A DNA stretch of 64,000 bases. Origin: Brucella tritici. GTDB lineage: Bacteria; Pseudomonadota; Alphaproteobacteria; Rhizobiales; Rhizobiaceae. The notes below the pieces were generated by a model that made no database searches, was not told the DNA's origin, and saw only the letters and a program-made list of their open reading frames with translations. The position numbers and the translations under genes were made by a program. Of the stretch, positions 1 through 64,000 are shown piece by piece. Location of the stretch: assembly GCF_902825325.1 (NCBI RefSeq), contig NZ_CADEAR010000015.1, positions 1 to 64,000 of the forward strand, written 5' to 3'. How positions within the stretch are numbered: the stretch's first letter is position 1; every line of letters begins with the position of its first letter.

Positions 1-3
1 TAA

Positions 4-513
4 ATCAAACCCCAAACCGAGCCGGAAACTCCAATCTTCAAAAGCACAAATAGTCTCAAATCATTCGACGACGGACACAAGATGCAGGCCGGTCGCACGA
101 GCTTCGAGCCGTTCGCCAATCTGGCCTATGTCCGGCTTCATACTGACGGATATGATGAGGACGGTGTTGCCGGTCTTCACAGCGACAGCGACAATAGCGA
201 TGTCACCTACACGACGCTGGGTCTGAGAGCCGCGACCGATCTGACGCTTGGCGGTATCGCCTCGACGTTGCACGCAACGGTCGGCTGGCAGCACGCGGTC
301 GGGGACACTACTCCCGTTGCAAATCATGCATTTACCGGTTCGGATGCCTTCACTGTAGCGGGTGTACCGATTGCTGAGGATGTAGCCTTGATTGAAGCTG
401 GTCTGAACTTCCAGTTCAGTGAAAACGCTTCGCTTGCAGCCGGTTACAAGGGGCAATTCGGTGATGGAGCCGTGCGAAACGGCTTCAACGCTTCGTTCAA
501 AGTGAAGTTCTAG
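4..513 (+). pseudogene. Autotransporter beta-barrel C-terminal fragment
   Basis: The frame has a stop (TAA) at 1-3 and stays open to 513. From about 82 it encodes residues typical of the C-terminal half of an autotransporter translocator: a FEPFANLAYVRL strand, a TTLGLRA strand, a GWQHA segment, and a final beta-strand ending in the Phe typical of outer-membrane barrel proteins (FKVKF). A full translocator is about 270 residues, so only roughly half is present in this frame. Either the upstream part lies outside the window in another frame or this is a remnant; the residues encoded at 4-81 do not look like barrel sequence. As it stands it has no signal peptide or passenger and should not be functional alone. 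The family call is good; the pseudogene status is inference. Confidence 0.6.
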
Positions 514-521
514 GCTCATAA

Positions 522-563
522 AATTTGTGACGATTGTTGCTCATGGCAACGATCGTCACAAAT
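522..563 (+). terminator. Stem-loop after autotransporter fragment
   Basis: Arms GTGACGATTGTTGC and GGCAACGATCGTCAC flank a short TCAT loop. The stem is long, with one mismatch, and directly follows the stop at 513. There is no clear T-run, so it may be a rho-independent terminator only in a loose sense. It also separates the convergent small gene at 577-729. Confidence 0.5.
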
Positions 564-576
564 GAAGATATGGCAA

Positions 577-729
577 TTACTTCTGTTCGGGTGCCGTTGT
601 CTGAATGCTGGCAGTTGTTTGAGGCTTCTCCATCTTCGTGGAGGATTGGGCACTATGATAGGTGCAGTCTGCCATCGCCGCTGTAACCGACAGAGCGAGG
701 ACAGCGGTAGTCACGAATACGACTTTCAT
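577..729 (-). CDS. Small exported peptide, 50 aa
   Basis: Reading the minus strand from ATG at 729 gives a 50-residue product. It starts MKVVFVTTAVLALSV, a clear Sec signal peptide with a likely AMA cleavage site near residue 20. The mature part is about 30 residues, begins DCTYHSAQ and is rich in Thr, Gln and Ser, with a single cysteine. A GGGAGA Shine-Dalgarno lies 5-10 bases before the ATG. The hydrophobic leader, signal-peptidase site and ribosome-binding site together make it a convincing real gene despite its size. Function is unknown. It is probably periplasmic or secreted. The lone Cys is not in a lipobox. Confidence 0.65.
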   Translation of the reverse strand: MKVVFVTTAVLALSVTAAMADCTYHSAQSSTKMEKPQTTASIQTTAPEQK

Positions 730-897
730 GTCTGTCTCCCTTCAGTTTGGATGTGGCATTGCAACGGCAAGTTTAGCAGAGCCTGATCGTCCTGTCGCAT
801 CACATCGTTCGCCAAAAACCGCCTGCCTCATTTTCGCCATGATTTTGTCGGGCGTTAGCCATAATTTTCGACGGTAAAATGTATTGGTTCTCGTCGC

Positions 898-930
898 AAA
901 AACGTATTTGGCGCGAAAATCGCGCCAAAT
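898..930 (-). terminator. Terminator of the lipoprotein gene
   Basis: Perfect inverted repeat ATTTGGCGCG / CGCGCCAAAT with a 5-nt spacer (906-930). On the minus strand it is followed after three bases by a T5 run, and it lies about 35 bases after the lipoprotein stop at 964. It fits a rho-independent terminator. Confidence 0.6.
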
Positions 931-963
931 CATGGTTCTGCCTTAATGTGATTTCGCCCCCGT

Positions 964-1344
964 TCAGGAGGCGCAGCGGCTCACCACTGCGCGCTTGCCG
1001 CCGAGCGACAGGAACGAGATATGCAGGGACTGGCCGACGGGTGAAATCGTGATGTTTTCATTCGACTGTTGGCCGTTGGCGGTGCAGGACATGGCCACGG
1101 TATACGTCCCTTCGTAATTGTTCATCCGCGTGACCGAACATTGGCTGTCGCGGCTATCGAAACGCTCGCCGGAAATGGAGAACCGCTGGCCATCGGAGCT
1201 GCACCAGTTGCCGGTGATGGGTGTAGGGTCGACGGGCGGCTTTGCGAGGGCGGCACTTGCCGACGGGCCAGGCGTCGTTTCGGAACATGCAGTCAATGCT
1301 GTGACAACGAGGGCGAGGGCAAGCAAACCGGGTTTCTGCAACAA
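964..1344 (-). CDS. Small outer-membrane-type lipoprotein
   Basis: The 126-residue product begins MLQKPGLLALALVVTALTAC, a lipoprotein signal peptide with lipobox LTAC at residues 17-20, so Cys20 should be lipidated. The mature part has a short Pro/Ala-rich linker (about 21-42). A compact domain starting ITGNWCSSDGQRF follows, with four further cysteines that could form disulfides, and it probably has a small beta fold. Start choice: TTG at 1344 follows an AAGGAGA ribosome-binding site; the TTG three bases later is an alternative with better spacing. It has no recognised family. It is monocistronic, with a terminator at 898-930. Likely envelope-associated; function unknown. Confidence 0.65.
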   Translation of the reverse strand: MLQKPGLLALALVVTALTACSETTPGPSASAALAKPPVDPTPITGNWCSSDGQRFSISGERFDSRDSQCSVTRMNNYEGTYTVAMSCTANGQQSNENITISPVGQSLHISFLSLGGKRAVVSRCAS

Positions 1345-1435
1345 TCTTCTCCTTCATGCATCGGACAAGCCCCTCCTAAAAAATGAGATTCGGGCGATAT
1401 CGCGACGCGAAGAAAATAAATCCGCTGATTACATG

Positions 1436-1459
1436 AAAAGGGCCGGATTGCTCCGGCCC
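1436..1459 (-). terminator. Terminator of the RND efflux operon
   Basis: On the minus strand GGGCCGGA-GCAA-TCCGGCCC is followed by TTTTC. It sits about 30 bases past the stop of the RND permease gene at 1490, and is a textbook rho-independent terminator. Confidence 0.85.
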
Positions 1460-1489
1460 TTCTGTTTGGACATAAGGGAAGACTCCGGA

Positions 1490-4400
1490 TTATTCACCCG
1501 GAGCCAGATGCGGGGCTTCGATCTTCGCGCCTGCATGCTTCAGCGGACGTTCTCCGGAGAGCTTGCGGATCAGCACATAGAACACCGGCGTCATGAAGAT
1601 ACCGAAGGCCGTCACGCCGATCATGCCTGCAAAGACCGCGATGCCCATGGCCGAGCGCATTTCAGCACCGGCGCCGGTTGACGTGACCAGAGGCACCACG
1701 CCCATGATGAAGGCCATCGAAGTCATCAGGATCGGGCGCAGACGCAACCGGCTAGCCTCGACTGCAGCCTGCACGACGCTTCGTCCGGACAATTCCAGCT
1801 CGCGGGCGAATTCCACGATCAGGATCGCGTTCTTCGCCGATAGTCCCACAAGGACTATCAAGCCGATCTGGGTGAAGACGTTGTTGTCACCTCCCGTCAG
1901 CCAGACGCCGGTGAGTGCTGCCATGATCCCCATTGGCACGATCATGATGATCGAAAGCGGCAGGGCAAGGCTTTCATACTGTGCAGCCAGCACCAGATAG
2001 ACCAGCAGCAGCGCCAGCGGGAAAACGAGGAAACCGGAACTGCCAGCCAGAATCTGCTGGTAGGTCAAGTCGGTCCACTCGTAAGCGATGCCCGGAGGCA
2101 GGGTTTCTTCCGCGATCCGTTCGATGGCAGCCTGAGCCTGACCGGACGAGAAGCCGGGAGCCGGGTTGCCGTTGATATCGGCGGAAAGGAAGCCGTTATA
2201 ACGGATGGCGCGTTCTGCACCCACGGTCTGCTCGACTTTCAGAAGAGCCGACAGCGGGATCATCTCGCCCGACTGCGAACGAACCTTCAGCTTGCCGATA
2301 TCCTCGGCATGGCTGCGATAATTCGCATCGGCCTGAATGCGCACGCTGTAGGTCCGCCCGAAGGCATTGAAGTCGTTGACATAGAGTGAACCCAGATAAA
2401 TCTGCAGGGTTTCGAATACATCGGTCACCGCCACACCAAGCTGACGTGCCTTCGTGCGGTCAAGATCGGCATAGAGCTGCGGCACATTGATCTGGTAGCT
2501 CGAATAGAGACCGGCCAGCTCAGGTGTCTGATAAGCCTTGGCGAGAAACGCCTTGGTCGCATCGTCAAGCGCTTTGAAGCCAAGTCCGTTGCGATCCTCA
2601 AGCTGAAGCTTGAAGCCGCCTGTCGTGCCGAGACCCTGAACGGGCGGCGGCGGGAACATGGCGATGAAAGCATCCTGAATGGCACCGAACTGCTGGTTCA
2701 GGTCTGCCGTGATTGCATTGGCTGAAAGCTCCGGCGTCTTGCGCTCCTCGAACGGCTTCAGCGTCACGAAAACGATGCCGGAGTTCGACGAATTGGTGAA
2801 ACCATTGATCGACAGGCCGGGGAAGGCGATGGCATTGGCCACGCCCGGATGTTTGAGGGCAATGTCGCTCATGCGGCGGATCACATCTTCCGAACGGTCG
2901 AGCGTTGCCGCATCCGGCAATTGCGCGAAGCCGATCAGATATTGCTTATCCTGTGCCGGAACGAAACCACCGGGCACCGCACGGAATAGCACGAAGGTGA
3001 CGCCAAGCAGCACGACATAGAGACCCATGACCAGCGACTTGCGCGAGAGAATGCTGCCAACACCGCGTCCATAGGCTTCCGAACTTGCACCGAAGAACCG
3101 GTTGAAGCCACGGAAGAACCAACCGAACGCCTTGTCCATGATGCGGGTAAGCCGATCCTTCGGCGCATCGTGACCGCGCAGCAGCAGGGCTGCCAGAGCA
3201 GGCGAAAGCGTCAGCGAATTAAACGCGGAGATCACCGTCGAGATCGCGATGGTGAGAGCAAACTGACGGTAGAACTGGCCGGTCAGGCCGGTGATGAAGG
3301 CAAGTGGCACGAAGACCGCAACCAGCACCAGTGCAATGGCGATGATTGGCCCGGACACTTCCTGCATGGCGCGATAGGTTGCCTCGACCGGCGACAGGCC
3401 CTGTTCGATGTTGCGCTCGACATTTTCCACCACCACGATGGCGTCATCGACCACAATGCCGATGGCAAGCACAAGGCCGAAGAGGCTGAGCGCATTGATG
3501 GAGAAGCCGAACACATACATGACCGCGAACGTGCCGACGATGGAAACGGGAACGGCAACCAGCGGAATGATCGAGGCGCGCCATGTCTGCAGGAACAGGA
3601 TGACGACGATCACCACCAGCACGATGGCTTCGAGCAGTGTGTGAACGACCGACTCGATGGAGGCTTTCACAAAGGCCGTCGTGTCATAGACGATGTCGAA
3701 ATCCACACCCTCCGGCATGGTCTTCTTCAGATCGGCCATGGCGGCGTGGACGTTCTCAGAAATCTCAAGTGCATTGGAGCCGGGGGCCTGGAACACGCCC
3801 ATGCCCACAGCCTGCTTGTTGTCGAGCAGCGAGCGCAGCGAATAATCGGCAGCTCCCATTTCAACGCGCGCAACATCGCCCAGCCGGGTGATTTCACCTT
3901 CGCTGCCCGATTTTACAACGATGTTGGCAAATTCTTCCGGTGACTGGAGACGGCCTTGCGCATTGACAGAAAGCTGAAGGTCGAGACCCGAAACCGACGG
4001 CGATGCACCGATGACACCGGCAGCGGCCTGAACATTCTGCTGGCGGATGGCATTGGCGATGTCGCTTGCGGAAAGTCCGCGCTCGGCTGCCTTCTGCGGG
4101 TCAATCCAGACACGCATCGAATAATCACCGCCGCCGAATATCTGCACCTGACCGACACCCGGAACACGGGCAATGCGATCCTTGACGTTCAGAACGGCAT
4201 AGTTGCGCAGATAGTTCACGTCATATCGCCCATCGGGCGAAATAAGGTGAACGACAAGCGTGAGATCGGGCGAGCTTTTGGCGGTTGTGACGCCCAGCGT
4301 GCGCACTTCTTCCGGCAGGCGTGGTTCGGCCTGCGAAATACGGTTCTGCACCAACTGCTGGGCCTGATCGGGATCGGTGCCAAGCGCGAAAGTGACGGTC

Positions 4401-4675
4401 AGCGTCATGACGCCATCGGCGGTCGCCTGGCTCTGCATGTAGAGCATGCCTTCGACACCGTTGATCTGTTCTTCAAGCGGCGTTGCGACGGTTTCGGAAA
4501 TAACAGCCGGGTTGGCGCCGGGATATTGGGCGCGGACCACGATCTGCGGCGGCACGACTTCCGGATACTCCGAGATCGGCAGACCTGTCATGCCGATCAG
4601 ACCGGCAACGAAGATCAGGACCGACAGAACGCCAGCGAAGACCGGGCGGTCGACGAAAAAGCGTGAAAAGTTCAT
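1490..4675 (-). CDS. RND multidrug efflux permease, MexF type
   Basis: A 1061-residue inner-membrane proton/drug antiporter of the HAE1 RND family, the usual full length. It starts MNFSRFFVDRPVFAGVLSVL (TM1), followed by the porter domain (LPISEYPEVVPPQIVVRAQYPG). Near residue 400 it has the TM4 motif GIVVDDAIVVVENVERN, whose paired Asp residues relay protons. The second half repeats the fold and ends with TM10-12. The N-terminal sequence resembles Pseudomonas MexF closely. It forms a tripartite pump with the periplasmic adaptor encoded just upstream (4797-5987); no outer-membrane channel gene is present, so a TolC-like protein from elsewhere is presumably used. Brucella BepE/BepG are related pumps, but I cannot assign orthology. 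A terminator follows at 1436-1459. Confidence 0.93.
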   Translation of the reverse strand: MNFSRFFVDRPVFAGVLSVLIFVAGLIGMTGLPISEYPEVVPPQIVVRAQYPGANPAVISETVATPLEEQINGVEGMLYMQSQATADGVMTLTVTFALGTDPDQAQQLVQNRISQAEPRLPEEVRTLGVTTAKSSPDLTLVVHLISPDGRYDVNYLRNYAVLNVKDRIARVPGVGQVQIFGGGDYSMRVWIDPQKAAERGLSASDIANAIRQQNVQAAAGVIGASPSVSGLDLQLSVNAQGRLQSPEEFANIVVKSGSEGEITRLGDVARVEMGAADYSLRSLLDNKQAVGMGVFQAPGSNALEISENVHAAMADLKKTMPEGVDFDIVYDTTAFVKASIESVVHTLLEAIVLVVIVVILFLQTWRASIIPLVAVPVSIVGTFAVMYVFGFSINALSLFGLVLAIGIVVDDAIVVVENVERNIEQGLSPVEATYRAMQEVSGPIIAIALVLVAVFVPLAFITGLTGQFYRQFALTIAISTVISAFNSLTLSPALAALLLRGHDAPKDRLTRIMDKAFGWFFRGFNRFFGASSEAYGRGVGSILSRKSLVMGLYVVLLGVTFVLFRAVPGGFVPAQDKQYLIGFAQLPDAATLDRSEDVIRRMSDIALKHPGVANAIAFPGLSINGFTNSSNSGIVFVTLKPFEERKTPELSANAITADLNQQFGAIQDAFIAMFPPPPVQGLGTTGGFKLQLEDRNGLGFKALDDATKAFLAKAYQTPELAGLYSSYQINVPQLYADLDRTKARQLGVAVTDVFETLQIYLGSLYVNDFNAFGRTYSVRIQADANYRSHAEDIGKLKVRSQSGEMIPLSALLKVEQTVGAERAIRYNGFLSADINGNPAPGFSSGQAQAAIERIAEETLPPGIAYEWTDLTYQQILAGSSGFLVFPLALLLVYLVLAAQYESLALPLSIIMIVPMGIMAALTGVWLTGGDNNVFTQIGLIVLVGLSAKNAILIVEFARELELSGRSVVQAAVEASRLRLRPILMTSMAFIMGVVPLVTSTGAGAEMRSAMGIAVFAGMIGVTAFGIFMTPVFYVLIRKLSGERPLKHAGAKIEAPHLAPGE

Positions 4676-4716
4676 CTGTTTATCCCCCTTAAGCGGGAAG
4701 GCAAAGACTCTCCTGT

Positions 4717-4742
4717 CCCGCGGGAACTTGCGTTCTCGCGGG
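4717..4742 (-). other. Intercistronic stem-loop in efflux operon
   Basis: CCCGCGGGAAC and GTTCTCGCGGG form an 11-bp stem (one G-T pair) around a TTGC loop, in the 121-base gap between the adaptor and permease genes. It lacks a T-run, so an mRNA processing or stability element is more likely than a full terminator. Confidence 0.45.
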
Positions 4743-4796
4743 TTGATGAGGCTGAGTTCTTGCGTCTAGCGCGCGCCGTAAGACGCGCCGTTTCAA

Positions 4797-5987
4797 CTAA
4801 TTCTTGGCAAGTGTTTCGGTGACAGGCTGCGGTACGACGACCACGCCCGGACGAATGCGTTGCAGGCCGTTGACGACGATGTTCTCGCCGGGCTTCAACC
4901 CGCTTTCGACAATGCGCAGGCCGTCATAATTGCGACCGAGCACCACCTGCCGGTATTCAACCTTGTTATCCGCGCCGACCACGAAGACGAATTTCTTGTC
5001 CTGGTCGGAAGAAATCGCCCGGTCGCTCACCACCAGTTTTTCATCCGGTTCCGGTTCGCCGAAACGAATGCGGACAAACTGGCCCGGTATGAGCCTTCCA
5101 TCCGGATTGTCGATTGCCGCGCGAACGCGGATCGTGCCGGTCGTGGCATCGACTTCATTGTTGATGAGCTGGATATGGCCGGAAATCGGAGTGCCTTCAT
5201 CGGAAGCGGTGCCGATCTGGACGGGAATGCGCTCGATGGCACTTCCGCCGGGTGAGGCGGCAAGCTTGGCAAGCGCCTTGGTGACGACTTCCTCATTGGC
5301 GCTGAAGCTTGCATAGATCGGATCGACCGAAACAAGCGTGGTCAGGACCGGCGAGGCGGAACTTGCGGCAACCAGATTGCCCGCCGTGACTTCCAGCCGT
5401 CCGACGCGACCGGAAATCGGCGCGCGCACTTCCGTATATTGAAGGTCAAGCTCGGATGAACGAAGTGCTGCCTTGGCGGAACGCAGGCTTGCCTGCGCCT
5501 CGTCATAGGCGCTGGAGCGCTGGTCGAGGCCGCTCTGGGCAATGGTGCGGGTGGTCACGAGCTGACGCCCGCGTTCCAGTTCCGTTTTGGCCAGCGCAAC
5601 GCGGGCTTCTTCGGCTGAAACCTGCGCTTTCGCCTTTTCGACCGCTGCTGCATAGGGCTCGGGATCGATGGTGACGAGCAGGTCGCCCTGCTTTACCAGC
5701 GCACCTTCGCGGAAATGAGCTTTCAGGATAGCGCCGCCGACGCGCGGGCGAATTTCAACCCGGTCAATCGCTTCCAGACGACCGGAAAATTCTTCCCAGC
5801 TCACGATGCGTCGCGATTCCGCCTTGGCGACCGAAACCGGTACGGCAGGTGGTGGAGCGGAAATATCGGTTGCGGCGTCGGCCTTGAGGTGTGGAACACC
5901 AAAGAGAATGGCGCCGCCGCCGGCTGCAGACAATAGGATACTCAGGCCGGCGCCCCAGAGGGCCCGGCGGGCTGTGATCGATGTCAT
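4797..5987 (-). CDS. RND periplasmic adaptor (membrane fusion protein)
   Basis: A 396-residue HlyD/MexE-type adaptor bridging the RND permease and an outer-membrane channel. An N-terminal hydrophobic anchor or signal (about residues 10-30) has no lipobox. Next come a beta-barrel/lipoyl segment (EEFSGRLEAIDRVEIRPRVG), a long alpha-helical hairpin (about 100-175, rich in Ala, Glu and Lys), the returning lipoyl half (LDLQYTEVRAPISGRVGR) and the C-terminal beta domains (NEVDATTGTIRVRA). It is the second gene of the operon 6142-6957, 4797-5987, 1490-4675. A repeat element lies before its start and a stem-loop after its stop. Length and domain order match intact adaptors. Confidence 0.92.
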   Translation of the reverse strand: MTSITARRALWGAGLSILLSAAGGGAILFGVPHLKADAATDISAPPPAVPVSVAKAESRRIVSWEEFSGRLEAIDRVEIRPRVGGAILKAHFREGALVKQGDLLVTIDPEPYAAAVEKAKAQVSAEEARVALAKTELERGRQLVTTRTIAQSGLDQRSSAYDEAQASLRSAKAALRSSELDLQYTEVRAPISGRVGRLEVTAGNLVAASSASPVLTTLVSVDPIYASFSANEEVVTKALAKLAASPGGSAIERIPVQIGTASDEGTPISGHIQLINNEVDATTGTIRVRAAIDNPDGRLIPGQFVRIRFGEPEPDEKLVVSDRAISSDQDKKFVFVVGADNKVEYRQVVLGRNYDGLRIVESGLKPGENIVVNGLQRIRPGVVVVPQPVTETLAKN

Positions 5988-5999
5988 TGTTGTATCTCC

Positions 6000-6081
6000 T
6001 AGAGCATAATCCGACCGGAGTGGAACGAGGATCGGTCAGATTATGCTTTCAATAAAGGAGGTTAGAGCTTCGCTCTAACCG
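6000..6081. repeat. Dispersed palindromic repeat, copy 1 (divergent)
   Basis: Two hairpins: GCATAATC (6004-6011) with GATTATGC (6039-6046), and GGTTAGAGC with GCTCTAACC around TTC (6060-6080). The TAGAGC/GCTCTA ends match the other repeat copies in this window (13816, 14529, 16394, 25512, 38855, 41321, 46748), but the interior differs. It lies between the pseudo-hydrolase and adaptor genes. Confidence 0.55.
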
Positions 6082-6141
6082 GTGGGGGCCGGCTTCAATG
6101 TGAGCATCAGATCAAAGCTTGGGAGGACTTCAAAACTGATG

Positions 6142-6957
6142 TTATGCTGCGATTGGCTTTGCTCCTGCCTGCCGGAAGAAATCGGCAAACAGGTCGATAA
6201 GTTTATGTTCCTGTGGCGACCAGTCGGTGCCCGCCACCTTGTTTTCGGGTATCCAGCCGGCTTTTCCGGGCAGGACATGAGACTGAACCTTCACGCCCGC
6301 CTGACGGAGACGCTCGGCATAGGCCTGCGTTTCATCGCGCATCGGACATTGGGCGCTGGTGACAAGCAAAGTGGGTGCCAGGCCAGCAAGACGCGTACAC
6401 AAGGCGGGTGCAGCATAGGGGTGGGTGAAACCCGCACACTCGCCCAGATAATGCTGCCAGCCATCCGACATCGTCTGGACGGCGCTTTCCGGGCAATATT
6501 TGCGGAAAGACGCCGTGGCAAGGCAGGGGTCTAGCATGGGCGAAAGCAGTATCTGACCCTTGAGATCGGTCAGATATTGATCGCGCGCCATGAGGGCCAC
6601 GCCGGCAGCAATATTACCGCCCGCCTCTTCACCGGCGACGAACAGCATCGACTTCTTGTGCGCAAATTCAGGGCAACGCTCGCGCATCGAAGTCAGAATG
6701 GAGTAGGCTATCTCAAGCGCCGCCGGGAACGGGTTGAGGCAGGCCGACGAATATTCCGGCGAGACGACCACCGCACCTGCCTCGGCAAGTGTTTCGGCAA
6801 CGCGTTCGCAAGCGCCAAGGCAGTTGACCGAGAAAGCCCCACCGTGAAGGTGCAACACCACCGGCGGCGGAGAGAGCAATTTGGCGCCCTTATAAATGCG
6901 CGCCGTGCAGTTGGTGTTACCCGCCTGCATTGTCTCAACCGTAAACTTCTCACACAT
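6142..6957 (-). CDS. Alpha/beta-hydrolase fold protein lacking the catalytic triad
   Basis: A 271-residue protein of the hormone-sensitive-lipase-like alpha/beta-hydrolase family. It keeps the oxyanion-hole motif HGGAF (38-42) and the overall fold signature (VVSPEYS, FPAALEIAY). The nucleophile elbow normally GDSAGG reads GEEAGG (109-114), replacing Ser by Glu111. The loop that normally carries the acid (DPLRDE) reads CPMRDE, so Asp is Cys204. The usual HGF histidine region reads PGKAGWI, with no His. All three triad residues therefore seem lost, suggesting a non-catalytic binding or regulatory role. It is the first gene of the RND efflux operon and divergent from the LysR gene. Start ATG at 6957 has a GGAAAG Shine-Dalgarno. 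The fold call is firm; pseudoenzyme status is inferred from motifs. Confidence 0.8.
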   Translation of the reverse strand: MCEKFTVETMQAGNTNCTARIYKGAKLLSPPPVVLHLHGGAFSVNCLGACERVAETLAEAGAVVVSPEYSSACLNPFPAALEIAYSILTSMRERCPEFAHKKSMLFVAGEEAGGNIAAGVALMARDQYLTDLKGQILLSPMLDPCLATASFRKYCPESAVQTMSDGWQHYLGECAGFTHPYAAPALCTRLAGLAPTLLVTSAQCPMRDETQAYAERLRQAGVKVQSHVLPGKAGWIPENKVAGTDWSPQEHKLIDLFADFFRQAGAKPIAA

Positions 6958-7010
6958 CTTTCCTGGCCTTCATGTATAGCGGCAAACCGCCATGGTTAGA
7001 TATTATCATT

Positions 7011-7020
7011 GTCTATAGAC
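7011..7020. promoter_or_regulatory. Palindrome in LysR/efflux divergent promoter
   Basis: The perfect 10-bp palindrome GTCTATAGAC lies midway in the 126-base gap between the divergent hydrolase and LysR genes. It is followed by the imperfect GACTGGAATAGTC, which shares bases with it. LysR regulators commonly bind such T-A-spaced dyads in shared promoter regions. Assignment as the binding site is inference. Confidence 0.35.
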
Positions 7021-7083
7021 TGGAATAGTCCCCTATAATTGGTTACACTGTCCAGAATCTCGAACAATGACGGCTTTTTGATA

Positions 7084-7995
7084 ATGGACCAGCTTTCGGC
7101 CATGCGCGCTTTTCTCCGGGTTGTTGAAACCGGTAATTTCACGCGCGCCTCCGCCTCGCTCAATATGCCCAAGGCGACGATCAGCAATCTCATCCAGGGA
7201 TTGGAAGCCCATCTGCGTACAAAACTCCTCAATCGTACGACCCGCCGTGTTCTCGTAACACCGGACGGCGCGCTTTACTATGAGCGCGCAGCGCGTTTGC
7301 TGGCCGATCTCGCGGAGCTTGACGGCAGCCTGTCGAGTGCCCAGACCTTGCCGAAAGGTCGGCTGCGCGTTGAAATGGCGAGCGCGGTCGCCAATCTCAT
7401 CATCATTCCGGCGCTGATCGAGTTTCACCAGCGCTATCCCGATATCCAGATCGATCTCGGCGTATCGGACCGGCCTGTCGATTATGTGGCGGAAAATGTC
7501 GATTGCGCCATTCGTATCGGTGAGTTGACCGACCAGTCGCTGATTGCGCGCCGCATCGGCGACATGCATTTCACTGCCTGCGCTTCCGCCGAATATCTCG
7601 ACCGCTGTTCCACGCCGCTCCATCCTTCCGATCTGAGCCGTAACTGCACGGTGGTTGGCTATTTCCGGCCCTCGACGGGCCAGCAGATGCCCTTCCGTTT
7701 CAAAAAGGGGACGGAGGAAATCGAGGTCAACGGGCGCTACGTGGTGGCGGCGAACGAATCGACCACCTACCTCGCCGCCGCGCGAGCAGGGCTCGGCGTG
7801 GTGCAGGCACCATTGTTCATGGTGCGCGAGGATCTTGAAAACGGCACGTTGCGCCCTGTCCTGCAGGAATGGGAAATCGAACCGATGCCGATCTATCTGG
7901 TCTATCCACCAAACCGGCATCTCAGCAACCGCCTCCGCGTCTTCGCGGACTGGGTCGTCAAGACCGTTGCAAAGTCTCAACTGACCGATAGCTGA
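7084..7995 (+). CDS. LysR-family transcriptional regulator
   Basis: A 303-residue LysR regulator from ATG at 7084; a TTG further upstream would only add a non-homologous leader. The N-terminal winged helix-turn-helix is [20 protein letters not shown]...[18 protein letters not shown] (1-60). The periplasmic-binding-protein-like effector domain follows (about 90-300), including the CAIRIGEL segment typical of the CrgA/DntR-like group. It is divergent from the pseudo-hydrolase-adaptor-RND operon, as MexT-type regulators are from their pumps. It probably controls that operon; the ligand is unknown. It has full family length with no defects. Confidence 0.9.
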
Positions 7996-8150
7996 CGCAT
8001 CTGCAACTTTGTCGGGAACAAAACCGCTTCAGATTCATTTACTTCGAGCGTTTGTCCGGGAATCACCGGATGATCAGCTGTGTCCAGGTTTCCGGTCGTC
8101 ACAAATCGGGAGTTTGGGGGCATATCGATTTTCAACGATTGGAGTTCATT

Positions 8151-8558
8151 ATGGGGATTTTCGATAAGATTAAGAACGCCATTTGGGGAGAGGCACAAGC
8201 GGCTACTCCTGGGACGGAAACGGCTGCACAGCCTGCGCCGACACCAACCGCTTCACCTACTGCCGCCGCTCCGGCGCCATCCGCATCCGCACCCGCTTCG
8301 ACGGGCGCCGTCGATGTCGGCGCCATTCTGGACGCTGCTGTTGCCAAAAGCGGTCAGAAGCTCAACTGGAAGACTTCGATCGTCGATCTGATGAAGGCCC
8401 TTGGCCTCGACAGCAGCCTGGAACACCGCAAGGAGCTCGCCAAGGAGCTGGGCTATACCGGCGATACGGGCGATTCCGCGACCATGAATGTCTGGCTGCA
8501 CAAGCAGGTCATCCAGAAACTCAAAGATAATGGCGGCAAAGTACCCGCCGGATTGTAA
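8151..8558 (+). CDS. DUF3597-domain protein
   Basis: 135 residues from ATG at 8151, preceded by a GGAG Shine-Dalgarno. It begins MGIFDKIKNAIWG, has an Ala/Pro/Thr-rich low-complexity linker (about 17-55), then the conserved DUF3597 domain: VDVGAILDAAVAKSGQKLNW, IVDLMKALGLDSSLEHRKEL and a C-terminal MNVWLHKQVIQKLKDNGG. There is no signal peptide or membrane segment. The family is of unknown function and often seen near stress genes. It is followed 15 bases later by a GlsB/YeaQ-type membrane protein gene, probably co-transcribed. Confidence 0.85.
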   Translation: MGIFDKIKNAIWGEAQAATPGTETAAQPAPTPTASPTAAAPAPSASAPASTGAVDVGAILDAAVAKSGQKLNWKTSIVDLMKALGLDSSLEHRKELAKELGYTGDTGDSATMNVWLHKQVIQKLKDNGGKVPAGL

Positions 8559-8573
8559 TCAGGAGGGTTCCCG

Positions 8574-8822
8574 ATGGGAAGCGCAGGAATAGGCTGGATT
8601 GCGGCAATCATCATCGGCGGTTTGGCCGGCTGGATTGCCTCCAATTTCATGAACAGCAATACCGGGATATTCATGAACGTCATACTCGGTATCATCGGCG
8701 CAGCCGTAGCGAGTTTTATCTTCGGATTTCTCGGTGTTTCGTTCGGCGGCTGGCTGGGCTATCTGATCGCGGGCTTTATCGGTGCCTGCATATTGATATG
8801 GCTGGGCCGATTGGTAAGTTAG
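8574..8822 (+). CDS. GlsB/YeaQ/YmgE family membrane protein
   Basis: 82-residue small membrane protein of the transglycosylase-associated family. It is Gly-rich with three hydrophobic segments: IGWIAAIIIGGLAGWIAS (4-21), the middle VILGIIGAAVASFIFGFLG, and a final LGYLIAGFIGACILIWLG. The name is historical; no transglycosylase activity is established, and family members are commonly stress-induced. AGGAGG precedes the ATG. It forms a two-gene unit with the DUF3597 gene and ends at the strong terminator at 8824-8849. Confidence 0.88.
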   Translation: MGSAGIGWIAAIIIGGLAGWIASNFMNSNTGIFMNVILGIIGAAVASFIFGFLGVSFGGWLGYLIAGFIGACILIWLGRLVS

Positions 8823-8823
8823 C

Positions 8824-8849
8824 AAAAAGGCGCCGCAAGGCGCCTTTTT
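8824..8849. terminator. Bidirectional terminator
   Basis: AAAAAGGCGCC-GCAA-GGCGCCTTTTT: an A-run, perfect GC stem and T-run, symmetrical on both strands. It lies between the convergent GlsB-type gene (ends 8822) and the FUSC gene (ends 8860), so it serves both. Confidence 0.92.
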
Positions 8850-8859
8850 CTTTGCGGGA

Positions 8860-9963
8860 TTAATTCCGAGTCCGATGCTCTGCGAGAAAAATGCGGTCAT
8901 CCCGATTGGAGCAGATTACCGCGAAGATGATCGCCAGAGCCGCACCCAGAAACGTATCGAGGATACGTTCGGAAATCATGCCGTCGTGCGGCACTCCCGG
9001 TGTCGCCAGATAGGTCATCAAAAGCGCCATCGGCGTCACCAGAATCTGTCCCAGCGCATAATTGCTGCCGATAATGACTTCGGTAGCGAATTGCAGTCCG
9101 GCCAGGATTGCAATGACGGACCAGAGGCTGGGCCCTTGCGCAAGCACCAGCCATGTAATCAAAGCGCCCAGAAGAGTGCCCGCCATGCGCTGCAAGGCCC
9201 GGTTCATGCTGATGTGCAGATGCGCACCCTGCATCACGGCGACAGCGCCCATGGCCGCCCAGGCGGGATGCGTAGCACCCAGAGCATGGGCAGTCAGGGC
9301 AGCAATTGCGGCACCAAGCGCAATCCGACCAGCGGCAACAAGCCGGTGAGCGGCCGGTCGCGACGGCTCGGACGGAAACGGTCTTTCCGGCGACGCCTGA
9401 TGACGAAACTTCTCGGTCAGGGCACAGATCAGGCAGGCGAGAGCCGAGACAATTGCCGTCGCGGCGGTGCGCTCGAAGACATCATGCAGCGATCCGACCG
9501 GCGCCATGGAGGCACCGGCTGCGAAGATGAATATGAGCGCGCCGGGCGGCCCGAATTTTCCGGTGACAGTTATGAAAGAGAAGATGCCCGCGGAAAGTGC
9601 CAGCAGCACAAGCTGGCCGGGCAGGGGCAAGCCGACCCATGTGGCGAGCGACATGAAAAATACCGCGAGCGTCTGGCAAATCGCGCACAGGAAGACGATC
9701 CATTCGCGTTTTGCCTCCGGAGCGAACCGGCCAAACAATGCGACAAGTGAGCCAAGCGAAGCAAAGCCGATCAGATGCGACCACGAGGACAGGCTGACCA
9801 GCGGAAGCGCGATAGCGACGGTGGCGGCAGCCTGAAGCCCGGCAAGCGACGAGTTTCGGAGCGAAGGCTGGCCAGCAAGGGCAATGCTTTCCCGAAACTG
9901 CTGCGGCTTCAAAAGATTATAGGCGGCGTGGCGCCGCCCGGAAAGAAATCCATCCGTTTTCAT
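8860..9963 (-). CDS. FUSC-family exporter-like membrane protein
   Basis: 367-residue protein of the FUSC/aromatic-acid-exporter superfamily. It has two blocks of closely spaced hydrophobic helices (about 40-175 and 205-350) separated by a hydrophilic loop. The second block shows the FUSC signature region: RIALGAAIAALTAHALGATHPAWAAMGAV, then HISMNRALQRMAGTLLGALITW. Such proteins export aromatic acids or related organic compounds across the inner membrane. It is the downstream partner of a MarR regulator, with start and stop overlapping in an ATGA, so translation is coupled. MarR plus FUSC usually means induction by a phenolic or other aromatic acid; here that is inference. Confidence 0.85.
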   Translation of the reverse strand: MKTDGFLSGRRHAAYNLLKPQQFRESIALAGQPSLRNSSLAGLQAAATVAIALPLVSLSSWSHLIGFASLGSLVALFGRFAPEAKREWIVFLCAICQTLAVFFMSLATWVGLPLPGQLVLLALSAGIFSFITVTGKFGPPGALIFIFAAGASMAPVGSLHDVFERTAATAIVSALACLICALTEKFRHQASPERPFPSEPSRPAAHRLVAAGRIALGAAIAALTAHALGATHPAWAAMGAVAVMQGAHLHISMNRALQRMAGTLLGALITWLVLAQGPSLWSVIAILAGLQFATEVIIGSNYALGQILVTPMALLMTYLATPGVPHDGMISERILDTFLGAALAIIFAVICSNRDDRIFLAEHRTRN

Positions 9964-10427
9964 TGTTCTGGGTCCTGCTCGCGGTCGGATTGTATCTGCG
10001 ACAGCCGGTGCTCGATGCTGTCGAAGCTGCGAAGTATGGTTGCAATGTCATCGTCCGACAGATCGGCAAGCATTTCTTTCTCGCCTTTTGCCAGTTCCTG
10101 ACGAATTTCGGCGACCCGCTTTTCCCCTTGCGCCGTGAGATGGACCAACCTTGCACGACTGTCCCTTTCATCGACGCGGCGTTCCGCCAGGCCTTGACGG
10201 CATAGAATGTCGAGAAGGCGCACGAGGCTGGAGCCGTCTATCCCGACCAGGGCAGCCAGTTCCTTTTGCGTCAGGCCGCCTCCTGTCTGGTGAAGATGGA
10301 CAAGGGGAACCCAGGTCGCATCGGTCAGTCCGGCTTCGGCAAGCCGGATGTCAAGCGCACGCCGCCAGCGCCGCGCCAGCAGTGAAAAGCGAATACCAAA
10401 TTGGGAACGGGGAGTGTCTGAAATCAT
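9960..10427 (-). CDS. MarR-family transcriptional regulator
   Basis: 155 residues with the MarR winged-helix: GLTQKELAALVGIDGSSLVRLLDILCRQGLAERRVDERDSRARLVHLT (about 50-98), flanked by dimerisation helices. It overlaps the FUSC exporter gene by 4 bases and probably autoregulates the pair through the near-perfect inverted repeat just upstream of its start (10447-10472). The predicted ligand is a small aromatic acid, from family knowledge rather than sequence evidence. Confidence 0.9.
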   Translation of the reverse strand: MISDTPRSQFGIRFSLLARRWRRALDIRLAEAGLTDATWVPLVHLHQTGGGLTQKELAALVGIDGSSLVRLLDILCRQGLAERRVDERDSRARLVHLTAQGEKRVAEIRQELAKGEKEMLADLSDDDIATILRSFDSIEHRLSQIQSDREQDPEQ

Positions 10428-10446
10428 GCAATGATTAAGGCATAAA

Positions 10447-10472
10447 ATAGTTTGAATTGCAAATCAAATTAT
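10447..10472. promoter_or_regulatory. Candidate MarR operator
   Basis: Inverted repeat ATAGTTTGA / TCAAATTAT around an 8-base centre, containing TTGAATTGCAAATCAA as a near-palindrome. It lies 20-45 bases before the MarR start in an AT-rich promoter region. The size and symmetry fit a MarR dimer site. Confidence 0.6.
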
Positions 10473-10495
10473 AATTGAGGGCGCATGGGGAGCGA

Positions 10496-10519
10496 CCGGA
10501 ACGGGATCGACCGTTCCGG
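10496..10519 (-). terminator. Stem-loop after Rid gene
   Basis: CCGGAACGG-GATCGA-CCGTTCCGG, a perfect 9-bp stem directly after the Rid-family stop at 10529 on the minus strand. There is no T-run on either side; terminator function is likely but weak. Confidence 0.45.
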
Positions 10520-10528
10520 CGTAACGGT

Positions 10529-10927
10529 TCAGAGATTGCCTGTTGTGCGTGCGATGACCTTGATTTCAAAGTCGAAACCGGCAAGCCAGTTGACGCCAAC
10601 CGCTGTCCAGTTGGGAAAAGGTGGATCGCTGAAAATCTGGTTCTTGATCTGCATGATGGTTTCGAACTGGTTTTCTGGATCGGTATGAAAGGTGGTCACA
10701 TCGATGATATCGTCGAAGGTGCAACCGGCAGCCTTCAGCGTTGCTTCAAGATTTTCGAAAGCGAGCTGAACCTGCTTTCCAAAGTCTGGTTCAGGTGTTC
10801 CGTCGTTGCGACTTCCAACCTGACCGGAGACGAAAACCAGATCGCCTGAGCGGATCGCGGCGGAATAACCGTGCGCTTCATAAAGGGCATGGCGGTTGGC
10901 CGGAAAGATAGCCTCTCTTTTTGTCAT
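10529..10927 (-). CDS. Rid-family protein without the deaminase arginine
   Basis: 132-residue YjgF/YER057c/UK114 (Rid) superfamily protein, showing GDLVFVSGQVG, NLEATLKAAGCTFDDIIDVTTF and a C-terminal strand FEIKVIAR. Canonical RidA carries an Arg in a PARSCV-like motif that is needed for imine/enamine hydrolysis; here the matching stretch reads PFPNWTAVGV, with Trp at that place, so RidA-type deaminase activity is doubtful. It probably belongs to one of the non-RidA subgroups. It is divergent from a TetR gene and shares its operator region (11011-11077), so it is likely the regulator's target. Confidence 0.85.
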   Translation of the reverse strand: MTKREAIFPANRHALYEAHGYSAAIRSGDLVFVSGQVGSRNDGTPEPDFGKQVQLAFENLEATLKAAGCTFDDIIDVTTFHTDPENQFETIMQIKNQIFSDPPFPNWTAVGVNWLAGFDFEIKVIARTTGNL

Positions 10928-11010
10928 TCTCGTTTTCCTTCGTCGTGTTGCGGCGTGGGTCGCTGGGAGAATTTACCCGTTCGTGGCTTCACAAGCGGTC
11001 GGTTTATTTG

Positions 11011-11077
11011 ATATACGCCATGTATATTAAACAGCACATATACGGCCTGTATGTCAATTCATATACGTATCGTATAT
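11011..11077. promoter_or_regulatory. Three tandem TetR-type operators
   Basis: Three copies of a 17-bp dyad with consensus ATATACG-NNN-YGTATRT: 11011-11027, 11038-11054 and 11061-11077. Start-to-start spacings are 27 and 23 bases. They fill the region between the divergent Rid and TetR genes, the last ending just before the TetR coding region. This is strong evidence for cooperative autoregulation by the TetR protein and joint control of the Rid gene. Confidence 0.8.
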
Positions 11078-11093
11078 AAAAATGGGTGTGATA

Positions 11094-11690
11094 ATGGCGG
11101 TGAACCTGCGCATCAAGGCGATGGAAGAAAACCGGGTGAAGCTGATTGCAGCGGCCCGGAAAGCTTTTGCGGAAAAAGGTTACGCCGCCGCCTCAATGGA
11201 TGAATTGACCGCTGAGGTGGGCCTGACACGCGGTGCGCTCTATCACAATTTTGGTGACAAACGTGGGCTTTTGGCAGCCGTGGTTAGCCAAATGGACAGC
11301 GAAATGGCTGCGCGTGCGCAAGCGATTGCTACGCGCGCCGATAATCTGTGGGAGGGGCTTCTGGCGGAAGGGGTCGCCTATATGGAGATGGCGCTCGATC
11401 CGGATATCCAGCGCATCGTGCTGCTCGATGGACCGGCGTTTCTCGGCGATCCATCACAATGGCCGAGCCAGAATAGCTGTCTGCAAGCGTCGCGGCAGAA
11501 GATGGCGAAGCTGATCGAGCAAGGCGTGTTGAAACCGGTTGACCCGGAAGCCGCCGCGCGATTGCTCAACGGCGCTGCACTGAATGCGGCGCTCTGGATT
11601 GCTGCCAGCGACGATCCGAAAGCCGTTCTTTCCAAGGCGATTGAGGCCTTTCAGTCACTCGCGACCGGCCTGCTGGCAAAACCGGTTTAG
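11094..11690 (+). CDS. TetR-family transcriptional regulator
   Basis: 198 residues from ATG at 11094; an in-frame ATG at 11082 sits against the third operator with no room for a ribosome-binding site. The N-terminal TetR helix-turn-helix reads AARKAFAEKGYAAASMDELTAEVGLTRGALYHNFGDKRGLL (about 18-58). The C-terminal ligand-binding domain has the common RIVLLDGPAFLGDPSQW motif of the AcrR-like C-terminal group. It is divergent from the Rid gene, with three operators between them, so it is almost surely autoregulated. The ligand is unknown. Confidence 0.9.
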   Translation: MAVNLRIKAMEENRVKLIAAARKAFAEKGYAAASMDELTAEVGLTRGALYHNFGDKRGLLAAVVSQMDSEMAARAQAIATRADNLWEGLLAEGVAYMEMALDPDIQRIVLLDGPAFLGDPSQWPSQNSCLQASRQKMAKLIEQGVLKPVDPEAAARLLNGAALNAALWIAASDDPKAVLSKAIEAFQSLATGLLAKPV

Positions 11691-11996
11691 GGTCAGGACC
11701 TTTTGACGGAAATGGCGCCTGAAATGACAGGAGCAGATCGCGAGTTATTTCAGTGTCCAGAGGATGTGGTCCATCCGCCCGGCTACTTCATCGAAAAAGC
11801 TCGGAAATGAACCACATTTCCTTCGCCTTTTCTCCTCGTGTCCAAACGGATGGCCTCGTACCATTTTCACCAAATTAATAGGTCCTGCCCCCTAGATATC
11901 TGGCAATCCGGTTGACGGAGATGTGGTAATTGTTCAGTTTTTATTGACTTGTTATATTAGGAAAACAGAACAAACCGATCCCGACACGGAGACCCT
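11691..11996 (+). promoter_or_regulatory. Intergenic region with antiporter promoter
   Basis: About 306 bases with no convincing gene on either strand. A plausible promoter for the antiporter gene is TTGTTC (11930-11935), 17 bases, TATATT (11953-11958), leaving a leader of about 30 bases to the ATG at 11997. Nothing else recognised. Confidence 0.45.
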
Positions 11997-13790
11997 ATGG
12001 CGACTGAAGGACTTGGACAGACACTTGGGCCTGCTGTGGTTCTGCTTGCCGCCGGTGTCGTGGCGGTGCCGCTGTTTCGGAAGCTTGGTCTCGGTTCGGT
12101 GCTGGGGTATTTCGCTGCCGGTGCCCTGGTCGGGCCGTCGGTTTTCGGGTTCTTCACCGACCCCGCAACGATCCTGCATTTTTCCGAGCTTGGCGTGGTC
12201 ATGTTCCTGTTCGTCATCGGACTTGAAATGCGTCCCGGCAAGCTCTGGACAATGCGGCAGCAGATATTCGGTCTCGGTCTTGCACAGGTTCTAAGCTGCA
12301 TTGCCCTTCTCACCGGCGCGGGCGTTCTTCTGGGCTTGTCGCCGGTAACAGCCCTGATTGCCGGCTCCGGCTTCGTCTTGTCTTCCACAGCCGTCATTAT
12401 GTCGATGTTGCAGGAGCGGGGGGAAATAGCCACGCCGGACGGCCAGAAGGCCGTCTCCATCCTCCTGCTCGAAGATCTCATGATCGTACCGCTACTGGCA
12501 CTTGTCGCCTTTCTTTCACCTGCTCAGCATGAATCTGGCGGGGTTTTGGGTATTGCGATAGCCATTGGCGCCATTTTGCTGCTGATTGCTGTCGGGCGCT
12601 GGTTGCTCGATCCGTTCTTTTCGTTACTGGCGCGGGCCCGGACACGGGAGGTTCTGACAGCGGGCGCCTTGATCGTCGTGCTTGGCGCTGCCTTGTTGAT
12701 GGAAGCGAGCGGGCTTTCCATGGCAATGGGCGCCTTCCTGGCCGGGGTGATGCTGTCCGGTTCCAGTTACCGGCATCAGATTGAAAGCGACATCGAGCCG
12801 TTCAAGGGGCTCTTGATGGGGCTGTTCTTTCTGGCAGTCGGCATGTCGCTCGATCTTGGCGTGGTAGCATCGGATTGGCCGTCGGTTCTCATCTTCCTTG
12901 TCGCCTATGTGATTACGAAGGCAATCGGCATCTATGCTGTCGCCCGTATTTTCGGCTCCAGCCATCATTCGGCGCTCGAACGGACACTGCTCTTTGCGCA
13001 GGGCGGCGAATTCGCCTTTGTTCTCTATACGTCGGCATTCGGCAACGGGCTGATTTCCGCGCGAGACAACGCCCTTTTTTCAACCGTCATCATTTTGTCG
13101 ATGGCTGTGACGCCATTCGTTCTTATTCTGGGTTCCCGGCTTTTGCGTGAGGAAGCGCCGTCTCTCGAAGGCATTGAAGCCGCGCACAATCTCAAAGGCC
13201 GTGTACTGATGATCGGCTTCGGGCGGTTCGGGCAAATCGCATCGCAATTGCTGCTCGCACAAAGGTCGGATGTTTCGATTATCGAAGCCGATCCCAACCG
13301 CATCCGTGAAGCCGGGCGGTTCGGTTTCAAGATATTCTATGGCGACGGATCGCGGCTCGACATCCTGCATCACTCAGGCGCGGACGAAGCCGAAATCATC
13401 ATGGTCTGCGTGGACGACCGGAAGACGGCCAATCGGATTGTCGAGCTGGTCAAGTCCCATTTTCCGGCGGCAAAGCTCATGGTGCGTTCCTATGATCGTA
13501 CGCATTCCATCGAATTGCTCAAGGCAGGAGTGGATTTCGAGCTGCGCGAAACATTCGAATCCGCGCTCCTTTTCGGAAAGGAAGCTCTTTGCGAGCTTGG
13601 GCTGGACGAGGTGGTCGCAGAAGACACGCTGCGCGATATTCGCATGCGCGATGCCGAACGGCTGACGGCGCAGGTGCAGGGCGATATCTATTCCGGTGCC
13701 GATCAGCTGCTTACCGGCGTTCCTGTCCCTGAACCTCTGACGCCTCCCGGCAAGATTACGAAACTCGCCGGGGAAGAAGGTTCAAGCTGA
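11997..13790 (+). CDS. Kef-type monovalent cation:proton antiporter (CPA2) with RCK domain
   Basis: 597-residue inner-membrane protein. Residues 1-390 form the CPA2 exchanger with about 12-13 hydrophobic helices. They include GYFAAGALVGPSVFG, LFVIGLEMRP and SILLLEDLMIVPLLAL, which carries the ED pair typical of Kef transport helices. An RCK/TrkA-N NAD-binding domain follows (about 400-520), with the Rossmann motif VLMIGFGRFGQ and the acidic end of strand 2 IIEADPNR. Kef systems extrude K+ in exchange for H+ and protect against electrophiles. No ancillary KefF/KefG quinone reductase is adjacent, so KefB/KefC equivalence is not settled. The length is normal. Confidence 0.9.
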   Translation: MATEGLGQTLGPAVVLLAAGVVAVPLFRKLGLGSVLGYFAAGALVGPSVFGFFTDPATILHFSELGVVMFLFVIGLEMRPGKLWTMRQQIFGLGLAQVLSCIALLTGAGVLLGLSPVTALIAGSGFVLSSTAVIMSMLQERGEIATPDGQKAVSILLLEDLMIVPLLALVAFLSPAQHESGGVLGIAIAIGAILLLIAVGRWLLDPFFSLLARARTREVLTAGALIVVLGAALLMEASGLSMAMGAFLAGVMLSGSSYRHQIESDIEPFKGLLMGLFFLAVGMSLDLGVVASDWPSVLIFLVAYVITKAIGIYAVARIFGSSHHSALERTLLFAQGGEFAFVLYTSAFGNGLISARDNALFSTVIILSMAVTPFVLILGSRLLREEAPSLEGIEAAHNLKGRVLMIGFGRFGQIASQLLLAQRSDVSIIEADPNRIREAGRFGFKIFYGDGSRLDILHHSGADEAEIIMVCVDDRKTANRIVELVKSHFPAAKLMVRSYDRTHSIELLKAGVDFELRETFESALLFGKEALCELGLDEVVAEDTLRDIRMRDAERLTAQVQGDIYSGADQLLTGVPVPEPLTPPGKITKLAGEEGSS

Positions 13791-13815
13791 ACAATATGCT
13801 TTGAAGTGCCGAATT

Positions 13816-13917
13816 AGCGCATCCCGAAAAGTGTGAAACGGCTTTCGGAATAAGATGCGCGTCAAAACAAACAGGTAGAGCGTCGATCTGATTCGAACAG
13901 ATCGAAATGCGCTCTAG
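13816..13917. repeat. Dispersed palindromic repeat, copy 2
   Basis: Begins AGCGCATCCCGAAAAGTGTG, contains GCTTTCGGAATAAGATGCGC and GACAAAC-like spacer bases, and ends in a hairpin CGATCTG-ATTCGAA-CAGATCG followed by GCGCTCTAG. It closely resembles copies at 16394 and 38855. Its GCTCTA end supplies the stop codon of the phosphatase gene (13914). Confidence 0.8.
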
Positions 13918-14498
13918 TCCCGCACTGCCATTTGCAGTTCGGCCTGACGCCCCAGTGTCGTCATCCATTCGCTGTACTGGGGGTTCCGCTCGATCTGGCG
14001 CCCGTAATGCCTGCGCAATGCGGCTGTCAGTTCGCCTTTACGCCCAAGCTGTTCGTCCGCAAACCCGATCATCTGGGAGTTCGGCCAGGCCTGCGGGCGA
14101 ATGGCGACAAGGCGGGTGAAGAGGCTTTCGGCCGTCTCGTCCTGATTGGCCTGCGCCATAAGCGAAACCATCGCCGCCGTCGAGCGCGACACGCCCATGT
14201 GGCAATGGACCAGCAGATGGCTTGGCGCTTCCGGGTTTTGCGCGGCAAGGAATTCCGAGCCGAACTCGAGGATCGCACTCATATGATCTGGGGTCGGCAT
14301 TGTGTGGTTGTCGGCGGCATTGATGATGTCATGAAAACGCAACGTCACGCGATGATGTCGCTCGAAAGTCTGAAACGCATCGAGTTCCGGAAGGTCCGGA
14401 TCGACCAGCGAAAGAACATGGGTGACTTTGCGCGTCCGCTGTTCGGGTAGTTCCTGAATTCCACACACGGTCAGTTGCGGGGCGAAATGCACAGTCAT
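13914..14498 (-). CDS. Tyrosine/dual-specificity-type protein phosphatase
   Basis: 194 residues with a protein-tyrosine-phosphatase P-loop LLVHCHMGVSRSTAAM. The catalytic Cys99 and Arg105 form the CX5R signature, preceded by His98. A general-acid Asp is likely among the acidic residues upstream (FHDIINAAD, 56-63). A compact single domain without signal peptide or membrane segment suggests a cytoplasmic enzyme acting on phosphotyrosine or another phosphoester. ATG at 14498 has an AAGGAGA Shine-Dalgarno with good spacing. The stop codon lies inside a repeat element. Substrate unknown; neighbours give no clue. Confidence 0.85.
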   Translation of the reverse strand: MTVHFAPQLTVCGIQELPEQRTRKVTHVLSLVDPDLPELDAFQTFERHHRVTLRFHDIINAADNHTMPTPDHMSAILEFGSEFLAAQNPEAPSHLLVHCHMGVSRSTAAMVSLMAQANQDETAESLFTRLVAIRPQAWPNSQMIGFADEQLGRKGELTAALRRHYGRQIERNPQYSEWMTTLGRQAELQMAVRD

Positions 14499-14528
14499 GC
14501 CAGTCTCCTTGGATTTCAGTTATGCCGT

Positions 14529-14634
14529 CCAGAGCATTTCCTGTTTTTTTGAATCATCAGGAATGGTCTATCCATTTGTTTTTACACACATCTTTTTCCG
14601 AAGGCCGCTTTGCGCTTTTCGGAGTGCGCTCTGG
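14529..14634. repeat. Dispersed palindromic repeat, copy 3
   Basis: Starts CAGAGCATTTCCTG, holds TGAATCATCAGGAATG and CATTTGTTTTTAC, and ends GTGCGCTCTGG. It shares the TTTCCTGTTTT...GAATCAT core with copy 5 (25512). It lies between the phosphatase start and the Gly/Met-tailed membrane protein gene. Confidence 0.75.
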
Positions 14635-14677
14635 TTTGAAAATGACGGGATGGTGATACATCGCATAGACGACATTT

Positions 14678-15442
14678 TCATGTTCGATGTCCCGAGCCCG
14701 TCTCATCGTCGTTGGTGCTCCCAAGCCCCATACCGCCGCCCATGCCACCTCCCATTCCCATGCCGCCGCCTTTCCCGCCTTCGCCCTTCGCGCGGTCATC
14801 CTTGCCGCGTCCACTGCCGCTCGACGGTCGTGTCGGACCCTGAGACGGGATTTGCAGATCCAGCGGGATAGGATCAAGATCAAGGGCGGTGCGAATGAAA
14901 TTGCGCAATGACGTGACCAGCTCACCCGTATGAACCGGGTGTCCTGCCACCAGTTCGCGGGCCGCCTTTTCTGCAAGCCTTACATGCTCTTCCGTCCCCA
15001 GAAGAAGAACATCCGAAAGTGCCGCCTCGACAGAATCGCGAATACGCCGGCGGCGCTCGGAATGCGCAACGATCTCCACCGTCTCGGCTTCTTCCGTCTC
15101 CGGTGGATGCCGTAACTCGCGCAAATGGCGCGGATCGACGGAAAGGTCGCCCGTAAACGAACCGCCAAGCGTCTTATAGGCAGCGATGAGTGTCTTCAGC
15201 CGTTCGTTGATCTGGCGATTCATGCGCTCGCGTCGCTGTTGTATCGTCAACATCATAAGCAGACGGATGCCAACGCCGATCAGCGTAAAAAGTGCGAGGC
15301 CCAACAAAGTGGCTGTCAGACTTTGCCAGGAGCTGAAATCAATGCCGCGCAGCGAAAATCTCCATGGGGAAGGTGTACGGTTCCTACTAAAGCCCGAAGT
15401 GTGGTGCGTTGCAACACTTGTTGCGGCTACAGGCATGTTCAT
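14678..15442 (-). CDS. Membrane-anchored protein with Gly/Met-rich tail
   Basis: 254-residue protein of no family I can name. There is one membrane helix near residues 40-66 (LTATLLGLALFTLIGVGIRL). A mostly helical, charged cytoplasmic domain follows (RRERMNRQINERLKTLIAAYKTLGGSFTGDL; RRRRIRDSVEAALSDVLLLGTEEHVRLA). The tail is low-complexity: GKGGGMGMGGGMGGGMG near 220-245. The ATG at 15442 has no strong ribosome-binding site; the ATG two codons later is equally possible. It lies 36 bases after the DUF930 gene on the same strand, so the two may form an operon. The helical core is conserved-looking, but the role is unknown. Confidence 0.6.
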   Translation of the reverse strand: MNMPVAATSVATHHTSGFSRNRTPSPWRFSLRGIDFSSWQSLTATLLGLALFTLIGVGIRLLMMLTIQQRRERMNRQINERLKTLIAAYKTLGGSFTGDLSVDPRHLRELRHPPETEEAETVEIVAHSERRRRIRDSVEAALSDVLLLGTEEHVRLAEKAARELVAGHPVHTGELVTSLRNFIRTALDLDPIPLDLQIPSQGPTRPSSGSGRGKDDRAKGEGGKGGGMGMGGGMGGGMGLGSTNDDETGSGHRT

Positions 15443-15478
15443 TTGGGCCGTGCAAAGGGCAGTTTGAAATCGCTGATG

Positions 15479-16360
15479 CTAATCCCTTGGAAGCTGCCTT
15501 CTGGCCCATTCTCCTTCGGGAATGGCCCGTCCGATATTGTAGCTGAAAGTGTCGATCACCATCGTTTCCGCATCGACCTTGCACGTGAAATCGATAGCAT
15601 ACCATTTGCGCTTGCTACGAAAGGCGCCGTCGCTGACCGTCAGGCCAGTTGCTGAAACGGAACCGCCTTCACGCGCAAGCATATCCGGAAAAGCGCCAGG
15701 TTGATGGCGGCGCACCTGTTCGAGCGCCTCGATACCGCATATCTGGATGATCCGGTCGTTGGGCGCGAGCTTGCCCAGCGCCTGTTTCACACGAGGATCG
15801 GACATGGCATCCTTCGAATAGATTTCGCGCGCTCGCGTCAGCTTTTTGGCTGGCGTCGCCGGTTTGGGAGCGTCGGCTTTCTGATCCTTTGCCGTTTGAG
15901 CTTTTTCGGACGTAGCTGGCTTTTCTTGCGGTGCGGGCGGCTTCTTTTCTTCAGCTGCCGCGATCTGACCGGTTTCGGATGGTTTTTCCTTAGCCTGCTC
16001 AGCATCCGTTGCCGCATCAGCCTCGGAGGGCTCGTCCGGCTTTTGCGTTTCTTCAGGTGTCGTGGGCGGCAGGTCCTGCTCTGGCGGCGATTTCACCTCC
16101 TGTTTAGCTGCCGCGGACTCGAACGCCTGCGGTTGCGGTGGAGGAGCGGCCTGTTCCGGTGTCTTTGGTGCCTTTGGCTGCGGCTTCTTTTCAGGGGGCG
16201 GCGGTTGAACCAGCTCCACATTGACGCTTTGTTCGGCAGCGGGCGAGGGAAGCTCCGGAAGGCGGATCAGAAACAGCAATGCCAGCATCAGATGCAAGGC
16301 GACCGAGGCGGGTAGTCCCCAACCGGCCTCTTGCAAAACTCTTCTGGTGAACTGCAGCAT
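15479..16360 (-). CDS. DUF930-domain protein with TonB-like N-terminus
   Basis: 293 residues. An N-terminal membrane anchor LPASVALHLMLALLFLIRLPEL (about 17-38) is followed by a long Pro/Lys/Glu/Ala-rich stretch (about 45-175), like the periplasm-spanning region of TonB. The C-terminal DUF930 domain follows: DPRVKQALGKLAPNDRIIQICGIEALEQ and KWYAIDFTCKV, with two cysteines likely to be disulfide-bonded. DUF930 is characteristic of Rhizobiales and its role is unknown. Despite the TonB-like linker there is no TonB C-terminal domain and no ExbBD nearby, so it is more likely an envelope protein than an energy transducer. Confidence 0.8.
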   Translation of the reverse strand: MLQFTRRVLQEAGWGLPASVALHLMLALLFLIRLPELPSPAAEQSVNVELVQPPPPEKKPQPKAPKTPEQAAPPPQPQAFESAAAKQEVKSPPEQDLPPTTPEETQKPDEPSEADAATDAEQAKEKPSETGQIAAAEEKKPPAPQEKPATSEKAQTAKDQKADAPKPATPAKKLTRAREIYSKDAMSDPRVKQALGKLAPNDRIIQICGIEALEQVRRHQPGAFPDMLAREGGSVSATGLTVSDGAFRSKRKWYAIDFTCKVDAETMVIDTFSYNIGRAIPEGEWARRQLPRD

Positions 16361-16393
16361 GGCTCCAACGATCAGGGACTCGAAAAGTTCAAT

Positions 16394-16460
16394 CTAGAGC
16401 GCATCCTGAAAAGTGTGAAACGGTTTTCGGAAAGATGCGCGTCAAAATAAACAGTTAGAG
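16394..16460. repeat. Dispersed palindromic repeat, copy 4
   Basis: CTAGAGCGCATCCTGAAAAG, then GGTTTTCGGAAAGATGCGC, then GTTAGAGC. This is a shorter version of copy 2. Its GTTAGAGC end provides the stop codon of the Lrp gene (complement of 16455-16457). Confidence 0.8.
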
Positions 16461-16916
16461 CCCGACATTCGGCCTGTCGATAATTTCACGCAGGGCAAAG
16501 CTGGAATTGATCTTCACAACATGCGGAAGAGCCGAAAGCCAGTCGCGATGAATGCGCTCATAGTCTTCCAGATCGCGCGCCGCAACCCGCAGAATATAGT
16601 CATATTCGCCCGACATGAGGTAGCAGACCAGTACGTTAGGACACCGTTTCACCGCCGCCTCGAATTCGGACAGCGTCTTGGCGAATTGCCCCGAGAGCGA
16701 AATATGGACAATCGCAATCATCCGGTACTCGAGCGCCTTCTGGGAAAGGCGGGCGTGATAGCCCGCAATCACACCGCTCTTTTCAAGAATATCGAGGCGG
16801 CGCGAACAGGCTGAAGGCGACAGTCCAACCTTCTCCGCAAGTTCTGCATTGGTGATGCGTGCATTGGCCTGCAATGTCCTGAGAATTGCAAGATCGATAG
16901 GATCAAGATTGCTCAT
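16455..16916 (-). CDS. Lrp/AsnC-family regulator of alanine dehydrogenase
   Basis: 153 residues from ATG at 16916, the start that gives the canonical MSNLDPIDLAILRTLQANARITNAELAEKVGLSPSACSRRLDILEKSG winged helix. A longer frame upstream has no homology. The C-terminal RAM ligand domain (about 70-150) includes VLVCYLMSGEYDYILRVAARDLEDYERI. It is divergent from the alanine dehydrogenase gene, the usual arrangement for AldR-type activators that respond to L-alanine. That assignment is inferred from context. Its stop codon is inside repeat copy 4. Confidence 0.9.
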   Translation of the reverse strand: MSNLDPIDLAILRTLQANARITNAELAEKVGLSPSACSRRLDILEKSGVIAGYHARLSQKALEYRMIAIVHISLSGQFAKTLSEFEAAVKRCPNVLVCYLMSGEYDYILRVAARDLEDYERIHRDWLSALPHVVKINSSFALREIIDRPNVGL

Positions 16917-17074
16917 TCGAAGAACCTTCGAAAAAGAGGATAACTTGCGCAATAATTCACCAAAAAGACGGGACGGGCAAATCTTCTTTGCAAGGACATT
17001 GCGAGCCGCAGGTGTTCTCATTTTCGGATCGACAACGACCCACGGCAAGTGGGCAAAAAATGAGAGGAACGCTT

Positions 17075-18193
17075 ATGCGTGTCGGTTGCCCGAAGGAAAT
17101 CAAGAACCATGAATATCGTGTCGGACTGACCCCCGCCGCAGTTCGTGAATATGTGGCTCATGGCCACGAAGTCTGGATTGAAACAAAGGCAGGTGCCGGT
17201 ATTGGTGCCGATGATGCCAGCTACATCGCGGCTGGCGCGAAAATTGCCGCTTCTGCAAAAGACATTTTCGAGAAGTGCGACATGATCGTGAAGGTCAAGG
17301 AGCCGCAGCCCTCCGAATGGGTGCAGCTTCGCGAAGGTCAGCTTCTCTACACCTATCTCCATCTTGCGCCCGACCCGGAACAGACCAAGGGGCTGCTTGC
17401 CTCCGGCGTAACGGCAATTGCCTATGAAACCGTAACGGATGATCGCGGCGGACTGCCGTTGCTCGCTCCGATGTCGGAAGTGGCGGGTCGCCTGTCGATA
17501 CAGGCCGGTGCGACAGCGCTTCAGAAGGCAAATGGCGGCCTTGGCATTCTGCTGGGCGGTGTGCCCGGCGTACTTCCGGCAAAAGTCACGATTATCGGCG
17601 GTGGTGTCGTCGGGCTTCATGCAGCCAGAATGGCAGCGGGCCTTGGCGCCGACATATGCATTCTTGATCGCTCGCTGCCGCGTCTGCGCCAGCTCGACGA
17701 TATATTCGCCGGTCGCGTTCACACGCGCTATTCCAGCATTCAGGCGCTGGAAGACGAAGTCTTCTCTGCCGATCTCGTCATCGGCGCCGTGCTGATCCCC
17801 GGTGCTGCAGCGCCGAAACTCGTTACCCATGAAATGTTGTCCGGCATGAAGAAGGGTGCGGTTATCGTCGACGTGGCTATCGATCAGGGAGGCTGCTTCG
17901 AGACCTCCCATGCCACGACACATTCCGATCCCACTTACGAAGTGGACGGGATCGTGCATTACTGCGTGGCCAATATGCCGGGCGCCGTTCCGGTGACCTC
18001 GGCCCATGCCCTCAACAATGCGACCCTTCATTACGGTCTGGCGCTTGCCGATCGTGGTCTGAGGGCGCTTGCCGAGGACAAACATCTGCGCAACGGCCTG
18101 AATGTCTACAAGGGACGCATCACCAACAGGCCCGTCGCGGAAGCGCTGGGCTATGAAGCTTTTGCGCCCGAAAGCGTTCTGAACGTGGCATAG
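17075..18193 (+). CDS. ald: Alanine dehydrogenase
   Basis: 372 residues, the standard length. ATG at 17075 follows an AGAGGA ribosome-binding site; the ATG at 17060 would overlap that site. It catalyses reversible NAD-dependent oxidative deamination of L-alanine to pyruvate and ammonia. Sequence marks are [20 protein letters not shown] with the substrate-binding Arg, the catalytic Lys region MIVKVKEPQ, catalytic His in YTYLHLAPD, the Rossmann motif [15 protein letters not shown] and D in ICILDRS. It is divergent from an Lrp/AldR-like regulator. It is monocistronic, followed by a hairpin at 18201-18232. Confidence 0.96.
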
Positions 18194-18200
18194 GGCCTTG

Positions 18201-18232
18201 CAAGGCGGCGCCAGTCACTCGGAGCCGCCTTG
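18201..18232 (+). terminator. Stem-loop after ald
   Basis: CAAGGCGGC and GCCGCCTTG form a perfect 9-bp stem (loop 14) starting 8 bases after the ald stop. It is followed by ATTGTC, a weak T-rich tail. Probable terminator. Confidence 0.6.
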
Positions 18233-18289
18233 ATTGTCGGGACTGTGGACAAGTGAGGCGGGTGCCGCAACGGGGCACGTCGGCATGGA

Positions 18290-18317
18290 TTGACAAGCTG
18301 TCCGAACCGTCTATAAC
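18290..18317 (+). promoter_or_regulatory. Sigma-70 promoter of polyol operon
   Basis: TTGACA (18290-18295), a 16-base spacer, then TATAAC (18312-18317). This is close to consensus. It predicts a transcript starting near 18323-18326, hence a leader of about 100 bases before the MFS gene at 18428. Confidence 0.75.
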
Positions 18318-18323
18318 CGTAAA

Positions 18324-18404
18324 TGCAGACTGAAGATTTAAGACCATCTGCAAGGGTGGTCTTATTGCGTCTGGAATCCGGATAAGTCCTCTTGCAGATG
18401 TCTT
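18324..18404 (+). promoter_or_regulatory. Leader RNA with mutually exclusive helices (candidate GlpP target)
   Basis: Helix A: TAAGACCATC (18339-18348) pairs with GGTGGTCTTA (18355-18364), a 10-bp stem with a 6-base loop. Helix B: AAGA-C-CATCTGCAAG (18340-18354) pairs with CTTGCAGATGTCTT (18391-18404), 14 pairs with one bulge. B uses the left arm and loop of A, so the two cannot coexist. A third segment, TGCAGA (18324-18329), can also pair with TCTGCA (18347-18352). The operon ends with a GlpP-type antiterminator gene, a family that acts on leader RNA. Helix A lacks a clear U-run, so classic attenuation is not proven. The ribosome-binding site GGGAGGA is at 18414-18420. Confidence 0.6.
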
Positions 18405-18427
18405 AGCGACGTTGGGAGGACGCCGTA

Positions 18428-19843
18428 ATGCACGGTAGCAAAATAGCCCTGAGGGGCGTGCCGGATATTATTTCCTACATTGATGCGAATGACGGTATTC
18501 GAGGCCGCGCCGGTATTATCTGGTGGCTTGCCCTCGGTGGCCTGTTCCTTGATGCCTTCGCCAATTCGGCGCTGAGCGCAGGGCTTGGGCCGATGACACG
18601 CGATCTGGGACTGGATGCGGCGCAGGTCGCGCTGATGACATCCTTCGCTTCGTGGGTAGCGATTGCATTCAATCCGATTGGTGGCTGGATCGCCGACCGC
18701 TGGGGCCGCATGCGCCCGCTGGTCTTCGCAAAGTTCATCGCCCTCATCGGCGCGGTGCTGGTGATGACGGCCCATTCCTATGAAGTTATTCTTATGGGGC
18801 GCTTCTTCGTGGGTGCCGCTTACGGCATCGATTTTGCCATTGCGATGGCCGTGCTCGCCGAATTCACACCGGCGCGCCTGCGCAGCCGTCTCAACACCTG
18901 GCAGGGCATCTGGTACACAGCCGTTTGTACAAACGTGCTTCTGGCCATGTTGTTCTATAGCTGGGATGTCGGTGACTCGATCTGGCGCTATTCGGTCGCG
19001 GCAACCGGTGTCTTCGCTTTCGCGATCATGATGCTGCAGCTCGTCTTCATGGTTGAAAGCCCAATCTGGCTTGCCCGCAAGGAAAGGCTGGAAGAGGCCG
19101 CTCGTGCGATGACCCGTATCTATCATCGCGATTTCGTTGCCGCCCTGCCGGAAGACCGTTTGCCGGTTCTCAATCAGGCTCGCCGCGGCATTGCCAATGT
19201 TGCCCTGATTTTCCGCGGCATCTATCTGCCGCGCACCATTCTTGCCGCGACCGTCCAGATCGGGCAGTCGATCCAGTATTTTGCCGTGGGCTGGTACCTG
19301 CCGCTCATCAGTGCGGCGCTGTTCGGCAAGGATTTCCTCTATGCCATGCTGGGCACGCTGGTGTTCAACGTCTTCGGCATCATCGGCGGTTTCTCTTCGC
19401 CGGTCATCGGGCGCGTACTTGGCTTGCGCAAGGCTTCCGCCATCGGCTTCGGTGCGGTCTTCGTCATGCTGGTCATCATGGGGCTGTTCCATGACACCAT
19501 GCCGACCTGGCTTGCAGTGATCGTGCCTTCGCTGTTCATCCTGTTCCATTCTGGTGGTCCGGGCGCAAACGGCAAGAGCCTGTCGTCGCTCTCGTTCCGC
19601 AGCGAGCTGCGTGCAGGCGCCAACGGCATCATCGGTGCCCTCGGCGCCATGGGCGCGGCGCTTGGCCTTCTGGTTTTCCCGCTCTTCCGCGAGAATTACG
19701 GCCTCGGCCCGACGTTCCTGATCCTGTCGGTCGTTCCGCTGATTGCCTGCATCATCTGCTCGATCATTCAGTGGGACCCGACCCGTACCAAGGTCAGCCC
19801 GGATGACGAGCCGAATGCGCCGCAGTTCGAAGGCGACCGGTAA
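18428..19843 (+). CDS. MFS polyol/sugar permease
   Basis: 471 residues with about 12 membrane helices and the sugar-porter-like MFS layout. It has the loop 2-3 motif GGWIADRWGRMRP, a long N-terminal cytoplasmic segment (1-30) and a central cytoplasmic loop after TM6 carrying ESPIWLARKERLEEAARAM. It likely imports the substrate phosphorylated by the kinase encoded 14 bases downstream. It is the first gene of the operon, behind a consensus promoter and a structured leader; ATG at 18428 follows GGGAGGA. The substrate is unknown: glycerol, a longer polyol or a glycerol-phosphate-like compound would all fit the neighbouring enzymes. Confidence 0.85.
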   Translation: MHGSKIALRGVPDIISYIDANDGIRGRAGIIWWLALGGLFLDAFANSALSAGLGPMTRDLGLDAAQVALMTSFASWVAIAFNPIGGWIADRWGRMRPLVFAKFIALIGAVLVMTAHSYEVILMGRFFVGAAYGIDFAIAMAVLAEFTPARLRSRLNTWQGIWYTAVCTNVLLAMLFYSWDVGDSIWRYSVAATGVFAFAIMMLQLVFMVESPIWLARKERLEEAARAMTRIYHRDFVAALPEDRLPVLNQARRGIANVALIFRGIYLPRTILAATVQIGQSIQYFAVGWYLPLISAALFGKDFLYAMLGTLVFNVFGIIGGFSSPVIGRVLGLRKASAIGFGAVFVMLVIMGLFHDTMPTWLAVIVPSLFILFHSGGPGANGKSLSSLSFRSELRAGANGIIGALGAMGAALGLLVFPLFRENYGLGPTFLILSVVPLIACIICSIIQWDPTRTKVSPDDEPNAPQFEGDR

Positions 19844-19857
19844 CAACGGAGGATAAT

Positions 19858-21381
19858 GTGAACGGACGCAAACAGGCCATTCTGGCCATTGATGAAGGAA
19901 CGTCCGGAACCAGGGCCGCGCTTGTCGCGGCCGACGGTTCGGTCTCCGCCGTCAATTACACGACGCTTGCCGTCTCTTCCCCGCGTCACAACGTGGTGGA
20001 ACAGGACGCCGATGTTCTTTTGCAAAAGACCATCGAAGTGTGCGGCAAGACGATTGCCGCAGCGCGTGATGCTGGCGTGGAAATCGCTGCAATGGCAATC
20101 GCCACGCAGCGCGCGACCGGTGTTCTGTGGGATACGCAAACGGGTCGGGCGCTGGTCCCGGCCATGGTCTGGCAGGATTCGCGCTATGCAGAAGAGCTGA
20201 AACCGCTTGGGGCCATATGGGACGCGAAACTCGTGTCGCTTGCCGGGCGTCCTGTCGGCGGACGGGCGATCTATCTGTGGGCGGCGCGCCACATGCAGGA
20301 AACGCCCGCCGTGCGCGAGGCATGGAAGGCAAAAAGGCTTGCTTTCGGCACCGTCGACACCTGGTTGCTCTGGAACCTGTCCGAAGAACGCAAAGCCGTC
20401 ACCACGCCGACGAATGCGACCTCTGCCGGTGCCTATATTCTCGGTGAGAACCGCTATTTCACTGACTGGGTTGAGGCACAGGATTTTCCGCTGGAGCTGT
20501 TGCCCGAGCTGAAACAGGACGCTGACGATTTCGGTTATACGCGGCAGGATATTCTGGGTATCCGCGTGCCGATCAAGGCGTCCTGCGGTGATCAGCTGGG
20601 CGGTCTTGTCGGTCTTGGCTGTCACGATGCGGGGCAGGCCATGTGCGTGCATGGCACGGGCAGCTTCGTTGATCTTGTGATCGGAAAGCAGACGCCGAAA
20701 AATCCCGGCCTCTATGAAGCAACTTTCACCATGACGGCCTGGCGGAGCGAGAACCTCTCGCATTTCGCGGTCGAGACCTATGCCGCCACAACAGGATCAG
20801 CGCTCAACTGGCTTTGCAATGAAATGCGCTGGTTCGAGAATGCCAGGGAAATCAGCGAACTGGCTGCAACCGTGCCGTCTTCCGACGGCCTGTTCTTCAT
20901 GCCAACCCTGACGGGATTGCGCCAGCCGAATATCGTTCCGGATGGCCGGGCATCGCTGACCGGGCTTTCGATGGCACACAGCCGGGCGCATCTTGCTCAT
21001 GCCATTCTGGAAGGCATTGCCCATTCGGTCGTCTCCTGTGCGGAGGCGAGCTCGGAAGTGGCTGGCGTTCCTGTGCGGGAAGTGGTGGCAGGCGGAGGGC
21101 TTTCCTCCAGCGACACGCTGCTGCAATTGCAGGCTGATCTCAGTGGTGTGCCAGTAAGGCGCATGGCGGATCAGGATCGCGCGAGCCTGCGGGGCACCGC
21201 GTTTCTGGCAGGTAGCGATGGCTTGCTCTGGAGCGACCTTGCGGAAGCCCGCGCCACGCTGCCCGAAGGCAATCTTTTCATCCCCAAGACCAGCGAAGCG
21301 GAAAGACAGGACCGCAGAGCGCGATGGCACGCCCTCACGGATGAGGAAGTCGCACGCGTCCGATCCGGTCATTATGAATAA
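19858..21381 (+). CDS. FGGY-family polyol kinase (glycerol kinase-like)
   Basis: 507 residues, the usual FGGY length. GTG at 19858 follows CGGAGGA. It phosphorylates a hydroxymethyl group of a sugar or polyol with ATP. Signature elements are AIDEGTSGTRAALVAADG (phosphate 1), the substrate loop ATQRATGVLWD, MVWQDSRYAEEL, TNATSAGAYIL, the adenosine region HGTGSFVDL, and the second FGGY motif GGGLSSSDTLLQLQADLSGVPV. Glycerol kinase motifs are recognisable but diverged (EGTSGTRA for DQGTTSSRA), so the substrate may not be glycerol. It sits between the permease and a GlpD-like dehydrogenase and should supply that enzyme's phosphorylated substrate. Confidence 0.88.
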   Translation: MNGRKQAILAIDEGTSGTRAALVAADGSVSAVNYTTLAVSSPRHNVVEQDADVLLQKTIEVCGKTIAAARDAGVEIAAMAIATQRATGVLWDTQTGRALVPAMVWQDSRYAEELKPLGAIWDAKLVSLAGRPVGGRAIYLWAARHMQETPAVREAWKAKRLAFGTVDTWLLWNLSEERKAVTTPTNATSAGAYILGENRYFTDWVEAQDFPLELLPELKQDADDFGYTRQDILGIRVPIKASCGDQLGGLVGLGCHDAGQAMCVHGTGSFVDLVIGKQTPKNPGLYEATFTMTAWRSENLSHFAVETYAATTGSALNWLCNEMRWFENAREISELAATVPSSDGLFFMPTLTGLRQPNIVPDGRASLTGLSMAHSRAHLAHAILEGIAHSVVSCAEASSEVAGVPVREVVAGGGLSSSDTLLQLQADLSGVPVRRMADQDRASLRGTAFLAGSDGLLWSDLAEARATLPEGNLFIPKTSEAERQDRRARWHALTDEEVARVRSGHYE

Positions 21382-21393
21382 ACAGGAGTTGAA

Positions 21394-23073
21394 ATGCTGA
21401 ATCTGCGCTCCCGGCGCGCGGACAAGGATCGCGCCCGGATGATCCGCACCGAGCCGCTGAGGCTGAACCGGTCGGAACAGGAAGACCGTCTTGCCACTGA
21501 AACCTACGATATTCTGATCGTCGGTGGCGGCGTGACCGGTGCTTATTGCGCCTTTGACGCAAGTCTGCGCGGCTTTCGTGTTGCGCTGGTTGAGAAGGAT
21601 GATTTTGCATCCGGCACGTCGTCAAAATCCTCCAAGATGGTGCATGGCGGCTTGCGCTATATCGAGCAGGGCAATCTTGGCCTGGTTCGTCATTCCCTGC
21701 TGGAGCGCCAGCGCCTGCGCCGCAATGCAAGCCATCTGGTGCAGCGCCTGCCGTTTCTCTTTCCCATTCTGGAACGGGATGGTGTGTTCGATTCACGCTT
21801 CGCCAAGGCGTTTGAAGGCTTGCTCTGGACATATGATCTGGCCGGCGGCTGGCGCGAAGGCATTCTGCACCAGAAGCTGACCGCTGCCGAAGTGCTCGCC
21901 CACTGCCCGACCTTCAAGGACGAATATCTGCGCGGCGGCCTCATGTATTTCGACGCCCGTGTCGATGATGCTCGCCTGACGCTGGCGCTTGCCCGCTCTG
22001 CCGGTTTTCATGGGGCAACGGTCCTCAACCATTCGAAGGTCGCCGAGATTACCCGCAGTTCGGGCCGGGTCGATGGCGCTATCGTTCAGACGGTCGAGGG
22101 CAAGGAAATCCGCGTGCGCGCCAAGACCGTCATCATGGCGACTGGTGTATGGCTGCGCGACTGGATGGGGCTTGGCAAGGATGGCGAAAAGCCGTTGCAT
22201 GTGCGCCCGGCCAAGGGCGTTCACGTCGCTATCCCCTGGCTGAAAATCCGCAACGACTGCACGGTGACGGTGCCTGTACCGGGGCGCAGCCGCCGTGCGA
22301 CCATCACGCGCTGGGGCAATGTCTCCTATCTCGGCACCACCGACGAGGATTATCAGGGCGACCTCGATGATGTGCATTGCACGCGCCGCGAGCTTGATTT
22401 TCTGATCGAGGGCGCGTGCAGCGCGCTCAATATCGACCTGACGCCGGATGATGTCGTCGGCAGCATTGCCGGTTGCCGTCCGCTGGTCGCTGCCTCGTCA
22501 GGCGGCAGCACCATGGATGTCAAGCGAGACCATTCCGTGCATGTTGCGCCGGATGGCCTTGTCACGATTGTGGGCGGCAAGCTGACGACGTCGCGCCACA
22601 TGGCCGAACAGACGGTGGATGCTGCTGCGAAAGTTCTCGGCGATCGTCGTCGCTGTACCACGAAAAAGGCATTTCTGCTGGGCGCTGCCGGTTATGACGC
22701 GCAGGCAATCGTGGCCTCCGGCGGCGTGGAAGCGCATCTGGGCGAACGTTACGGCACGGAATCGCGCTTTGTCAGCGATCTGATGGCTGCCCGTCCTGAA
22801 CTGGCCGAGCCCATTGTGGAAGGACTGCCCTATACCGGCGGCGAAGTCGTCTATGCCGCCCGGCACGAACTTGCCCGAACCATCGATGACGTGCTGTCGC
22901 GTCGTATGCGTGCCCGCCTGATGGCGCGCGATGCCTCCGCCCGCGCTGCCGCAAAAGTTGGCGCCTTGCTGGGTGAGGAACTTGGTCTTCCCCAGGCCGA
23001 AATCGACCGTCAGGTCGCCGCCTATGTGGCCGCGACCGAAAAAGAAAAATCCATTCTCACAGGAGCGAACTGA
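21394..23073 (+). CDS. GlpD-like FAD-dependent polyol-phosphate dehydrogenase
   Basis: 559-residue flavoprotein of the glycerol-3-phosphate dehydrogenase (GlpD/EryB) family. The FAD-binding motif ILIVGGGVTGAYCAFDASLRG lies about 39-59, followed by the family signature SGTSSKSSKMVHGGLRYIEQGNLGLV. A substrate-domain segment GCRPLV and the C-terminal DAO helical domain complete it. It should oxidise a sn-glycerol-3-phosphate-like alcohol to the ketone and pass electrons to the quinone pool at the inner membrane face. A non-conserved N-terminal extension of about 35 residues precedes the FAD motif. It lies 12 bases after the kinase gene. The product would be dihydroxyacetone phosphate if the substrate is glycerol phosphate; other polyol phosphates are possible. 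Confidence 0.88.
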   Translation: MLNLRSRRADKDRARMIRTEPLRLNRSEQEDRLATETYDILIVGGGVTGAYCAFDASLRGFRVALVEKDDFASGTSSKSSKMVHGGLRYIEQGNLGLVRHSLLERQRLRRNASHLVQRLPFLFPILERDGVFDSRFAKAFEGLLWTYDLAGGWREGILHQKLTAAEVLAHCPTFKDEYLRGGLMYFDARVDDARLTLALARSAGFHGATVLNHSKVAEITRSSGRVDGAIVQTVEGKEIRVRAKTVIMATGVWLRDWMGLGKDGEKPLHVRPAKGVHVAIPWLKIRNDCTVTVPVPGRSRRATITRWGNVSYLGTTDEDYQGDLDDVHCTRRELDFLIEGACSALNIDLTPDDVVGSIAGCRPLVAASSGGSTMDVKRDHSVHVAPDGLVTIVGGKLTTSRHMAEQTVDAAAKVLGDRRRCTTKKAFLLGAAGYDAQAIVASGGVEAHLGERYGTESRFVSDLMAARPELAEPIVEGLPYTGGEVVYAARHELARTIDDVLSRRMRARLMARDASARAAAKVGALLGEELGLPQAEIDRQVAAYVAATEKEKSILTGAN

Positions 23074-23075
23074 AC

Positions 23076-24626
23076 ATGATCAGCAAGGAAGCCATCAAGC
23101 GCGGTTACAATCGCGGAAATTATGTCGTCGGCGCCCCGACCCAGCCGCATTATGCCGGTAGCATCAAGGAAATCGGCACCGAGGCCGATCTGGCTCAAAA
23201 CGCCGTTTCGGTGGATGCTGCTCTCGTCGAGAAGCTGCAGGGCGTTGCGGACGAAGTTCTGACCGCGCGCGAAGATCTCGTTGTGAACACCCGCGACTGG
23301 TGGGCGCGCACGATGGTCGCGGAAACGGGCGGAAAGCCTGCAACGGTTGACGGCGTATTCGTTCGCGTTTCGACGGTGGAGCAGGTGCAGGCCGTCATGC
23401 GCCTTGCGTATGAAGCCAAGGTTCCGGTTACTGTTTCTGCAGGGCGCTCCAACGTTACGGGCGCGGCGCTGCCGCTGCGCGGCGGTATCGTTCTCGATGT
23501 CTGCAATCTCAACCGTCTTGTCAGCTTTGATGCGGACAGCCAGATCGTTGAAGTTGAAGCTGGTATGTTCGGCGATATTTTCGAGGAAACGATCCAGCGC
23601 GACTATGGCATGACCATGGGGCACTGGCCATCTTCATACGGTATCAGCACCGTGGGAGGCTGGATCGCCTGCCGCGGCGCAGGCCAGCTTTCCACGCGCT
23701 ACGGCAAGATCGAGGATATGGTCTACGGCATGGAAGTCGTGCTGGCCGACGGTTCGCTGGTGACGGTTGGAAACTATGCCCGCGCAGCGATCGGCCCCGA
23801 TCTGCAGCAGATCTTCATCGGTTCGGAAGGCACGCTCGGCATCATCGTGAAGGCGCGCCTGAAACTGCATCGCCTGCCGGACTATGCTCGCGCGATCGCT
23901 TATGGCTTCAAGAGCTTCGGCATCGGTCTGGAAGCCTGCCGCCGTATCATGCAGGGCGGTGCCAATCCGGCAGCTTTGCGTCTTTACGACGAGCTGGAAA
24001 GTGGTGTGCAGTTCGGTTTGCCGGAAAGCAACGTGCTGCTGATTGCCGATGAAGGCGCGAAGGAAATGGTCGATGCCGTTATGGCGATCAGCGAAAGGGT
24101 TTGCGCCGAACTCGGTGACAAGCTTGATGGCGACGCGATCTTCGAGAAATGGCTCGATACGCGCTATCTGACCGGCAAGAGTGCGGAGGGCTTCAAGCGC
24201 AGCCCCGGTTTTGTTGCCGATACGCTGGAAATGACCGGATGCTGGCGCGATCTGCCTGCGATCTATGATGAGGTGGTTGCCGCCATCAATGCAGTGCCGG
24301 GTACACTCGCCGGTTCGGCGCACCAGTCACATGCCTATGTCGACGGCGCCTGCCTCTATTTCTCGCTGCGCGGTGACGTGGACGTGGAAAAACGCGCTGA
24401 ATGGTATCGTGCTGCATGGGATGCTGCCAATGCCGTTCTAATCAAGTATGGTGCAGCATTGAGCCATCACCACGGCGTCGGACTGCTTCGCGCGCCTTAC
24501 ATGAAGGACGCTCTCGGATCGGCATTTCCGTTGCTGGAAACGGTGAAGAAGGCGCTCGACCCGGACAACCTGCTTAACCCCGGCAAGCTCGGACTTTCGC
24601 TCGACATGCCAAGAGACGGAAAATGA
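23076..24626 (+). CDS. FAD-linked oxidase, alkyl-DHAP synthase-like
   Basis: 516 residues of the VAO/FAD-linked oxidase family. The PCMH-type FAD domain (about 95-275) has VPVTVSAGRSNVTGAALPLRGGIVLD, FVR-containing strands and GSEGTLGIIVKARLKLH. The cap domain and C-terminus (SHHHGVGLLRAPYM, DPDNLLNPGKLGL) follow; the HHH motif matches alkyl-dihydroxyacetonephosphate synthases. In eukaryotes that enzyme makes ether lipids; here a dehydrogenase acting on an operon intermediate (a 2-hydroxyacid or sugar phosphate) is more likely. It lies 2 bases after the GlpD-like gene, so translation is coupled. The exact reaction is unknown. Confidence 0.82.
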   Translation: MISKEAIKRGYNRGNYVVGAPTQPHYAGSIKEIGTEADLAQNAVSVDAALVEKLQGVADEVLTAREDLVVNTRDWWARTMVAETGGKPATVDGVFVRVSTVEQVQAVMRLAYEAKVPVTVSAGRSNVTGAALPLRGGIVLDVCNLNRLVSFDADSQIVEVEAGMFGDIFEETIQRDYGMTMGHWPSSYGISTVGGWIACRGAGQLSTRYGKIEDMVYGMEVVLADGSLVTVGNYARAAIGPDLQQIFIGSEGTLGIIVKARLKLHRLPDYARAIAYGFKSFGIGLEACRRIMQGGANPAALRLYDELESGVQFGLPESNVLLIADEGAKEMVDAVMAISERVCAELGDKLDGDAIFEKWLDTRYLTGKSAEGFKRSPGFVADTLEMTGCWRDLPAIYDEVVAAINAVPGTLAGSAHQSHAYVDGACLYFSLRGDVDVEKRAEWYRAAWDAANAVLIKYGAALSHHHGVGLLRAPYMKDALGSAFPLLETVKKALDPDNLLNPGKLGLSLDMPRDGK

Positions 24627-24630
24627 TGGA

Positions 24631-25236
24631 ATGACATTGGACAGAACGATCGGTGAGCGGCTTTTACGGGCGCCAGTCATGGCAACGCTCTACGGCGTCG
24701 AGAATCTTCAGGCATTTCTGGACAGCAAGGCGGAAGTGGGCATCGTTGCCAACATCGCACTGCGCCATGTGGCTGAAGTGCTGAATGCGCTGAAGAAAAG
24801 CAACAAGCTGATCGTTCTGAACATCGACAGTTGCGAAGGCCTGTCGCAGGACAAGGGAGCTATCGAGTTTCTTGCCGAGATTGGCATTTCGGTTCTGCTG
24901 TCGACCCGCGTTCCAACAATCCAGAAGGCCGCGCAATGCGGCCTCCTGACCATGCAGAAGGTCTTTGTTACCGACCGCTCCACATGGCCCCGCAGCCTGA
25001 AGGCGATCTCGCAAAGCGCACCCAATCTGGTGCAGATCATGCCATCGCCGATGCTGGGTTATCTCTCGGTGGAGGACAAGCGCCGCCTGCCGCCTATCGT
25101 GGCGTCAGGATTCATCTGCAACGAAAGCGATGTCGGTACAGCGATGACACAGGGTGCAATCGCTGTTTCCTCAAGCAACAAGTCGCTCTGGAACTATTCC
25201 GGTGCTTCGGCCTTGCGCGGGAAGGGAAAAAGCTAG
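24631..25236 (+). CDS. glpP: GlpP-type glycerol-3-phosphate-responsive antiterminator
   Basis: 201 residues matching the GlpP family along its whole length: FLDSKAEVGIVANIALRHVAEV, VLNIDSCEGLSQDKGAIEFLAEIGISVLLSTR, QKAAQCGLLTMQKVFVTDRS, APNLVQIMPSPML, PIVASGFICNESDVGTAMTQGAIAVSSSNKSLW. It is a TIM-barrel-like phosphate-binding fold. In Bacillus GlpP binds G3P and glpD leader RNA to prevent termination or stabilise mRNA. Here it closes an operon whose own leader can switch between two helices (18324-18404), suggesting autoregulation by a phosphorylated intermediate. Four bases separate it from the oxidase stop. GlpP is best known from Firmicutes, so its role here is inferred. Confidence 0.85.
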   Translation: MTLDRTIGERLLRAPVMATLYGVENLQAFLDSKAEVGIVANIALRHVAEVLNALKKSNKLIVLNIDSCEGLSQDKGAIEFLAEIGISVLLSTRVPTIQKAAQCGLLTMQKVFVTDRSTWPRSLKAISQSAPNLVQIMPSPMLGYLSVEDKRRLPPIVASGFICNESDVGTAMTQGAIAVSSSNKSLWNYSGASALRGKGKS

Positions 25237-25415
25237 ATTAGGCTGCTGTGAACTAAATTGTTGCACGACCTTGTTTTGAACAAGATGTGCACCTATATGG
25301 CTGTCATAGGCATTGCTTAAGAGCGCTGGAACGCGTCTGTCGCTCGCAATAGCCTTCATCGCTTGATGCTTTTGACCACGGATGTACTGGCACTGGTAGG
25401 AAAGCGATGATCAGG

Positions 25416-25447
25416 AAGGTCGGTGCGTTTTCGCCCCGGCCTTTTTT
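25416..25447 (+). terminator. Rho-independent terminator of polyol operon
   Basis: AAGGTCGG pairs with CCGGCCTT (one G-T), inner GCG/CGC, then T6. It lies about 180 bases downstream of the GlpP stop; the bases in between hold no convincing gene. Confidence 0.7.
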
Positions 25448-25477
25448 GTTGTCTGCAGTTTCGCGAGAATGAAGCAA

Positions 25478-25509
25478 AACGGCCTGCTGAATTTTTCAAG
25501 CAGGCCGTT
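25478..25509 (-). terminator. Terminator of glnII
   Basis: AACGGCCTGCT and AGCAGGCCGTT form an 11-bp stem. On the minus strand it is followed by TTTTGC. It lies downstream of glnII, beyond a repeat element. Confidence 0.7.
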
Positions 25510-25511
25510 CG

Positions 25512-25621
25512 TCTAAAGCATTTCCTGTTTTGATTGAATCATTGGAAATGCTCTATCTGTTTGTTTTTACGCATGTCTTTATCCCAAAAACCGGTTCCCA
25601 CTTTCGGGAGACATGCTCTAG
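25512..25621. repeat. Dispersed palindromic repeat, copy 5
   Basis: Begins TCTAAAGCATTTCCTG, contains GAATCATTGGAAATGCTCTA and GTTTGTTTTTACGCATGTC, and ends CACTTTCGGGAGACATGCTC. The core matches copy 3. It ends four bases before the glnII stop codon. Confidence 0.8.
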
Positions 25622-25624
25622 AAA

Positions 25625-26665
25625 TTAAGCAGCGAGTGCTTCGTCTTCCGAGGTCGGGACTTCAGAGATCGTCTTCAGAACCTGCGAAGCGATCTGGTAC
25701 GGGCAGCCCTGCGAGTTCGGGCGGCGATCTTCCAGATAGCCGCGATATCCATCCCTGACGAACGCGTGTGGAACGCGGATCGAAGCGCCGCGGTCGGCAA
25801 CGCCGTAGGAGAACTTGTTCCATGGGGCGGTTTCATGCTTGCCGGTCAGGCGCATGTGGTTGTCCGGGCCGTAAACGTCGATATGGTCCTGAAGGTTCTT
25901 GTCGAACTGCGCCATGAGCGCCTCGAAATAGTCCTTGCCGCCCACTTCACGCATATATTTGGTCGAGAAGTTGCAGTGCATGCCCGAACCGTTCCAATCG
26001 GTGTCGCCGAGCGGCTTGCAATGGAATTCGATATCGATTTCGTACTGCTCGCAGAGACGAAGCAGGAGATAGCGGGCCATCCAGATCTGGTCGGCGGCGT
26101 TCTTGGAGCCCTTGCCGAAAATCTGGAACTCCCACTGGCCCTTGGCCACTTCCGCATTGATGCCTTCGTGATTGATGCCGGCATCGAGGCAGAGATCAAG
26201 ATGTTCCTCGACGATCTTGCGGGCGATGGAGCCGACATTCTTGTAGCCGACGCCGGTGTAATAGGGACCCTGCGGGGCAGGGAAACCCTGTTCCGGGAAG
26301 CCGAGCGGGCGACCATCCTTGTAGAAGAAATATTCCTGCTCGAAACCGAACCATGCATCGTCGTCTTCAAGGACGGTTGCGCGGCTGTTGGACGGGTGCG
26401 GCGTGACGCCATCCGGCATCATGACTTCGCACATCACAAGAACACCGTTCTTGCGCGCAGGATCGGGATAGATCGCGACCGGCTTCAAGACGCAATCGGA
26501 GCTGCGGCCTTCGGCCTGCATCGTCGATGAGCCGTCGAAGCCCCAGAGCGGCAGTTGCTCAAGCGTAGGGAAAGCGTCGAATTCCTTGATCTGCGTCTTG
26601 CCGCGCAGGCCAGCAGCAGGGGTGCATCCATCGAGCCAAATGTATTCGAGCTTGTACTTGGTCAT
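25625..26665 (-). CDS. glnII: Glutamine synthetase II (eukaryotic type)
   Basis: 346 residues from ATG at 26665 (MTKYKLEYIWLDG); upstream in-frame ATGs would add up to 13 residues. It makes glutamine from glutamate, ammonia and ATP in the cytoplasm. Type II marks are LPLWGFDGSSTMQAEG, ATP/metal-site FGFEQEYFF, PQGPYYTGVG, the Glu-binding loop GINAEVAKGQWEFQIF, WNGSGMHCNFST and RLTGKHETAPWNKFSYGVADRGASIRVP. It lacks the adenylylation tail of GlnA, as usual for GlnII. A near-perfect sigma-54 promoter lies about 85 bases upstream, so it should be NtrC-controlled and induced by nitrogen limitation, as in rhizobia. Confidence 0.95.
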   Translation of the reverse strand: MTKYKLEYIWLDGCTPAAGLRGKTQIKEFDAFPTLEQLPLWGFDGSSTMQAEGRSSDCVLKPVAIYPDPARKNGVLVMCEVMMPDGVTPHPSNSRATVLEDDDAWFGFEQEYFFYKDGRPLGFPEQGFPAPQGPYYTGVGYKNVGSIARKIVEEHLDLCLDAGINHEGINAEVAKGQWEFQIFGKGSKNAADQIWMARYLLLRLCEQYEIDIEFHCKPLGDTDWNGSGMHCNFSTKYMREVGGKDYFEALMAQFDKNLQDHIDVYGPDNHMRLTGKHETAPWNKFSYGVADRGASIRVPHAFVRDGYRGYLEDRRPNSQGCPYQIASQVLKTISEVPTSEDEALAA

Positions 26666-26747
26666 CGCTAGTCTCTCTGTCATCCTCGGTTGATCAATCA
26701 CCACAAGTCATGCGGTGTCGCGCGGCTCGGTGTTCGATTTAATAGAA

Positions 26748-26762
26748 GCAAGGACCGTGCCA
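26748..26762 (-). promoter_or_regulatory. Sigma-54 promoter of glnII
   Basis: On the minus strand TGGCAC-GGTCC-TTGC matches the -24/-12 consensus (TGGCAC-N5-TTGC) exactly. The transcript would start about 70 bases before the glnII ATG. Dyad-like TTGCGCAA and nearby GC-rich repeats further upstream (about 26800-26835) could be enhancer sites. Confidence 0.85.
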
Positions 26763-27051
26763 GTTTCGAATTTGGCGCATTTTTAAGGTGGAAACGGCAA
26801 ATGCGACCGAGCGGGCAAGATTTGCGCAACAGAAAGCGGAAAATGTCTGCTCAAAAAACAGGCAACGGATTACAATTTCATCACGCCTGATATTCAGCTT
26901 GCATCATCCCGGTCTCGCCGCTTGTCATTCGGGAGCAGAAAGCCGGGAAATTCAAAGGCATAAAGCAAAATCGAACAGGCGGACAGAATAAGTCGTTGGA
27001 CGCTCCGGCCACCATTCTTCACCTTATCCTCAAACAAAAGGGGAGTGACTG

Positions 27052-28128
27052 ATGGCACGTTCGATCAACAGAAAATCGGCTTTTCTGGCAAGTTTAGCGT
27101 TGAGTGTTTCGGCAATGACTGTTTTCGCGGCCAATGCTGCGGAAATTACCGTGATGGGATATCGCGGCGCATTCCAGGACAATTACGTCAAGGCCGTCAT
27201 CGAACCGTTCCAGAAGGAACATCCCGACATCACGGTCACCTATTACGGCGTGCAGAATGCCGCGACATCGCTCGGCAACATGCGCGCCCAGAAATCCTCG
27301 CCTCAAACGGATGCGGTCATCTATGACCTTTCGGTCGCCAAGATTGCCGATGAGGAAGGGCTGGTCGAAAAGCTCGATCCGGCATCGCTCAAAAATTATG
27401 CGGATGTTGCCGATCTCGGCAAGGAACTCGCTGGTTCCGCAATTCCCATTACATATGACACGCTTTCGCTGCTTTATAACCACGATGCATTTGCGGAAAG
27501 TCCACCGGTTAGCTGGGAAGCGCTCTGGGACAAGCAGCAAAGCGGCAAGGTCATCATCCCGGCGCAGGGCGGCGGCGATATTCAGGCCATCCTGCTGACG
27601 ATCATCGCGAACCGTCTCGCTGGTGAAGACGACTATACGAAGACTGTGAAGCCGGGCGTCGACAAGCTGGTGGAACTGGCGCCTGCCGTGCAGACGTGGG
27701 AACCGAAGCCCGATGCCTATACGCTGGTTGCAAACGGCACGGCGACCTTGTCCATCGGCTATAATGCTCGCGCCCAGTTCTACTTCGACCAGACCGGCGG
27801 AAAGCTTCAGTCGGTTGGACCGAAGGAAGGCACGGCTGCGCAAGTGAACGTCATCAGTGCGATTGCCAACGGCAAGAACATGGATGCAACCAGGATATTC
27901 ATCGATTATGCAATAAGTCCCGAGGCGCAAGCCCGGTTCGCCGAGATCATGTTCTATGCGCCATCGAACACGAAAGCGGATGTGAACGACGAAACGAAAA
28001 AGCGCATCCCGTACATGGATACGGCCCAGCGCGAAAAGCTCATTCCTGTCAACTGGATGACAATCGGCGATATGCGCGACAAGCTGCTCAATCCCTGGCG
28101 CCGTCAGATCATTCCGGCTGGTCGTTAG
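27052..28128 (+). CDS. ABC substrate-binding protein, PotD-like
   Basis: 358-residue periplasmic binding protein of the iron/polyamine (PotD/AfuA-like) class. The Sec signal peptide (1-29) ends VFAANA, then mature AEITVMGYRGAFQDNYVKAVIEPFQKEHPDI. The core shows VIYDLSVAKIADEEGLVEKLDP and a C-terminal DYAISPEAQARFAE. It is the first gene of an importer operon with PotA/B/C-like parts followed by an aldolase, an amidase and an RraA protein. Despite the polyamine-type fold, the linked enzymes argue for an organic acid or amide ligand. An intercistronic stem-loop follows the stop. Confidence 0.88.
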   Translation: MARSINRKSAFLASLALSVSAMTVFAANAAEITVMGYRGAFQDNYVKAVIEPFQKEHPDITVTYYGVQNAATSLGNMRAQKSSPQTDAVIYDLSVAKIADEEGLVEKLDPASLKNYADVADLGKELAGSAIPITYDTLSLLYNHDAFAESPPVSWEALWDKQQSGKVIIPAQGGGDIQAILLTIIANRLAGEDDYTKTVKPGVDKLVELAPAVQTWEPKPDAYTLVANGTATLSIGYNARAQFYFDQTGGKLQSVGPKEGTAAQVNVISAIANGKNMDATRIFIDYAISPEAQARFAEIMFYAPSNTKADVNDETKKRIPYMDTAQREKLIPVNWMTIGDMRDKLLNPWRRQIIPAGR

Positions 28129-28157
28129 ATCCCTACCTCACCCTGAAATTCACGCTT

Positions 28158-28179
28158 CCGCCCCGTTTCGCCGGGGCGG
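28158..28179 (+). other. Intercistronic stem-loop
   Basis: CCGCCCCG-TTTCGC-CGGGGCGG, a perfect 8-bp GC stem between the binding-protein and ATPase genes, without a T-run. This position is typical of hairpins that stabilise the binding-protein mRNA so that more of it is made than of the membrane parts. Confidence 0.55.
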
Positions 28180-28203
28180 CAACGACCCCTCACAGGTTTC
28201 GAT

Positions 28204-29283
28204 ATGGTAGCAGAAAACTCATTTCTACAGTTGAAGGCTCTCACCAAGCTCTACGGTAACAATTACCGGGCAGTGGACGACCTTCATCTCGATCTGCCAC
28301 GCGGAAAACTGCTCGGTCTCCTCGGCCCATCCGGTTGCGGCAAGACGACGACTTTGCGCATGATTGCCGGTCTCGCCTCGATATCAGACGGTAACATCCT
28401 GATCGATGGCAACGATATTTCACACAGGCCGCCCCATCAGCGCGATATCGGTCTGGTTTTCCAGAACTACGCCTTGTTCCCGCATATGACCGTGGCCGAA
28501 AATGTCGCTTTCGGTCTCGATATGCGCAAGGTCGGCAAGGCCGAAGCGAAGAAGCGGGTCGAGGAAGCGCTCGAAATGGTGCGGCTTCCCGGCTACGGTT
28601 CGCGCAAGCCGAAAGAAATGTCTGGTGGTCAGCAGCAGCGCGTGGCATTGGCGCGCGCGCTGGTTATCCGCCCGCGCATTCTTCTGCTCGACGAGCCCCT
28701 GTCCAATCTGGATGCGAAGCTGCGCGACGACATGCGGATCGAAATCCGCGAGATCCAGAAGCGCCTCGACATCACCACGGTTTTCGTTACGCATGACCAG
28801 GTCGAAGCGCTCACAATGTGCGATGTCGTCGGCGTGATGGATAGCGGCAAGCTGGCGCAACTCGGTTCGCCGGAAGAAATCTATGAAAAGCCGTCCTCCC
28901 TGTTTGTGGCCAAATTTGTCGGTCGCGCCAATGTCCATGATTGCGAGATCGTCGACGAAAATGTCTGTCGGCTGGGCAGCGGCACCTATCGCTGCAACAC
29001 GCATGGAAAGTCGCGCGGCTCAGGGCAGATTGCCATTCGTCCGCATCGCATCAATCTCACGCCCAACCGCGATCGCAATCTTGTCAGCGTCGTAACCAAC
29101 AGCGCGCACGGCGTGGTCGAGCGCACGACCTATATCGGTGACATCGTTCAATACGACATCGAGATCGAGGGCGCTTGCCTGAAAGTAGAAGTACCGACCG
29201 CCAGCGCGGGACATGCGTTCCATACCGGTGACCGGCTGCTGTGCGAATGGAAACCGGAAGATATGCTGGTTTTCGGGAGCTGA
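28204..29283 (+). CDS. ABC transporter ATP-binding protein, PotA-like
   Basis: 359 residues. The ATPase domain has Walker A GPSGCGKTTT (about 39-48), Q-loop VFQNYALFPHMTVAENVAFGL, ABC signature [15 protein letters not shown], Walker [13 protein letters not shown] and switch His in VFVTHDQVEAL. The C-terminal TOBE-like domain (about 240-359) includes GQIAIRPHRINLTP and GDRLLCEWKPEDMLVF. It powers import by the two permeases encoded immediately downstream. The length is normal for the PotA/UgpC class. Confidence 0.92.
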   Translation: MVAENSFLQLKALTKLYGNNYRAVDDLHLDLPRGKLLGLLGPSGCGKTTTLRMIAGLASISDGNILIDGNDISHRPPHQRDIGLVFQNYALFPHMTVAENVAFGLDMRKVGKAEAKKRVEEALEMVRLPGYGSRKPKEMSGGQQQRVALARALVIRPRILLLDEPLSNLDAKLRDDMRIEIREIQKRLDITTVFVTHDQVEALTMCDVVGVMDSGKLAQLGSPEEIYEKPSSLFVAKFVGRANVHDCEIVDENVCRLGSGTYRCNTHGKSRGSGQIAIRPHRINLTPNRDRNLVSVVTNSAHGVVERTTYIGDIVQYDIEIEGACLKVEVPTASAGHAFHTGDRLLCEWKPEDMLVFGS

Positions 29284-29287
29284 TGTC

Positions 29288-30178
29288 ATGACAGCGATCA
29301 CGTCAACCGATATCATTCCGGCAAAGCCATCGAGACGCAGGCGCTATAGTCTCGTCGCAGTTGCGCTCCTTCTGCCGATGGCCTTGATCAATCTCATCGC
29401 CTTCATCGCGCCGGTTGCGCATCTGGCTCAAATATCCTTCCTGCAGAGCGAAAGCGGCGGCGTCCTGACAGACCGCTACACGTTCGAAAACTACATCAAT
29501 TTCTTCACCGACAGCTTCAATTGGGGGCTTGTGTTCAACTCGCTCTGGCTGAGCGCGTTCATCACGCTGGCAACGCTGGTTTGCGCCTATCCAATAGCGC
29601 TTTTCCTGCATCGTGTTTCGCCGGTCTGGCGCAACTTCCTTTTCGTGGTGACAGTCTCGCCGTTGCTCGTCAGCAGTGTGGTGCGCACCTATGGCTGGAT
29701 GGTGCTTCTCGGCGACCAGGGGCTCGTCAATGGAGCCTTGATGAATCTCGGCCTCATTTCCTCCCCCATCAGGCTCGTCAACAATACGCTCGGCGTATTC
29801 ATCGGCATGGTGGAAATCCTGATCCCCTATATGGCGCTGTCGCTGATTGCCGGTTTCGGGCGTCTGAACGCCTCGCTTGAAGAAGCTGCGGCATCCCTTG
29901 GCGCCAATGCCTTCACGCGGTTTCGCCGGATCATCCTGCCGCTTACCTTGCCGGGTATCGCACTTGGCTGCCTGCTTTGCTTCGTGCTGGCGATCAGCTC
30001 CTTCATCACGCCGAAATTGCTGGGCGGCGGACGCGTGTTCCTGCTGGCGACGGAAATCTACGATCAGGCTGTGATCCAGCTTGAATGGCCGCGTGCCGCC
30101 GCAACCTCCGTCATTGTCCTGATCATCTTCGGTCTCGCCTTGATGGTCTATTCCCGCATCGCACGTCGTATCGACTGA
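29288..30178 (+). CDS. ABC transporter permease, PotB-like
   Basis: 296 residues from ATG at 29288, four bases after the ATPase stop. It has about six membrane helices and the EAA loop LEEAAASLGANAFTRFRRIILPLTLPGI (about 197-225), which contacts the ATPase. The first helix follows a basic N-terminus (PSRRRRYSLV). It forms a heterodimer with the next permease. Confidence 0.9.
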   Translation: MTAITSTDIIPAKPSRRRRYSLVAVALLLPMALINLIAFIAPVAHLAQISFLQSESGGVLTDRYTFENYINFFTDSFNWGLVFNSLWLSAFITLATLVCAYPIALFLHRVSPVWRNFLFVVTVSPLLVSSVVRTYGWMVLLGDQGLVNGALMNLGLISSPIRLVNNTLGVFIGMVEILIPYMALSLIAGFGRLNASLEEAAASLGANAFTRFRRIILPLTLPGIALGCLLCFVLAISSFITPKLLGGGRVFLLATEIYDQAVIQLEWPRAAATSVIVLIIFGLALMVYSRIARRID

Positions 30179-30197
30179 CTGGCAAAGGAGAAACGAG

Positions 30198-30989
30198 ATG
30201 ATTGGTTCAACTTCATTGCCATTCCGCCTTCTGGTCGGCCTGCTCTATCTGTTCCTGCTGGCCCCCATTCTGGTCGTCGTGCCGCTATCGTTCAGCAACG
30301 ACAACTATCTCACTTTTCCGCCGCAGAGTTGGGGTGTGCGGTGGTATGCGGAAATGCTGCACCATGAAACGCTCATTCAGGCGTTCTGGATCAGCCTCGG
30401 CATTGCATCTGTCGTCACCGTCCTGTCGCTGCTGGCGGGTATCCCGGCGGCCTATGCGATCCGCCGCTATCAGTTCCGTGGACGCGAAGCAGTGCTGAAC
30501 CTCTTCACCGCGCCGCTGCTTCTGCCGTCCATCGTGCTTGGCCTTGCCATTCTGCTGGTCTTCGTGCGGCTGGAACTGCTCGGAACGTTCACCGGTCTGG
30601 TGATCGCCCATCTGATCGTGACGACCCCTTACGTCATCCGCATCATGATAACGGCATTCTCGACTTTGCCGCCATCGGTAGAAGAGGCCGCCACGATGCT
30701 GGGCGCATCGCCGTTCACCGTGTTTCGTCGCATCACCCTGCCGTTGATGATGCCGGGTCTGGTGGCAAGTGCGGCTTTGTCCTTCCTCCTGTCATTCGAT
30801 GAGGTGGTGATCTCGCTCTTCATCACCGGACCGCGCATGACGACGCTGCCGGTTGAAATCTTCAACTATGTCGAAAGCCGCACCGACCCGATGACCGCTT
30901 CCATCTCGGTCGTGCTGATCGCAGCCACGCTGCTCATCATCTTCGTTATCGAACGCACACTCGGATTGTCACGCACAATCGGCAAATAA
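30198..30989 (+). CDS. ABC transporter permease, PotC-like
   Basis: 263 residues with about six membrane helices and the EAA motif VEEAATMLGASPFTVFRRITLPLMMPGL. AAAGGAGAAACG precedes the ATG. It is the second membrane subunit of the importer. Confidence 0.9.
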   Translation: MIGSTSLPFRLLVGLLYLFLLAPILVVVPLSFSNDNYLTFPPQSWGVRWYAEMLHHETLIQAFWISLGIASVVTVLSLLAGIPAAYAIRRYQFRGREAVLNLFTAPLLLPSIVLGLAILLVFVRLELLGTFTGLVIAHLIVTTPYVIRIMITAFSTLPPSVEEAATMLGASPFTVFRRITLPLMMPGLVASAALSFLLSFDEVVISLFITGPRMTTLPVEIFNYVESRTDPMTASISVVLIAATLLIIFVIERTLGLSRTIGK

Positions 30990-31015
30990 CCTCCCAACTG
31001 AAAGTGACTGCAAGC

Positions 31016-31750
31016 ATGGAAAATATCGCCCTCTGGATGTCGCAACCGCATTTCAGCTATCTCGAAATTGCCCGGACCTGCGGCTTCTCATCCTTCGTTC
31101 TGGAACTCGAGCACGGAACCTTCGACCTGTCGACACTGGACCAGTTTCTGGCTTTCACCAAGGCGCAGGGTCTCTCCACTTTGACCAAGGTGCTGGCACC
31201 GACGCCGGAAGCCATCCAGCAGGCGCTGGACTTCGGATCGGATGGCGTCATCGTTCCGCATATTCTCGGTGTGGACCATGCGCATCAGGTGACAAAAGCT
31301 GCAAAATATCCGCTCGTTGGCACGCGCTCTTATACCGGTGGCCGCATTTTTGGCTATGCCCGTCCGGCGACCGATGCTTTCGAAAAAGAGAACAAGCGCA
31401 CCAAATGCTTCGCCATGATCGAGACTGCGGAAAGCCTTGCCGACGTCGAGAAGATTATCGCGCTTGATACGGTCGACGGCTTGTTTCCCGGCCCTTCGGA
31501 TCTGGCGCTTGCGCGCGGTCGGGGAGCCTACGCTTTCAATGATGACGACAAGGCCGATCTGCGCCGTTGTGCGGCGGCTGCACGCGCTGTCGGTAAGCCA
31601 TGGATCATGCCTGCCTGGACCGAAGCCGAACGACGCTTCGCGCAGGAAGAGGGCGCCGCGATGCTGGTCGTCGCCACACAGAACATGACGCTTCGCCAGG
31701 GCATGGTTTCAACCGTGAACATGCTGAAAAGCGAAGCCCTCGTTGCCTGA
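31016..31750 (+). CDS. HpcH/HpaI-family class II aldolase
   Basis: 244 residues from ATG at 31016 (a GTG at 31004 would add four). It is a divalent-metal aldolase of the HpcH/HpaI/citrate-lyase-beta superfamily, which reversibly cleaves 4-hydroxy-2-oxo acids to pyruvate and an aldehyde. Marks are FVLELEHGTFD, GVIVPHILGVDHA, catalytic Arg in YPLVGTRSYTGGR, metal-ligand Glu in CFAMIETAE, and GLFPGPSDLALARG with the second ligand Asp. It sits between the ABC importer and a nitrilase-family amidase, so it probably cleaves a 2-oxo acid generated in this pathway. The precise substrate is unknown. Confidence 0.85.
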   Translation: MENIALWMSQPHFSYLEIARTCGFSSFVLELEHGTFDLSTLDQFLAFTKAQGLSTLTKVLAPTPEAIQQALDFGSDGVIVPHILGVDHAHQVTKAAKYPLVGTRSYTGGRIFGYARPATDAFEKENKRTKCFAMIETAESLADVEKIIALDTVDGLFPGPSDLALARGRGAYAFNDDDKADLRRCAAAARAVGKPWIMPAWTEAERRFAQEEGAAMLVVATQNMTLRQGMVSTVNMLKSEALVA

Positions 31751-31793
31751 TGATTACCTGAACTGAATACCCACTCATTCGCTGGAGGAAAAA

Positions 31794-32633
31794 ATGAAGA
31801 TTAGCCTGATCCAAACGAGCCCGCAGACCGACAAGGCAGAAAACCTGCGTATTACGCGGGGATTGATGGAAGATGCCGTGCGCACGGATTCTCCGGACCT
31901 GATCGTGCTGCCCGAATATTTCGAATACTACGGCGGTACTCCGGAAGAAAAGCTTGCAGCGGCAGAGAGCGTCCCCGGCGGTCCTGCCTACAAGATGGCG
32001 CAGGATTTTGCCCGCGAGCATAAGGTCTTCGTCCATGCCGGAACCCTGATGGAAAAGGTTCCAAACGAAAAGCGGATATACAATTCCACCTTCGTCTTCA
32101 ATCGCGAAGGCAAGGAGATCGCGCATTATCGCAAGATCCATATGTTCGACATCGTCGGGCCGGACGGGACGGCCTATAAGGAATCCGCAACCGTCAAGCC
32201 GGGCGAGAATGTCGTCGTCTACGACCTCGACGGGTTCAAGATCGGCTGCGCGATCTGCTACGACATCCGCTTTGCCGAACTTTATCTGGAGCTGGAAAAG
32301 GCTGGTGCCGATGTCATCGTTCTTCCCGCCGCATTTACGCTGCAAACCGGCAAGGATCATTGGGAAGTGCTGGCGCGTGCCCGTGCCATCGAAACCCAGA
32401 CCTATTTTGCCGCCTGTGGCCAGACCGGCAGCACGGTTTCGAATGGCGAGCGGCGTCATACCTATGGTCACTCGCTGGTCTGCGATCCGTGGGGCCATGT
32501 CGTGGCGCGCGCATCCGACGGCGTCGGCTTCGTGACGGCGCGCATCGAGCGTGCGCAGATCGAGCGTGTGCGTTCGCTTATCCCCATGGTCAGCCATCGC
32601 CGCATCGGCAAGCAGTTGCAAGCCTGCGCTTAG
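31794..32633 (+). CDS. Nitrilase-superfamily amidohydrolase (omega-amidase-like)
   Basis: 279 residues with the full catalytic triad of carbon-nitrogen hydrolases: Glu41 (VLPEYFEYYGG), Lys114 (HYRKIHMFDI) and Cys155 (GCAICYDIRFAEL). The overall sequence resembles the Nit2/omega-amidase and carbamoyl-hydrolase branch, which hydrolyses amides of 2-oxo dicarboxylates such as 2-oxoglutaramate. AGGAGGAAAAA precedes the ATG. It is cytoplasmic. It is flanked by two aldolase-type genes, so it may release ammonia from an amide before carbon-chain cleavage. True substrate not determinable here. Confidence 0.88.
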   Translation: MKISLIQTSPQTDKAENLRITRGLMEDAVRTDSPDLIVLPEYFEYYGGTPEEKLAAAESVPGGPAYKMAQDFAREHKVFVHAGTLMEKVPNEKRIYNSTFVFNREGKEIAHYRKIHMFDIVGPDGTAYKESATVKPGENVVVYDLDGFKIGCAICYDIRFAELYLELEKAGADVIVLPAAFTLQTGKDHWEVLARARAIETQTYFAACGQTGSTVSNGERRHTYGHSLVCDPWGHVVARASDGVGFVTARIERAQIERVRSLIPMVSHRRIGKQLQACA

Positions 32634-32643
32634 GAGGCGCCAT

Positions 32644-33309
32644 ATGTACACGATCAATCCCATGCCGGAGCAGATTCCTGCCGGTGATCTCCAGCTCCTA
32701 TCGGGGGTCGAAACGGCCACCGTCGGGCACTGGCGTTTCTTCGGTTTCATGCACCGTTCCATCCAGCCGCTCCTCCCGAAGCGCCGTGTGGTTGGCACCG
32801 CCGTCACCATCGCCATACCGGGTCCGGATTCCACTTTGCTTCACCACGTCACCGGAATGCTCCGTCCCGGCGATATTCTGGTGGTGGACCGGATGGGCGA
32901 CGACCGCTATGCGTGCTGGGGCGGCGGTGTGACCATCGCTGCGAAGGCCTCCGGTGCTGTTGCAGGCATCGTGGATGGTCCCTGCACCGACCTGACGGAA
33001 ATCGAGGATTCCGATTTTCCGATGTGGGCAAGGGGCATCTCGCCCATCACCACCCGGCTCTATGATCTGGGTGGCGGCATCAACATTCCGGTCTCCTGCG
33101 GCGGTGTCGTCGTCAATCCCGGTGATGCCATTCTGGCCGATGAGAGCGGGGTTCTGGTCCTGCCGCGTGATGAGGTGAATGCGGTCGCCTCGCGTGCGCT
33201 CGACATACAGGACAAGGGCAAGGTGCGCGAGGCATCGGTGAAGACCGGCCTCAAGCTCGGTGACGTGTCTGGCGCCACCAAGAAAATTCTCGCCCATGCG
33301 GGAAGCTGA
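32644..33309 (+). CDS. RraA-family aldolase/oxaloacetate decarboxylase-like protein
   Basis: 221 residues from ATG at 32644 with a strong AGGAGGCG ribosome-binding site. RraA/HMG-aldolase fold, with conserved RRVVGTAVTIAIPG, GDILVVDRMGDDRYACWGG, AGIVDGPCTDLTEI and NPGDAILADESGVLVLPRDEV. The catalytic G-D-x20-R-D-type site (here VDGPCTD replacing VDGAVRD) has Cys-Thr in place of the usual Val-Arg, so it deviates from typical 4-hydroxy-4-methyl-2-oxoglutarate aldolases. It is the last gene of the operon, ending at a perfect palindromic terminator. Besides HMG aldolase it could be a decarboxylase or sequester another protein, as E. coli RraA does. Confidence 0.82.
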   Translation: MYTINPMPEQIPAGDLQLLSGVETATVGHWRFFGFMHRSIQPLLPKRRVVGTAVTIAIPGPDSTLLHHVTGMLRPGDILVVDRMGDDRYACWGGGVTIAAKASGAVAGIVDGPCTDLTEIEDSDFPMWARGISPITTRLYDLGGGINIPVSCGGVVVNPGDAILADESGVLVLPRDEVNAVASRALDIQDKGKVREASVKTGLKLGDVSGATKKILAHAGS

Positions 33310-33312
33310 TCC

Positions 33313-33342
33313 GATAGGGGCCGGTTTAAACCGGCCCCTATC
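33313..33342 (+). terminator. Perfect palindromic terminator
   Basis: A 30-bp perfect palindrome: GATAGGGGCCGGTTT and its complement. It starts three bases after the RraA stop and is followed by ATTTG. A strong GC stem with weak T tail, it separates the operon from the LysR gene. Confidence 0.75.
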
Positions 33343-33491
33343 ATTTGTGGGGTGGAATACGACTATTTGCTTATTTTCACCCCGCAAGTGTCTTAGAAAG
33401 AAAGGACGAATCTGGTTGCCCGGAGCGCAATAAGGGACTTCAAGAAACGCAGGCGCGCGGGTAATTGAAATGGGAAGGGACATACCCGTCC

Positions 33492-34415
33492 ATGAATATC
33501 CGTTTTCTGGAAACGGTGATCTGGTTGTCGGAACTGCGTAATTTCCGGGCGACGGCGGCTCGCCTCAACATGACGCCAGCGGCAATATCCAATCGTATCG
33601 GCGCGATGGAGCAGGAGCTCGGGTTCCGGCTCTTCGACCGCGATGCCCGCGACGTCAACCTGACGGCGGAAGGCGAAGCTTTTGTCGAGGGCGCGCGTGA
33701 CGTGGTTCGCCGCTACCACGATCTGGTGGAAAGCCTGAGCCCGCAGAACGGGCTTGAAGGCACGCTGAAGATCGGCATCGTTCCAAGCCTCGCCATGACC
33801 ATATTGCCGGGCATTCTCGATATTGTCCGGCAGCGCTACCCGCAAATCCGCATCTCGATCACGACCTCGTCATCAAAAGGGATCGTGCAGAAGCTGGAGC
33901 AGCGAGAGCTCGATATTGTCTTCGCCATCAAGCCCGAACCGACGTCTAATCTGCGTATCGTCGACATATGTACTTTCGGCATGTTCTGGATATCGCGCAG
34001 CAATCAGTTTCCGGGCGGGGCAGAAGACATGCTGTCCCGCGATGACCTGCTCGGCTGCAATCTCATTTCCTACGAGAGCGGTTCCTATAATTATCAGCAG
34101 ATCATCAATTATTTCTCGGAAGAACGGCTGAAAGATGCGACCGTTCACTATTCCAACTCGCTCACCACGACGATCAACATGATTTCGGCTGGGGTAGGGA
34201 TTTCGGTCATTCCACCGGTGGTGATTCAGAAAGAGCTTCGGACGGGCGAGCTACAGGTACTGAACACCAATGCCGTTTTCCCGGCGACGAGCTATAGCGC
34301 TATTTACCTGGAGAGCGCGGCAACGCGCCTGATCACGCTTGTGGCCAATATCGCCCGTGAAGCCGGACGCAATTTCAGCGGCAATTTCAGTGATAGTCTT
34401 GCTTATCAGGATTAA
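33492..34415 (+). CDS. LysR-family transcriptional regulator
   Basis: 307 residues from ATG at 33492; the longer frame starting with TTG at 33465 lacks homology. N-terminal winged helix is MNIRFLETVIWLSELRNFRATAARLNMTPAAISNRIGAMEQELG (1-44). The effector-binding domain (about 90-295) includes GTLKIGIVPSLA and LDIVFAIKPEPTS. It is encoded on the same strand just downstream of the PotABCD-like/aldolase/amidase operon, so it is a likely activator of that operon. It lies beyond a terminator and should have its own promoter. Confidence 0.88.
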   Translation: MNIRFLETVIWLSELRNFRATAARLNMTPAAISNRIGAMEQELGFRLFDRDARDVNLTAEGEAFVEGARDVVRRYHDLVESLSPQNGLEGTLKIGIVPSLAMTILPGILDIVRQRYPQIRISITTSSSKGIVQKLEQRELDIVFAIKPEPTSNLRIVDICTFGMFWISRSNQFPGGAEDMLSRDDLLGCNLISYESGSYNYQQIINYFSEERLKDATVHYSNSLTTTINMISAGVGISVIPPVVIQKELRTGELQVLNTNAVFPATSYSAIYLESAATRLITLVANIAREAGRNFSGNFSDSLAYQD

Positions 34416-34426
34416 GGCGGTTTCCC

Positions 34427-35221
34427 TTATGCCGGATCCAGGTTCTGGACGGGCATATCCTCGCAATAAATGCTGATGATCTCTTCGGCGACCAGGCGCT
34501 GCAATTCCCACAGATTGCGGTCGCGAATGCCTTTTTCTTCCAGATGCTTGACGGTGAGATAGAGATATTCGGCGCAGGAACCCATATGTCCGCAGGCGCG
34601 CGCGAGCAGTCGGGCCACCGACGTCAGAGGCAATTTATCCGAAAGCCTGTCTCCGCGCGGCCCAGCCCAGAAAACGAGCGCACGCACAGGCCCATCTTCG
34701 GTGTCGACTGACACCCAGCGAATGGAATAGGCATCGTCAATCGAATTGATTTCGCGCCGGATCATTCTGCGCAATTGTCCGAGGCGGTCCTCGTCGGACA
34801 GCCGAAAAACAATTCCTTTGCAGCTACCGCCCGGTCGCAGCGCCAGCATGAGGCCGGGCTGTGCCATCGTTGCGCGCCAGCGCGTTAGCCGAAGGCAGAA
34901 TGAACGGTGCCAGCCGTTCGCAGTTCCGGCGCGCGAGTCCACCGCATCGAAATCCGGTTTCCAGATCAAGGAACCATAGGCAAAAACCCAAAGCGGATCG
35001 CCTCCTGCTTCGTGAAAGAGTTGATCGGCCAGTTCCTCGACCTCATTATCGGTGATCGATGCACGGCTCGGATCGGGACCGCGATCAACTTCAAGCCGAA
35101 GGCTCAGCGAAACGAGCTCCTCGGTCAAAGCCATCCGGGATATATCGGCAGAAGGCACGGCGTATTCTGGCTGATCGTAATTCTTGGTCATTCTTTCACG
35201 GCAAAGCATGTTCATGGGCAC
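34427..35221 (-). CDS. ChaC-like gamma-glutamylcyclotransferase
   Basis: 264 residues from GTG at 35221; several downstream ATGs (MNML, MTKN) are alternative starts and the true one is uncertain. ChaC family, which degrades glutathione to 5-oxoproline and Cys-Gly in the cytosol. The core motif is WVFAYGSLIWKPDF (the YGSL substrate loop), then RSFCLRLTRWRATMAQPGLMLALRPGGSCKGIVFRL. The active-site Glu region is not confidently seen, though RREINSIDDAYSIRWV lies where related proteins place it. About 75 non-conserved residues precede the core, longer than most ChaC proteins. The start lies six bases after a small coiled-coil gene, implying co-transcription. Confidence 0.82.
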   Translation of the reverse strand: MPMNMLCRERMTKNYDQPEYAVPSADISRMALTEELVSLSLRLEVDRGPDPSRASITDNEVEELADQLFHEAGGDPLWVFAYGSLIWKPDFDAVDSRAGTANGWHRSFCLRLTRWRATMAQPGLMLALRPGGSCKGIVFRLSDEDRLGQLRRMIRREINSIDDAYSIRWVSVDTEDGPVRALVFWAGPRGDRLSDKLPLTSVARLLARACGHMGSCAEYLYLTVKHLEEKGIRDRNLWELQRLVAEEIISIYCEDMPVQNLDPA

Positions 35222-35227
35222 GTCGCC

Positions 35228-35506
35228 TCAGATACTCGCATTTTTGCGCATATCATCAAGCTGTCGCAATGATGAAAATAACGATTCCCGGTCGCGCAGA
35301 TGCTCTTCGTAGAGAGACACGAAAATGGAATTCGTCGTTACATGCGGCTCAGGCGCGGATTGCGCCCGTCGCAAGCTGTTGTTAGCCTTGCGCTTGGCAT
35401 CTTCGACTTTGGCCTGCAATTCTTGAAGCCTGCCGGGATTGCCAAACGCACGAACTCCGCCTTCCGGTGCGCCCGAGGCGACTGTATTCGATGTCGAGTG
35501 GATCAT
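35228..35506 (-). CDS. Small coiled-coil protein, unknown
   Basis: 92 residues from ATG at 35506, nine bases after TTGGAG; an in-frame ATG at 35515 overlaps that site. The central segment LQELQAKVEDAKRKANNSLRRAQSA is a predicted amphipathic coiled coil, and the C-terminus LFSSLRQLDDMRKNA is charged. No signal peptide, membrane helix or known family. It is translationally close to ChaC (six-base gap). Coding character (regular codon usage, tight spacing) suggests it is real; function unknown. Confidence 0.55.
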   Translation of the reverse strand: MIHSTSNTVASGAPEGGVRAFGNPGRLQELQAKVEDAKRKANNSLRRAQSAPEPHVTTNSIFVSLYEEHLRDRESLFSSLRQLDDMRKNASI

Positions 35507-35787
35507 GGTCTGCATCTCCAATGGCAAGATATAGAGCTGATCGTGGCGTCTGTTTATGATATAATGATGTTATAAAATGTACTAAATTACATTCTTGTGA
35601 TGTTGTGTTTCGGGCATTGTTTTTAAGAATAATTCTATTTCTTGCTGATCAAATTTTTAGCACTATCAGGGCGTTGGAAACGAGGCATTCAATGCCAAAA
35701 CATCCAGTGAATGCGGAAAATAAGCATGGCGGCGCTACATCCGAATAGATTCCGGGCGCGCAGATTTTGGGCCTTGAGAGCGGGATA

Positions 35788-35958
35788 TCAATCAGCGTCG
35801 TGGTTCATGAACGGCAGCATATCGACCGTGTCGATAGCCGTTGGCTCGACAGGCTTGCCGTCTGGCTTGGCGAAAATCATCACCGCAAAGCAGTAGATCA
35901 AAAACACCGCCACACCGATAGCTAGCAGGCTGGCAAATATGAGTGGCCAATCAAACAT
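35788..35958 (-). CDS. Small single-pass membrane protein, 56 aa
   Basis: 56 residues from ATG at 35958. A single strong membrane helix WPLIFASLLAIGVAVFLIYCFAVMIFA (4-30) is followed by a hydrophilic tail with KPDGKPVEPTAIDTVDMLP. The longer upstream frame overlaps the NUDIX promoter and lacks coding character. It is divergent from the NUDIX gene. It has no recognised family; it could be an accessory subunit of a membrane complex. Reality is supported by the clean helix-plus-tail design, not by homology. Confidence 0.5.
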   Translation of the reverse strand: MFDWPLIFASLLAIGVAVFLIYCFAVMIFAKPDGKPVEPTAIDTVDMLPFMNHDAD

Positions 35959-36068
35959 GCCCAACACCTTGGCGCAGTTTGCGCGCCAACTCAACAGTCT
36001 GTTGCGATAGGAAAGCCTCAACGCTAGCCTGTCGGAAAAGAACGACGAATTTTTATTGGGGGGACGCA

Positions 36069-36611
36069 ATGTCCGAAATTAAAACACTGGGGTCCAGGCA
36101 GGTTTATGAAAATCGTTGGATGAAGGTTCGCGAGGATCGCATCGTTTATCCGGACGGCAGTGAAAGCATTTATGGCGTCGTTGAGAAGAACGATGCGGCG
36201 ATGATTTTCGCGATGGACGACGAGGACGGCGTCTATCTGGTGGAGCAGTTCCGCTATCCGGTCGGGAACCGCTTCTGGGAACTTCCGCAAGGAGCGTGGC
36301 AGGAGCAGGCGGATGTCGATCCATTGGTTCTGGCTCGCGGAGAGTTGCGAGAGGAAACCGGGCTGACTGCTGCGGACATGGTCTATCTTGGCGAGACTTA
36401 CGAAGCCTATGGTTTTGCAGCCAACAAGTGCCACATCTTTCTCGCCACAGGGCTACAGATGGGGAAGCCCAGTCTTGATGCCGAAGAGCAGGGGCTGATC
36501 TGCCGCCGCTTTTCTATCGGGGAAGCAATAGAGATGATCCTTCGCGGCGATATCAAAGATGCCTGTACAATCGCTGCCTTCGGGCTTTTGAGCCTGAAAG
36601 GGATTATCTGA
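36069..36611 (+). CDS. NUDIX hydrolase with atypical box
   Basis: 180 residues from ATG at 36069, preceded by GGGGGGAC. It is an ADP-ribose pyrophosphatase-like NUDIX protein with YLVEQFRYPVGNRFWELPQGAW and the helix ARGELREETGLTA. Compared with the canonical GX5EX7REUXEEXGU box, the first Glu is not at the expected place. There are two extra residues, and the Arg of the RE pair is Gly, while the core metal-binding ELREETG is kept. It probably cleaves a nucleoside diphosphate linked to X. The MSEIKTLGSRQVYENRWMKV opening resembles the NudF/ADPR group. No operon partner on its strand. Confidence 0.85.
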   Translation: MSEIKTLGSRQVYENRWMKVREDRIVYPDGSESIYGVVEKNDAAMIFAMDDEDGVYLVEQFRYPVGNRFWELPQGAWQEQADVDPLVLARGELREETGLTAADMVYLGETYEAYGFAANKCHIFLATGLQMGKPSLDAEEQGLICRRFSIGEAIEMILRGDIKDACTIAAFGLLSLKGII

Positions 36612-36645
36612 AACAACCACATGGATGCAGCCACACCCACTGAAA

Positions 36646-36744
36646 TCAGAGGGGCAGTCTCCAAAGCAGATATAAGCCCACGACTGTCGGCACGATAACG
36701 CCGAACCAGAGCCATGTCTGGTCCGTCAGCAAAAATCGCGTCAT
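36646..36744 (-). CDS. Micro membrane protein B, 32 aa
   Basis: 32 residues: a short polar start MTRFLLTDQTW, then a membrane helix LWFGVIVPTVVGLYLLW and a basic end RLPL. The ATG at 36744 overlaps the stop of the 30-residue ORF before it (ATGA), implying coupled translation. No family known. Size, a single helix and the paired arrangement resemble accessory peptides of membrane complexes. Inference from sequence design only. Confidence 0.5.
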   Translation of the reverse strand: MTRFLLTDQTWLWFGVIVPTVVGLYLLWRLPL

Positions 36745-36833
36745 TTCTTGTGGGTCTCGATCCAGGTAATGCCGAAGACGACAGCGCTGACGGCCAGGAT
36801 CGCTGTTATCTCAATCCAAAAAATCAACTGCAT
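36741..36833 (-). CDS. Micro membrane protein A, 30 aa
   Basis: 30 residues: MQLIFWIEITAILAVSAVVF, then GITWIETHKK, a single membrane helix with a basic C-terminus. A textbook GGAGGA ribosome-binding site lies 7-12 bases before the ATG at 36833, much better than expected by chance. The stop overlaps the start of micro protein B. It is divergent from the GntR gene, sharing the intergenic region with the 30-bp palindrome at 36899-36928. Function unknown. Confidence 0.55.
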   Translation of the reverse strand: MQLIFWIEITAILAVSAVVFGITWIETHKK

Positions 36834-36898
36834 GGCGATGTCCTCCAGCATGGTTAACAAACAACTAATGAAAAGGTTCATTCATAGGGGCGTTCGTT

Positions 36899-36928
36899 GA
36901 CATAGTGACATCATGATGTCACTATGTC
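36899..36928. promoter_or_regulatory. Perfect 30-bp palindrome, GntR operator candidate
   Basis: Left arm GACATAGTGACATCA and its exact reverse complement, centred at 36913.5, three bases before the GntR start codon. A TTGACA -35-like hexamer (36897-36902) overlaps its left end. The site would block transcription of GntR and probably of the divergent micro-protein pair. Confidence 0.8.
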
Positions 36929-36931
36929 TGA

Positions 36932-37675
36932 ATGAAAATCACACAAGATCATGCTCCTCTCTATGCCAGGGTAGAAACATCGCTGGCAGACGATATTGCA
37001 GCCGGTATTTTGCCGACTGGAAGTCAGCTTCCTCCGGAAGATCGTCTGATTGAACGCTTTGGTGTCAGCCGGACGACTGTTCGCAAGGCTGTCGAGAATC
37101 TGGTGGCGCGGGGCCTCGTCGAAATCCGCCGCGGCAAGGGCACGTTCGTCGCTCAACCCAAGGTCACTCAGGAATTGACGGAGTTGACCGGGTTCGTCGA
37201 AGACATGCAGGCGCTTGGTCGGGCCGCGACGGCGCAACTGCTCGACAAGGAGATTGTGCCTGCCGATGCAGATGTTGCACGGCAGCTTGCTCTGCCGTCC
37301 GGAGCTCTGGTCATGCGAATTCGGCGTGTCCGGCTTGCCGACGGCGTCGCCATGTCTTTGGATGAAACATACCTGCCGCGTGAAATCGGTGAGAAGATTG
37401 TCACACACGATCTGGACGTCGAGCCGATCTTCACACTGCTTGAAGACAGATATGATTTGCCCCTTGTCGAAGCGGAGTATCGGCTGGAGGCTGTCAGCGC
37501 TGCTCCGGACGTTGCAGCGGCCCTCGGGGTGAAGCCCGGCAGCGCTGTTTTTCTGATCGAGCGTACATCCTTCACTGAAGGACATCGGGCGATAGACTAT
37601 GAAAAGCTCCATTATCGCGGAGACCTCATCAGCTTCGTCACTCGCCTGGCCCGGCGACCACGCGATCGCAAGTAG
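36932..37675 (+). CDS. GntR/HutC-family regulator
   Basis: 247 residues. N-terminal GntR winged helix: LYARVETSLADDIAAGILPTGSQLPPEDRLIERFGVSRTTVRKAVENLVARGLVEIRRGKGTFVA (about 10-75). The C-terminal UTRA effector domain (about 95-240) has GALVMRIRRVRLADGVAMSLDETYLP and a final IDYEKLHYRGD. The start codon follows the palindrome by three bases with no Shine-Dalgarno, so the mRNA may be leaderless or nearly so. Six bases downstream begins a TauE-type exporter gene, its presumed target. Effector unknown; HutC relatives sense organic acids, phosphonates or sugars. Confidence 0.9.
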   Translation: MKITQDHAPLYARVETSLADDIAAGILPTGSQLPPEDRLIERFGVSRTTVRKAVENLVARGLVEIRRGKGTFVAQPKVTQELTELTGFVEDMQALGRAATAQLLDKEIVPADADVARQLALPSGALVMRIRRVRLADGVAMSLDETYLPREIGEKIVTHDLDVEPIFTLLEDRYDLPLVEAEYRLEAVSAAPDVAAALGVKPGSAVFLIERTSFTEGHRAIDYEKLHYRGDLISFVTRLARRPRDRK

Positions 37676-37680
37676 GTGGG

Positions 37681-38538
37681 GTGGAAATGCTGGCTTTATG
37701 GTTGTTTTCGGCCGCTTTTGGCGCAAGCGCACTTGGCGGTGTGCTGGGCATGGCAAGCGGCATCTTCATCGTACCGGCGCTCACGCTCTTTTTTGGCGTG
37801 GACATTCATGTCGCTATCGGTGCGAGCATCGTTTCGGTCATCGCATGTTCCTGCGGCAGCGCGGCTCCGCTGCTGAAGAGGCGACTGACCAACATCCGGC
37901 TTGCGATTGTTCTGGAGACGGCGACCACCTTCGGTGCGCTGACCGGCGTGTTTCTGATCGGGATCGTTTCGACTTCAGTTCTGTACGGTCTGTTCGCAGC
38001 CATTCTGGTGCTTTCCGCCAAGCAGATGCTGGTGCGACGGCGCGAGGAAATGAGTTCAACCGCGCCCGTTGCGACGAGCCTTGCCACAAGCCTTCGGCTG
38101 CATTCCAGCTTTCCCGATCCGGCATCGGGGCAGGAGGTGCATTATCGGGTCGGGCATGTTCCGCTGGGCATGGCGCTGATGTATGGGGCGGGACTGGTCT
38201 CGGCGCTTCTGGGCATTGGCTCGGGCGTTCTCAAAATACCGGCGATGGACACTGCCTTGAAACTACCCATCAAAGTCTCGTCCGCCACCTCCAATTTCAT
38301 GATCGGGGTCACAGCTGCCGCGAGCGCCAGCGCTTATTTTGTTCGGGGCGACATCGATATCGGGATCACGGGCCCGATTGCGCTCGGCTCGGTGATCGGC
38401 GCGCTGGTCGGTGCCCGGCTGCTGATGAGCCTTCCGGCGGAAAAGCTGCGTGTCTTCTTCGTCGTGGTCCTTCTCATACTCGCGGTACAGATGCTTTTGA
38501 GCGCTTTCGGTATTGAAATCATTGGGGGTTCGAAATGA
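37681..38538 (+). CDS. TauE/SafE-family anion exporter
   Basis: 285 residues (GTG at 37681 or ATG at 37687), with about eight membrane helices in two related halves typical of TauE/SafE: GGVLGMASGIFIVPALTLFFGVDIHVAIGASIVSVIACSCGSA and the matching second half GLVSALLGIGSGVLKIPAMDTALKLPIKVSSATSNFMIG. The family exports sulfite, sulfoacetate or other organosulfur or organic anions. It is cotranscribed with an upstream GntR regulator and overlaps the DUF1634 gene by four bases. The substrate is unknown. Confidence 0.88.
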   Translation: MEMLALWLFSAAFGASALGGVLGMASGIFIVPALTLFFGVDIHVAIGASIVSVIACSCGSAAPLLKRRLTNIRLAIVLETATTFGALTGVFLIGIVSTSVLYGLFAAILVLSAKQMLVRRREEMSSTAPVATSLATSLRLHSSFPDPASGQEVHYRVGHVPLGMALMYGAGLVSALLGIGSGVLKIPAMDTALKLPIKVSSATSNFMIGVTAAASASAYFVRGDIDIGITGPIALGSVIGALVGARLLMSLPAEKLRVFFVVVLLILAVQMLLSAFGIEIIGGSK

Positions 38539-38858
38539 AACCTGTCGAAGATTCCGGGCGTCGGGACGGGGCCGTCGCGACACTGCTCTGGTACGGTTCA
38601 TGGCTCGCCTCTGCCCTGATCGCAGTCGGTGTTGCGATAATGGAAGTTGAACCATTACAGGCGGTGTTTTCGCTTTCCTTAAGCGGCTATGACATCGTGA
38701 AAGCCGGTATTGCGATATTCATTCTCCTGCCGATCACCCGCGTTGTGCTGGTGATATATCTTTTCCTGCGTGAGCGTGACTACGTCTACGCCGTCATTGC
38801 GGCGCTCGTTCTAACGATCATCCTGACCGGCATTGTTCTGGACTTTGGCCCAGTTTAG
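38535..38858 (+). CDS. DUF1634 membrane protein
   Basis: 107 residues, three membrane helices (about 17-36, 54-78, 86-104). DUF1634 proteins are commonly encoded beside TauE/SafE exporters, and here the ATGA overlap shows tight coupling. It is probably a small partner subunit of the exporter. Its stop codon TAG is the first bases of a repeat element. Confidence 0.82.
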   Translation: MKPVEDSGRRDGAVATLLWYGSWLASALIAVGVAIMEVEPLQAVFSLSLSGYDIVKAGIAIFILLPITRVVLVIYLFLRERDYVYAVIAALVLTIILTGIVLDFGPV

Positions 38859-38955
38859 AGCGCATCCCCAAAAGTGTGAGACGATATTCGGAAAAGATGC
38901 GCGTAAAAACAGGCACTTAAAGCGCCGATCTGATTCTTTCAGATAGGCACTCTAA
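38855..38955. repeat. Dispersed palindromic repeat, copy 6
   Basis: TTTAGAGCGCATCCCCAAAAG, then ATATTCGGAAAAGATGCGCG, a CGATCTGATTCTTTCAGAT hairpin and a CACTCTAAA end. Same layout as copy 2. Its first TAG is the stop codon of the DUF1634 gene. Confidence 0.8.
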
Positions 38956-38989
38956 ACTCTGGCAATGGCGATACCCCGTCACGCTCTGC

Positions 38990-39922
38990 TCACAGGGTCC
39001 GCGATGCTGCCGCAATCGAGCTATCACGGATGTGCGCGGCATTTCGATATGCACGCGGAGTGAGCCCCGTCTCCAATAAGAAATAACGATTGAAATTGGA
39101 CAGATTGTTGAAGCCGGCTTCAAAACAAATATCGGTTATTGCGAGATCTGTTTCTACCAACAAGGTTCGTGCTCGCCACACTCGAACGGAACGGCTGTAG
39201 GTCGAGAAGGTCATGCCTGTTAGTCGCTTGAAAGCGCGGGAGAAAGACGCCGTGTCCAACCCGACAGCTTCGGCAACATCCTGCATCTGGCGATCGGGAT
39301 TTGATTGCAGAATCTGGATAGCCTGATCAATACGCCGATGCCGTTTATCGGAGGCTTCGCTGTAGAGCGATACGAAATGCTCGCTTGCCAGGGGCCGCTT
39401 TTGCTCAGCGCTGTCAATCGCATTTAATATTTCAAGGAAAAGGCCAAGGCCTGCTGCATCCGACTGCCGGTGCAGTGACAATATCATTTCCCCTATGTCG
39501 AGCGCCTCCTGACCTGCGATTTCGATCCCCCGGCGGGATAATTGTTTCAGGCGATGCAGCACTTCGAATTCGGGGCAGACAGACCGAACCTGAATAAGTG
39601 CGTCGGCATTGAACTGAAGCACGAGATCACGGCCCGGAATAGATGTCGCGCCTGGCGTGATCCAGTTGTGGGGCAGATTGGTTCCGGTAAGAACGAGATG
39701 GCCAGGCTGGAATGGTCCCACGTAATCGCCAACATAAGCCAACCCTTGTGCGTGAGGAATATAATGGATTTCCCACTCCGGATGATAGTTCCAGATACAT
39801 ATCGGATTGGGATAGTCGTCGCGGCGAATGAGATAGGATTTTCCACCCGGTAGGGTGATGCGCTCTCGTGTGGCGGCATAGGCGTTCGGGAGAGCGGAAG
39901 AAAATTCCGATGATAAAACCAT
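38990..39922 (-). CDS. AraC-family transcriptional regulator
   Basis: 310 residues. N-terminal cupin-like sensing domain (about 25-120) with WNYHPEWEIHYIP and FQPGHLVLTGTNLPHNW. C-terminal double helix-turn-helix (about 205-300): DRQMQDVAEAVGLDTASFSRAFKRLTGMTFSTYSRSVRVWRARTLLVETDLAITDICFEAGFNNLSNFNRYF. It is divergent from the sugar ABC operon starting at 40073 and probably activates it in response to the imported sugar or polyol. Confidence 0.9.
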   Translation of the reverse strand: MVLSSEFSSALPNAYAATRERITLPGGKSYLIRRDDYPNPICIWNYHPEWEIHYIPHAQGLAYVGDYVGPFQPGHLVLTGTNLPHNWITPGATSIPGRDLVLQFNADALIQVRSVCPEFEVLHRLKQLSRRGIEIAGQEALDIGEMILSLHRQSDAAGLGLFLEILNAIDSAEQKRPLASEHFVSLYSEASDKRHRRIDQAIQILQSNPDRQMQDVAEAVGLDTASFSRAFKRLTGMTFSTYSRSVRVWRARTLLVETDLAITDICFEAGFNNLSNFNRYFLLETGLTPRAYRNAAHIRDSSIAAASRTL

Positions 39923-40072
39923 GATACTGCACCATGTAAGGCATCATAATGTCAAAATAGTATCAATTATTGACGGAAAACAAACTAGTCCCTTCTCGCT
40001 GTTTTTACAAAATTCAAACGACAGGATGCGGGGAAGAGGAGCATCCGGTGGGAACATAATTGGGAGGATGAC

Positions 40073-41323
40073 ATGCTACGTATAATCTTGCGTACCGGTT
40101 GCGCTATCATCGCGCTCACTGCCGCTTCCAGCGCTTTGGCGGCTGCGGTCTGCAGCAAGGATGTAAGAGTCCTGGCGCAGCCGCGTGACGGTCTTACTTT
40201 GCTGGAAGACTATGTGGACGAGTTTGAAGAACTCTCCGGTGCCGGTTTCGAAATCAGCTATCTGAACGAGAATGACCGCCGTGCCAAGTCGCAGGCGGAC
40301 GCATCGACCGTGGGCAGCTACAATGTCTACTATGTTGATGAGGCTAATCTCGCCTTGTTTGCTTCGTCGGGCTGGATCGTTCCGCTCGAGGGTTTTTACC
40401 CCAAGGAATATGATTACGACGATTTCGATGCAGGCATGCGCGCGGCTGCCACATATGACGGCAAGCAGTGGTTCGCACCTGTTCAGGGCGGTGGTGACCT
40501 GATGGTCTATCGTACCGATCTGCTCGAAAAGGCAGGCATCCAGCCGCCCAAGACCTGGGACGAATACAAGACCGCTGTCGCCAAGTTGCATGACCCGGAG
40601 AACGGCGTCTATGGAACTGCACTGCGTGGACAGCGCGGCTCGGGTGCCAATGTCTGGCGGTGGATGCCGTTGTTCAAGGCAAACGGCGGCGAATGGTTCA
40701 AGGATGGCAAGCCCGCTTTCAACTCGGACGCAGCAGTAAAGGCGACCCAGGAATATCTCGATCTTTTCAAGTATTCTGCTCCGGGCACACAGACAGGCTC
40801 CTGGGATGAATCCACCGGTGCGTTCCGGGCAGGCAAGGTAGCAATCATTATTGAATCGGCTCCCCTGGGCGGCATGTCGGTAGATAAGGCACAGAGCCAA
40901 GTCGCAGACAAGGTTGCCTTTGCGGTTCCGCCCACGCCGCTTCCGGGGGCTGGTTACGCACATGGCTTTGCAATTGCGTCAAAAGCCAATGCGACGGACG
41001 AGGATAAGGCTTGCGCCGGGCTTTTTGTAGCCTGGGCCACCTCAAAGGAGCAGGAGGCCCGTCGTTTGGCTGCAGGTCAGCCGGGCGAATTGACCCGCAC
41101 CAGCACCTATCAAAGCCCGAAATATGCCGAGACCTTCGGACAGAACCTTGCAGATGCGATGGCCGCTACCGGCGAGCGCACAACAGTTACTTTCTGGCAG
41201 GACGCGCGCTGGCAGGAACTGGGAAATCAGTGGGGTATCATGCTGGAAGAACTTATCACCGGCAGCCGTAAGGATATCAAGTCGACGCTCGACGAGCTTC
41301 AGTCATTCGCTGAGAAACTCTAG
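40073..41323 (+). CDS. ABC sugar-binding protein (family 1)
   Basis: 416-residue periplasmic binding protein of the carbohydrate (MalE/UgpB-like) type. The signal peptide MLRIILRTGCAIIALTAASS ends near ALAAAV. Family features are the N-terminal DYVDEFEELSGAGFEISYLNENDRRAKSQADASTVGSYNVYYVDEANLALF, GDLMVYRTDLLEKAGIQPPKTWDEY and the C-terminal TFWQDARWQELGNQWGIMLEELI. The ATG follows a GGGAGGAT ribosome-binding site. It is divergent from the AraC regulator and leads an operon with two permeases, a polyol dehydrogenase and an ATPase. The ligand is probably a sugar alcohol, given the dehydrogenase. Confidence 0.9.
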   Translation: MLRIILRTGCAIIALTAASSALAAAVCSKDVRVLAQPRDGLTLLEDYVDEFEELSGAGFEISYLNENDRRAKSQADASTVGSYNVYYVDEANLALFASSGWIVPLEGFYPKEYDYDDFDAGMRAAATYDGKQWFAPVQGGGDLMVYRTDLLEKAGIQPPKTWDEYKTAVAKLHDPENGVYGTALRGQRGSGANVWRWMPLFKANGGEWFKDGKPAFNSDAAVKATQEYLDLFKYSAPGTQTGSWDESTGAFRAGKVAIIIESAPLGGMSVDKAQSQVADKVAFAVPPTPLPGAGYAHGFAIASKANATDEDKACAGLFVAWATSKEQEARRLAAGQPGELTRTSTYQSPKYAETFGQNLADAMAATGERTTVTFWQDARWQELGNQWGIMLEELITGSRKDIKSTLDELQSFAEKL

Positions 41324-41417
41324 AGCATTGCCGGCAAAAGTGCGAAGCGGTTTTGCGTAGGATAATGTGGCGAAACAAATAGTTAGAGCGGCTCCGTTTT
41401 AACTGGAACCGCTCTAG
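41321..41417. repeat. Dispersed palindromic repeat, copy 7
   Basis: TAGAGCATTGCCGGCAAAAG, GCGGTTTTGCGTAGGATAATG, AACAAATAGTTAGAGC, then hairpin AGAGCGG / CCGCTCTAG. It provides the stop codon of the binding-protein gene and separates it from the permeases, where it may also reduce expression downstream. Confidence 0.75.
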
Positions 41418-41555
41418 GTGCCGTGCGTTCGGGGCGGTTTCATTGCCCATATTGGTCGAAACCGCCCCGCCTCCCAAGATGGATTCTGCCCTGGAAGCCA
41501 GGCGTGCCTCACGGTGCAGGCCGTTTTAGTCATCGCCTTCAGACAAGGAATGTTC

Positions 41556-42419
41556 ATGCAACGTGGACGCTCGCTCCCATACCTTTTCTTGGGACCAACC
41601 CTTCTCATTCTCGTCGTTCTGGCGCTGGTTCCGACCGTTTTTGCGATTACGATTTCGCTACAGAACCGCACTTTGTCACAACCAGTGGCCGAATATGTCT
41701 GGTTTGCGAACTATGTCGATCTGTTCAGCGATCCGCGTTTTCTCAACGCGTTGTGGGTTTCACTGAAATGGGAAGTCCTGACGGTCGCACTTACCATGTT
41801 AACCGGCGTCGGGCTTGGTATTGCGATGTTCGAAGCCGCCAGCCCGCGCATGCGAAATCTTCTTTGCGTCTTGTTCATCATTCCTGTGTTGTTGCCGCGC
41901 GTCTGCGCAGCCTTCGTATGGAAGTTTGCTTTCCATCCGCTTTATGGTGCCCTGACCTGGCCTATCCGTGAACTGACTGGCGCCACACCCGATATACTTT
42001 CGACGCCGGTTGGCGCGCTTCTGGCCGTTGCTTTCGTGGATGTCTGGCAATGGGGTCTGTTTTTTGCGGTTATTATCTTGAAATTGCTTGAGGCTTTGCC
42101 TGCCCAACCTTTGGAAGCGGCTCGCATCGATCGCGCCAAAAGGTGGGAGATACATCGCTTCATCACCCTGCCGATGCTCAAGACCCCGCTGATAAGCCTT
42201 TTGCTCGTCAAAGCAATCGAAAGCCTGCGTTCTTTCGATCTGGTTTACGTTATGACGCGAGGTGGCCCCGGCATCTCGACCGAAACCCTTGATATGTATG
42301 CCTATTCGCAAGGTTTCATCGAGTCCGGAAAAATCTCCTACGCCTCGTCAATGGCCGTCATCATGATGCTGCTGACTATCGTCATTTTCACTATTGCCTG
42401 GAAGAGGCTGAACCGATGA
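41556..42419 (+). CDS. ABC sugar transporter permease 1
   Basis: 287 residues from ATG at 41556, spaced six bases after AAGGA; an ATG at 41550 touches that site. UgpA/MalF-type, about six helices, first one SLPYLFLGPTLLILVVLAL. The EAA loop LEAARIDRAKRWEIHRFITLPMLK (about 185-208) contacts the ATPase. It overlaps the next permease by four bases. Confidence 0.88.
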   Translation: MQRGRSLPYLFLGPTLLILVVLALVPTVFAITISLQNRTLSQPVAEYVWFANYVDLFSDPRFLNALWVSLKWEVLTVALTMLTGVGLGIAMFEAASPRMRNLLCVLFIIPVLLPRVCAAFVWKFAFHPLYGALTWPIRELTGATPDILSTPVGALLAVAFVDVWQWGLFFAVIILKLLEALPAQPLEAARIDRAKRWEIHRFITLPMLKTPLISLLLVKAIESLRSFDLVYVMTRGGPGISTETLDMYAYSQGFIESGKISYASSMAVIMMLLTIVIFTIAWKRLNR

Positions 42420-43234
42420 AGATTTCAACCGTCCTTCTGCGCGCGGTTCTTGTCTTTGCAGCAGCGCTCGTCGTGCTACCGTTGCTATGGACTTTGCTCA
42501 ACGCATTCAAAACCAATGCCGATCTGCTGGTAAGCACGCCGAAAATCGCCTTCCAGCCCGTATGGGATAATATGAGCTATGTGCTCAATCGTCGCTCGGT
42601 TGCGCGTGCGCTCACGAACTCGCTTATCATCTGCTCGTCCGCCGTCGTCATTGGCGCATTGATCGGCGTACCTGCTGCCTATGTGATTGCACGATACAAG
42701 AACAGGCTTACAGCCGAAGCACAGTTCTTCGTTCTGTCGTTGCGTTTTCTGCCTCCCGTAGCAATAGCCATCCCGATGCTGGTGATTTGGCTTTCGCTTG
42801 ATCTTTACGACAGTCGCCTTTCTCTCATCATAACTTATCTGATCATTACTGCATCGATTACGATCTGGCTGTCGGTTCCCGCGTTCGAGCGCGTGAGCCT
42901 CCATGTGGAGGAAGCCGCTCGGGTCGACGGGCTGGGGCGATATGCAACATTTTTCAGGATTGCCCTGCCGATAGCCCGATTTCAGATATTCGGCGCCATC
43001 GCCTTCTCCTTCGTTCTGGTTTGGAACGAATTCCTTCTGGCGATGATGCTGACGACGTCTCGCGCCAAAACCTTGCCTATCATCGCTTCTGAAATGTCTC
43101 AGCTCGGCATGAATGTGCCATGGGGCATCCTCAATGCCGCTGTCGTACTTCTCTCCCTCCCACCTTTAATTCTGCTTGGGCTTCTTGCGGGCGGATTAAA
43201 TGCCGTTTTCACCAAAAAACAAAATCAGGAATGA
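42416..43234 (+). CDS. ABC sugar transporter permease 2
   Basis: 272 residues, UgpE/MalG-type, about six membrane helices. The EAA motif [25 protein letters not shown] lies near 163-187. It starts in an ATGA overlap with permease 1, forming the heterodimeric membrane domain. Confidence 0.9.
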
Positions 43235-43238
43235 TCCG

Positions 43239-44285
43239 ATGAAAGCACTTGTTCTGGAACGCATCGGCGAATTGAATCTGCGCGAAATTGAACTCCCCGC
43301 CGATATGGGACCGGATGATGTCCGCATCAAACTACATACTGTGGGTGTGTGTGGAAGCGACGTGCATTATTACACGCATGGGCGTATCGGAGACTTTGTG
43401 GTCGACCAGCCAATGGTGCTTGGTCACGAAGCAGCAGGTACGGTAGTTGAGGTCGGTCGGAATGTGGCACACCTCAAACCAGGAGACCGGGTCTGCATGG
43501 AACCGGGCATTCCAGACCCGCTCTCGCGCGCTTCGAAACTTGGCCTCTACAATGTCGATCCTGCTGTGCGTTTCTGGGCTACCCCGCCCGTCCATGGGAT
43601 ACTGTGCCCCGAAACGATCCATCCTGCAAATTTCACATATAAACTGCCGGACAACGTATCTTTTGCAGAAGGTGCGATGGTGGAACCCTTTGCGGTTGGT
43701 ATGCAGGCGGCAACGCGCGCGCGCATCAATCCGGGCGATACGGCCGTCGTGACCGGCTGTGGCACAATCGGCATCATGGTTGCGCTTGCGGCCCTGGCAG
43801 GAGGCTGTTCCCGTGTTCTGATCTCGGATTTTTCGGAAGCCAAGCTGCAACTCGCAGAAACCTATGACGGCATTACCGGCATCAATCTGGGTGAGGCCGA
43901 CATCGTGGACGCGGTCAATGATGCTACGGGAAACTGGGGCGCCGATATCGTGTTTGAGTGTTCCGGAGCAGCAGCAGCCGTTCGGGACTTGTTTAAGATA
44001 GTACGACCCGGTGGCGCGGTTGTGTTGGTTGGCTTGCCACCCGAACCCGTACTGTTCGACATTTCGGCGGCGACGGCACGGGAATGCCGGATCGAAACGG
44101 TCTTCCGCTATGCCAATGTGTTCGATCGCGCACTTGCACTGATCGCGGCAGGCAAAGTTGACCTTAAACCGCTGATCTCGGGAATATTTCCATTCGAACA
44201 ATCCATTGCCGCTTTCGATCGCGCAGCGGAAGGGCGTGCAACTGACATCAAGTTGCAGATCATTCTGGATGGAGAGGAAAACTGA
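43239..44285 (+). CDS. Zinc-dependent polyol (xylitol/sorbitol-type) dehydrogenase
   Basis: 348-residue medium-chain dehydrogenase. Catalytic zinc ligands lie in [19 protein letters not shown] (Cys about 40) and LGHEAAGTV (His-Glu about 65-66), with a fourth near [12 protein letters not shown] (Glu). The NAD-binding motif is [15 protein letters not shown]. The structural-zinc cysteine loop of animal sorbitol dehydrogenases is replaced by [17 protein letters not shown], as in bacterial xylitol dehydrogenases, so one zinc per subunit is likely. It oxidises a polyol such as xylitol or sorbitol to the ketose with NAD. It sits between the permease and ATPase genes of the importer, so it should act on the imported polyol. 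Confidence 0.88.
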
Positions 44286-45346
44286 TGTCTACCGTAGAAT
44301 GTCGGTCCATACTGAAGCGATATGGCGCGCAGGAAGTCATCCGGGATTTCAACCTTGAAATCAGTGATCATGAGTTTGTAGTTTTCCTTGGGCCCTCCGG
44401 CTGTGGAAAATCAACGATCTTGAGAATGATTGCCGGGCTTGAGGAAATCACAGGCGGCGACCTTCTGATCGGCGGCCAACGGATGAACGATCGCGATCCA
44501 GGTGACCGCGGTATCGCCATGGTGTTCCAGAACTACGCGCTCTATCCGCATATGACTGTTCAGGAGAACATCATTTTTGGGTTGGAGCGCGCGGGTATAC
44601 CGAAGCAGACCATAGCCGACAGGCTGAAGCCGGTTGTGGCCGCTCTGGGGCTTGAAGTGTATCTAGGACGCAAGCCGTCCGAGCTGTCGGGCGGCCAGCA
44701 ACAACGCGTCGCAATCGCGCGCGCGATGATAAAGACGCCAGAAGTATTTCTCTTCGACGAGCCGTTATCCAACCTTGACGCCAAATTGCGCGGAAGCCTT
44801 CGGGTCGAGATCGCCAATCTTCATCGCGAACTGAAGACGACCAGCATTTATGTTACTCACGACCAGCTTGAAGCCATGACATTGGCGGACCGGATCGTGT
44901 TGATGAAAGATGGGCGCATAGAGCAGATGGGAACGCCCGAGGAAATCTATCAGGCGCCAGCGACGCTTTTTGCCGCCGGATTTATCGGTACGCCCAACAT
45001 GAATTTCTTCGAGCTGAACGCTGATGAGGAGAAAATTGCCGATGAAACCATAAGTTTGCCGCGTCCTTCCGGGTTGAAACCAGGTCCGGTAACGGTCGGC
45101 ATACGTCCGGGAGCATTCCGACTGAACGAAGCAGGAGGTCAAATTCGCGGCCAGATCGAACGCAACGAATTTCACGGCGAGAACCGCTTGGTTACAATTC
45201 GGGCCGGAAAACATGTCTTCAGTATCGCTGTGCCGACTTCGATGCGCCTGCAGGAAGGGCACAATATCGGGCTCGATGTGGTTCCCAATAGCTTACATCT
45301 GTTCGATGCGCATACCGGCTTGCGTAACTCAATATCCGGCGGGTAG
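44285..45346 (+). CDS. ABC transporter ATP-binding protein, UgpC/MalK-like
   Basis: 353 residues. Walker [11 protein letters not shown] (about 39-48), Q-loop [17 protein letters not shown], signature [15 protein letters not shown], Walker [13 protein letters not shown], switch His [11 protein letters not shown]-terminal OB/TOBE domain has [14 protein letters not shown]. The ATG overlaps the dehydrogenase stop. MalK-class ATPases can be shared among sugar importers. Confidence 0.92.
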
Positions 45347-45539
45347 TGGGTGGATCAGCACGAACATGTGAGCATTCCGTTCGCTCCAATCGCGTCACCC
45401 GAAACCAGTCACGATGGTGAAGAGCGAATATGACGCGGCCGGCAACGGAAAATGTCGTTATGAATTGAACTCCAACCCTCAGTTCTGTTAATCCTCCCAA
45501 TTCATAAGCTGGCTATCCGGTTAGGGAAATGGGGGCATC

Positions 45540-46718
45540 ATGCAACTGTCGTTGTGGACATATCCGTGGGACATACAGGATCTGGGGCTGGATACGGTTT
45601 GCTCCGAACTGCGCGAGATTGCAGGCGGTAATACGATCAGTCTTGCGACGTCCTATCATGCCGGGCGGTTTTTCCAGCCGCGCAGCCCTCTGCAAAAGGC
45701 TTATTTCCCCGAAGACGGCACCGTCTACTACACTCCGGATGAGACCTTGTGGAGAGGAAAAGAGATACGTCCGCTTGTTGCAAAGAATTGCATTGAGCGC
45801 GGCGACATGCTCCAGCGATTGATCGAGCGTCGAAGAGAAGACGGGTTGCGGGTATCGTGCTGGACAGTTGGTCTGCACAATAGCCGCCTTGGAGAACTTC
45901 ATCCCGGCCATGTTACCCGCAACGCTTTCGGCAATGCGAATTATTACAATCTCTGCCCGTCGAGCCCCGTTGCGCGCGAATATGTCGTGACCCTGGTTAC
46001 GGATATCACTTCGCGTTATCAACCGGACATGGTCGAGCTCGAAAGCGTAAACTTCATGGGCTTTGCGCATGAGCATCATCACGAAAAGGATGGTGTCGGC
46101 CTCACCGACGAAGATGATTTCTTCATGTCCCTGTGTTTCTGCGACCATTGCAAAGCTCGGGCAAAGGCAGCCGGTGTCGATGTGGATGATGCCCAGGCCG
46201 TTGTGAAACAGTTCATCGCCGAGGCCTGCGAGCGGGAAGTTCCGCAAAAGCAGTTTGCCGATTTCCCGCAAGCGGGAATCTCTGCTTTTGCCAACTGGCC
46301 ATCGCTTCATGCCTTTCTGCAATGGCGGACCGAGCCGGTAACCAGCCTGATTGGCGAAATTCGCGCGGCGGCAAACCCGGCAACCAAAATCGTATTGATC
46401 GACTTGAAGGATGGTTGGCTGGGAGGTGTCGATCTAGAGGAGGCTGTCTCCGCCTGCGATGGCATTATTCTCTGCTGCTATGACATGGGTGCGGAACTGA
46501 TCGGAAAAACAATTCGTGATGCACGCTCCAGATTACCCGACGACAAATATGTGGGACTCGGTCTCAGCCTGTTTTATTCGCTCGTGAAGTCGAAAGAAGA
46601 ACTCGCTGCCCGGGTCGATGCAGGAAAGCAGGCTGGTGTCGATGGCATGAATTTCTACAATTACGGCCTCATTCCTCAAAAGCGGCTGGAATGGATTGGG
46701 GCAGCTTTGACGCGCTGA
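45540..46718 (+). CDS. Uncharacterised probable TIM-barrel protein
   Basis: 392 residues, no signal peptide. It starts MQLSLWTYPWDIQDLGLDTV, has a HEHHHEK cluster near 180, then FFMSLCFCDHCKARAKAAGVD, a cysteine-bearing segment of the kind seen in several putative glycoside-hydrolase TIM-barrel families. The order of strands (VSCWTVGLHN, PDMVELESVNF, KIVLIDLKDGWLGG, GIILCCYDM, GLGLSLF, GMNFYNYG) fits an (alpha/beta)8 barrel with a probable acid pair near Glu in VELES. It lies 193 bases downstream of the sugar/polyol ABC operon on the same strand. A glycosidase or epimerase acting on an imported glycoside is plausible, but I cannot name the family. Confidence 0.6.
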   Translation: MQLSLWTYPWDIQDLGLDTVCSELREIAGGNTISLATSYHAGRFFQPRSPLQKAYFPEDGTVYYTPDETLWRGKEIRPLVAKNCIERGDMLQRLIERRREDGLRVSCWTVGLHNSRLGELHPGHVTRNAFGNANYYNLCPSSPVAREYVVTLVTDITSRYQPDMVELESVNFMGFAHEHHHEKDGVGLTDEDDFFMSLCFCDHCKARAKAAGVDVDDAQAVVKQFIAEACEREVPQKQFADFPQAGISAFANWPSLHAFLQWRTEPVTSLIGEIRAAANPATKIVLIDLKDGWLGGVDLEEAVSACDGIILCCYDMGAELIGKTIRDARSRLPDDKYVGLGLSLFYSLVKSKEELAARVDAGKQAGVDGMNFYNYGLIPQKRLEWIGAALTR

Positions 46719-46747
46719 ACCACATTCCGCCGACAGTCTTGAAATGT

Positions 46748-46784
46748 TCTAGGCGTGTCGTCCCGAAAGTGGGGACTGCTCTAA
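46748..46784. repeat. Dispersed palindromic repeat, copy 8 (truncated)
   Basis: TCTAGGCGTGTCGTCCCGAAAG, then TGGGGACTGCTCTAA. This is only the right-hand part of the copy 5 type element. Its GCTCTA end supplies the IclR stop codon. Confidence 0.65.
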
Positions 46785-47566
46785 TCACGTTGAAAAGCCG
46801 AAACTTTTCCTTTCAAGCTGAGAGCAGCCTCTCGCAGGGCCTGCAGATACATGTCGTGGTTGCGAATGCCGTCATCGCGCGGGGCGACGAGGCAGACTGT
46901 CGCGCAGAACTTTCCGTCGTCGCTTTCAACAGGCACTGCGAAGCAATGTGTGAAGCTGTCGACAATGCTGTCGAACGTAAAGGCGCCGGCCTTGCGTGCG
47001 GCATGAACCTCGCCGAGGAAAACATCCGGCGCAAGCCATTGGCCATCGGGAAGCTGGAAGTCCTCCGGCGGAATGAAGGACAGAATCTCGGCATCATCGA
47101 GATGTGACAATAACAGCCGTCCTGAAGCCGTCCACGGAATGGGAACGCGCTGCCCGACATCGGACGAAATCCGGAATGGCCGGGCTCCCTCCCGCATGCG
47201 CACGACGGTATACTTATTCTCGTCAAGCATGCAGAACTGGGCGGTTTCCCGTGTTTGTTCCGCCACTTTTGAAAGCGCACGGTCGCATTCGCGTATGAAG
47301 TTGAAATGGTCTTCGTAGGCGGCGCCGAGAAAATAAAGCTTGCGCCCAAGATACACACGGCCCTCATCGTCAGAATATTCAAGAACGCCATTGCTGAGCA
47401 GCAGGTTAACCAGCTCATAGACTGTCGAGCGCGGAGCCTTGATGCGTGCTGCAATCTCATTGGGATTGGCCGGTGCACGGCTGACACGCAGGTAATCGAG
47501 AATCTCGAAGGCACGTTCCAGTCCGCGTGAACGTTTCGCCGTGGGTTCTATCAGAATTTTATCCAT
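46781..47566 (-). CDS. IclR-family transcriptional regulator
   Basis: 261 residues from ATG at 47566; an upstream TTG-initiated extension is unlikely. Winged helix: RSRGLERAFEILDYLRVSRAPANPNEIAARIKAPRSTVYELVNLLLSNGVLEY (about 13-65). C-terminal effector domain (about 85-260) with VPIPWTASGRLLLSHLDD and AGAFTFDSIVDSFTHCFAVPV. It is divergent from a ribose-type ABC operon with catabolic genes, the probable target, with a dyad at 47693-47712 in the shared region. Its stop codon lies in repeat copy 8. Confidence 0.9.
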   Translation of the reverse strand: MDKILIEPTAKRSRGLERAFEILDYLRVSRAPANPNEIAARIKAPRSTVYELVNLLLSNGVLEYSDDEGRVYLGRKLYFLGAAYEDHFNFIRECDRALSKVAEQTRETAQFCMLDENKYTVVRMREGARPFRISSDVGQRVPIPWTASGRLLLSHLDDAEILSFIPPEDFQLPDGQWLAPDVFLGEVHAARKAGAFTFDSIVDSFTHCFAVPVESDDGKFCATVCLVAPRDDGIRNHDMYLQALREAALSLKGKVSAFQRD

Positions 47567-47692
47567 AGTTTCTACGATGGTCTCCAGCCTCTTCTTCTTT
47601 GTGGGCGGCAGAGGCCCGACTGTCAATTAGGCGTTTTGAAACCGGCAAACAGTTTCCCGCTTGCCAAGCGCAAAATAATTTCTATGATTGCA

Positions 47693-47712
47693 ATGTCTGA
47701 TAATTCAGACAT
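47693..47712. promoter_or_regulatory. Candidate IclR operator
   Basis: Inverted repeat ATGTCTGA-TAAT-TCAGACAT with perfect 8-bp arms, about 60 bases before the binding-protein gene. A further CAGACAT-like half site follows near 47725-47731. It is the right size for an IclR-family dimer. Confidence 0.6.
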
Positions 47713-47773
47713 ATGTACACTATAGCAGACATTGTTAGCGCTGTGAATGTGTCAAATTTGGATGGAGGGGACA

Positions 47774-48841
47774 ATGATGCATTTTATGACCAAAGCCGGA
47801 TCAGGCTTCCGTATGCTGCTGGCCGGTGTGAGCGGCGCAGCGCTACTGTGCATGGCTGGCGTGGGCTCGGCCGAAGCGGCTGCAAATTGCGTTAAGGGAG
47901 ATCGCAAGGCGCCGTATACGGTGGGCTGGGCGAATATCTACGCCGTGCCAACCTGGATGAAACAGACCGAAGCTACGATCGTCGATGAAGTGGCGCGGCT
48001 GAAGAAGGAAGGACTGGTCAAGGACCTGATGATTACCGATGCGCAGGGCAATGCGCAGACGCAAATCCAGCAGATCCAATCGATGATCGACGCCAATATC
48101 GATGCTATCGTCATCGATGCTGGCTCGTCCTCCGCGCTTGATCGTGTCATCGCTGATGCCTGCGAGAAGGGGATTGCCGTCATCAATTTCGACAGCCTGG
48201 TCGATACGGAAAATCTGACAGCAAAAATCAACACCGACTCGGCTGAATGGGGCGAGCGGGCTGCCCAGTGGATGGTTGACCAGCTCGGTGGCAAGGGCAA
48301 GATTATCATCATGAACGGTCCCGCGGGGGTTTCGGTCAGCGATGGTCGCCGCAAGGGTGCTCAACCGGTTCTCGACGCCAATAAGGACATCGAGATCATC
48401 ACCGAGACGAATACGGAATATAACGTGGCTCCTGCTCAGGAAGCGATGACCAGTTTGCTGTTTGCCAATCCGGAAATCGACGGTGTCTTGTCTCTGGGTG
48501 GCGCAATCTCCGCTGGCGCGGTTCTCGCTTTCGATCGTCAGGGGCGTGATCCGGTACCGATAACGGGTGAAAATGCCCGTCAGTTTCTGGAACTCTGGAA
48601 GGAAAAAGGCCTGAAAGGCTGGGCGACCATGCAGCCCAACTGGCTTGGTGCATTCTCCGTCTACGCAGCCGTACAGGCCCTTGAAGGCAAGGATGTTCCG
48701 AAGTCGATCAAGGTTCCGCTTCCTGTCATCGATGACAGCAATGTCGACACCTATCTGGCACGCGCCGACAAATTCCCTGCTGACGGTTATGTCTATTCGG
48801 ACTACGACCGGGCCTTGTTCGACAAGTTGCTGGGGCAGTAA
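47774..48841 (+). CDS. ABC binding protein, ribose type (family 2)
   Basis: 355 residues from ATG at 47774, just after GGAGGGGACA. The signal peptide is about residues 1-34, ending near SAEAAA. The mature domain belongs to the periplasmic-binding-protein type 1 class: VGWANIYAVPTWMKQTEATIV, QTQIQQIQSMIDANIDAIVIDAGSSSALD, GIAVINFDSL, GKIIIMNGPAGVSVSDGRRKGAQ and DGVLSLGG. This class binds sugars, autoinducers or sugar-like compounds. It is the first gene of an operon of ATPase, two permeases and three enzymes. Confidence 0.9.
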   Translation: MMHFMTKAGSGFRMLLAGVSGAALLCMAGVGSAEAAANCVKGDRKAPYTVGWANIYAVPTWMKQTEATIVDEVARLKKEGLVKDLMITDAQGNAQTQIQQIQSMIDANIDAIVIDAGSSSALDRVIADACEKGIAVINFDSLVDTENLTAKINTDSAEWGERAAQWMVDQLGGKGKIIIMNGPAGVSVSDGRRKGAQPVLDANKDIEIITETNTEYNVAPAQEAMTSLLFANPEIDGVLSLGGAISAGAVLAFDRQGRDPVPITGENARQFLELWKEKGLKGWATMQPNWLGAFSVYAAVQALEGKDVPKSIKVPLPVIDDSNVDTYLARADKFPADGYVYSDYDRALFDKLLGQ

Positions 48842-48849
48842 GCGGCGTC

Positions 48850-50382
48850 ATGCAGGTTTCGTCTAGGCCTGTCGTGGACGCGCCGGCTCCGGTGCTCGAA
48901 GCGCGCAACGTGTTCAAGGGGTTCTTCGGTAACCCTGTGCTCAAGGGCGTTAGTATCGCCTTGCGGCCGGGTCGCGTGCACGCTCTGCTTGGAGAAAACG
49001 GTGCGGGCAAGTCCACACTTATCAATCTGTTGTCCGGCGCCTTGTCGCCGGACAATGGAAACATTGTTCTGGAGGGTGCTGCACTTTCCAGATTGAACCC
49101 GGCGCAAGCACGCAAGGCTGGCATTGCTGTCATCCAGCAGGAACTTAGTCTGACGCCGGAATTGTCGATTGCCGAGAATATCGGGCTCGGTGCCTATCCA
49201 CGCCGGTTCGGACTGATCGACTACAAGACCCTTCATCAGGAAGCACTGGCAGTCTGCGAACGTGTCGGCTTGACCGAGCCACTCGAAACGCCTGTGGGCC
49301 TGCTGTCGCTCGGACGCAGGCAGATGGTCGAGATCGCCAAGGCGCTCTTCCGCAAGCCGCGAGTGCTCATCCTTGATGAGCCGACATCATCGCTGTCCGC
49401 ACATGAGGCGGGCGTGTTGTCGTCGCTGGTCCTCAAATTGCGGGATGAGGGCGTTGCGCTGCTCTATATCTCTCACAGGCTCAACGAAATCCGTTCGCTC
49501 TGTTCTCACGTCACGGTGCTGAAAGACGGTGTCGTGACGGCGGACCAGTCTTTGTCGAATGCCGATCCTGAAGAGCTGGTTCGGCTGATGGTCGGGCGCG
49601 ATGCCGGTGATCTTTTCCCGGCATGGCGAACCAGCACCACGGACAAAAGACTGCTTCATATTCGCGGCATGAATGCGGGCATGGTGCAGGACGTCGATAT
49701 GGATGCGAATGCAGGTGAAATCATCGGTATCGGCGGTCTGGTAGGGCAAGGGCAGGAAGATTTTCTGCTGGGTCTCTATGGCGCGTTGCCGACTACAGTC
49801 AGTGAAGCGGTACTTTGCGGAAATAGTGGCTTGTTCAAATCGGTCGGTGCCGCAAACTCTGCAGGCCTGGCCTATGTTCCGGCGGATCGGAAGAGGGAAG
49901 GGCTTGTTCTGCCGCATTCCATTGCATCAAATCTGCTTTTGCCATCGCTTGATCGATATACACGCCGCGGTTTGCGTGATGCCGCAAACGAGCAGGGCGT
50001 CGTTGCCAAGCTCGCTGAACGCCTGACGATCAAGGGAGACACCGGACGCCCGGTCCAGGCGCTGTCTGGTGGCAATCAGCAAAAGGTTGCGCTCGCCAAA
50101 TGGCTTCCGCTGGAGCCGACCATTCTGTTGCTGAACGATCCGACCCGCGGCGTCGATATCGAAACGAAGCGGGAAATCTACCTGATGCTGCGCCGGTTTG
50201 CCGACGAAGGCAAGCTCGTCGTCCTGTTGAGTTCCGACACACCGGAGCTTGTGCATCTGTGCGACCGCGTCATGGTTTTCCGCGAAGGCCGCATGGTCGC
50301 GACACTGGAACACGGGGACCTGTCGGAAGAGGCAATTGTAGGGGCTGCCATGGGCCTTAAATCGTCGAGAAAGGCAGCCTGA
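48850..50382 (+). CDS. ABC ATP-binding protein, ribose type (duplicated)
   Basis: 510 residues with two ATPase modules, as in RbsA/MglA. Module 1 is intact: Walker A LLGENGAGKSTLINLLSGAL, signature LLSLGRRQMVEIAKAL, Walker B VLILDEPTSSLS. Module 2 (about 265-500) lacks a proper Walker A (GIGGLVGQGQEDFL) but keeps the signature LSGGNQQKVALAKWL and Walker B ILLLNDPTRGVDIETK, where Asn precedes Asp. Degenerate second modules are normal in the family. Eight bases separate it from the binding-protein gene. Confidence 0.92.
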   Translation: MQVSSRPVVDAPAPVLEARNVFKGFFGNPVLKGVSIALRPGRVHALLGENGAGKSTLINLLSGALSPDNGNIVLEGAALSRLNPAQARKAGIAVIQQELSLTPELSIAENIGLGAYPRRFGLIDYKTLHQEALAVCERVGLTEPLETPVGLLSLGRRQMVEIAKALFRKPRVLILDEPTSSLSAHEAGVLSSLVLKLRDEGVALLYISHRLNEIRSLCSHVTVLKDGVVTADQSLSNADPEELVRLMVGRDAGDLFPAWRTSTTDKRLLHIRGMNAGMVQDVDMDANAGEIIGIGGLVGQGQEDFLLGLYGALPTTVSEAVLCGNSGLFKSVGAANSAGLAYVPADRKREGLVLPHSIASNLLLPSLDRYTRRGLRDAANEQGVVAKLAERLTIKGDTGRPVQALSGGNQQKVALAKWLPLEPTILLLNDPTRGVDIETKREIYLMLRRFADEGKLVVLLSSDTPELVHLCDRVMVFREGRMVATLEHGDLSEEAIVGAAMGLKSSRKAA

Positions 50383-51341
50383 TGCAACAGGGTACGGCAG
50401 GAAACCTCTATATCTCCGTTCAACGCAGCCGAAACAGGGGGCTGACCGGGCTTTATGTCGTCGTCGGTATTTTTGTTCTGCTCTATGCCTGGCTTTTCCC
50501 AGGAATTCTGAGCGTAGGCGGCTTTTCCAAGTTTACGCAAAACTGGTTTCCGCTGGCGCTGGTGACCATGGCACAGGCGTTGCTGATGCTGAACGGCGGC
50601 ATAACGCTTGCTATTGGGCCGCTGGTGAGCTTGGGGGCAGTCATTGCTGCCACGACAATGGGTAGCGCCTTCGGTGTTTTCGGCGGTGTTGTTGCCGTTA
50701 TCCTCAGCGGCTTTGTCATCGGTGCGCTGACCGGTTCCATCGTTGCGTTCATGCGCCTCCCGGCCATTATCGTAACGCTGGCGGGTTCCTTCATCATCAC
50801 CGGAATAGCCTTGCTTATTCTACCGAGACCGGGCGGTTTCATTCCAGACTGGCTCTCCGATTTTCTGGCAGGCCACTCGCCTTCCGCCTTCATAATTCTG
50901 GTACTCGTCGTACTGGGTTGGAAACTGTTTCTGGCCACCCCGATGGGGCTTGGCATCTATGCCGCCGGTGAAAACCCGACCGGAGCCTATCGGTCCGGCA
51001 TCCCGGTTGAAAAGGTCAAGGTCATCTCCTTTGCCTTGTCGGGCGTCCTGGCAACCTGTGCGGGGCTGTTCGTAGCCGCGCAAACGGGATCGGGCGATCC
51101 GGTTATAGGCACGCCCTTCACCCTCAATTCCATTGCGGCAGCAGTACTGGGCGGTGTCGGCTTCCTTGGTGGAAAAGGCACGATGCGCGGTGCCATTTGC
51201 GGCAGCCTTCTTCTTTCCGTGATGATTAACGTTATGTTTTTCTTAGGTTTTCCTCCTGTGGCGCAATATATCGCTCAAGGACTGATTATCGTTGGTGCGG
51301 TGGCTTTGCCGGAGTTTGCGGGCAAATGGAGGAAGTCATGA
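50382..51341 (+). CDS. ABC permease, ribose type 1
   Basis: 319 residues, about 8-10 membrane helices, RbsC-like. GGITLAIGPLVSLGAVIAA matches the helix-2 signature and the C-terminal GGVGFLGGKGTMRGAICGSLL the conserved loop. It overlaps the ATPase stop and the next permease start by one to four bases. Confidence 0.9.
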   Translation: MQQGTAGNLYISVQRSRNRGLTGLYVVVGIFVLLYAWLFPGILSVGGFSKFTQNWFPLALVTMAQALLMLNGGITLAIGPLVSLGAVIAATTMGSAFGVFGGVVAVILSGFVIGALTGSIVAFMRLPAIIVTLAGSFIITGIALLILPRPGGFIPDWLSDFLAGHSPSAFIILVLVVLGWKLFLATPMGLGIYAAGENPTGAYRSGIPVEKVKVISFALSGVLATCAGLFVAAQTGSGDPVIGTPFTLNSIAAAVLGGVGFLGGKGTMRGAICGSLLLSVMINVMFFLGFPPVAQYIAQGLIIVGAVALPEFAGKWRKS

Positions 51342-52291
51342 GTTCAATCTTGCTGTCCGGGCGTCGCATGTTGCAAAGCCCGCCTTTCCTGACGTTGCTT
51401 CTGGTTGCGTTGGTCTGGCTTGTGGCCAGTCTGACGCTGCGTGGCTTCGGGGCTTACGGTCATCTGCGCTATCTTCTGGAACTGGCGGCAATTATCGGCA
51501 TCGTAGCTGCCGGTCAAACGCTGGTCATCATTGTAGGGGGTATCGATCTTTCGGTCGGCGCAGTCATGACCGTGACGGCTATCCTGCTTCCGGTAATCTC
51601 GCCTGACTGGGACCCGACGGGCTTGCTTGGCGTCGTCATGGTTCTGGCTATCGCGGCGATCATCGGAGCGGTGAATGGAATTGGCGCGGCGTGGCTGCGC
51701 GTGCCGCCCATCATCATGACACTGGCCATGGCAACCTTCCTTCAGGGCCTGCTGGTTATCGTGGCAGGCGGCAGCGCGGTATCCGTGAATAATGCGACTG
51801 CAATTTTCCTGGGTTCGGCTCGCCCCTTCGGTATCCCGGCCAGTATCATTCTGTGGGTGGTGGTGACTGCTGTTGTGTTGGTTCTGCTTCATAAGACACC
51901 AACGGGTGCGCGCTTTCTGGCGCTGGGTGCCAACCCTGTCGCGACCCGGTTGTCCGGGGTCAATGTCAACCGCAATACGGTCGCACTCTACGCGCTGTCG
52001 GCACTCTTTGCCGGGCTTGCTGGCATCGTGCTTCTCGGTATGAACCGTCAAGGTTATGTCGGCATTGGTGAGCCATATGTTCTTTTGTCGATTGCGGCGG
52101 TGGTGCTTGGCGGTACCTCGATTCTCGGCGGGCGCGGCACCTACGCCGGAACAATTCCTGGGGCCATTCTTCTCGTGACGACAACTGCGCTCATCACGAT
52201 GGTCAACGCATCGCCGGGCCTGCGCTCTATCCTGTTCGGTTCGCTCATTCTCGGATTGCTGATGATTTCCGGGCGGGAGGCGCGTCGATGA
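51338..52291 (+). CDS. ABC permease, ribose type 2
   Basis: 317 residues from ATG at 51338 in an ATGA overlap; GGAGGAAG precedes it. RbsC-like with VIIVGGIDLSVGAVMTVTA and C-terminal GGTSILGGRGTYAGTIPGAILL. Together with the upstream permease it forms a heteromeric channel, unlike the homodimers of the classical ribose system. Confidence 0.9.
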   Translation: MSSILLSGRRMLQSPPFLTLLLVALVWLVASLTLRGFGAYGHLRYLLELAAIIGIVAAGQTLVIIVGGIDLSVGAVMTVTAILLPVISPDWDPTGLLGVVMVLAIAAIIGAVNGIGAAWLRVPPIIMTLAMATFLQGLLVIVAGGSAVSVNNATAIFLGSARPFGIPASIILWVVVTAVVLVLLHKTPTGARFLALGANPVATRLSGVNVNRNTVALYALSALFAGLAGIVLLGMNRQGYVGIGEPYVLLSIAAVVLGGTSILGGRGTYAGTIPGAILLVTTTALITMVNASPGLRSILFGSLILGLLMISGREARR

Positions 52292-53226
52292 CGCGTCTTT
52301 ATACCGGGCCGGTCATCGACCCGCATCATCATCTGTGGAATCTGGAAATGCAGCGCCATCCATGGCTCCTGCATACACCCGGACAGGAGGCAGCTTCCGG
52401 CAATGGTATGGGAATCCTGCGCAATTACATGCCGGATGACTATCTGGCAGACGTTCAGGGGCAGAACATCGTCGCTTCCATCCATGTTGAAGCGGGCTGG
52501 GATCACCGCTTTCTAACCGAAGAAACCGTTTGGCTGGATAGTCTGGCCAAATCCCACAATATCGCCCGGCATTATATTGCCCGCGTTCCGCTCGACCACC
52601 CTGACGCAGCGCGCCTGCTGGCAGAAGCGAACCGGAACAGCCGTGTCGTCGGCATTCGCGATATCGTCAGCTGGCATCCGGACCCGGCGAAGAGCTTTGT
52701 CGCTCGCAAAGGACTTATGAGCAATTCGCAATGGCGTGCGGGGCTGACCGCTCTTGCCCGTCATGACCTTGTGTTTGATCTGATGCTCTTTCCCTGGCAG
52801 ATGGCGGAAGCCGAGCGCCTTCTGCATGATTTTCCGGACACCATGTTCGTGCTCAATCATTGCGGCAGTCCGGCGGACAGAACCCCTGAAGGGATGTCGC
52901 TCTGGCGTGACGGTCTGCGCAGACTCGGAAAAGCGGAAAACCTGCGCATCAAGATTTCCAATCCGGTCGCTTATGACCCGCATTGGAGCATAGATAGTCT
53001 GAAAGATGTCATTGAGCATTGCATAGCATGTTTCGGTGTCGAACGCTCCATGTTCGCCAGCGATTTTCCCGTCGCCGGTTTGTATGCGTCATTCCCCGAG
53101 CTTTATGGAGCTTTCCGTAACATCGTTGCCGAATGCAGCCCTTCGGAACAAAGCGCGCTTTTCTTTCAAACAGCAAACCAAACCTACCGATTGGCGTTGG
53201 ACCGAACAGGTTTGAACCAGGAATGA
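52288..53226 (+). CDS. Amidohydrolase-2 family hydrolase (lactonase-like)
   Basis: 312 residues. The amidohydrolase-related metal site VIDPHHHLWNLEMQRHPWLL opens it (HxH). Next come RHYIARVPLDHPDAARLLAE, RVVGIRDIVSWHPDP, a metal or substrate His in MFVLNHCGSPADR and a catalytic Asp in MFASDFPVAGLYASF. This subgroup contains sugar-lactone hydrolases (L-fucono-, L-rhamnonolactonase) and decarboxylases. It overlaps the permease stop and lies before a D-serine-dehydratase-like gene. Hydrolysis of a lactone or cyclic amide of the imported compound is plausible but unproven. Confidence 0.82.
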   Translation: MTRLYTGPVIDPHHHLWNLEMQRHPWLLHTPGQEAASGNGMGILRNYMPDDYLADVQGQNIVASIHVEAGWDHRFLTEETVWLDSLAKSHNIARHYIARVPLDHPDAARLLAEANRNSRVVGIRDIVSWHPDPAKSFVARKGLMSNSQWRAGLTALARHDLVFDLMLFPWQMAEAERLLHDFPDTMFVLNHCGSPADRTPEGMSLWRDGLRRLGKAENLRIKISNPVAYDPHWSIDSLKDVIEHCIACFGVERSMFASDFPVAGLYASFPELYGAFRNIVAECSPSEQSALFFQTANQTYRLALDRTGLNQE

Positions 53227-53229
53227 ACC

Positions 53230-54534
53230 ATGTCTGATCTTCGTTTTCACGATACCGATAGCGACACCGATATTGATGACCGCGTGCGTGGTTTTCCGAC
53301 CGGCCATGCGCCGGTGTTTCTCAGGGATATCGGAAACTATGGCTGGAAACCCTTCGATGGCGAAATGGCCTTGCCATTGATGTCGCTCGATGAGGCGGCT
53401 TTTGAGGCCAATGCAACGGCGATGCTGGCCTATGCGAAATCGCAAGCCGTGGAGATCGCTCCGCATGCCAAAACGCCGATGTCGCCGGTTCTTGCAAAGC
53501 GGCTTATTGATAAGGGCGCATGGGGCGTAACAGTTGCCGACATGCGGCAGGCCGCCGTGTTGCTGAGGGCCGGATTCAGAAAGCTCATTCTTGGGAATGA
53601 AATTGGCGGCTCCCATGCAGCCCGCCGACTGGCCCGACTGCTGGCGCAGTATCCCGATGCCGAGATGTATGTGTTTGTGGATTCGGTTGCATTGGCGAAC
53701 AGTCTTCTTGCTGAATGGCACGAGCGGGCGGACTTGCCGAAACTGGGATTGCTCGTTGAACTGGGCGTCGCGCGGGCAGGAGCCCGTAGTCCCGCAACCG
53801 CACAGTCTGTTGTGGAAACGATCCTGTCCGGTGAACGCGCCAATATTACGCTCGCCGGTGTGGCTGCCTATGAAGGCGCTGCGGGTGTTCCGGATCCCGT
53901 TGAAACGCTTGCACGTATCGATGCGCTCCTGTCCGAGGCAACGGCGGTTTACCGGTTCATCCGCGACCGTATCGGCTTGCTGCGGCCTTTGCTTCTGACA
54001 GCTGGCGGTTCGCTGTTCTTCGACCGCGTGGTGGCGGCGTGGGCTCCCTTGCTGGAGGTCGATGGCAACCTTACGATCATGCTGCGCAGCGGTGCGGTTT
54101 TCTTTCATGATCACGGTGTCTACGAGCGCGGCATCGAGCAGCTCGATGCGCGTCAGGGATTTGGTGAGGAACAAGCTTCCAACGCATTTCGACCGGCTTT
54201 GCGGCTTTGGGCGGAGGTGCTTTCGCGACCGGAACCGGGGACGGTGATCTGCGGTTTCGGTATGCGCGATGTAGCTATCGATCAGGACTTGCCGAAGGCG
54301 CTCTCACTCTTTCGCAACGGTCAAAAACACGGTGCATTTGCCGATGCGACGGTGCTCAAACTGAACGACCAGCACGCATTCATCCAATGTGCGGCGGACG
54401 CCGATGTCACCATTGGTGACGTTATCGAATTCGGTATTTCGCATCCGTGCACCTGCCTTGACCGGCATTCGCTGATCTACGGTCTCGATGAAACAGCGAC
54501 CGTGATCAACGCTTATCCCACCTGTTTCGGCTGA
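53230..54534 (+). CDS. PLP enzyme, D-serine dehydratase/D-threonine aldolase-like
   Basis: 434 residues of the fold-III (alanine-racemase N-terminal type) PLP family. PLP Lys81 lies in EIAPHAKTPMSPVLAKRLID. Strands of the barrel include LILGNEIGGSHAARRLARLL, LGLLVELGVARAGARSP and LLLTAGGSLFFDRVV. The C-terminal motif ISHPCTCLDRHSLIYGLDE carries His405 and Cys407, the HxC pair that binds zinc in eukaryotic-type D-serine dehydratases. It probably removes water or ammonia from, or retro-aldol cleaves, a D-3-hydroxyamino acid. The next gene encodes RidA, which clears the reactive enamine such enzymes release, supporting a dehydratase role. Confidence 0.87.
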   Translation: MSDLRFHDTDSDTDIDDRVRGFPTGHAPVFLRDIGNYGWKPFDGEMALPLMSLDEAAFEANATAMLAYAKSQAVEIAPHAKTPMSPVLAKRLIDKGAWGVTVADMRQAAVLLRAGFRKLILGNEIGGSHAARRLARLLAQYPDAEMYVFVDSVALANSLLAEWHERADLPKLGLLVELGVARAGARSPATAQSVVETILSGERANITLAGVAAYEGAAGVPDPVETLARIDALLSEATAVYRFIRDRIGLLRPLLLTAGGSLFFDRVVAAWAPLLEVDGNLTIMLRSGAVFFHDHGVYERGIEQLDARQGFGEEQASNAFRPALRLWAEVLSRPEPGTVICGFGMRDVAIDQDLPKALSLFRNGQKHGAFADATVLKLNDQHAFIQCAADADVTIGDVIEFGISHPCTCLDRHSLIYGLDETATVINAYPTCFG

Positions 54535-54574
54535 TGCCCAAACACTCCCCAAACCAAGACAAGGAATGCAAAGT

Positions 54575-54919
54575 ATGATCATGCGCTATCAGAAGGGTTC
54601 ACGAATGAGCCAGGCAGTCAGCTATGGCGGGCTCGTTCACATTGCCGGACAGGTCGCGAACGACCGGAAAGCCGGTATTGAAGAACAGACCCGTGATGTG
54701 CTTGGCAAGATCGATGCGTTGTTGAAGGAAGCGGGCACGGACCGTTCAAAGCTTCTCGCAGTTAATGTCTTTCTGCCTGCAATCGTCGATTTTGATGCGA
54801 TGAACTCGGTCTATGACGCCTGGATCGATCCCGAAAATCCGCCGGCGCGCGCTTGCGTGGAAGCACGGCTTGCCGACCCGGATTTGCGGGTGGAAATGAC
54901 TGCCGTTGCGGCTCTTTGA
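54575..54919 (+). CDS. ridA: RidA enamine/imine deaminase
   Basis: 114 residues from ATG at 54575, ten bases after AAGGA; an ATG at 54566 sits on top of the Shine-Dalgarno. RidA family with GGLVHIAGQVANDRK, LLKEAGTDRSKLLAVNVFL and the Arg-containing PARACVEARLADP, which preserves the catalytic Arg missing in the Rid protein at 10529. It hydrolyses 2-aminoacrylate and similar enamines to 2-oxo acids and ammonia. It directly follows the D-serine-dehydratase-like gene, so it likely removes that enzyme's intermediate. Confidence 0.88.
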   Translation: MIMRYQKGSRMSQAVSYGGLVHIAGQVANDRKAGIEEQTRDVLGKIDALLKEAGTDRSKLLAVNVFLPAIVDFDAMNSVYDAWIDPENPPARACVEARLADPDLRVEMTAVAAL

Positions 54920-54937
54920 GGCTTGACGGACGACGTT

Positions 54938-54975
54938 CGGGAGTGTCGGTCCGTTACGGTTGATTGACGCTCCCG
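54938..54975. terminator. Stem-loop between convergent ridA and lacI-type genes
   Basis: CGGGAGTGTC and GACGCTCCCG form a 10-bp stem with one G-T pair and an 18-base loop. It lies between the ends of two convergent genes with no strong T-run. A bidirectional terminator is likely. Confidence 0.5.
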
Positions 54976-54995
54976 TCCTGTGTTTAGCCAACTCG

Positions 54996-56072
54996 TCAGG
55001 TGCTGCCGCGCAGAATGATCGACAGGTCCATACAACGCACCTTGCGATCCAGCGCTTCGCCTCGGAGGCTTGCCAGTAGCATATTGCCTGCATGTCGTCC
55101 CAATGCTTCGCTGTCGAAGCCGATGGTGGTTATGCCCGGTGTGACCGCTGCCGCCAGATCATTGTCGCCAAAACCGATCAGTGCAAACTCGTCGGGAATG
55201 CGCAGACCCGCATCGCGCGCCGCAAGGAAAATGCCCGACGCAATCAGATCGTTGGCGCAGAAAACCGCCTCGATATCCTTCTTATGGGGCCGCAGTTCCG
55301 CGAATGCGCGGCGTCCGTCCTCGATCCCGTGGACTTCCGTGCAAATGATTTTTCGTTCGATCGTCAATCCCAACCGGTTGCATTCCGCAGCAAAGCCCTC
55401 ATAGCGCAACGCGCCGCGCCCGCCACCACGGCCGATAAACGCCACACGCCGATAGCCGCGTTCCGCGAGATGGCGGGCAGCCATGGCGCCGCCATCCGTA
55501 TTGGAAATTCCGACCAGAAGATCGATAGGATCACGCGGATAGGCCCAGCTTTCCATGATAGGGATACTGAGCTTGCGCAGACGCTCCCGGTTTTCCTCCA
55601 GCTCGATAACACCGCTGAAAAAGACCGCCGCAGGCTTGAGCTGTTGCAGATCGCTGATGATCGCGGATTCCCGCTTATAGGAGTAGGCGGTCTCACCAAT
55701 CAGGAACTGGAAGCCCGACTGCTCCAGAACCTGCGCGCATCCGCGTGTTGCGATTGCAAATTGCTGGCTGAAGATATTGGAAACAAAACCAAGAACAATG
55801 TTCGTTCGTCCCGAACGTAATGCGCTTGCGATAGAGTCCGGTCGGTAACCCATAACCTCGATAGCGTTTTGTATCCGCTCGCGCTTCTCAAGGCTCACTT
55901 TTGCGGGCGTGCGGATCGCTCTGGAAACGGTAATGGGCGCAACATTTGCCCGTCGTGCCACATCCTCGATGGATACAGGCGCCCGTTCATCACCACCATT
56001 GTCGGAGCCGCCGGTGACGCGCAAGACGTTGTCGAATGTCGGTTCCATGTTGCTGCCTGCCCGCGATTTCAT
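54996..56072 (-). CDS. LacI-family transcriptional repressor
   Basis: 358 residues. ATG at 56072 has a GGAGAG Shine-Dalgarno. It has an unusual 30-residue N-terminal extension, then the LacI headpiece VSIEDVARRANVAPITVSRAIRTPAKVSLEKRERIQNAIEVMGYRPDSIASALRSG (about 33-88). The periplasmic-binding-like effector domain (about 95-350) follows. It is last in a minus-strand set that starts with two amino-acid permeases at 60223. Two LacI-type dyads at 60365-60421 lie before that operon, making it the likely repressor. Effector unknown. Confidence 0.9.
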   Translation of the reverse strand: MKSRAGSNMEPTFDNVLRVTGGSDNGGDERAPVSIEDVARRANVAPITVSRAIRTPAKVSLEKRERIQNAIEVMGYRPDSIASALRSGRTNIVLGFVSNIFSQQFAIATRGCAQVLEQSGFQFLIGETAYSYKRESAIISDLQQLKPAAVFFSGVIELEENRERLRKLSIPIMESWAYPRDPIDLLVGISNTDGGAMAARHLAERGYRRVAFIGRGGGRGALRYEGFAAECNRLGLTIERKIICTEVHGIEDGRRAFAELRPHKKDIEAVFCANDLIASGIFLAARDAGLRIPDEFALIGFGDNDLAAAVTPGITTIGFDSEALGRHAGNMLLASLRGEALDRKVRCMDLSIILRGST

Positions 56073-56184
56073 CTATCGCTCTCCGATCATGTTGGCGCCC
56101 TGCTACACCACTATTCCGACAATGTATTAAAAGAATAGCCGGGTTTCTCGTTTTCAAGCACTACAACCTGGCGGGCATGTAGAT

Positions 56185-57189
56185 CTAGTCGATCTTCCTG
56201 GCGACCTGAATGAGGCAGTCTCCTGCTTCGCAATCGGTATGCAGGCGGCGCGAGATGACGATGCCGGACGTTTGGAAATGAAGGGCTTCCTCTGCTTCAT
56301 TGATCCGCTGAAAATCGTGATACCAACCAGCCAGGTCGCCTGCTTGCACATCGGCGCCGATATCGACTGCCGGTTCGAACCAGCCGCGCCGCGTGGCATA
56401 TATGGCTTGATCGTGTGCGTTCAGTTGCAGCAATTGCGTGCTTTCCGTCTTCCTTACAGTCGGAAGAAAAGTGCAATCGCAAAGACCTGTTGCCTGAAGC
56501 AGATTGTTGATTGCCAGCGCGGTTCCGGACATCGAATCCGGCGTGACCGTGCCACCGCCGCCAAACTCTCCGCTAACACCGATTGCGCCTGCACGCGTGG
56601 CTGCAGCCATGGATGTCGGTGCTTCAGCGCCGTTGCGGGCGATGAAGGCGAAGGGTAGCCCCATGGCTTTCAACAGTTCCTGGGCGCGGGCAAAGCGGAC
56701 AGGATCGTCAATTTCCTCAATCAGGCCCGTCAGCAGATGCGCCATTGATGTCCCGCCCGAATGCAGATCGAAGATGACGTCATGTCGCGGAAAGAGATCA
56801 TGTTCAAGAAAATGCGCCAGACGTTGTGTCGGCGAACCGGACGCATCGCCTGGAAAAGCGCGGTTGAGATTTCCATCGTCAAATGGCGAACGGCGGCGTG
56901 CAGCCATAACAGCTGGAACATTGGCGAACGGCAAAATCGTCAGTTCGCCGCGGATATCTTCGGGTTTTATCAGGCGGATCAGTCGCGACAGGCAAATTTC
57001 GCCCTCATATTCGTCGCCGTGATTGCCCGCCATTAGAAGGACACGCGGACCGTCTCCATTCTTGATGCGACAGATCGGAATTTTGATGTGGTAATAGGGT
57101 GAACGGTCGATCGAGAACGGCATTCCGAGATAATCGACAAACTTGCCGTTGCTGGAAAAATCGATCGAATGAAACAGTCCTGTGTGCAT
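56185..57189 (-). CDS. Zinc deacylase, DoeB/EutE-like (succinylglutamate desuccinylase family)
   Basis: 334 residues from ATG at 57189, preceded by AACAGG; upstream codons do not look like the family. M14-type zinc site: GNHGDEYEGEI supplies His and Glu (HxxE), and IFDLHSGGTSM supplies the second His. PFDDGNLNRAFPG matches the substrate loop of N-alpha-acetyl-L-2,4-diaminobutyrate deacetylases (DoeB/EutE). It would cleave an N-acyl amino acid to amino acid plus carboxylate in the cytoplasm. It is encoded directly after a polar-amino-acid binding protein, so the imported solute is probably an N-acylated amino acid. Ectoine itself would also need DoeA, which is not here. Confidence 0.85.
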   Translation of the reverse strand: MHTGLFHSIDFSSNGKFVDYLGMPFSIDRSPYYHIKIPICRIKNGDGPRVLLMAGNHGDEYEGEICLSRLIRLIKPEDIRGELTILPFANVPAVMAARRRSPFDDGNLNRAFPGDASGSPTQRLAHFLEHDLFPRHDVIFDLHSGGTSMAHLLTGLIEEIDDPVRFARAQELLKAMGLPFAFIARNGAEAPTSMAAATRAGAIGVSGEFGGGGTVTPDSMSGTALAINNLLQATGLCDCTFLPTVRKTESTQLLQLNAHDQAIYATRRGWFEPAVDIGADVQAGDLAGWYHDFQRINEAEEALHFQTSGIVISRRLHTDCEAGDCLIQVARKID

Positions 57190-57343
57190 CTGTTTGCCTG
57201 TTGCCGGAGCCCGCGACTCCGCATCGTTGGAAATAACGTAATCGCCTAATGGCAATCTGCCTCGGGGCGAAAAAGAACCGGGTAGAAGATTTACCGGGCC
57301 GAAATAAAATCCGACCCGGTAGTCACATGGAAACTGTCCGCAA

Positions 57344-58135
57344 TTACATGTTTGGCAGGTCCTGCTTTTCTTTGAAGAATTCTTCCTGCAGCTCGCCAAG
57401 CTTGCCACTAAGCTTGTTGTAGAAGATGAACGTATTCACCCAGTTGAGCAGGTTTTGCTCGCCTTGCTTGACGGCCACATGCGCGGGGGACTGGCGAATG
57501 AGGAAGACAAGATCCGTTGCCTTGTCGGGATTGTCTTCGCTTACTTTAACCGAAATGGCGCTGTTCTCGGCAAACATTTCCACTTGTCCGGCAAGGTAGG
57601 CAGCAATGGCGGCAGGTGTATCCTCGAAGCGCACCACCTTCACGTCGGGTGCATTATCCGTAAGCCAGACGTCAAGCGTGGACCCTTTCGCCACGGCAAC
57701 CTGCTTGTCTGCGAGGTCGGCCACATTTTCAGTGCGGGCTGTTCCCTTGGCGCCGTAAACGCCAAGATTCACCGCAGCATATGGCTGGGAGAACATAACC
57801 TGCTGCGCACGCTCGGGCGTGGCGCCCGTTGCCGCGATCATGACGTCGATCTTGTCCGCCAAAAGGCTAGGAATCCGGCTTTGGCCGGTCAGCGGCACCA
57901 GTTCAAGATCGGCGTTGAGGTCCTTTGCCATCAATTCGGCAAGCGCGACGTCGAGACCCGTATCCTTGCCATCGGCTCCCTTGAACCCCCATGGGGCGGC
58001 GTCAAGAAGAACACCGATACGGATTTTTCCGCTGGATGTAATGTCTTCAAGCTTGTCAGCCATGGCAGATGGCACGACAGACATCAGTCCGGCCACCACG
58101 GTCGTAACGATTGAGATAGCGCGCAATTTCTTCAT
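57344..58135 (-). CDS. Amino-acid ABC binding protein (family 3)
   Basis: 263 residues from ATG at 58135 after GGGAGAA. Signal peptide MKKLRAISIVTTVVAGLMSV, cleaved near SAMADK. The mature protein has family 3 marks: GKIRIGVLLDAAPWGFKGADGKDTGLDVALAELMAKDLNADLELVPL, IDVMIAATGATPERAQQVMFSQPYA and LADKQVAVAKGSTLD. It delivers a polar amino acid or related solute to the two permeases and ATPase upstream. The ligand may be an N-acyl amino acid, inferred from the adjacent deacylase. Confidence 0.9.
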   Translation of the reverse strand: MKKLRAISIVTTVVAGLMSVVPSAMADKLEDITSSGKIRIGVLLDAAPWGFKGADGKDTGLDVALAELMAKDLNADLELVPLTGQSRIPSLLADKIDVMIAATGATPERAQQVMFSQPYAAVNLGVYGAKGTARTENVADLADKQVAVAKGSTLDVWLTDNAPDVKVVRFEDTPAAIAAYLAGQVEMFAENSAISVKVSEDNPDKATDLVFLIRQSPAHVAVKQGEQNLLNWVNTFIFYNKLSGKLGELQEEFFKEKQDLPNM

Positions 58136-58178
58136 TTTTTTCTCCCATTTGTCGATTGTTCTTTTCGAACGATGCCGT

Positions 58179-58907
58179 TCAGGCACTCGCGCCGATAAAG
58201 CTTCGCAGTTCCGGTGTTTGCGGATTTTCAAAAAGGTCCCTGGGCGCTCCCTGCTCCCAGACACGCCCCTGATGCATGAAGACAAGCTTGGTTGCGACAT
58301 TGCGGGCGAAACCCATCTCGTGGGTGACAAGCACCATCGTCATCCCCTGTCGTGCCATATCTTCCATGACTTTGAGCACTTCGCCGACGAGCTCGGGGTC
58401 TAGTGCGGATGTCACTTCATCGAACAGCATCAGTTGTGGTGACATGGCAAGACAGCGTGCAATTGCAGCACGCTGCTGTTGTCCACCGGACATTTGTTCG
58501 GGATAGGCGTCGATTTTATCCGCAAGCCCCACCCGTTGCAGTACGTCGAGAGCCAGCGCCCGGGCTGCCTTCCCATCGGTCTTGCCGGTCAGGACAGGCG
58601 CCAGAGTGACATTGCGTTCAATCGTCATATGCGGAAAAAGATTGAATGCCTGAAACACTATTCCAACCTTCTGCCGCATCTGGCGCAGATTGGGCATGTC
58701 GGTCGCCATGCGTTGCCCGTCAATGCGGATTTCGCCTTCATCGATATGTTCCAGCGCGTTGATGCATCGCAAGAGCGTACTTTTGCCGGAACCACTTTTG
58801 CCGATGATGGTGACGATTTCTCCCTGGGAAATATCGAGCGATATGCCTTTCAAGACCTCGAGCTCGCTGAATTTCTTGCGGACATCTCTGATTTCAACGA
58901 GCGCCAT
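58179..58907 (-). CDS. Amino-acid ABC ATPase
   Basis: 242 residues from ATG at 58907. Walker A IIGKSGSGKSTLLRCINALE, Q-loop VFQAFNLFPHMT, signature MSGGQQQRAAIARCL, Walker B LMLFDEVTSALDPELVGEVL and switch His VLVTHEMGFARNVA. HisP/GlnQ class. It overlaps the permease gene by 14 bases. Confidence 0.93.
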   Translation of the reverse strand: MALVEIRDVRKKFSELEVLKGISLDISQGEIVTIIGKSGSGKSTLLRCINALEHIDEGEIRIDGQRMATDMPNLRQMRQKVGIVFQAFNLFPHMTIERNVTLAPVLTGKTDGKAARALALDVLQRVGLADKIDAYPEQMSGGQQQRAAIARCLAMSPQLMLFDEVTSALDPELVGEVLKVMEDMARQGMTMVLVTHEMGFARNVATKLVFMHQGRVWEQGAPRDLFENPQTPELRSFIGASA

Positions 58908-59544
58908 TAAGTCTGGCCTCCAATTTTCTGGACCATGAAGTGAGCGGAAAGCAGATGGCAAAATAAATTGCCGCCACGACCGAGTAGATGAGAAGGGGCT
59001 GGAAGGTTCCCGCACTTGCGATCTGTCCGGCTCTGGCCAGCTCGACAAAACCCACAACCGAAGCCAGTGACGTGTTTTTGATAAGCTGTACGAGGAAACC
59101 CACAGTCGCAGGCAGGGCGATACGAAAGGCTTGAGGTGCGATCACATAGCGGAATTGCTGCCAGCGCGTAATACCGAGGCAGGCGGCAGCCTCCCACTGT
59201 GCATGCTTGATAGCCTGTATGCCGCCGCGCCAGATATCGCCCAGAAATGCTGCCGTGTATATCGCATAAGCGATACCGACCGCCGCCAGGGCGGGTACAT
59301 CAAATCCGAGGAAAACCGGGATGCCGAAATAGAAGAACATCAGCAATCCGAGAAGCGGAATTCCCTGTACGATTTCCAGAAAAGCGGTGGAGACGAAACG
59401 CGGAACAGAGGCCTTGCCCGTCCGCATGAGTGAAAGACCAAGTGCGAGCGGTCCGCCGAGTGCGAGTGCAACGGCAACGAGCGCCACCGTCCATTTCAGT
59501 GCTTCCAGCAACGCGAGGAGATCTTGAAGATTGAAGCTGCGCAT
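58894..59544 (-). CDS. Amino-acid ABC permease 1
   Basis: 216 residues, HisM/GlnP type, about five membrane helices. EAA-like loop QWEAAACLGITRWQQFRYVIAPQAFRIALP near 137-166. A gap of ten bases separates it from permease 2. Confidence 0.91.
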   Translation of the reverse strand: MRSFNLQDLLALLEALKWTVALVAVALALGGPLALGLSLMRTGKASVPRFVSTAFLEIVQGIPLLGLLMFFYFGIPVFLGFDVPALAAVGIAYAIYTAAFLGDIWRGGIQAIKHAQWEAAACLGITRWQQFRYVIAPQAFRIALPATVGFLVQLIKNTSLASVVGFVELARAGQIASAGTFQPLLIYSVVAAIYFAICFPLTSWSRKLEARLNGAR

Positions 59545-59554
59545 TATGTTCCCC

Positions 59555-60223
59555 CTAACGTCTTACCGGCCAGCGAAAGAACAGGCTTCCAAGGATCGCG
59601 AAGATCATTTTGAAAGACAGCGACAGGGCCACATAGATGGCGCAGATGAGGGCATAGACTTCAAAGCTTCGATAGGTACGGCTATCGATGACACCGGCAA
59701 CGTGAAAGAGTTCGTTTGCCGAAACCTGTGAGGCGATGGACGTTCCTAACAGCAGAAGGATGAACTGGCTGGTGATTGACGGGTAGATATTGCGAAGGGC
59801 AGGGGGCAGGATGACATGTTTCAGCACCTGAAATCTCGTCAGCCCCAGACACATACCAGCTTCGGTCTGGCTTGACGGAATGGAATCTATACCCGAACGA
59901 ATGATCTCGGTCGCATAGGCTCCGAAATAAAGTCCAAGTGCAATGGAGGCTGCTGCGAGTGGATCAAGCTTCAGTCCGAAGTTAGGCAGGACGAAGAAGA
60001 TGATGAATATCTGAATGAGAACAGGCGTGTTGCGGATGATCTCGATATAGCCGCGCAGGAGAAGTTTGACGGGGCGCGGCCCGCTTCGCATGAGAATAGC
60101 ACCACATATGCCAATCAGCAGTCCGATGATCGCCGCGACAATCGCCAGAAAAAGCGTTGTATAGACGCCTTCGATCAGGGCGTCCTCATAACGCCAGATA
60201 GGGCGGAAATTCAGGCTAGGCAT
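59555..60223 (-). CDS. Amino-acid ABC permease 2
   Basis: 222 residues, HisQ type, five membrane helices. EAA-like loop QTEAGMCLGLTRFQVLKHVILPPALRNIYP near 139-168. It is the first gene of the minus-strand operon and is preceded by twin LacI-type dyads. Confidence 0.91.
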   Translation of the reverse strand: MPSLNFRPIWRYEDALIEGVYTTLFLAIVAAIIGLLIGICGAILMRSGPRPVKLLLRGYIEIIRNTPVLIQIFIIFFVLPNFGLKLDPLAAASIALGLYFGAYATEIIRSGIDSIPSSQTEAGMCLGLTRFQVLKHVILPPALRNIYPSITSQFILLLLGTSIASQVSANELFHVAGVIDSRTYRSFEVYALICAIYVALSLSFKMIFAILGSLFFRWPVRR

Positions 60224-60364
60224 TGTGGGCCCGCCCCGACTGTTCTCCCTTCACGATGAAAGAAAGGGCTTGAACGCGATATCTGAAGCCTGATGTAGTG
60301 TGACCGACCGGATCTCGCTCGAAAATCTGCAGCTGGATTGCTATCAACTGATGTCCTCCAATCA

Positions 60365-60421
60365 ATGATAACGTTACCATTTGTATTTTTGCCCTATAAC
60401 ATGCGATGGTAACGTTGTCAT
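60365..60421. promoter_or_regulatory. Twin LacI-type operators of the amino-acid importer operon
   Basis: Two copies of a 16-bp dyad with consensus ATGRTAACGTTRYCAT: ATGATAACGTTACCAT (60365-60380) and ATGGTAACGTTGTCAT (60406-60421). Centres are 41 bases apart, about four helical turns. They lie 140-200 bases before the importer start and likely bind the LacI protein encoded at 54996-56072. The A/T-rich spacer (TATAAC reading plus, TTATAG reading minus) probably holds the promoter. Confidence 0.8.
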
Positions 60422-60794
60422 CAGTGTATTTGGAGAAGGCAGGTGAATGTCCGTGATCGGCGCGATACGGTGCGCAACGGTGTTGGTTCTCGGACCGAAG
60501 ATCGCGAGAGCCAGGGCTTCTGTTTGATATGGCTGCCTATGCCAACGCCACTATCGCCGACCGGAAGCATTCTCGCATGGCGGTCTGCGGGGCGGCAGCG
60601 TGGAGAAACCAGCGATAGCCGAGCTGGTCGAGCGGTTGCGGGTCAAGTGCCGGGCAATCGAAGCACCTCAACTTGGTGCGGCTGCCGTCGATGCGAGTTC
60701 GCTGGCGGAGGTTTTTTAGAGCTTACAATTACACTAAGCCGTTTTAAGCACCGCGCTTTAAAACGCCGAAATTATTCGCACGCAAGTCAGGTCG
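60422..60794. other. Gene-poor stretch with possible short remnant
   Basis: No convincing full gene. On the plus strand a 39-residue frame (GTG at 60600 to TAG at 60719; VEKPAIAELVERLRVKCRAI) and a 29-residue frame starting ATG at 60529 overlap out of frame. Together they look like two parts of one small protein broken by a frameshift, but this is weak. Composition becomes AT-richer from about 60720, towards the polysaccharide locus. Confidence 0.3.
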
Positions 60795-61928
60795 TCACAT
60801 GTTGGAACTAAGCACCTTGGCTGCCGTAGCAGGCCATTTTTCGGATAGCATTCTCCCATATCTGCGAAGTGGATTTTCAATAATCTGATATGAAAACTCC
60901 GACAATCCCAACGAAATCGCGATGACAAATAAAAGCCCGAGAATTTGATCGAACCTTTGGCCCTCACTAAGAATTAGGCCATCTTCAATCAGGAAGTGAC
61001 GTACCAAAGCTATAACTGGCATATGTACCAAATATAAAGAATAGGATCTGCTTCCAATATATTCTGCAAAGCTTCTAAACGAAGATCTGCAGGTAAGCAG
61101 GTTCTGATTCCCGGCGGCGAGAAAGACTATTGAGCCAGCAACGATCGCGACTAGCCCCATATAATGAGGCATTATGGACGGTTGGGACACCGCGATTAAT
61201 GCCACGATTGCCGTTCCCAATAGTGCTTGCCATGCCCGCCTGGGCACAGCGGACCTCAATATATTTATTTTTTCGGCGTAAAAATGGATGGTCAGAGCCA
61301 CCGCTACTCCGTAAAGCAGGGCATCTGTTCTGATAAACCACAATAACTGTCCCCACGGCCGAATGGTACAGCTCTGCCAGATAGCTAAAGCGAGCAAAGG
61401 CAGAATAAGTATTCTACGATTGGGGGTGATAAGAATTAAGATAGGTATAAATATATAAAACTGTTCTTCCAGTGAAAGGCTCCAGTAATGCCAAATGGCT
61501 GTTGGTTTGCACGTGAGTGTTTCAAAATTAACGCAATAATATATGTAGAAATTCTGTACATTTATCAAAGAATAAAACCAATTGTTCAGAATTATACTTT
61601 GATAATTCCGATCTTCGGAACGTATGAATACAATTGCGACGATCATATAGCACGTTGACCAGAATATAGCTGCGGGCCATATTCGAAATATACGTCGCAG
61701 CCAGAATTTTGGCGCGTAGACGGAAAACCTCGTCCGCGAATCGATTGATCGCATCAAACCCGCCGTTATTAGAAATCCGGAAATACTAAAAAAAAGATCG
61801 ACGCCTCCTCCAAGCCAAAATGTGGAAAGTGCGGGCTTCCAAGTTATAAATAGGCCATCCAAATGAGCTACAAAAGTGATCGCTATAGCGTAACCCCGCA
61901 GCGCTTCGATATCGCTGTTCTTCTGCAA
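60795..61928 (-). CDS. Acyltransferase 3 family membrane protein
   Basis: 377 residues, ten or so membrane helices. It starts with DIEALRGYAIAITFVAHLDG, the acyltransferase-3 opening (R-G-x-A and the H of VAHL), then GGGVDLFFSISGFLI and PKFWLRRIFRIWPAAIFW. It ends YSLYLVHMPVIALVRHF and YQIIENPLRRYGRML. These proteins O-acylate sugars of lipopolysaccharide, capsule or exopolysaccharide. Coding DNA is clearly more AT-rich than the catabolic operons, a sign of horizontal acquisition. It is divergent from the FnlA locus. Donor and acceptor unknown. Confidence 0.88.
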   Translation of the reverse strand: MQKNSDIEALRGYAIAITFVAHLDGLFITWKPALSTFWLGGGVDLFFSISGFLITAGLMRSIDSRTRFSVYAPKFWLRRIFRIWPAAIFWSTCYMIVAIVFIRSEDRNYQSIILNNWFYSLINVQNFYIYYCVNFETLTCKPTAIWHYWSLSLEEQFYIFIPILILITPNRRILILPLLALAIWQSCTIRPWGQLLWFIRTDALLYGVAVALTIHFYAEKINILRSAVPRRAWQALLGTAIVALIAVSQPSIMPHYMGLVAIVAGSIVFLAAGNQNLLTCRSSFRSFAEYIGSRSYSLYLVHMPVIALVRHFLIEDGLILSEGQRFDQILGLLFVIAISLGLSEFSYQIIENPLRRYGRMLSEKWPATAAKVLSSNM

Positions 61929-62654
61929 AGAATCCCTGCCCCTATTTTATCTATTAGCTACGCTAGGTAATGGGGACTGTGCAGTCGGTCCAGATATTTT
62001 CTTGTTCTTGACTGGTGTTCAATGGGCATGGCTGATGTGTGCCCATTCTCGCAATCCGATCAATGTCGTGGCCTTAAGTTGAGTCAGTTTATCGGTGGCC
62101 TGCGTAGTTCCCAGCGACATGTCATATCTCGCGCAACTGGCGAAAGGCTCTATTCTCGGGTATAATTCATTCACGAGTATGCAGGCTGACAAGGTGCTCG
62201 CATTTATCGCAAGCTGATAGGGCAGAGCTACCAGAGATGATCTGCAATCTTCATGTTGTCAGAAGTATTTCTACCCTCGGCACTGACAGAATGTCTGTTA
62301 AATATTTCGACTGCCACCTCTTTTTCCGTGTTGTAACTCCCTCTGATCAAAACGGATGTTGAGGTAGGTGATTTGATGCCTTTATCAGCGGCGAAAATGC
62401 GGCCTGTCGGGTTGCACTTTCTGCCACCTCTTGGAAAACTCGCGTCGATGGTCGGCTGATTCTAGGCGGAGCTTCTTTGTTCTGCGCAATGGTTTGAGGG
62501 GCAGGCCAAGCATACCAGATACGATCACTGCGCCCACTCTGCTTCTCAAGAATGTTCATAGAATTATTGCTCCCAGAGCTCAATCTATGCAACAGAGTTG
62601 GCGGGAGTAGTGATTCTTAGTTGTAAGTGCAAACTCGATAAGATTGGTGCGGGG
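61929..62654. other. 726-base intergenic region of the polysaccharide locus
   Basis: No gene with a convincing start, length or family. It holds an inverted repeat AATGGGCA / TGCCCATT (62021-62047) and a direct repeat CTGCCACCTCTT at 62311-62322 and 62421-62432. Short reading frames on both strands look non-coding. It may contain the promoter of fnlA. I see no JUMPstart or other polysaccharide-locus leader. Confidence 0.35.
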
Positions 62655-63695
62655 ATGTTGGTAGACAAGTGTTTGCTAATAACGGGGGGAACCGGGTCAT
62701 TCGGAAATGCGGTACTGGACCGCTTTCTTGACAGTGATCTAAGTGAAATCCGAATTTTTAGTCGTGATGAAAAAAAACAACACGACATGAGGCTTCGATA
62801 CGCTAGTCCGAAGTTGAAGTTTTATTTGGGCGATGTTCGAGATTATAACAGTTTGGCAGGTGCGCTGCGTGGTGTGGACTATGTCTTCCATGCGGCCGCT
62901 CTCAAGCAGGTTCCATCCTGTGAGTTTTATCCGATGGAAGCTGTGCGTACAAATGTGTTGGGCACCGAGTGCATGATCAACGCTGCACAGGCCTGCAATG
63001 TTCGCCGCGTGGTCTGCCTTAGTACGGACAAAGCAGTTTATCCTGTAAGTGCGATGGGTATCTCCAAAGCGTTGATGGAGAAGGTCGCTAACGCCAAAGC
63101 GAGAGAGCTAGGCGGTTCGGGAACGACGATCTGCACAACGCGTTACGGGAACGTGATGGGATCGCGGGGTTCGGTTATTCCCCTTTTTATAGACCAGATC
63201 CGGCAGCGGATACCTCTGACGCTGACAGATCCGAGCATGACGCGTTTCATGATGACGCTTGAGGAAGCCGTTGAACTTGTCATGTTTGCGTTTACGAATG
63301 GTTCGAACGGGGACATATATGTGCAGAAGGCGCCAGCGGCGTCGTTGGCTACGCTGGCTCGAGCATTGTGCGAACTGTTAAATGTACCGAACTATCCCAT
63401 CAAGATTATTGGAACGCGTCATGGCGAGAAACGTAGTGAAGCGCTTTTGAGCCGGGAAGAAATGGCCTTGGCAGAAGACCTTGGCGGCTACTATCGCATT
63501 CCACCTGATAACCGGGATTTGAATTACGCGAAGTTCTTCGAAGAGGGGCACTCGGAGATTACTCGGGCCGATGACTACAGCTCTGATAACACGGATCAAC
63601 TTAGTGTTGAGGAAGCCAAATCACTTCTTCTGGAGTTGAGTGTGGTTCGCAAGGCCTTAAAAGGTGAGTTTCAAGCCGTGGATGATGCTGCATGA
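62655..63695 (+). CDS. fnlA: UDP-GlcNAc 4,6-dehydratase/5-epimerase (FnlA/WbjB/CapE type)
   Basis: 346 residues from ATG at 62655. Short-chain-dehydrogenase-like NAD enzyme with LLITGGTGSFGNAVLDRFLD (Rossmann), then RIFSRDEKKQHDMR, LKFYLGDVRDY and HAAALKQVPSCEFYPMEAVRTNVLGTE. The region VCLSTDKAVYPVSAMGISKALMEK follows, diagnostic of the FnlA branch of UDP-GlcNAc dehydratases. It makes a 2-acetamido-2,6-dideoxy-4-keto-hexose, the first step to UDP-FucNAc or related sugars for O-antigen or capsule. The next gene overlaps it (ATGA) and fits the next step, FnlB. The frame upstream of 62655 is not family-like. Confidence 0.9.
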   Translation: MLVDKCLLITGGTGSFGNAVLDRFLDSDLSEIRIFSRDEKKQHDMRLRYASPKLKFYLGDVRDYNSLAGALRGVDYVFHAAALKQVPSCEFYPMEAVRTNVLGTECMINAAQACNVRRVVCLSTDKAVYPVSAMGISKALMEKVANAKARELGGSGTTICTTRYGNVMGSRGSVIPLFIDQIRQRIPLTLTDPSMTRFMMTLEEAVELVMFAFTNGSNGDIYVQKAPAASLATLARALCELLNVPNYPIKIIGTRHGEKRSEALLSREEMALAEDLGGYYRIPPDNRDLNYAKFFEEGHSEITRADDYSSDNTDQLSVEEAKSLLLELSVVRKALKGEFQAVDDAA

Positions 63696-64000
63696 CCAAG
63701 GTGCTTATTTTGGGCGCCAACGGTATGCTCGGCTATACACTTTTGCGTAGCCTGAGTCTGAGCGCAGGTTACAAAGTCCATGGCACGCTACGCGGTGATG
63801 CAAATATGTTGCCGGATGTGCATCCGGCAACTCTGCATGGGCATGTCAACGTTCTTGATAAAACAAGACTATTGGCTGCGCTCAATTCGATTAGGCCAGA
63901 CGTTATCTTGAATTGCGTGGGACTGATCAAGCAGCGAGAGGCATCTTTGAATGTCGAAGAGACAGTCGCGATCAATGCCTTGTTGCCCCATCAGTTGGCA
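63692..64000 (+). CDS. fnlB: UDP-sugar C4-reductase (FnlB/WbjC type), partial
   Basis: Runs off the end of the window with 103 codons visible. The N-terminal Rossmann segment KVLILGANGMLGYTLLRSLS is followed by INGHVNVLD-like strands and LNSIRPDVILNCVGLIKQ, as in the RmlD-like reductase FnlB. FnlB reduces the keto sugar produced by FnlA; a C2 epimerase (FnlC) would be expected next. ATG at 63692 overlaps the fnlA stop. Confidence 0.8.
   Translation, partial: MTKVLILGANGMLGYTLLRSLSLSAGYKVHGTLRGDANMLPDVHPATLHGHVNVLDKTRLLAALNSIRPDVILNCVGLIKQREASLNVEETVAINALLPHQLA

Follow-up and report, generated by a model that had tools for sequence, protein, structure and literature searches.

The window, by which we mean the whole 64,000-nucleotide stretch of Brucella tritici DNA that was analysed, contains an operon of five genes on the forward strand. 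The last of these encodes a protein of the GlpP family, and the features are as follows:

18428-19843, forward strand: MFS transporter, first gene of the operon (Pfam MFS_1, Sugar_tr)
19858-21381, forward strand: FGGY kinase, glycerol-kinase-like, under the GlpK equivalog cut-off
21394-23073, forward strand: GlpD-like FAD dehydrogenase (Pfam DAO, DAO_C; scoring under the cut-off of each NCBIfam glycerol-3-phosphate dehydrogenase model listed)
23076-24626, forward strand: GlcD-like FAD-linked oxidase; its match to the oxidase in a ygc-type cluster of an enterobacterium is 29%
24631-25236, forward strand: GlpP-family protein, last gene of the operon (PF04309, 157.7 bits; PDB relative 3kts, E 1.5e-16)

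Our guess from the gene families is that the substrate of the operon is a polyol. An alphaproteobacterial ar35 sRNA (RF02346, 137 bits) lies at window positions 25306-25450 on the forward strand, ∼70 nt 3' of the glpP stop codon.

Relatives of the operon were gathered by a scan with the window GlpP, of which the best 80 of 106 were used; the search is thus GlpP-anchored. These 80 loci belong to alphaproteobacteria, betaproteobacteria, and actinobacteria. All five genes were matched in 75 of them, two of which (L063 and L071) gave partial segments, and glpP stands last; together with the PF04309 match, this bears out the placement of a GlpP-family protein at the end of the operon in the preliminary description. 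A recognisable mfs gene was present in 77 of the 80 loci, and the three without a match (L055, L060, and L065) were dropped. Two Herbaspirillum loci (L059 and L061) hold a shorter mfs-kinase-glpP set, 47 to 49% identical, in which no match to glpD or the oxidase was found and the leader is kept. Some loci carry peculiarities of their own. In Brucella cytisi (L071), the best matches to mfs, the kinase, glpD, and glpP are partial, as if the operon or the sequence were broken, and the leader is intact. A SAM-IV riboswitch lies on the opposite strand just 5' of the operon leader in L066 (3354-3468, reverse strand), and the operon's oxidase gene at G420:C7:10709-12259 has one in-frame TGA.

The sequence ahead of the mfs gene contains the following leader features:

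18290-18295 and 18312-18317, forward strand: promoter, TTGACA and TATAAC with a 16-nt spacer, read from the sequence; +1 expected near 18324
18324-18352, forward strand: AT hairpin, putative GlpP target (stem 18324-18329 with 18347-18352), from pairing counts and a shared design
18330-18346, forward strand: AT loop, 17 nt, CUGAAGAUUUAAGACCA, with two AGA repeats
18339-18348 with 18355-18364, forward strand: P2, proximal hairpin of 10 bp, which excludes AT
18340-18354 with 18391-18404 (box2), forward strand: H2, long helix of 14 pairs with one bulged C, which excludes P2, AT, and P3
18386-18393 with 18414-18421, forward strand: P3, hairpin burying the Shine-Dalgarno (SD) sequence, from folding of 49 leaders
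18414-18420, forward strand: SD sequence GGGAGGA, 7 nt 5' of the ATG at 18428, read from the sequence

The proximal hairpin and the 14-pair helix that had been proposed earlier are both present, and the folding of the RNA from 18318 to 18440 is more stable than that of 199 out of 200 dinucleotide shuffles (z = -2.65). A third copy of the complementary hexamer, also noted earlier, does occur at 18324-18329 (TGCAGA, complementary to TCTGCA at 18347-18352); its role has changed, as it now forms the 5' arm of a separate hairpin, AT, whose 3' arm overlaps P2. The -35 element of the promoter recurs among relatives. Of 61 proteobacterial leaders, near-identical ones included, 58 have TTGAC at 49 to 54 nt 5' of the P2 AGAC, and 11 of 17 actinobacterial leaders have a -35 element no more than 75 nt from the P2 anchor. 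A strict promoter scan of the window called no promoter at the leader because its -10 rule requires a final T. A scan of the window for intrinsic terminators found none at the leader site. In the window and the 13 loci scanned, no Rfam family was matched at the leader at gathering score, and an E-value scan of the leader alone returned chance-level matches only.

Conservation of the helices and linkage to glpP

All 78 leaders, those of the window and of the 77 loci with a recognisable mfs, carry the P2 anchor (5' arm plus loop), as located with search patterns that were composed after looking at the sequences. For pairing counts, alignment A1 took in 49 distinct proteobacterial leaders from the 52 prepared (L029, L036, and L041 were omitted for their long linkers), and alignment A3 comprised 32 leaders hand-picked from 69 prepared. 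In cell counts, which here and below count related sequences many times, P2 is paired in 93.1% of 538 cells from the 49 proteobacterial leaders, with 32 double-sided cells. The eight-pair core of H2, between the P2 loop and box2, is paired in 99.7% of 392 cells from the same leaders, with 12 double-sided cells (UA to CG in 10 and AU to UA in 2). The AT stem is paired in 97.4% of 155 cells from alphaproteobacterial, betaproteobacterial, and actinobacterial cores, again with 12 double-sided cells.

None of 500 shuffles reached the paired-cell, double-sided-cell, or covariation values of P2, H2, or AT. A coarser count, that of pairs with any double-sided change, is unexceptional, being reached by 391, 45, and 204 of 500 shuffles for P2, H2, and AT, respectively. 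Inside the proteobacteria alone, the AT stem is 94.2% paired (17 of 500 shuffles as high) and has zero double-sided changes. When aligned, actinobacterial H2 is weak (72.5% of cells; 8 of 500 shuffles). Complementarity between the loop and downstream sequence, measured free of any alignment, has a mean z of -3.4 in proteobacteria (40 of 49 leaders at p ≤ 0.05) and of -3.2 in actinobacteria (14 of 17). The P2 and H2 pairing counts agree with the earlier proposal of mutually exclusive helices, which are kept and covary in orthologous operons; a lack of conservation or covariation, named there as the outcome that would speak against the switch, was looked for in orthologous leaders and did not appear.

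Leader and glpP also occur together in surveyed genomes. GlpP is rare in this survey, with matches over the family cut-off in 2 of the 240 alphaproteobacterial genomes and in 6 of the 349 from Pseudomonadota, and five of these six exceed 100 bits. The co-occurrence count took these five, the sixth genome (G409) reaching 30 bits only with neighbours. The leader model R2 matched 3 of the 349 Pseudomonadota genomes, all among the five with GlpP and each ∼6.3 kb 5' of it, a count that is confounded, as one operon holds both elements and R2 was built from such leaders. The other two (G044 and G391) have GlpP without an R2 match. In the genome of the window, which its nearest relatives mark as Ochrobactrum-like, the GlpP family and R2 have one match each, the latter being this leader. 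As a control, we sought the operon without GlpP in the 349 genomes and found none at high identity; the search gave one 37% oxidase relative (G373). A core model, R1, was tried as a test in 198 actinobacterial genomes and set aside as too short, having returned only the G001 leader, itself a row of the model, and a weak match in G660, a genome with no GlpP match. Enterococcal GlpD relatives (L119 and L120) were likewise discarded, the flank read being the wrong one for a leader.

Hairpins of the AT type beside other glpP genes

A shared design recurs near other glpP genes, consisting of a stem, a loop of 11 to 17 nt with two AGA repeats, and a 3' arm that overlaps a terminator hairpin. In Listeria, Paenibacillus, E. 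coli, and others, records with glpP contain AT-type hairpins followed by true terminators, though some glpP loci have none. A strict form of the motif (GAGA-N1-5-GAGA and then a terminator) was searched for in 4.31 Mb of two-strand sequence, some of it overlapping, and gave 20 matches, 17 of them distinct. We take 14 of them to be leaders. All 14 sit in records or genomes that bear glpP, a nearness that is partly by construction, as the loci had been chosen for glpP or lay in records holding it. None of the 14 falls inside a same-strand open reading frame of at least 150 amino acids, and for 13 of them the next reading frame begins 6 to 339 nt downstream. Matches at L118 4300, L015 3360, and L088 5904 were judged to be chance.

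The genes 3' of the strict leaders include glpD (L118 and L082), glpP (L082), FGGY kinases (L174 and L160), MFS transporters (L084, L173, and L089), and SDR genes (L084 and L173, and L085 by annotation); in L170, one unidentified reading frame follows. The hairpin also lies 5' of HAD-type genes near glpP, at L086 8647 on the forward strand (annotated) and at L095 1348 on the reverse strand (by eye), which suggests that these genes are further members of the regulon.

Among the Bacillota, E. coli, and Streptomyces records, the strict motif was judged real in 6 of 10. The sequence retrieved for the remaining four (Planococcus L083, Listeria NZ_LR134403 L087, E. gilvus L088, and Vescimonas L090) lacks it; in the Planococcus stretch, a terminator with AGAGAGACC was seen by eye. 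At actinobacterial glpP loci of the classical type (18 fetched, several of them short), it is present in 2 (L160 and L170) and absent from 16. One locus, L168, resembles the terminator type and fails the strict pattern, and in L155 and L158 no clear element was seen by eye 5' of glpP. In the alphaproteobacterium G044, the upstream flank of glpP has no element, and one of the terminator type lies between glpP and a kinase gene. The ygcP cluster of E. coli contains two terminator-type AGA..AGA hairpins (L084 16298, forward strand, and 16154, reverse strand; also in L179). They lie ahead of ygcW and yqcE, at a distance of 5.6 kb from ygcP in L084, and this leader segment is matched in 5,018 of 5,426 E. 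coli genomes.

The loops of the window type carry AGA..AGA and not the strict GAGA..GAGA, so it is by topology and position that they can be related to the terminator type. From sequence comparison, we read AT as the antiterminator of a GlpP-family system, with predicted binding of the protein. We are inclined, a little more than not, to see one GlpP-family RNA design in at least three phyla, with a short stem, an 11- to 17-nt purine-rich loop of AGAY-N2-4-AGA, and a 3' arm competing with the next hairpin. Such a design would give E. coli YgcP two leader targets in its own cluster, and in a diverged alpha- and betaproteobacterial clade of GlpP it would drive a translational rather than a terminator platform.

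Access to the Shine-Dalgarno sequence and the sign of control

In the 49 proteobacterial leaders, the SD sequence is paired with a mean probability of 0.91 versus 0.64 in shuffles, and the value is higher than that of shuffles in 42 of them. Constrained folding of the window gave -39.0 kcal/mol for P2 with P3 (SD paired 0.96) and -36.6 kcal/mol for H2, in which the SD is predicted to be exposed (0.02). The same exposure is predicted for an Arthrobacter leader (L069), with -42.2 kcal/mol for P2 and -42.4 for H2 and SD pairing of 0.74 versus 0.00. In Aureimonas (L009; -33.2 versus -33.6 kcal/mol), both folds leave the SD largely free (0.24 and 0.10); the value for this leader in the 49-leader survey is 0.98, but it was scored on another GGAG. 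Four betaproteobacterial leaders were folded as well: H2 comes out 10 to 15 kcal/mol worse than P2, with the SD paired at 0.31 to 0.84. At that cost, and with the SD not clearly freed, the pairing of the P2 loop with box2 in these leaders would need to take the form of a loop contact.

The preliminary description had left the mechanism as rho-dependent, translational, or based on mRNA stability; burial of the SD in P3 and its exposure in H2 favour the translational option. A stretch of at least five T in 8 nt, which includes part of the stem, occurs in 3 of 49 proteobacterial leaders versus 11 of 17 actinobacterial ones. In the alpha- and betaproteobacterial leaders, the terminator appears to have been lost and an SD-burying hairpin is present, which would place control at ribosome access. 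The SD region reads GGAGAC in 25 and GGAGG in 22 of the 49 proteobacterial leaders. Pairing of the P2 3' arm with the SD was considered for some betaproteobacteria and dropped, as the SD region is too poorly conserved. The SD region of Cupriavidus (CAGA..GAUAAGGAGACC) resembles the AT arm and loop and is possibly a second protein site; this likeness is not conserved in Burkholderia or Delftia.

We propose, with a probability of about 0.6, that the leader works as a GlpP antitermination-type switch in which control has shifted away from ending transcription and onto ribosome access. The transcript would start at or beside the AT hairpin, and the GlpP encoded by the last gene of the operon, holding a phosphorylated ligand, would bind the purine-rich AT loop (AGAY-N3-AGA). 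As AT occupies bases of both P2 and H2, its formation would decide the downstream fold. In its absence, the choice would lie between P2 with P3, in which the SD is buried, and H2, in which P3 is broken and the SD is free. By analogy with Bacillus, we hold activation to be the somewhat likelier sign of control, with AT removing P2 and the contact of P2 with the P3 loop. The suggestion of a GlpP-controlled leader in an alphaproteobacterium stands insofar as a conserved switch accompanies a terminal glpP; the switch is not peculiar to one alphaproteobacterium, being found in betaproteobacteria and actinobacteria as well.

The SD remains paired when AT is enforced (0.96 in the window, 0.97 in L012, and 0.33 to 0.98 across seven leaders), so AT by itself is not enough to expose it, and control could instead be repressive. 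GlpP on AT would then block H2 and leave P3 to bury the SD, and ligand would release GlpP and allow H2 to free it. The near-complete freeing of the SD by H2 in the window and L069 fits this alternative, as does the cost of H2 relative to P2, which is at most 2.4 kcal/mol in the window, L009, and L069. Repression would nevertheless be the opposite of the activating role reported for B. subtilis GlpP in PMC9604022 and PMC7430163, and it runs contrary to the terminator-type leaders, in which formation of AT has to turn expression on; we consider it unlikely. Far less probable is a protein-independent riboswitch, in which the leader itself binds a metabolite and GlpP is a passenger. The strong conservation of sequence and structure across two phyla would suit it, but other glpP genes, with different operons, have the same loop design next to them, Herbaspirillum has lost two operon genes yet keeps both leader and glpP, and no Rfam riboswitch is found at the leader. 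Least probable is that P2 serves mainly as a transcript stabiliser or Rho-dependent attenuator without an SD switch, which would accord with the additional stabilisation of glpD mRNA by GlpP in B. subtilis (described in PMC7430163, and named in the title of Glatz 1996, which PMC3997798 and PMC9604022 cite) but leaves the conservation of P3 and of box2 at the SD unexplained.

The diverged GlpP and known systems

Returning to the preferred switch controlled by GlpP, the window protein groups by alignment with proteins 40 to 75% identical to it (93 to 99% in Ochrobactrum) and is only 21 to 28% identical to classical GlpP. At the position of the LPG found in most classical members, its clade carries MP[SAW]P; it also has ASG in place of AGG, and ASG is likewise seen in two enterococcal proteins. 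As these segments presumably form the walls of the ligand pocket, the protein may bind something other than glycerol-3-phosphate.

We regard the AT design as a candidate cross-phylum target motif of GlpP and the window leader as a candidate variant of GlpP leader control. None of the open-access matches listed describes this leader or an RNA motif for GlpP that is shared across phyla. GlpP action has been described in B. subtilis (PMC9604022, PMC7430163); if our reading is true, RNA control of the GlpP type extends to proteobacteria, and sequences can be searched for the RNA motif that GlpP targets. YgcP, the GlpP homologue of E. coli, would gain two predicted targets, with the DNA present in most E. 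coli genomes as counted above, and one RNA element would have both terminator and ribosome-access outputs inside one protein clade.

Translational riboswitches that sequester the SD share the output; here the regulator appears to be a protein, and no known aptamer was matched. Antitermination by BglG/LicT (RAT), ANTAR, and HutP likewise employs alternative RNA structures stabilised by protein, with other protein families and RNA targets. Closer is the E. coli ygcP cluster, which has a GlpP homologue, an FGGY kinase, an MFS transporter, an FAD oxidase, and hairpins with AGA..AGA loops before ygcW and yqcE; unlike the window leader, both of its leaders end in T-run terminators.

The closest comparison is with GlpP antitermination at the glpD, glpFK, and glpT leaders of B. 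subtilis, for which we used leaders of Listeria and Paenibacillus rather than the B. subtilis sequence. According to PMC7430163 and PMC9604022, B. subtilis GlpP binds glycerol-3-phosphate and acts on an antiterminator or terminator, the ligand-bound protein binding the antiterminator (PMC7430163). Common to both systems are a PF04309 regulator, in the window present and linked, and an antiterminator that excludes a second hairpin, here the putative antiterminator AT (18324-18352) against P2 (18339-18364). Glp-type targets may be a further likeness, the window having a GlpK-like kinase and a GlpD-like dehydrogenase that are both below equivalog cut-offs. The second hairpin of the window is not a U-run intrinsic terminator; the leader has an SD-burying hairpin and a helix between the P2 loop and box2, and the regulator is diverged.
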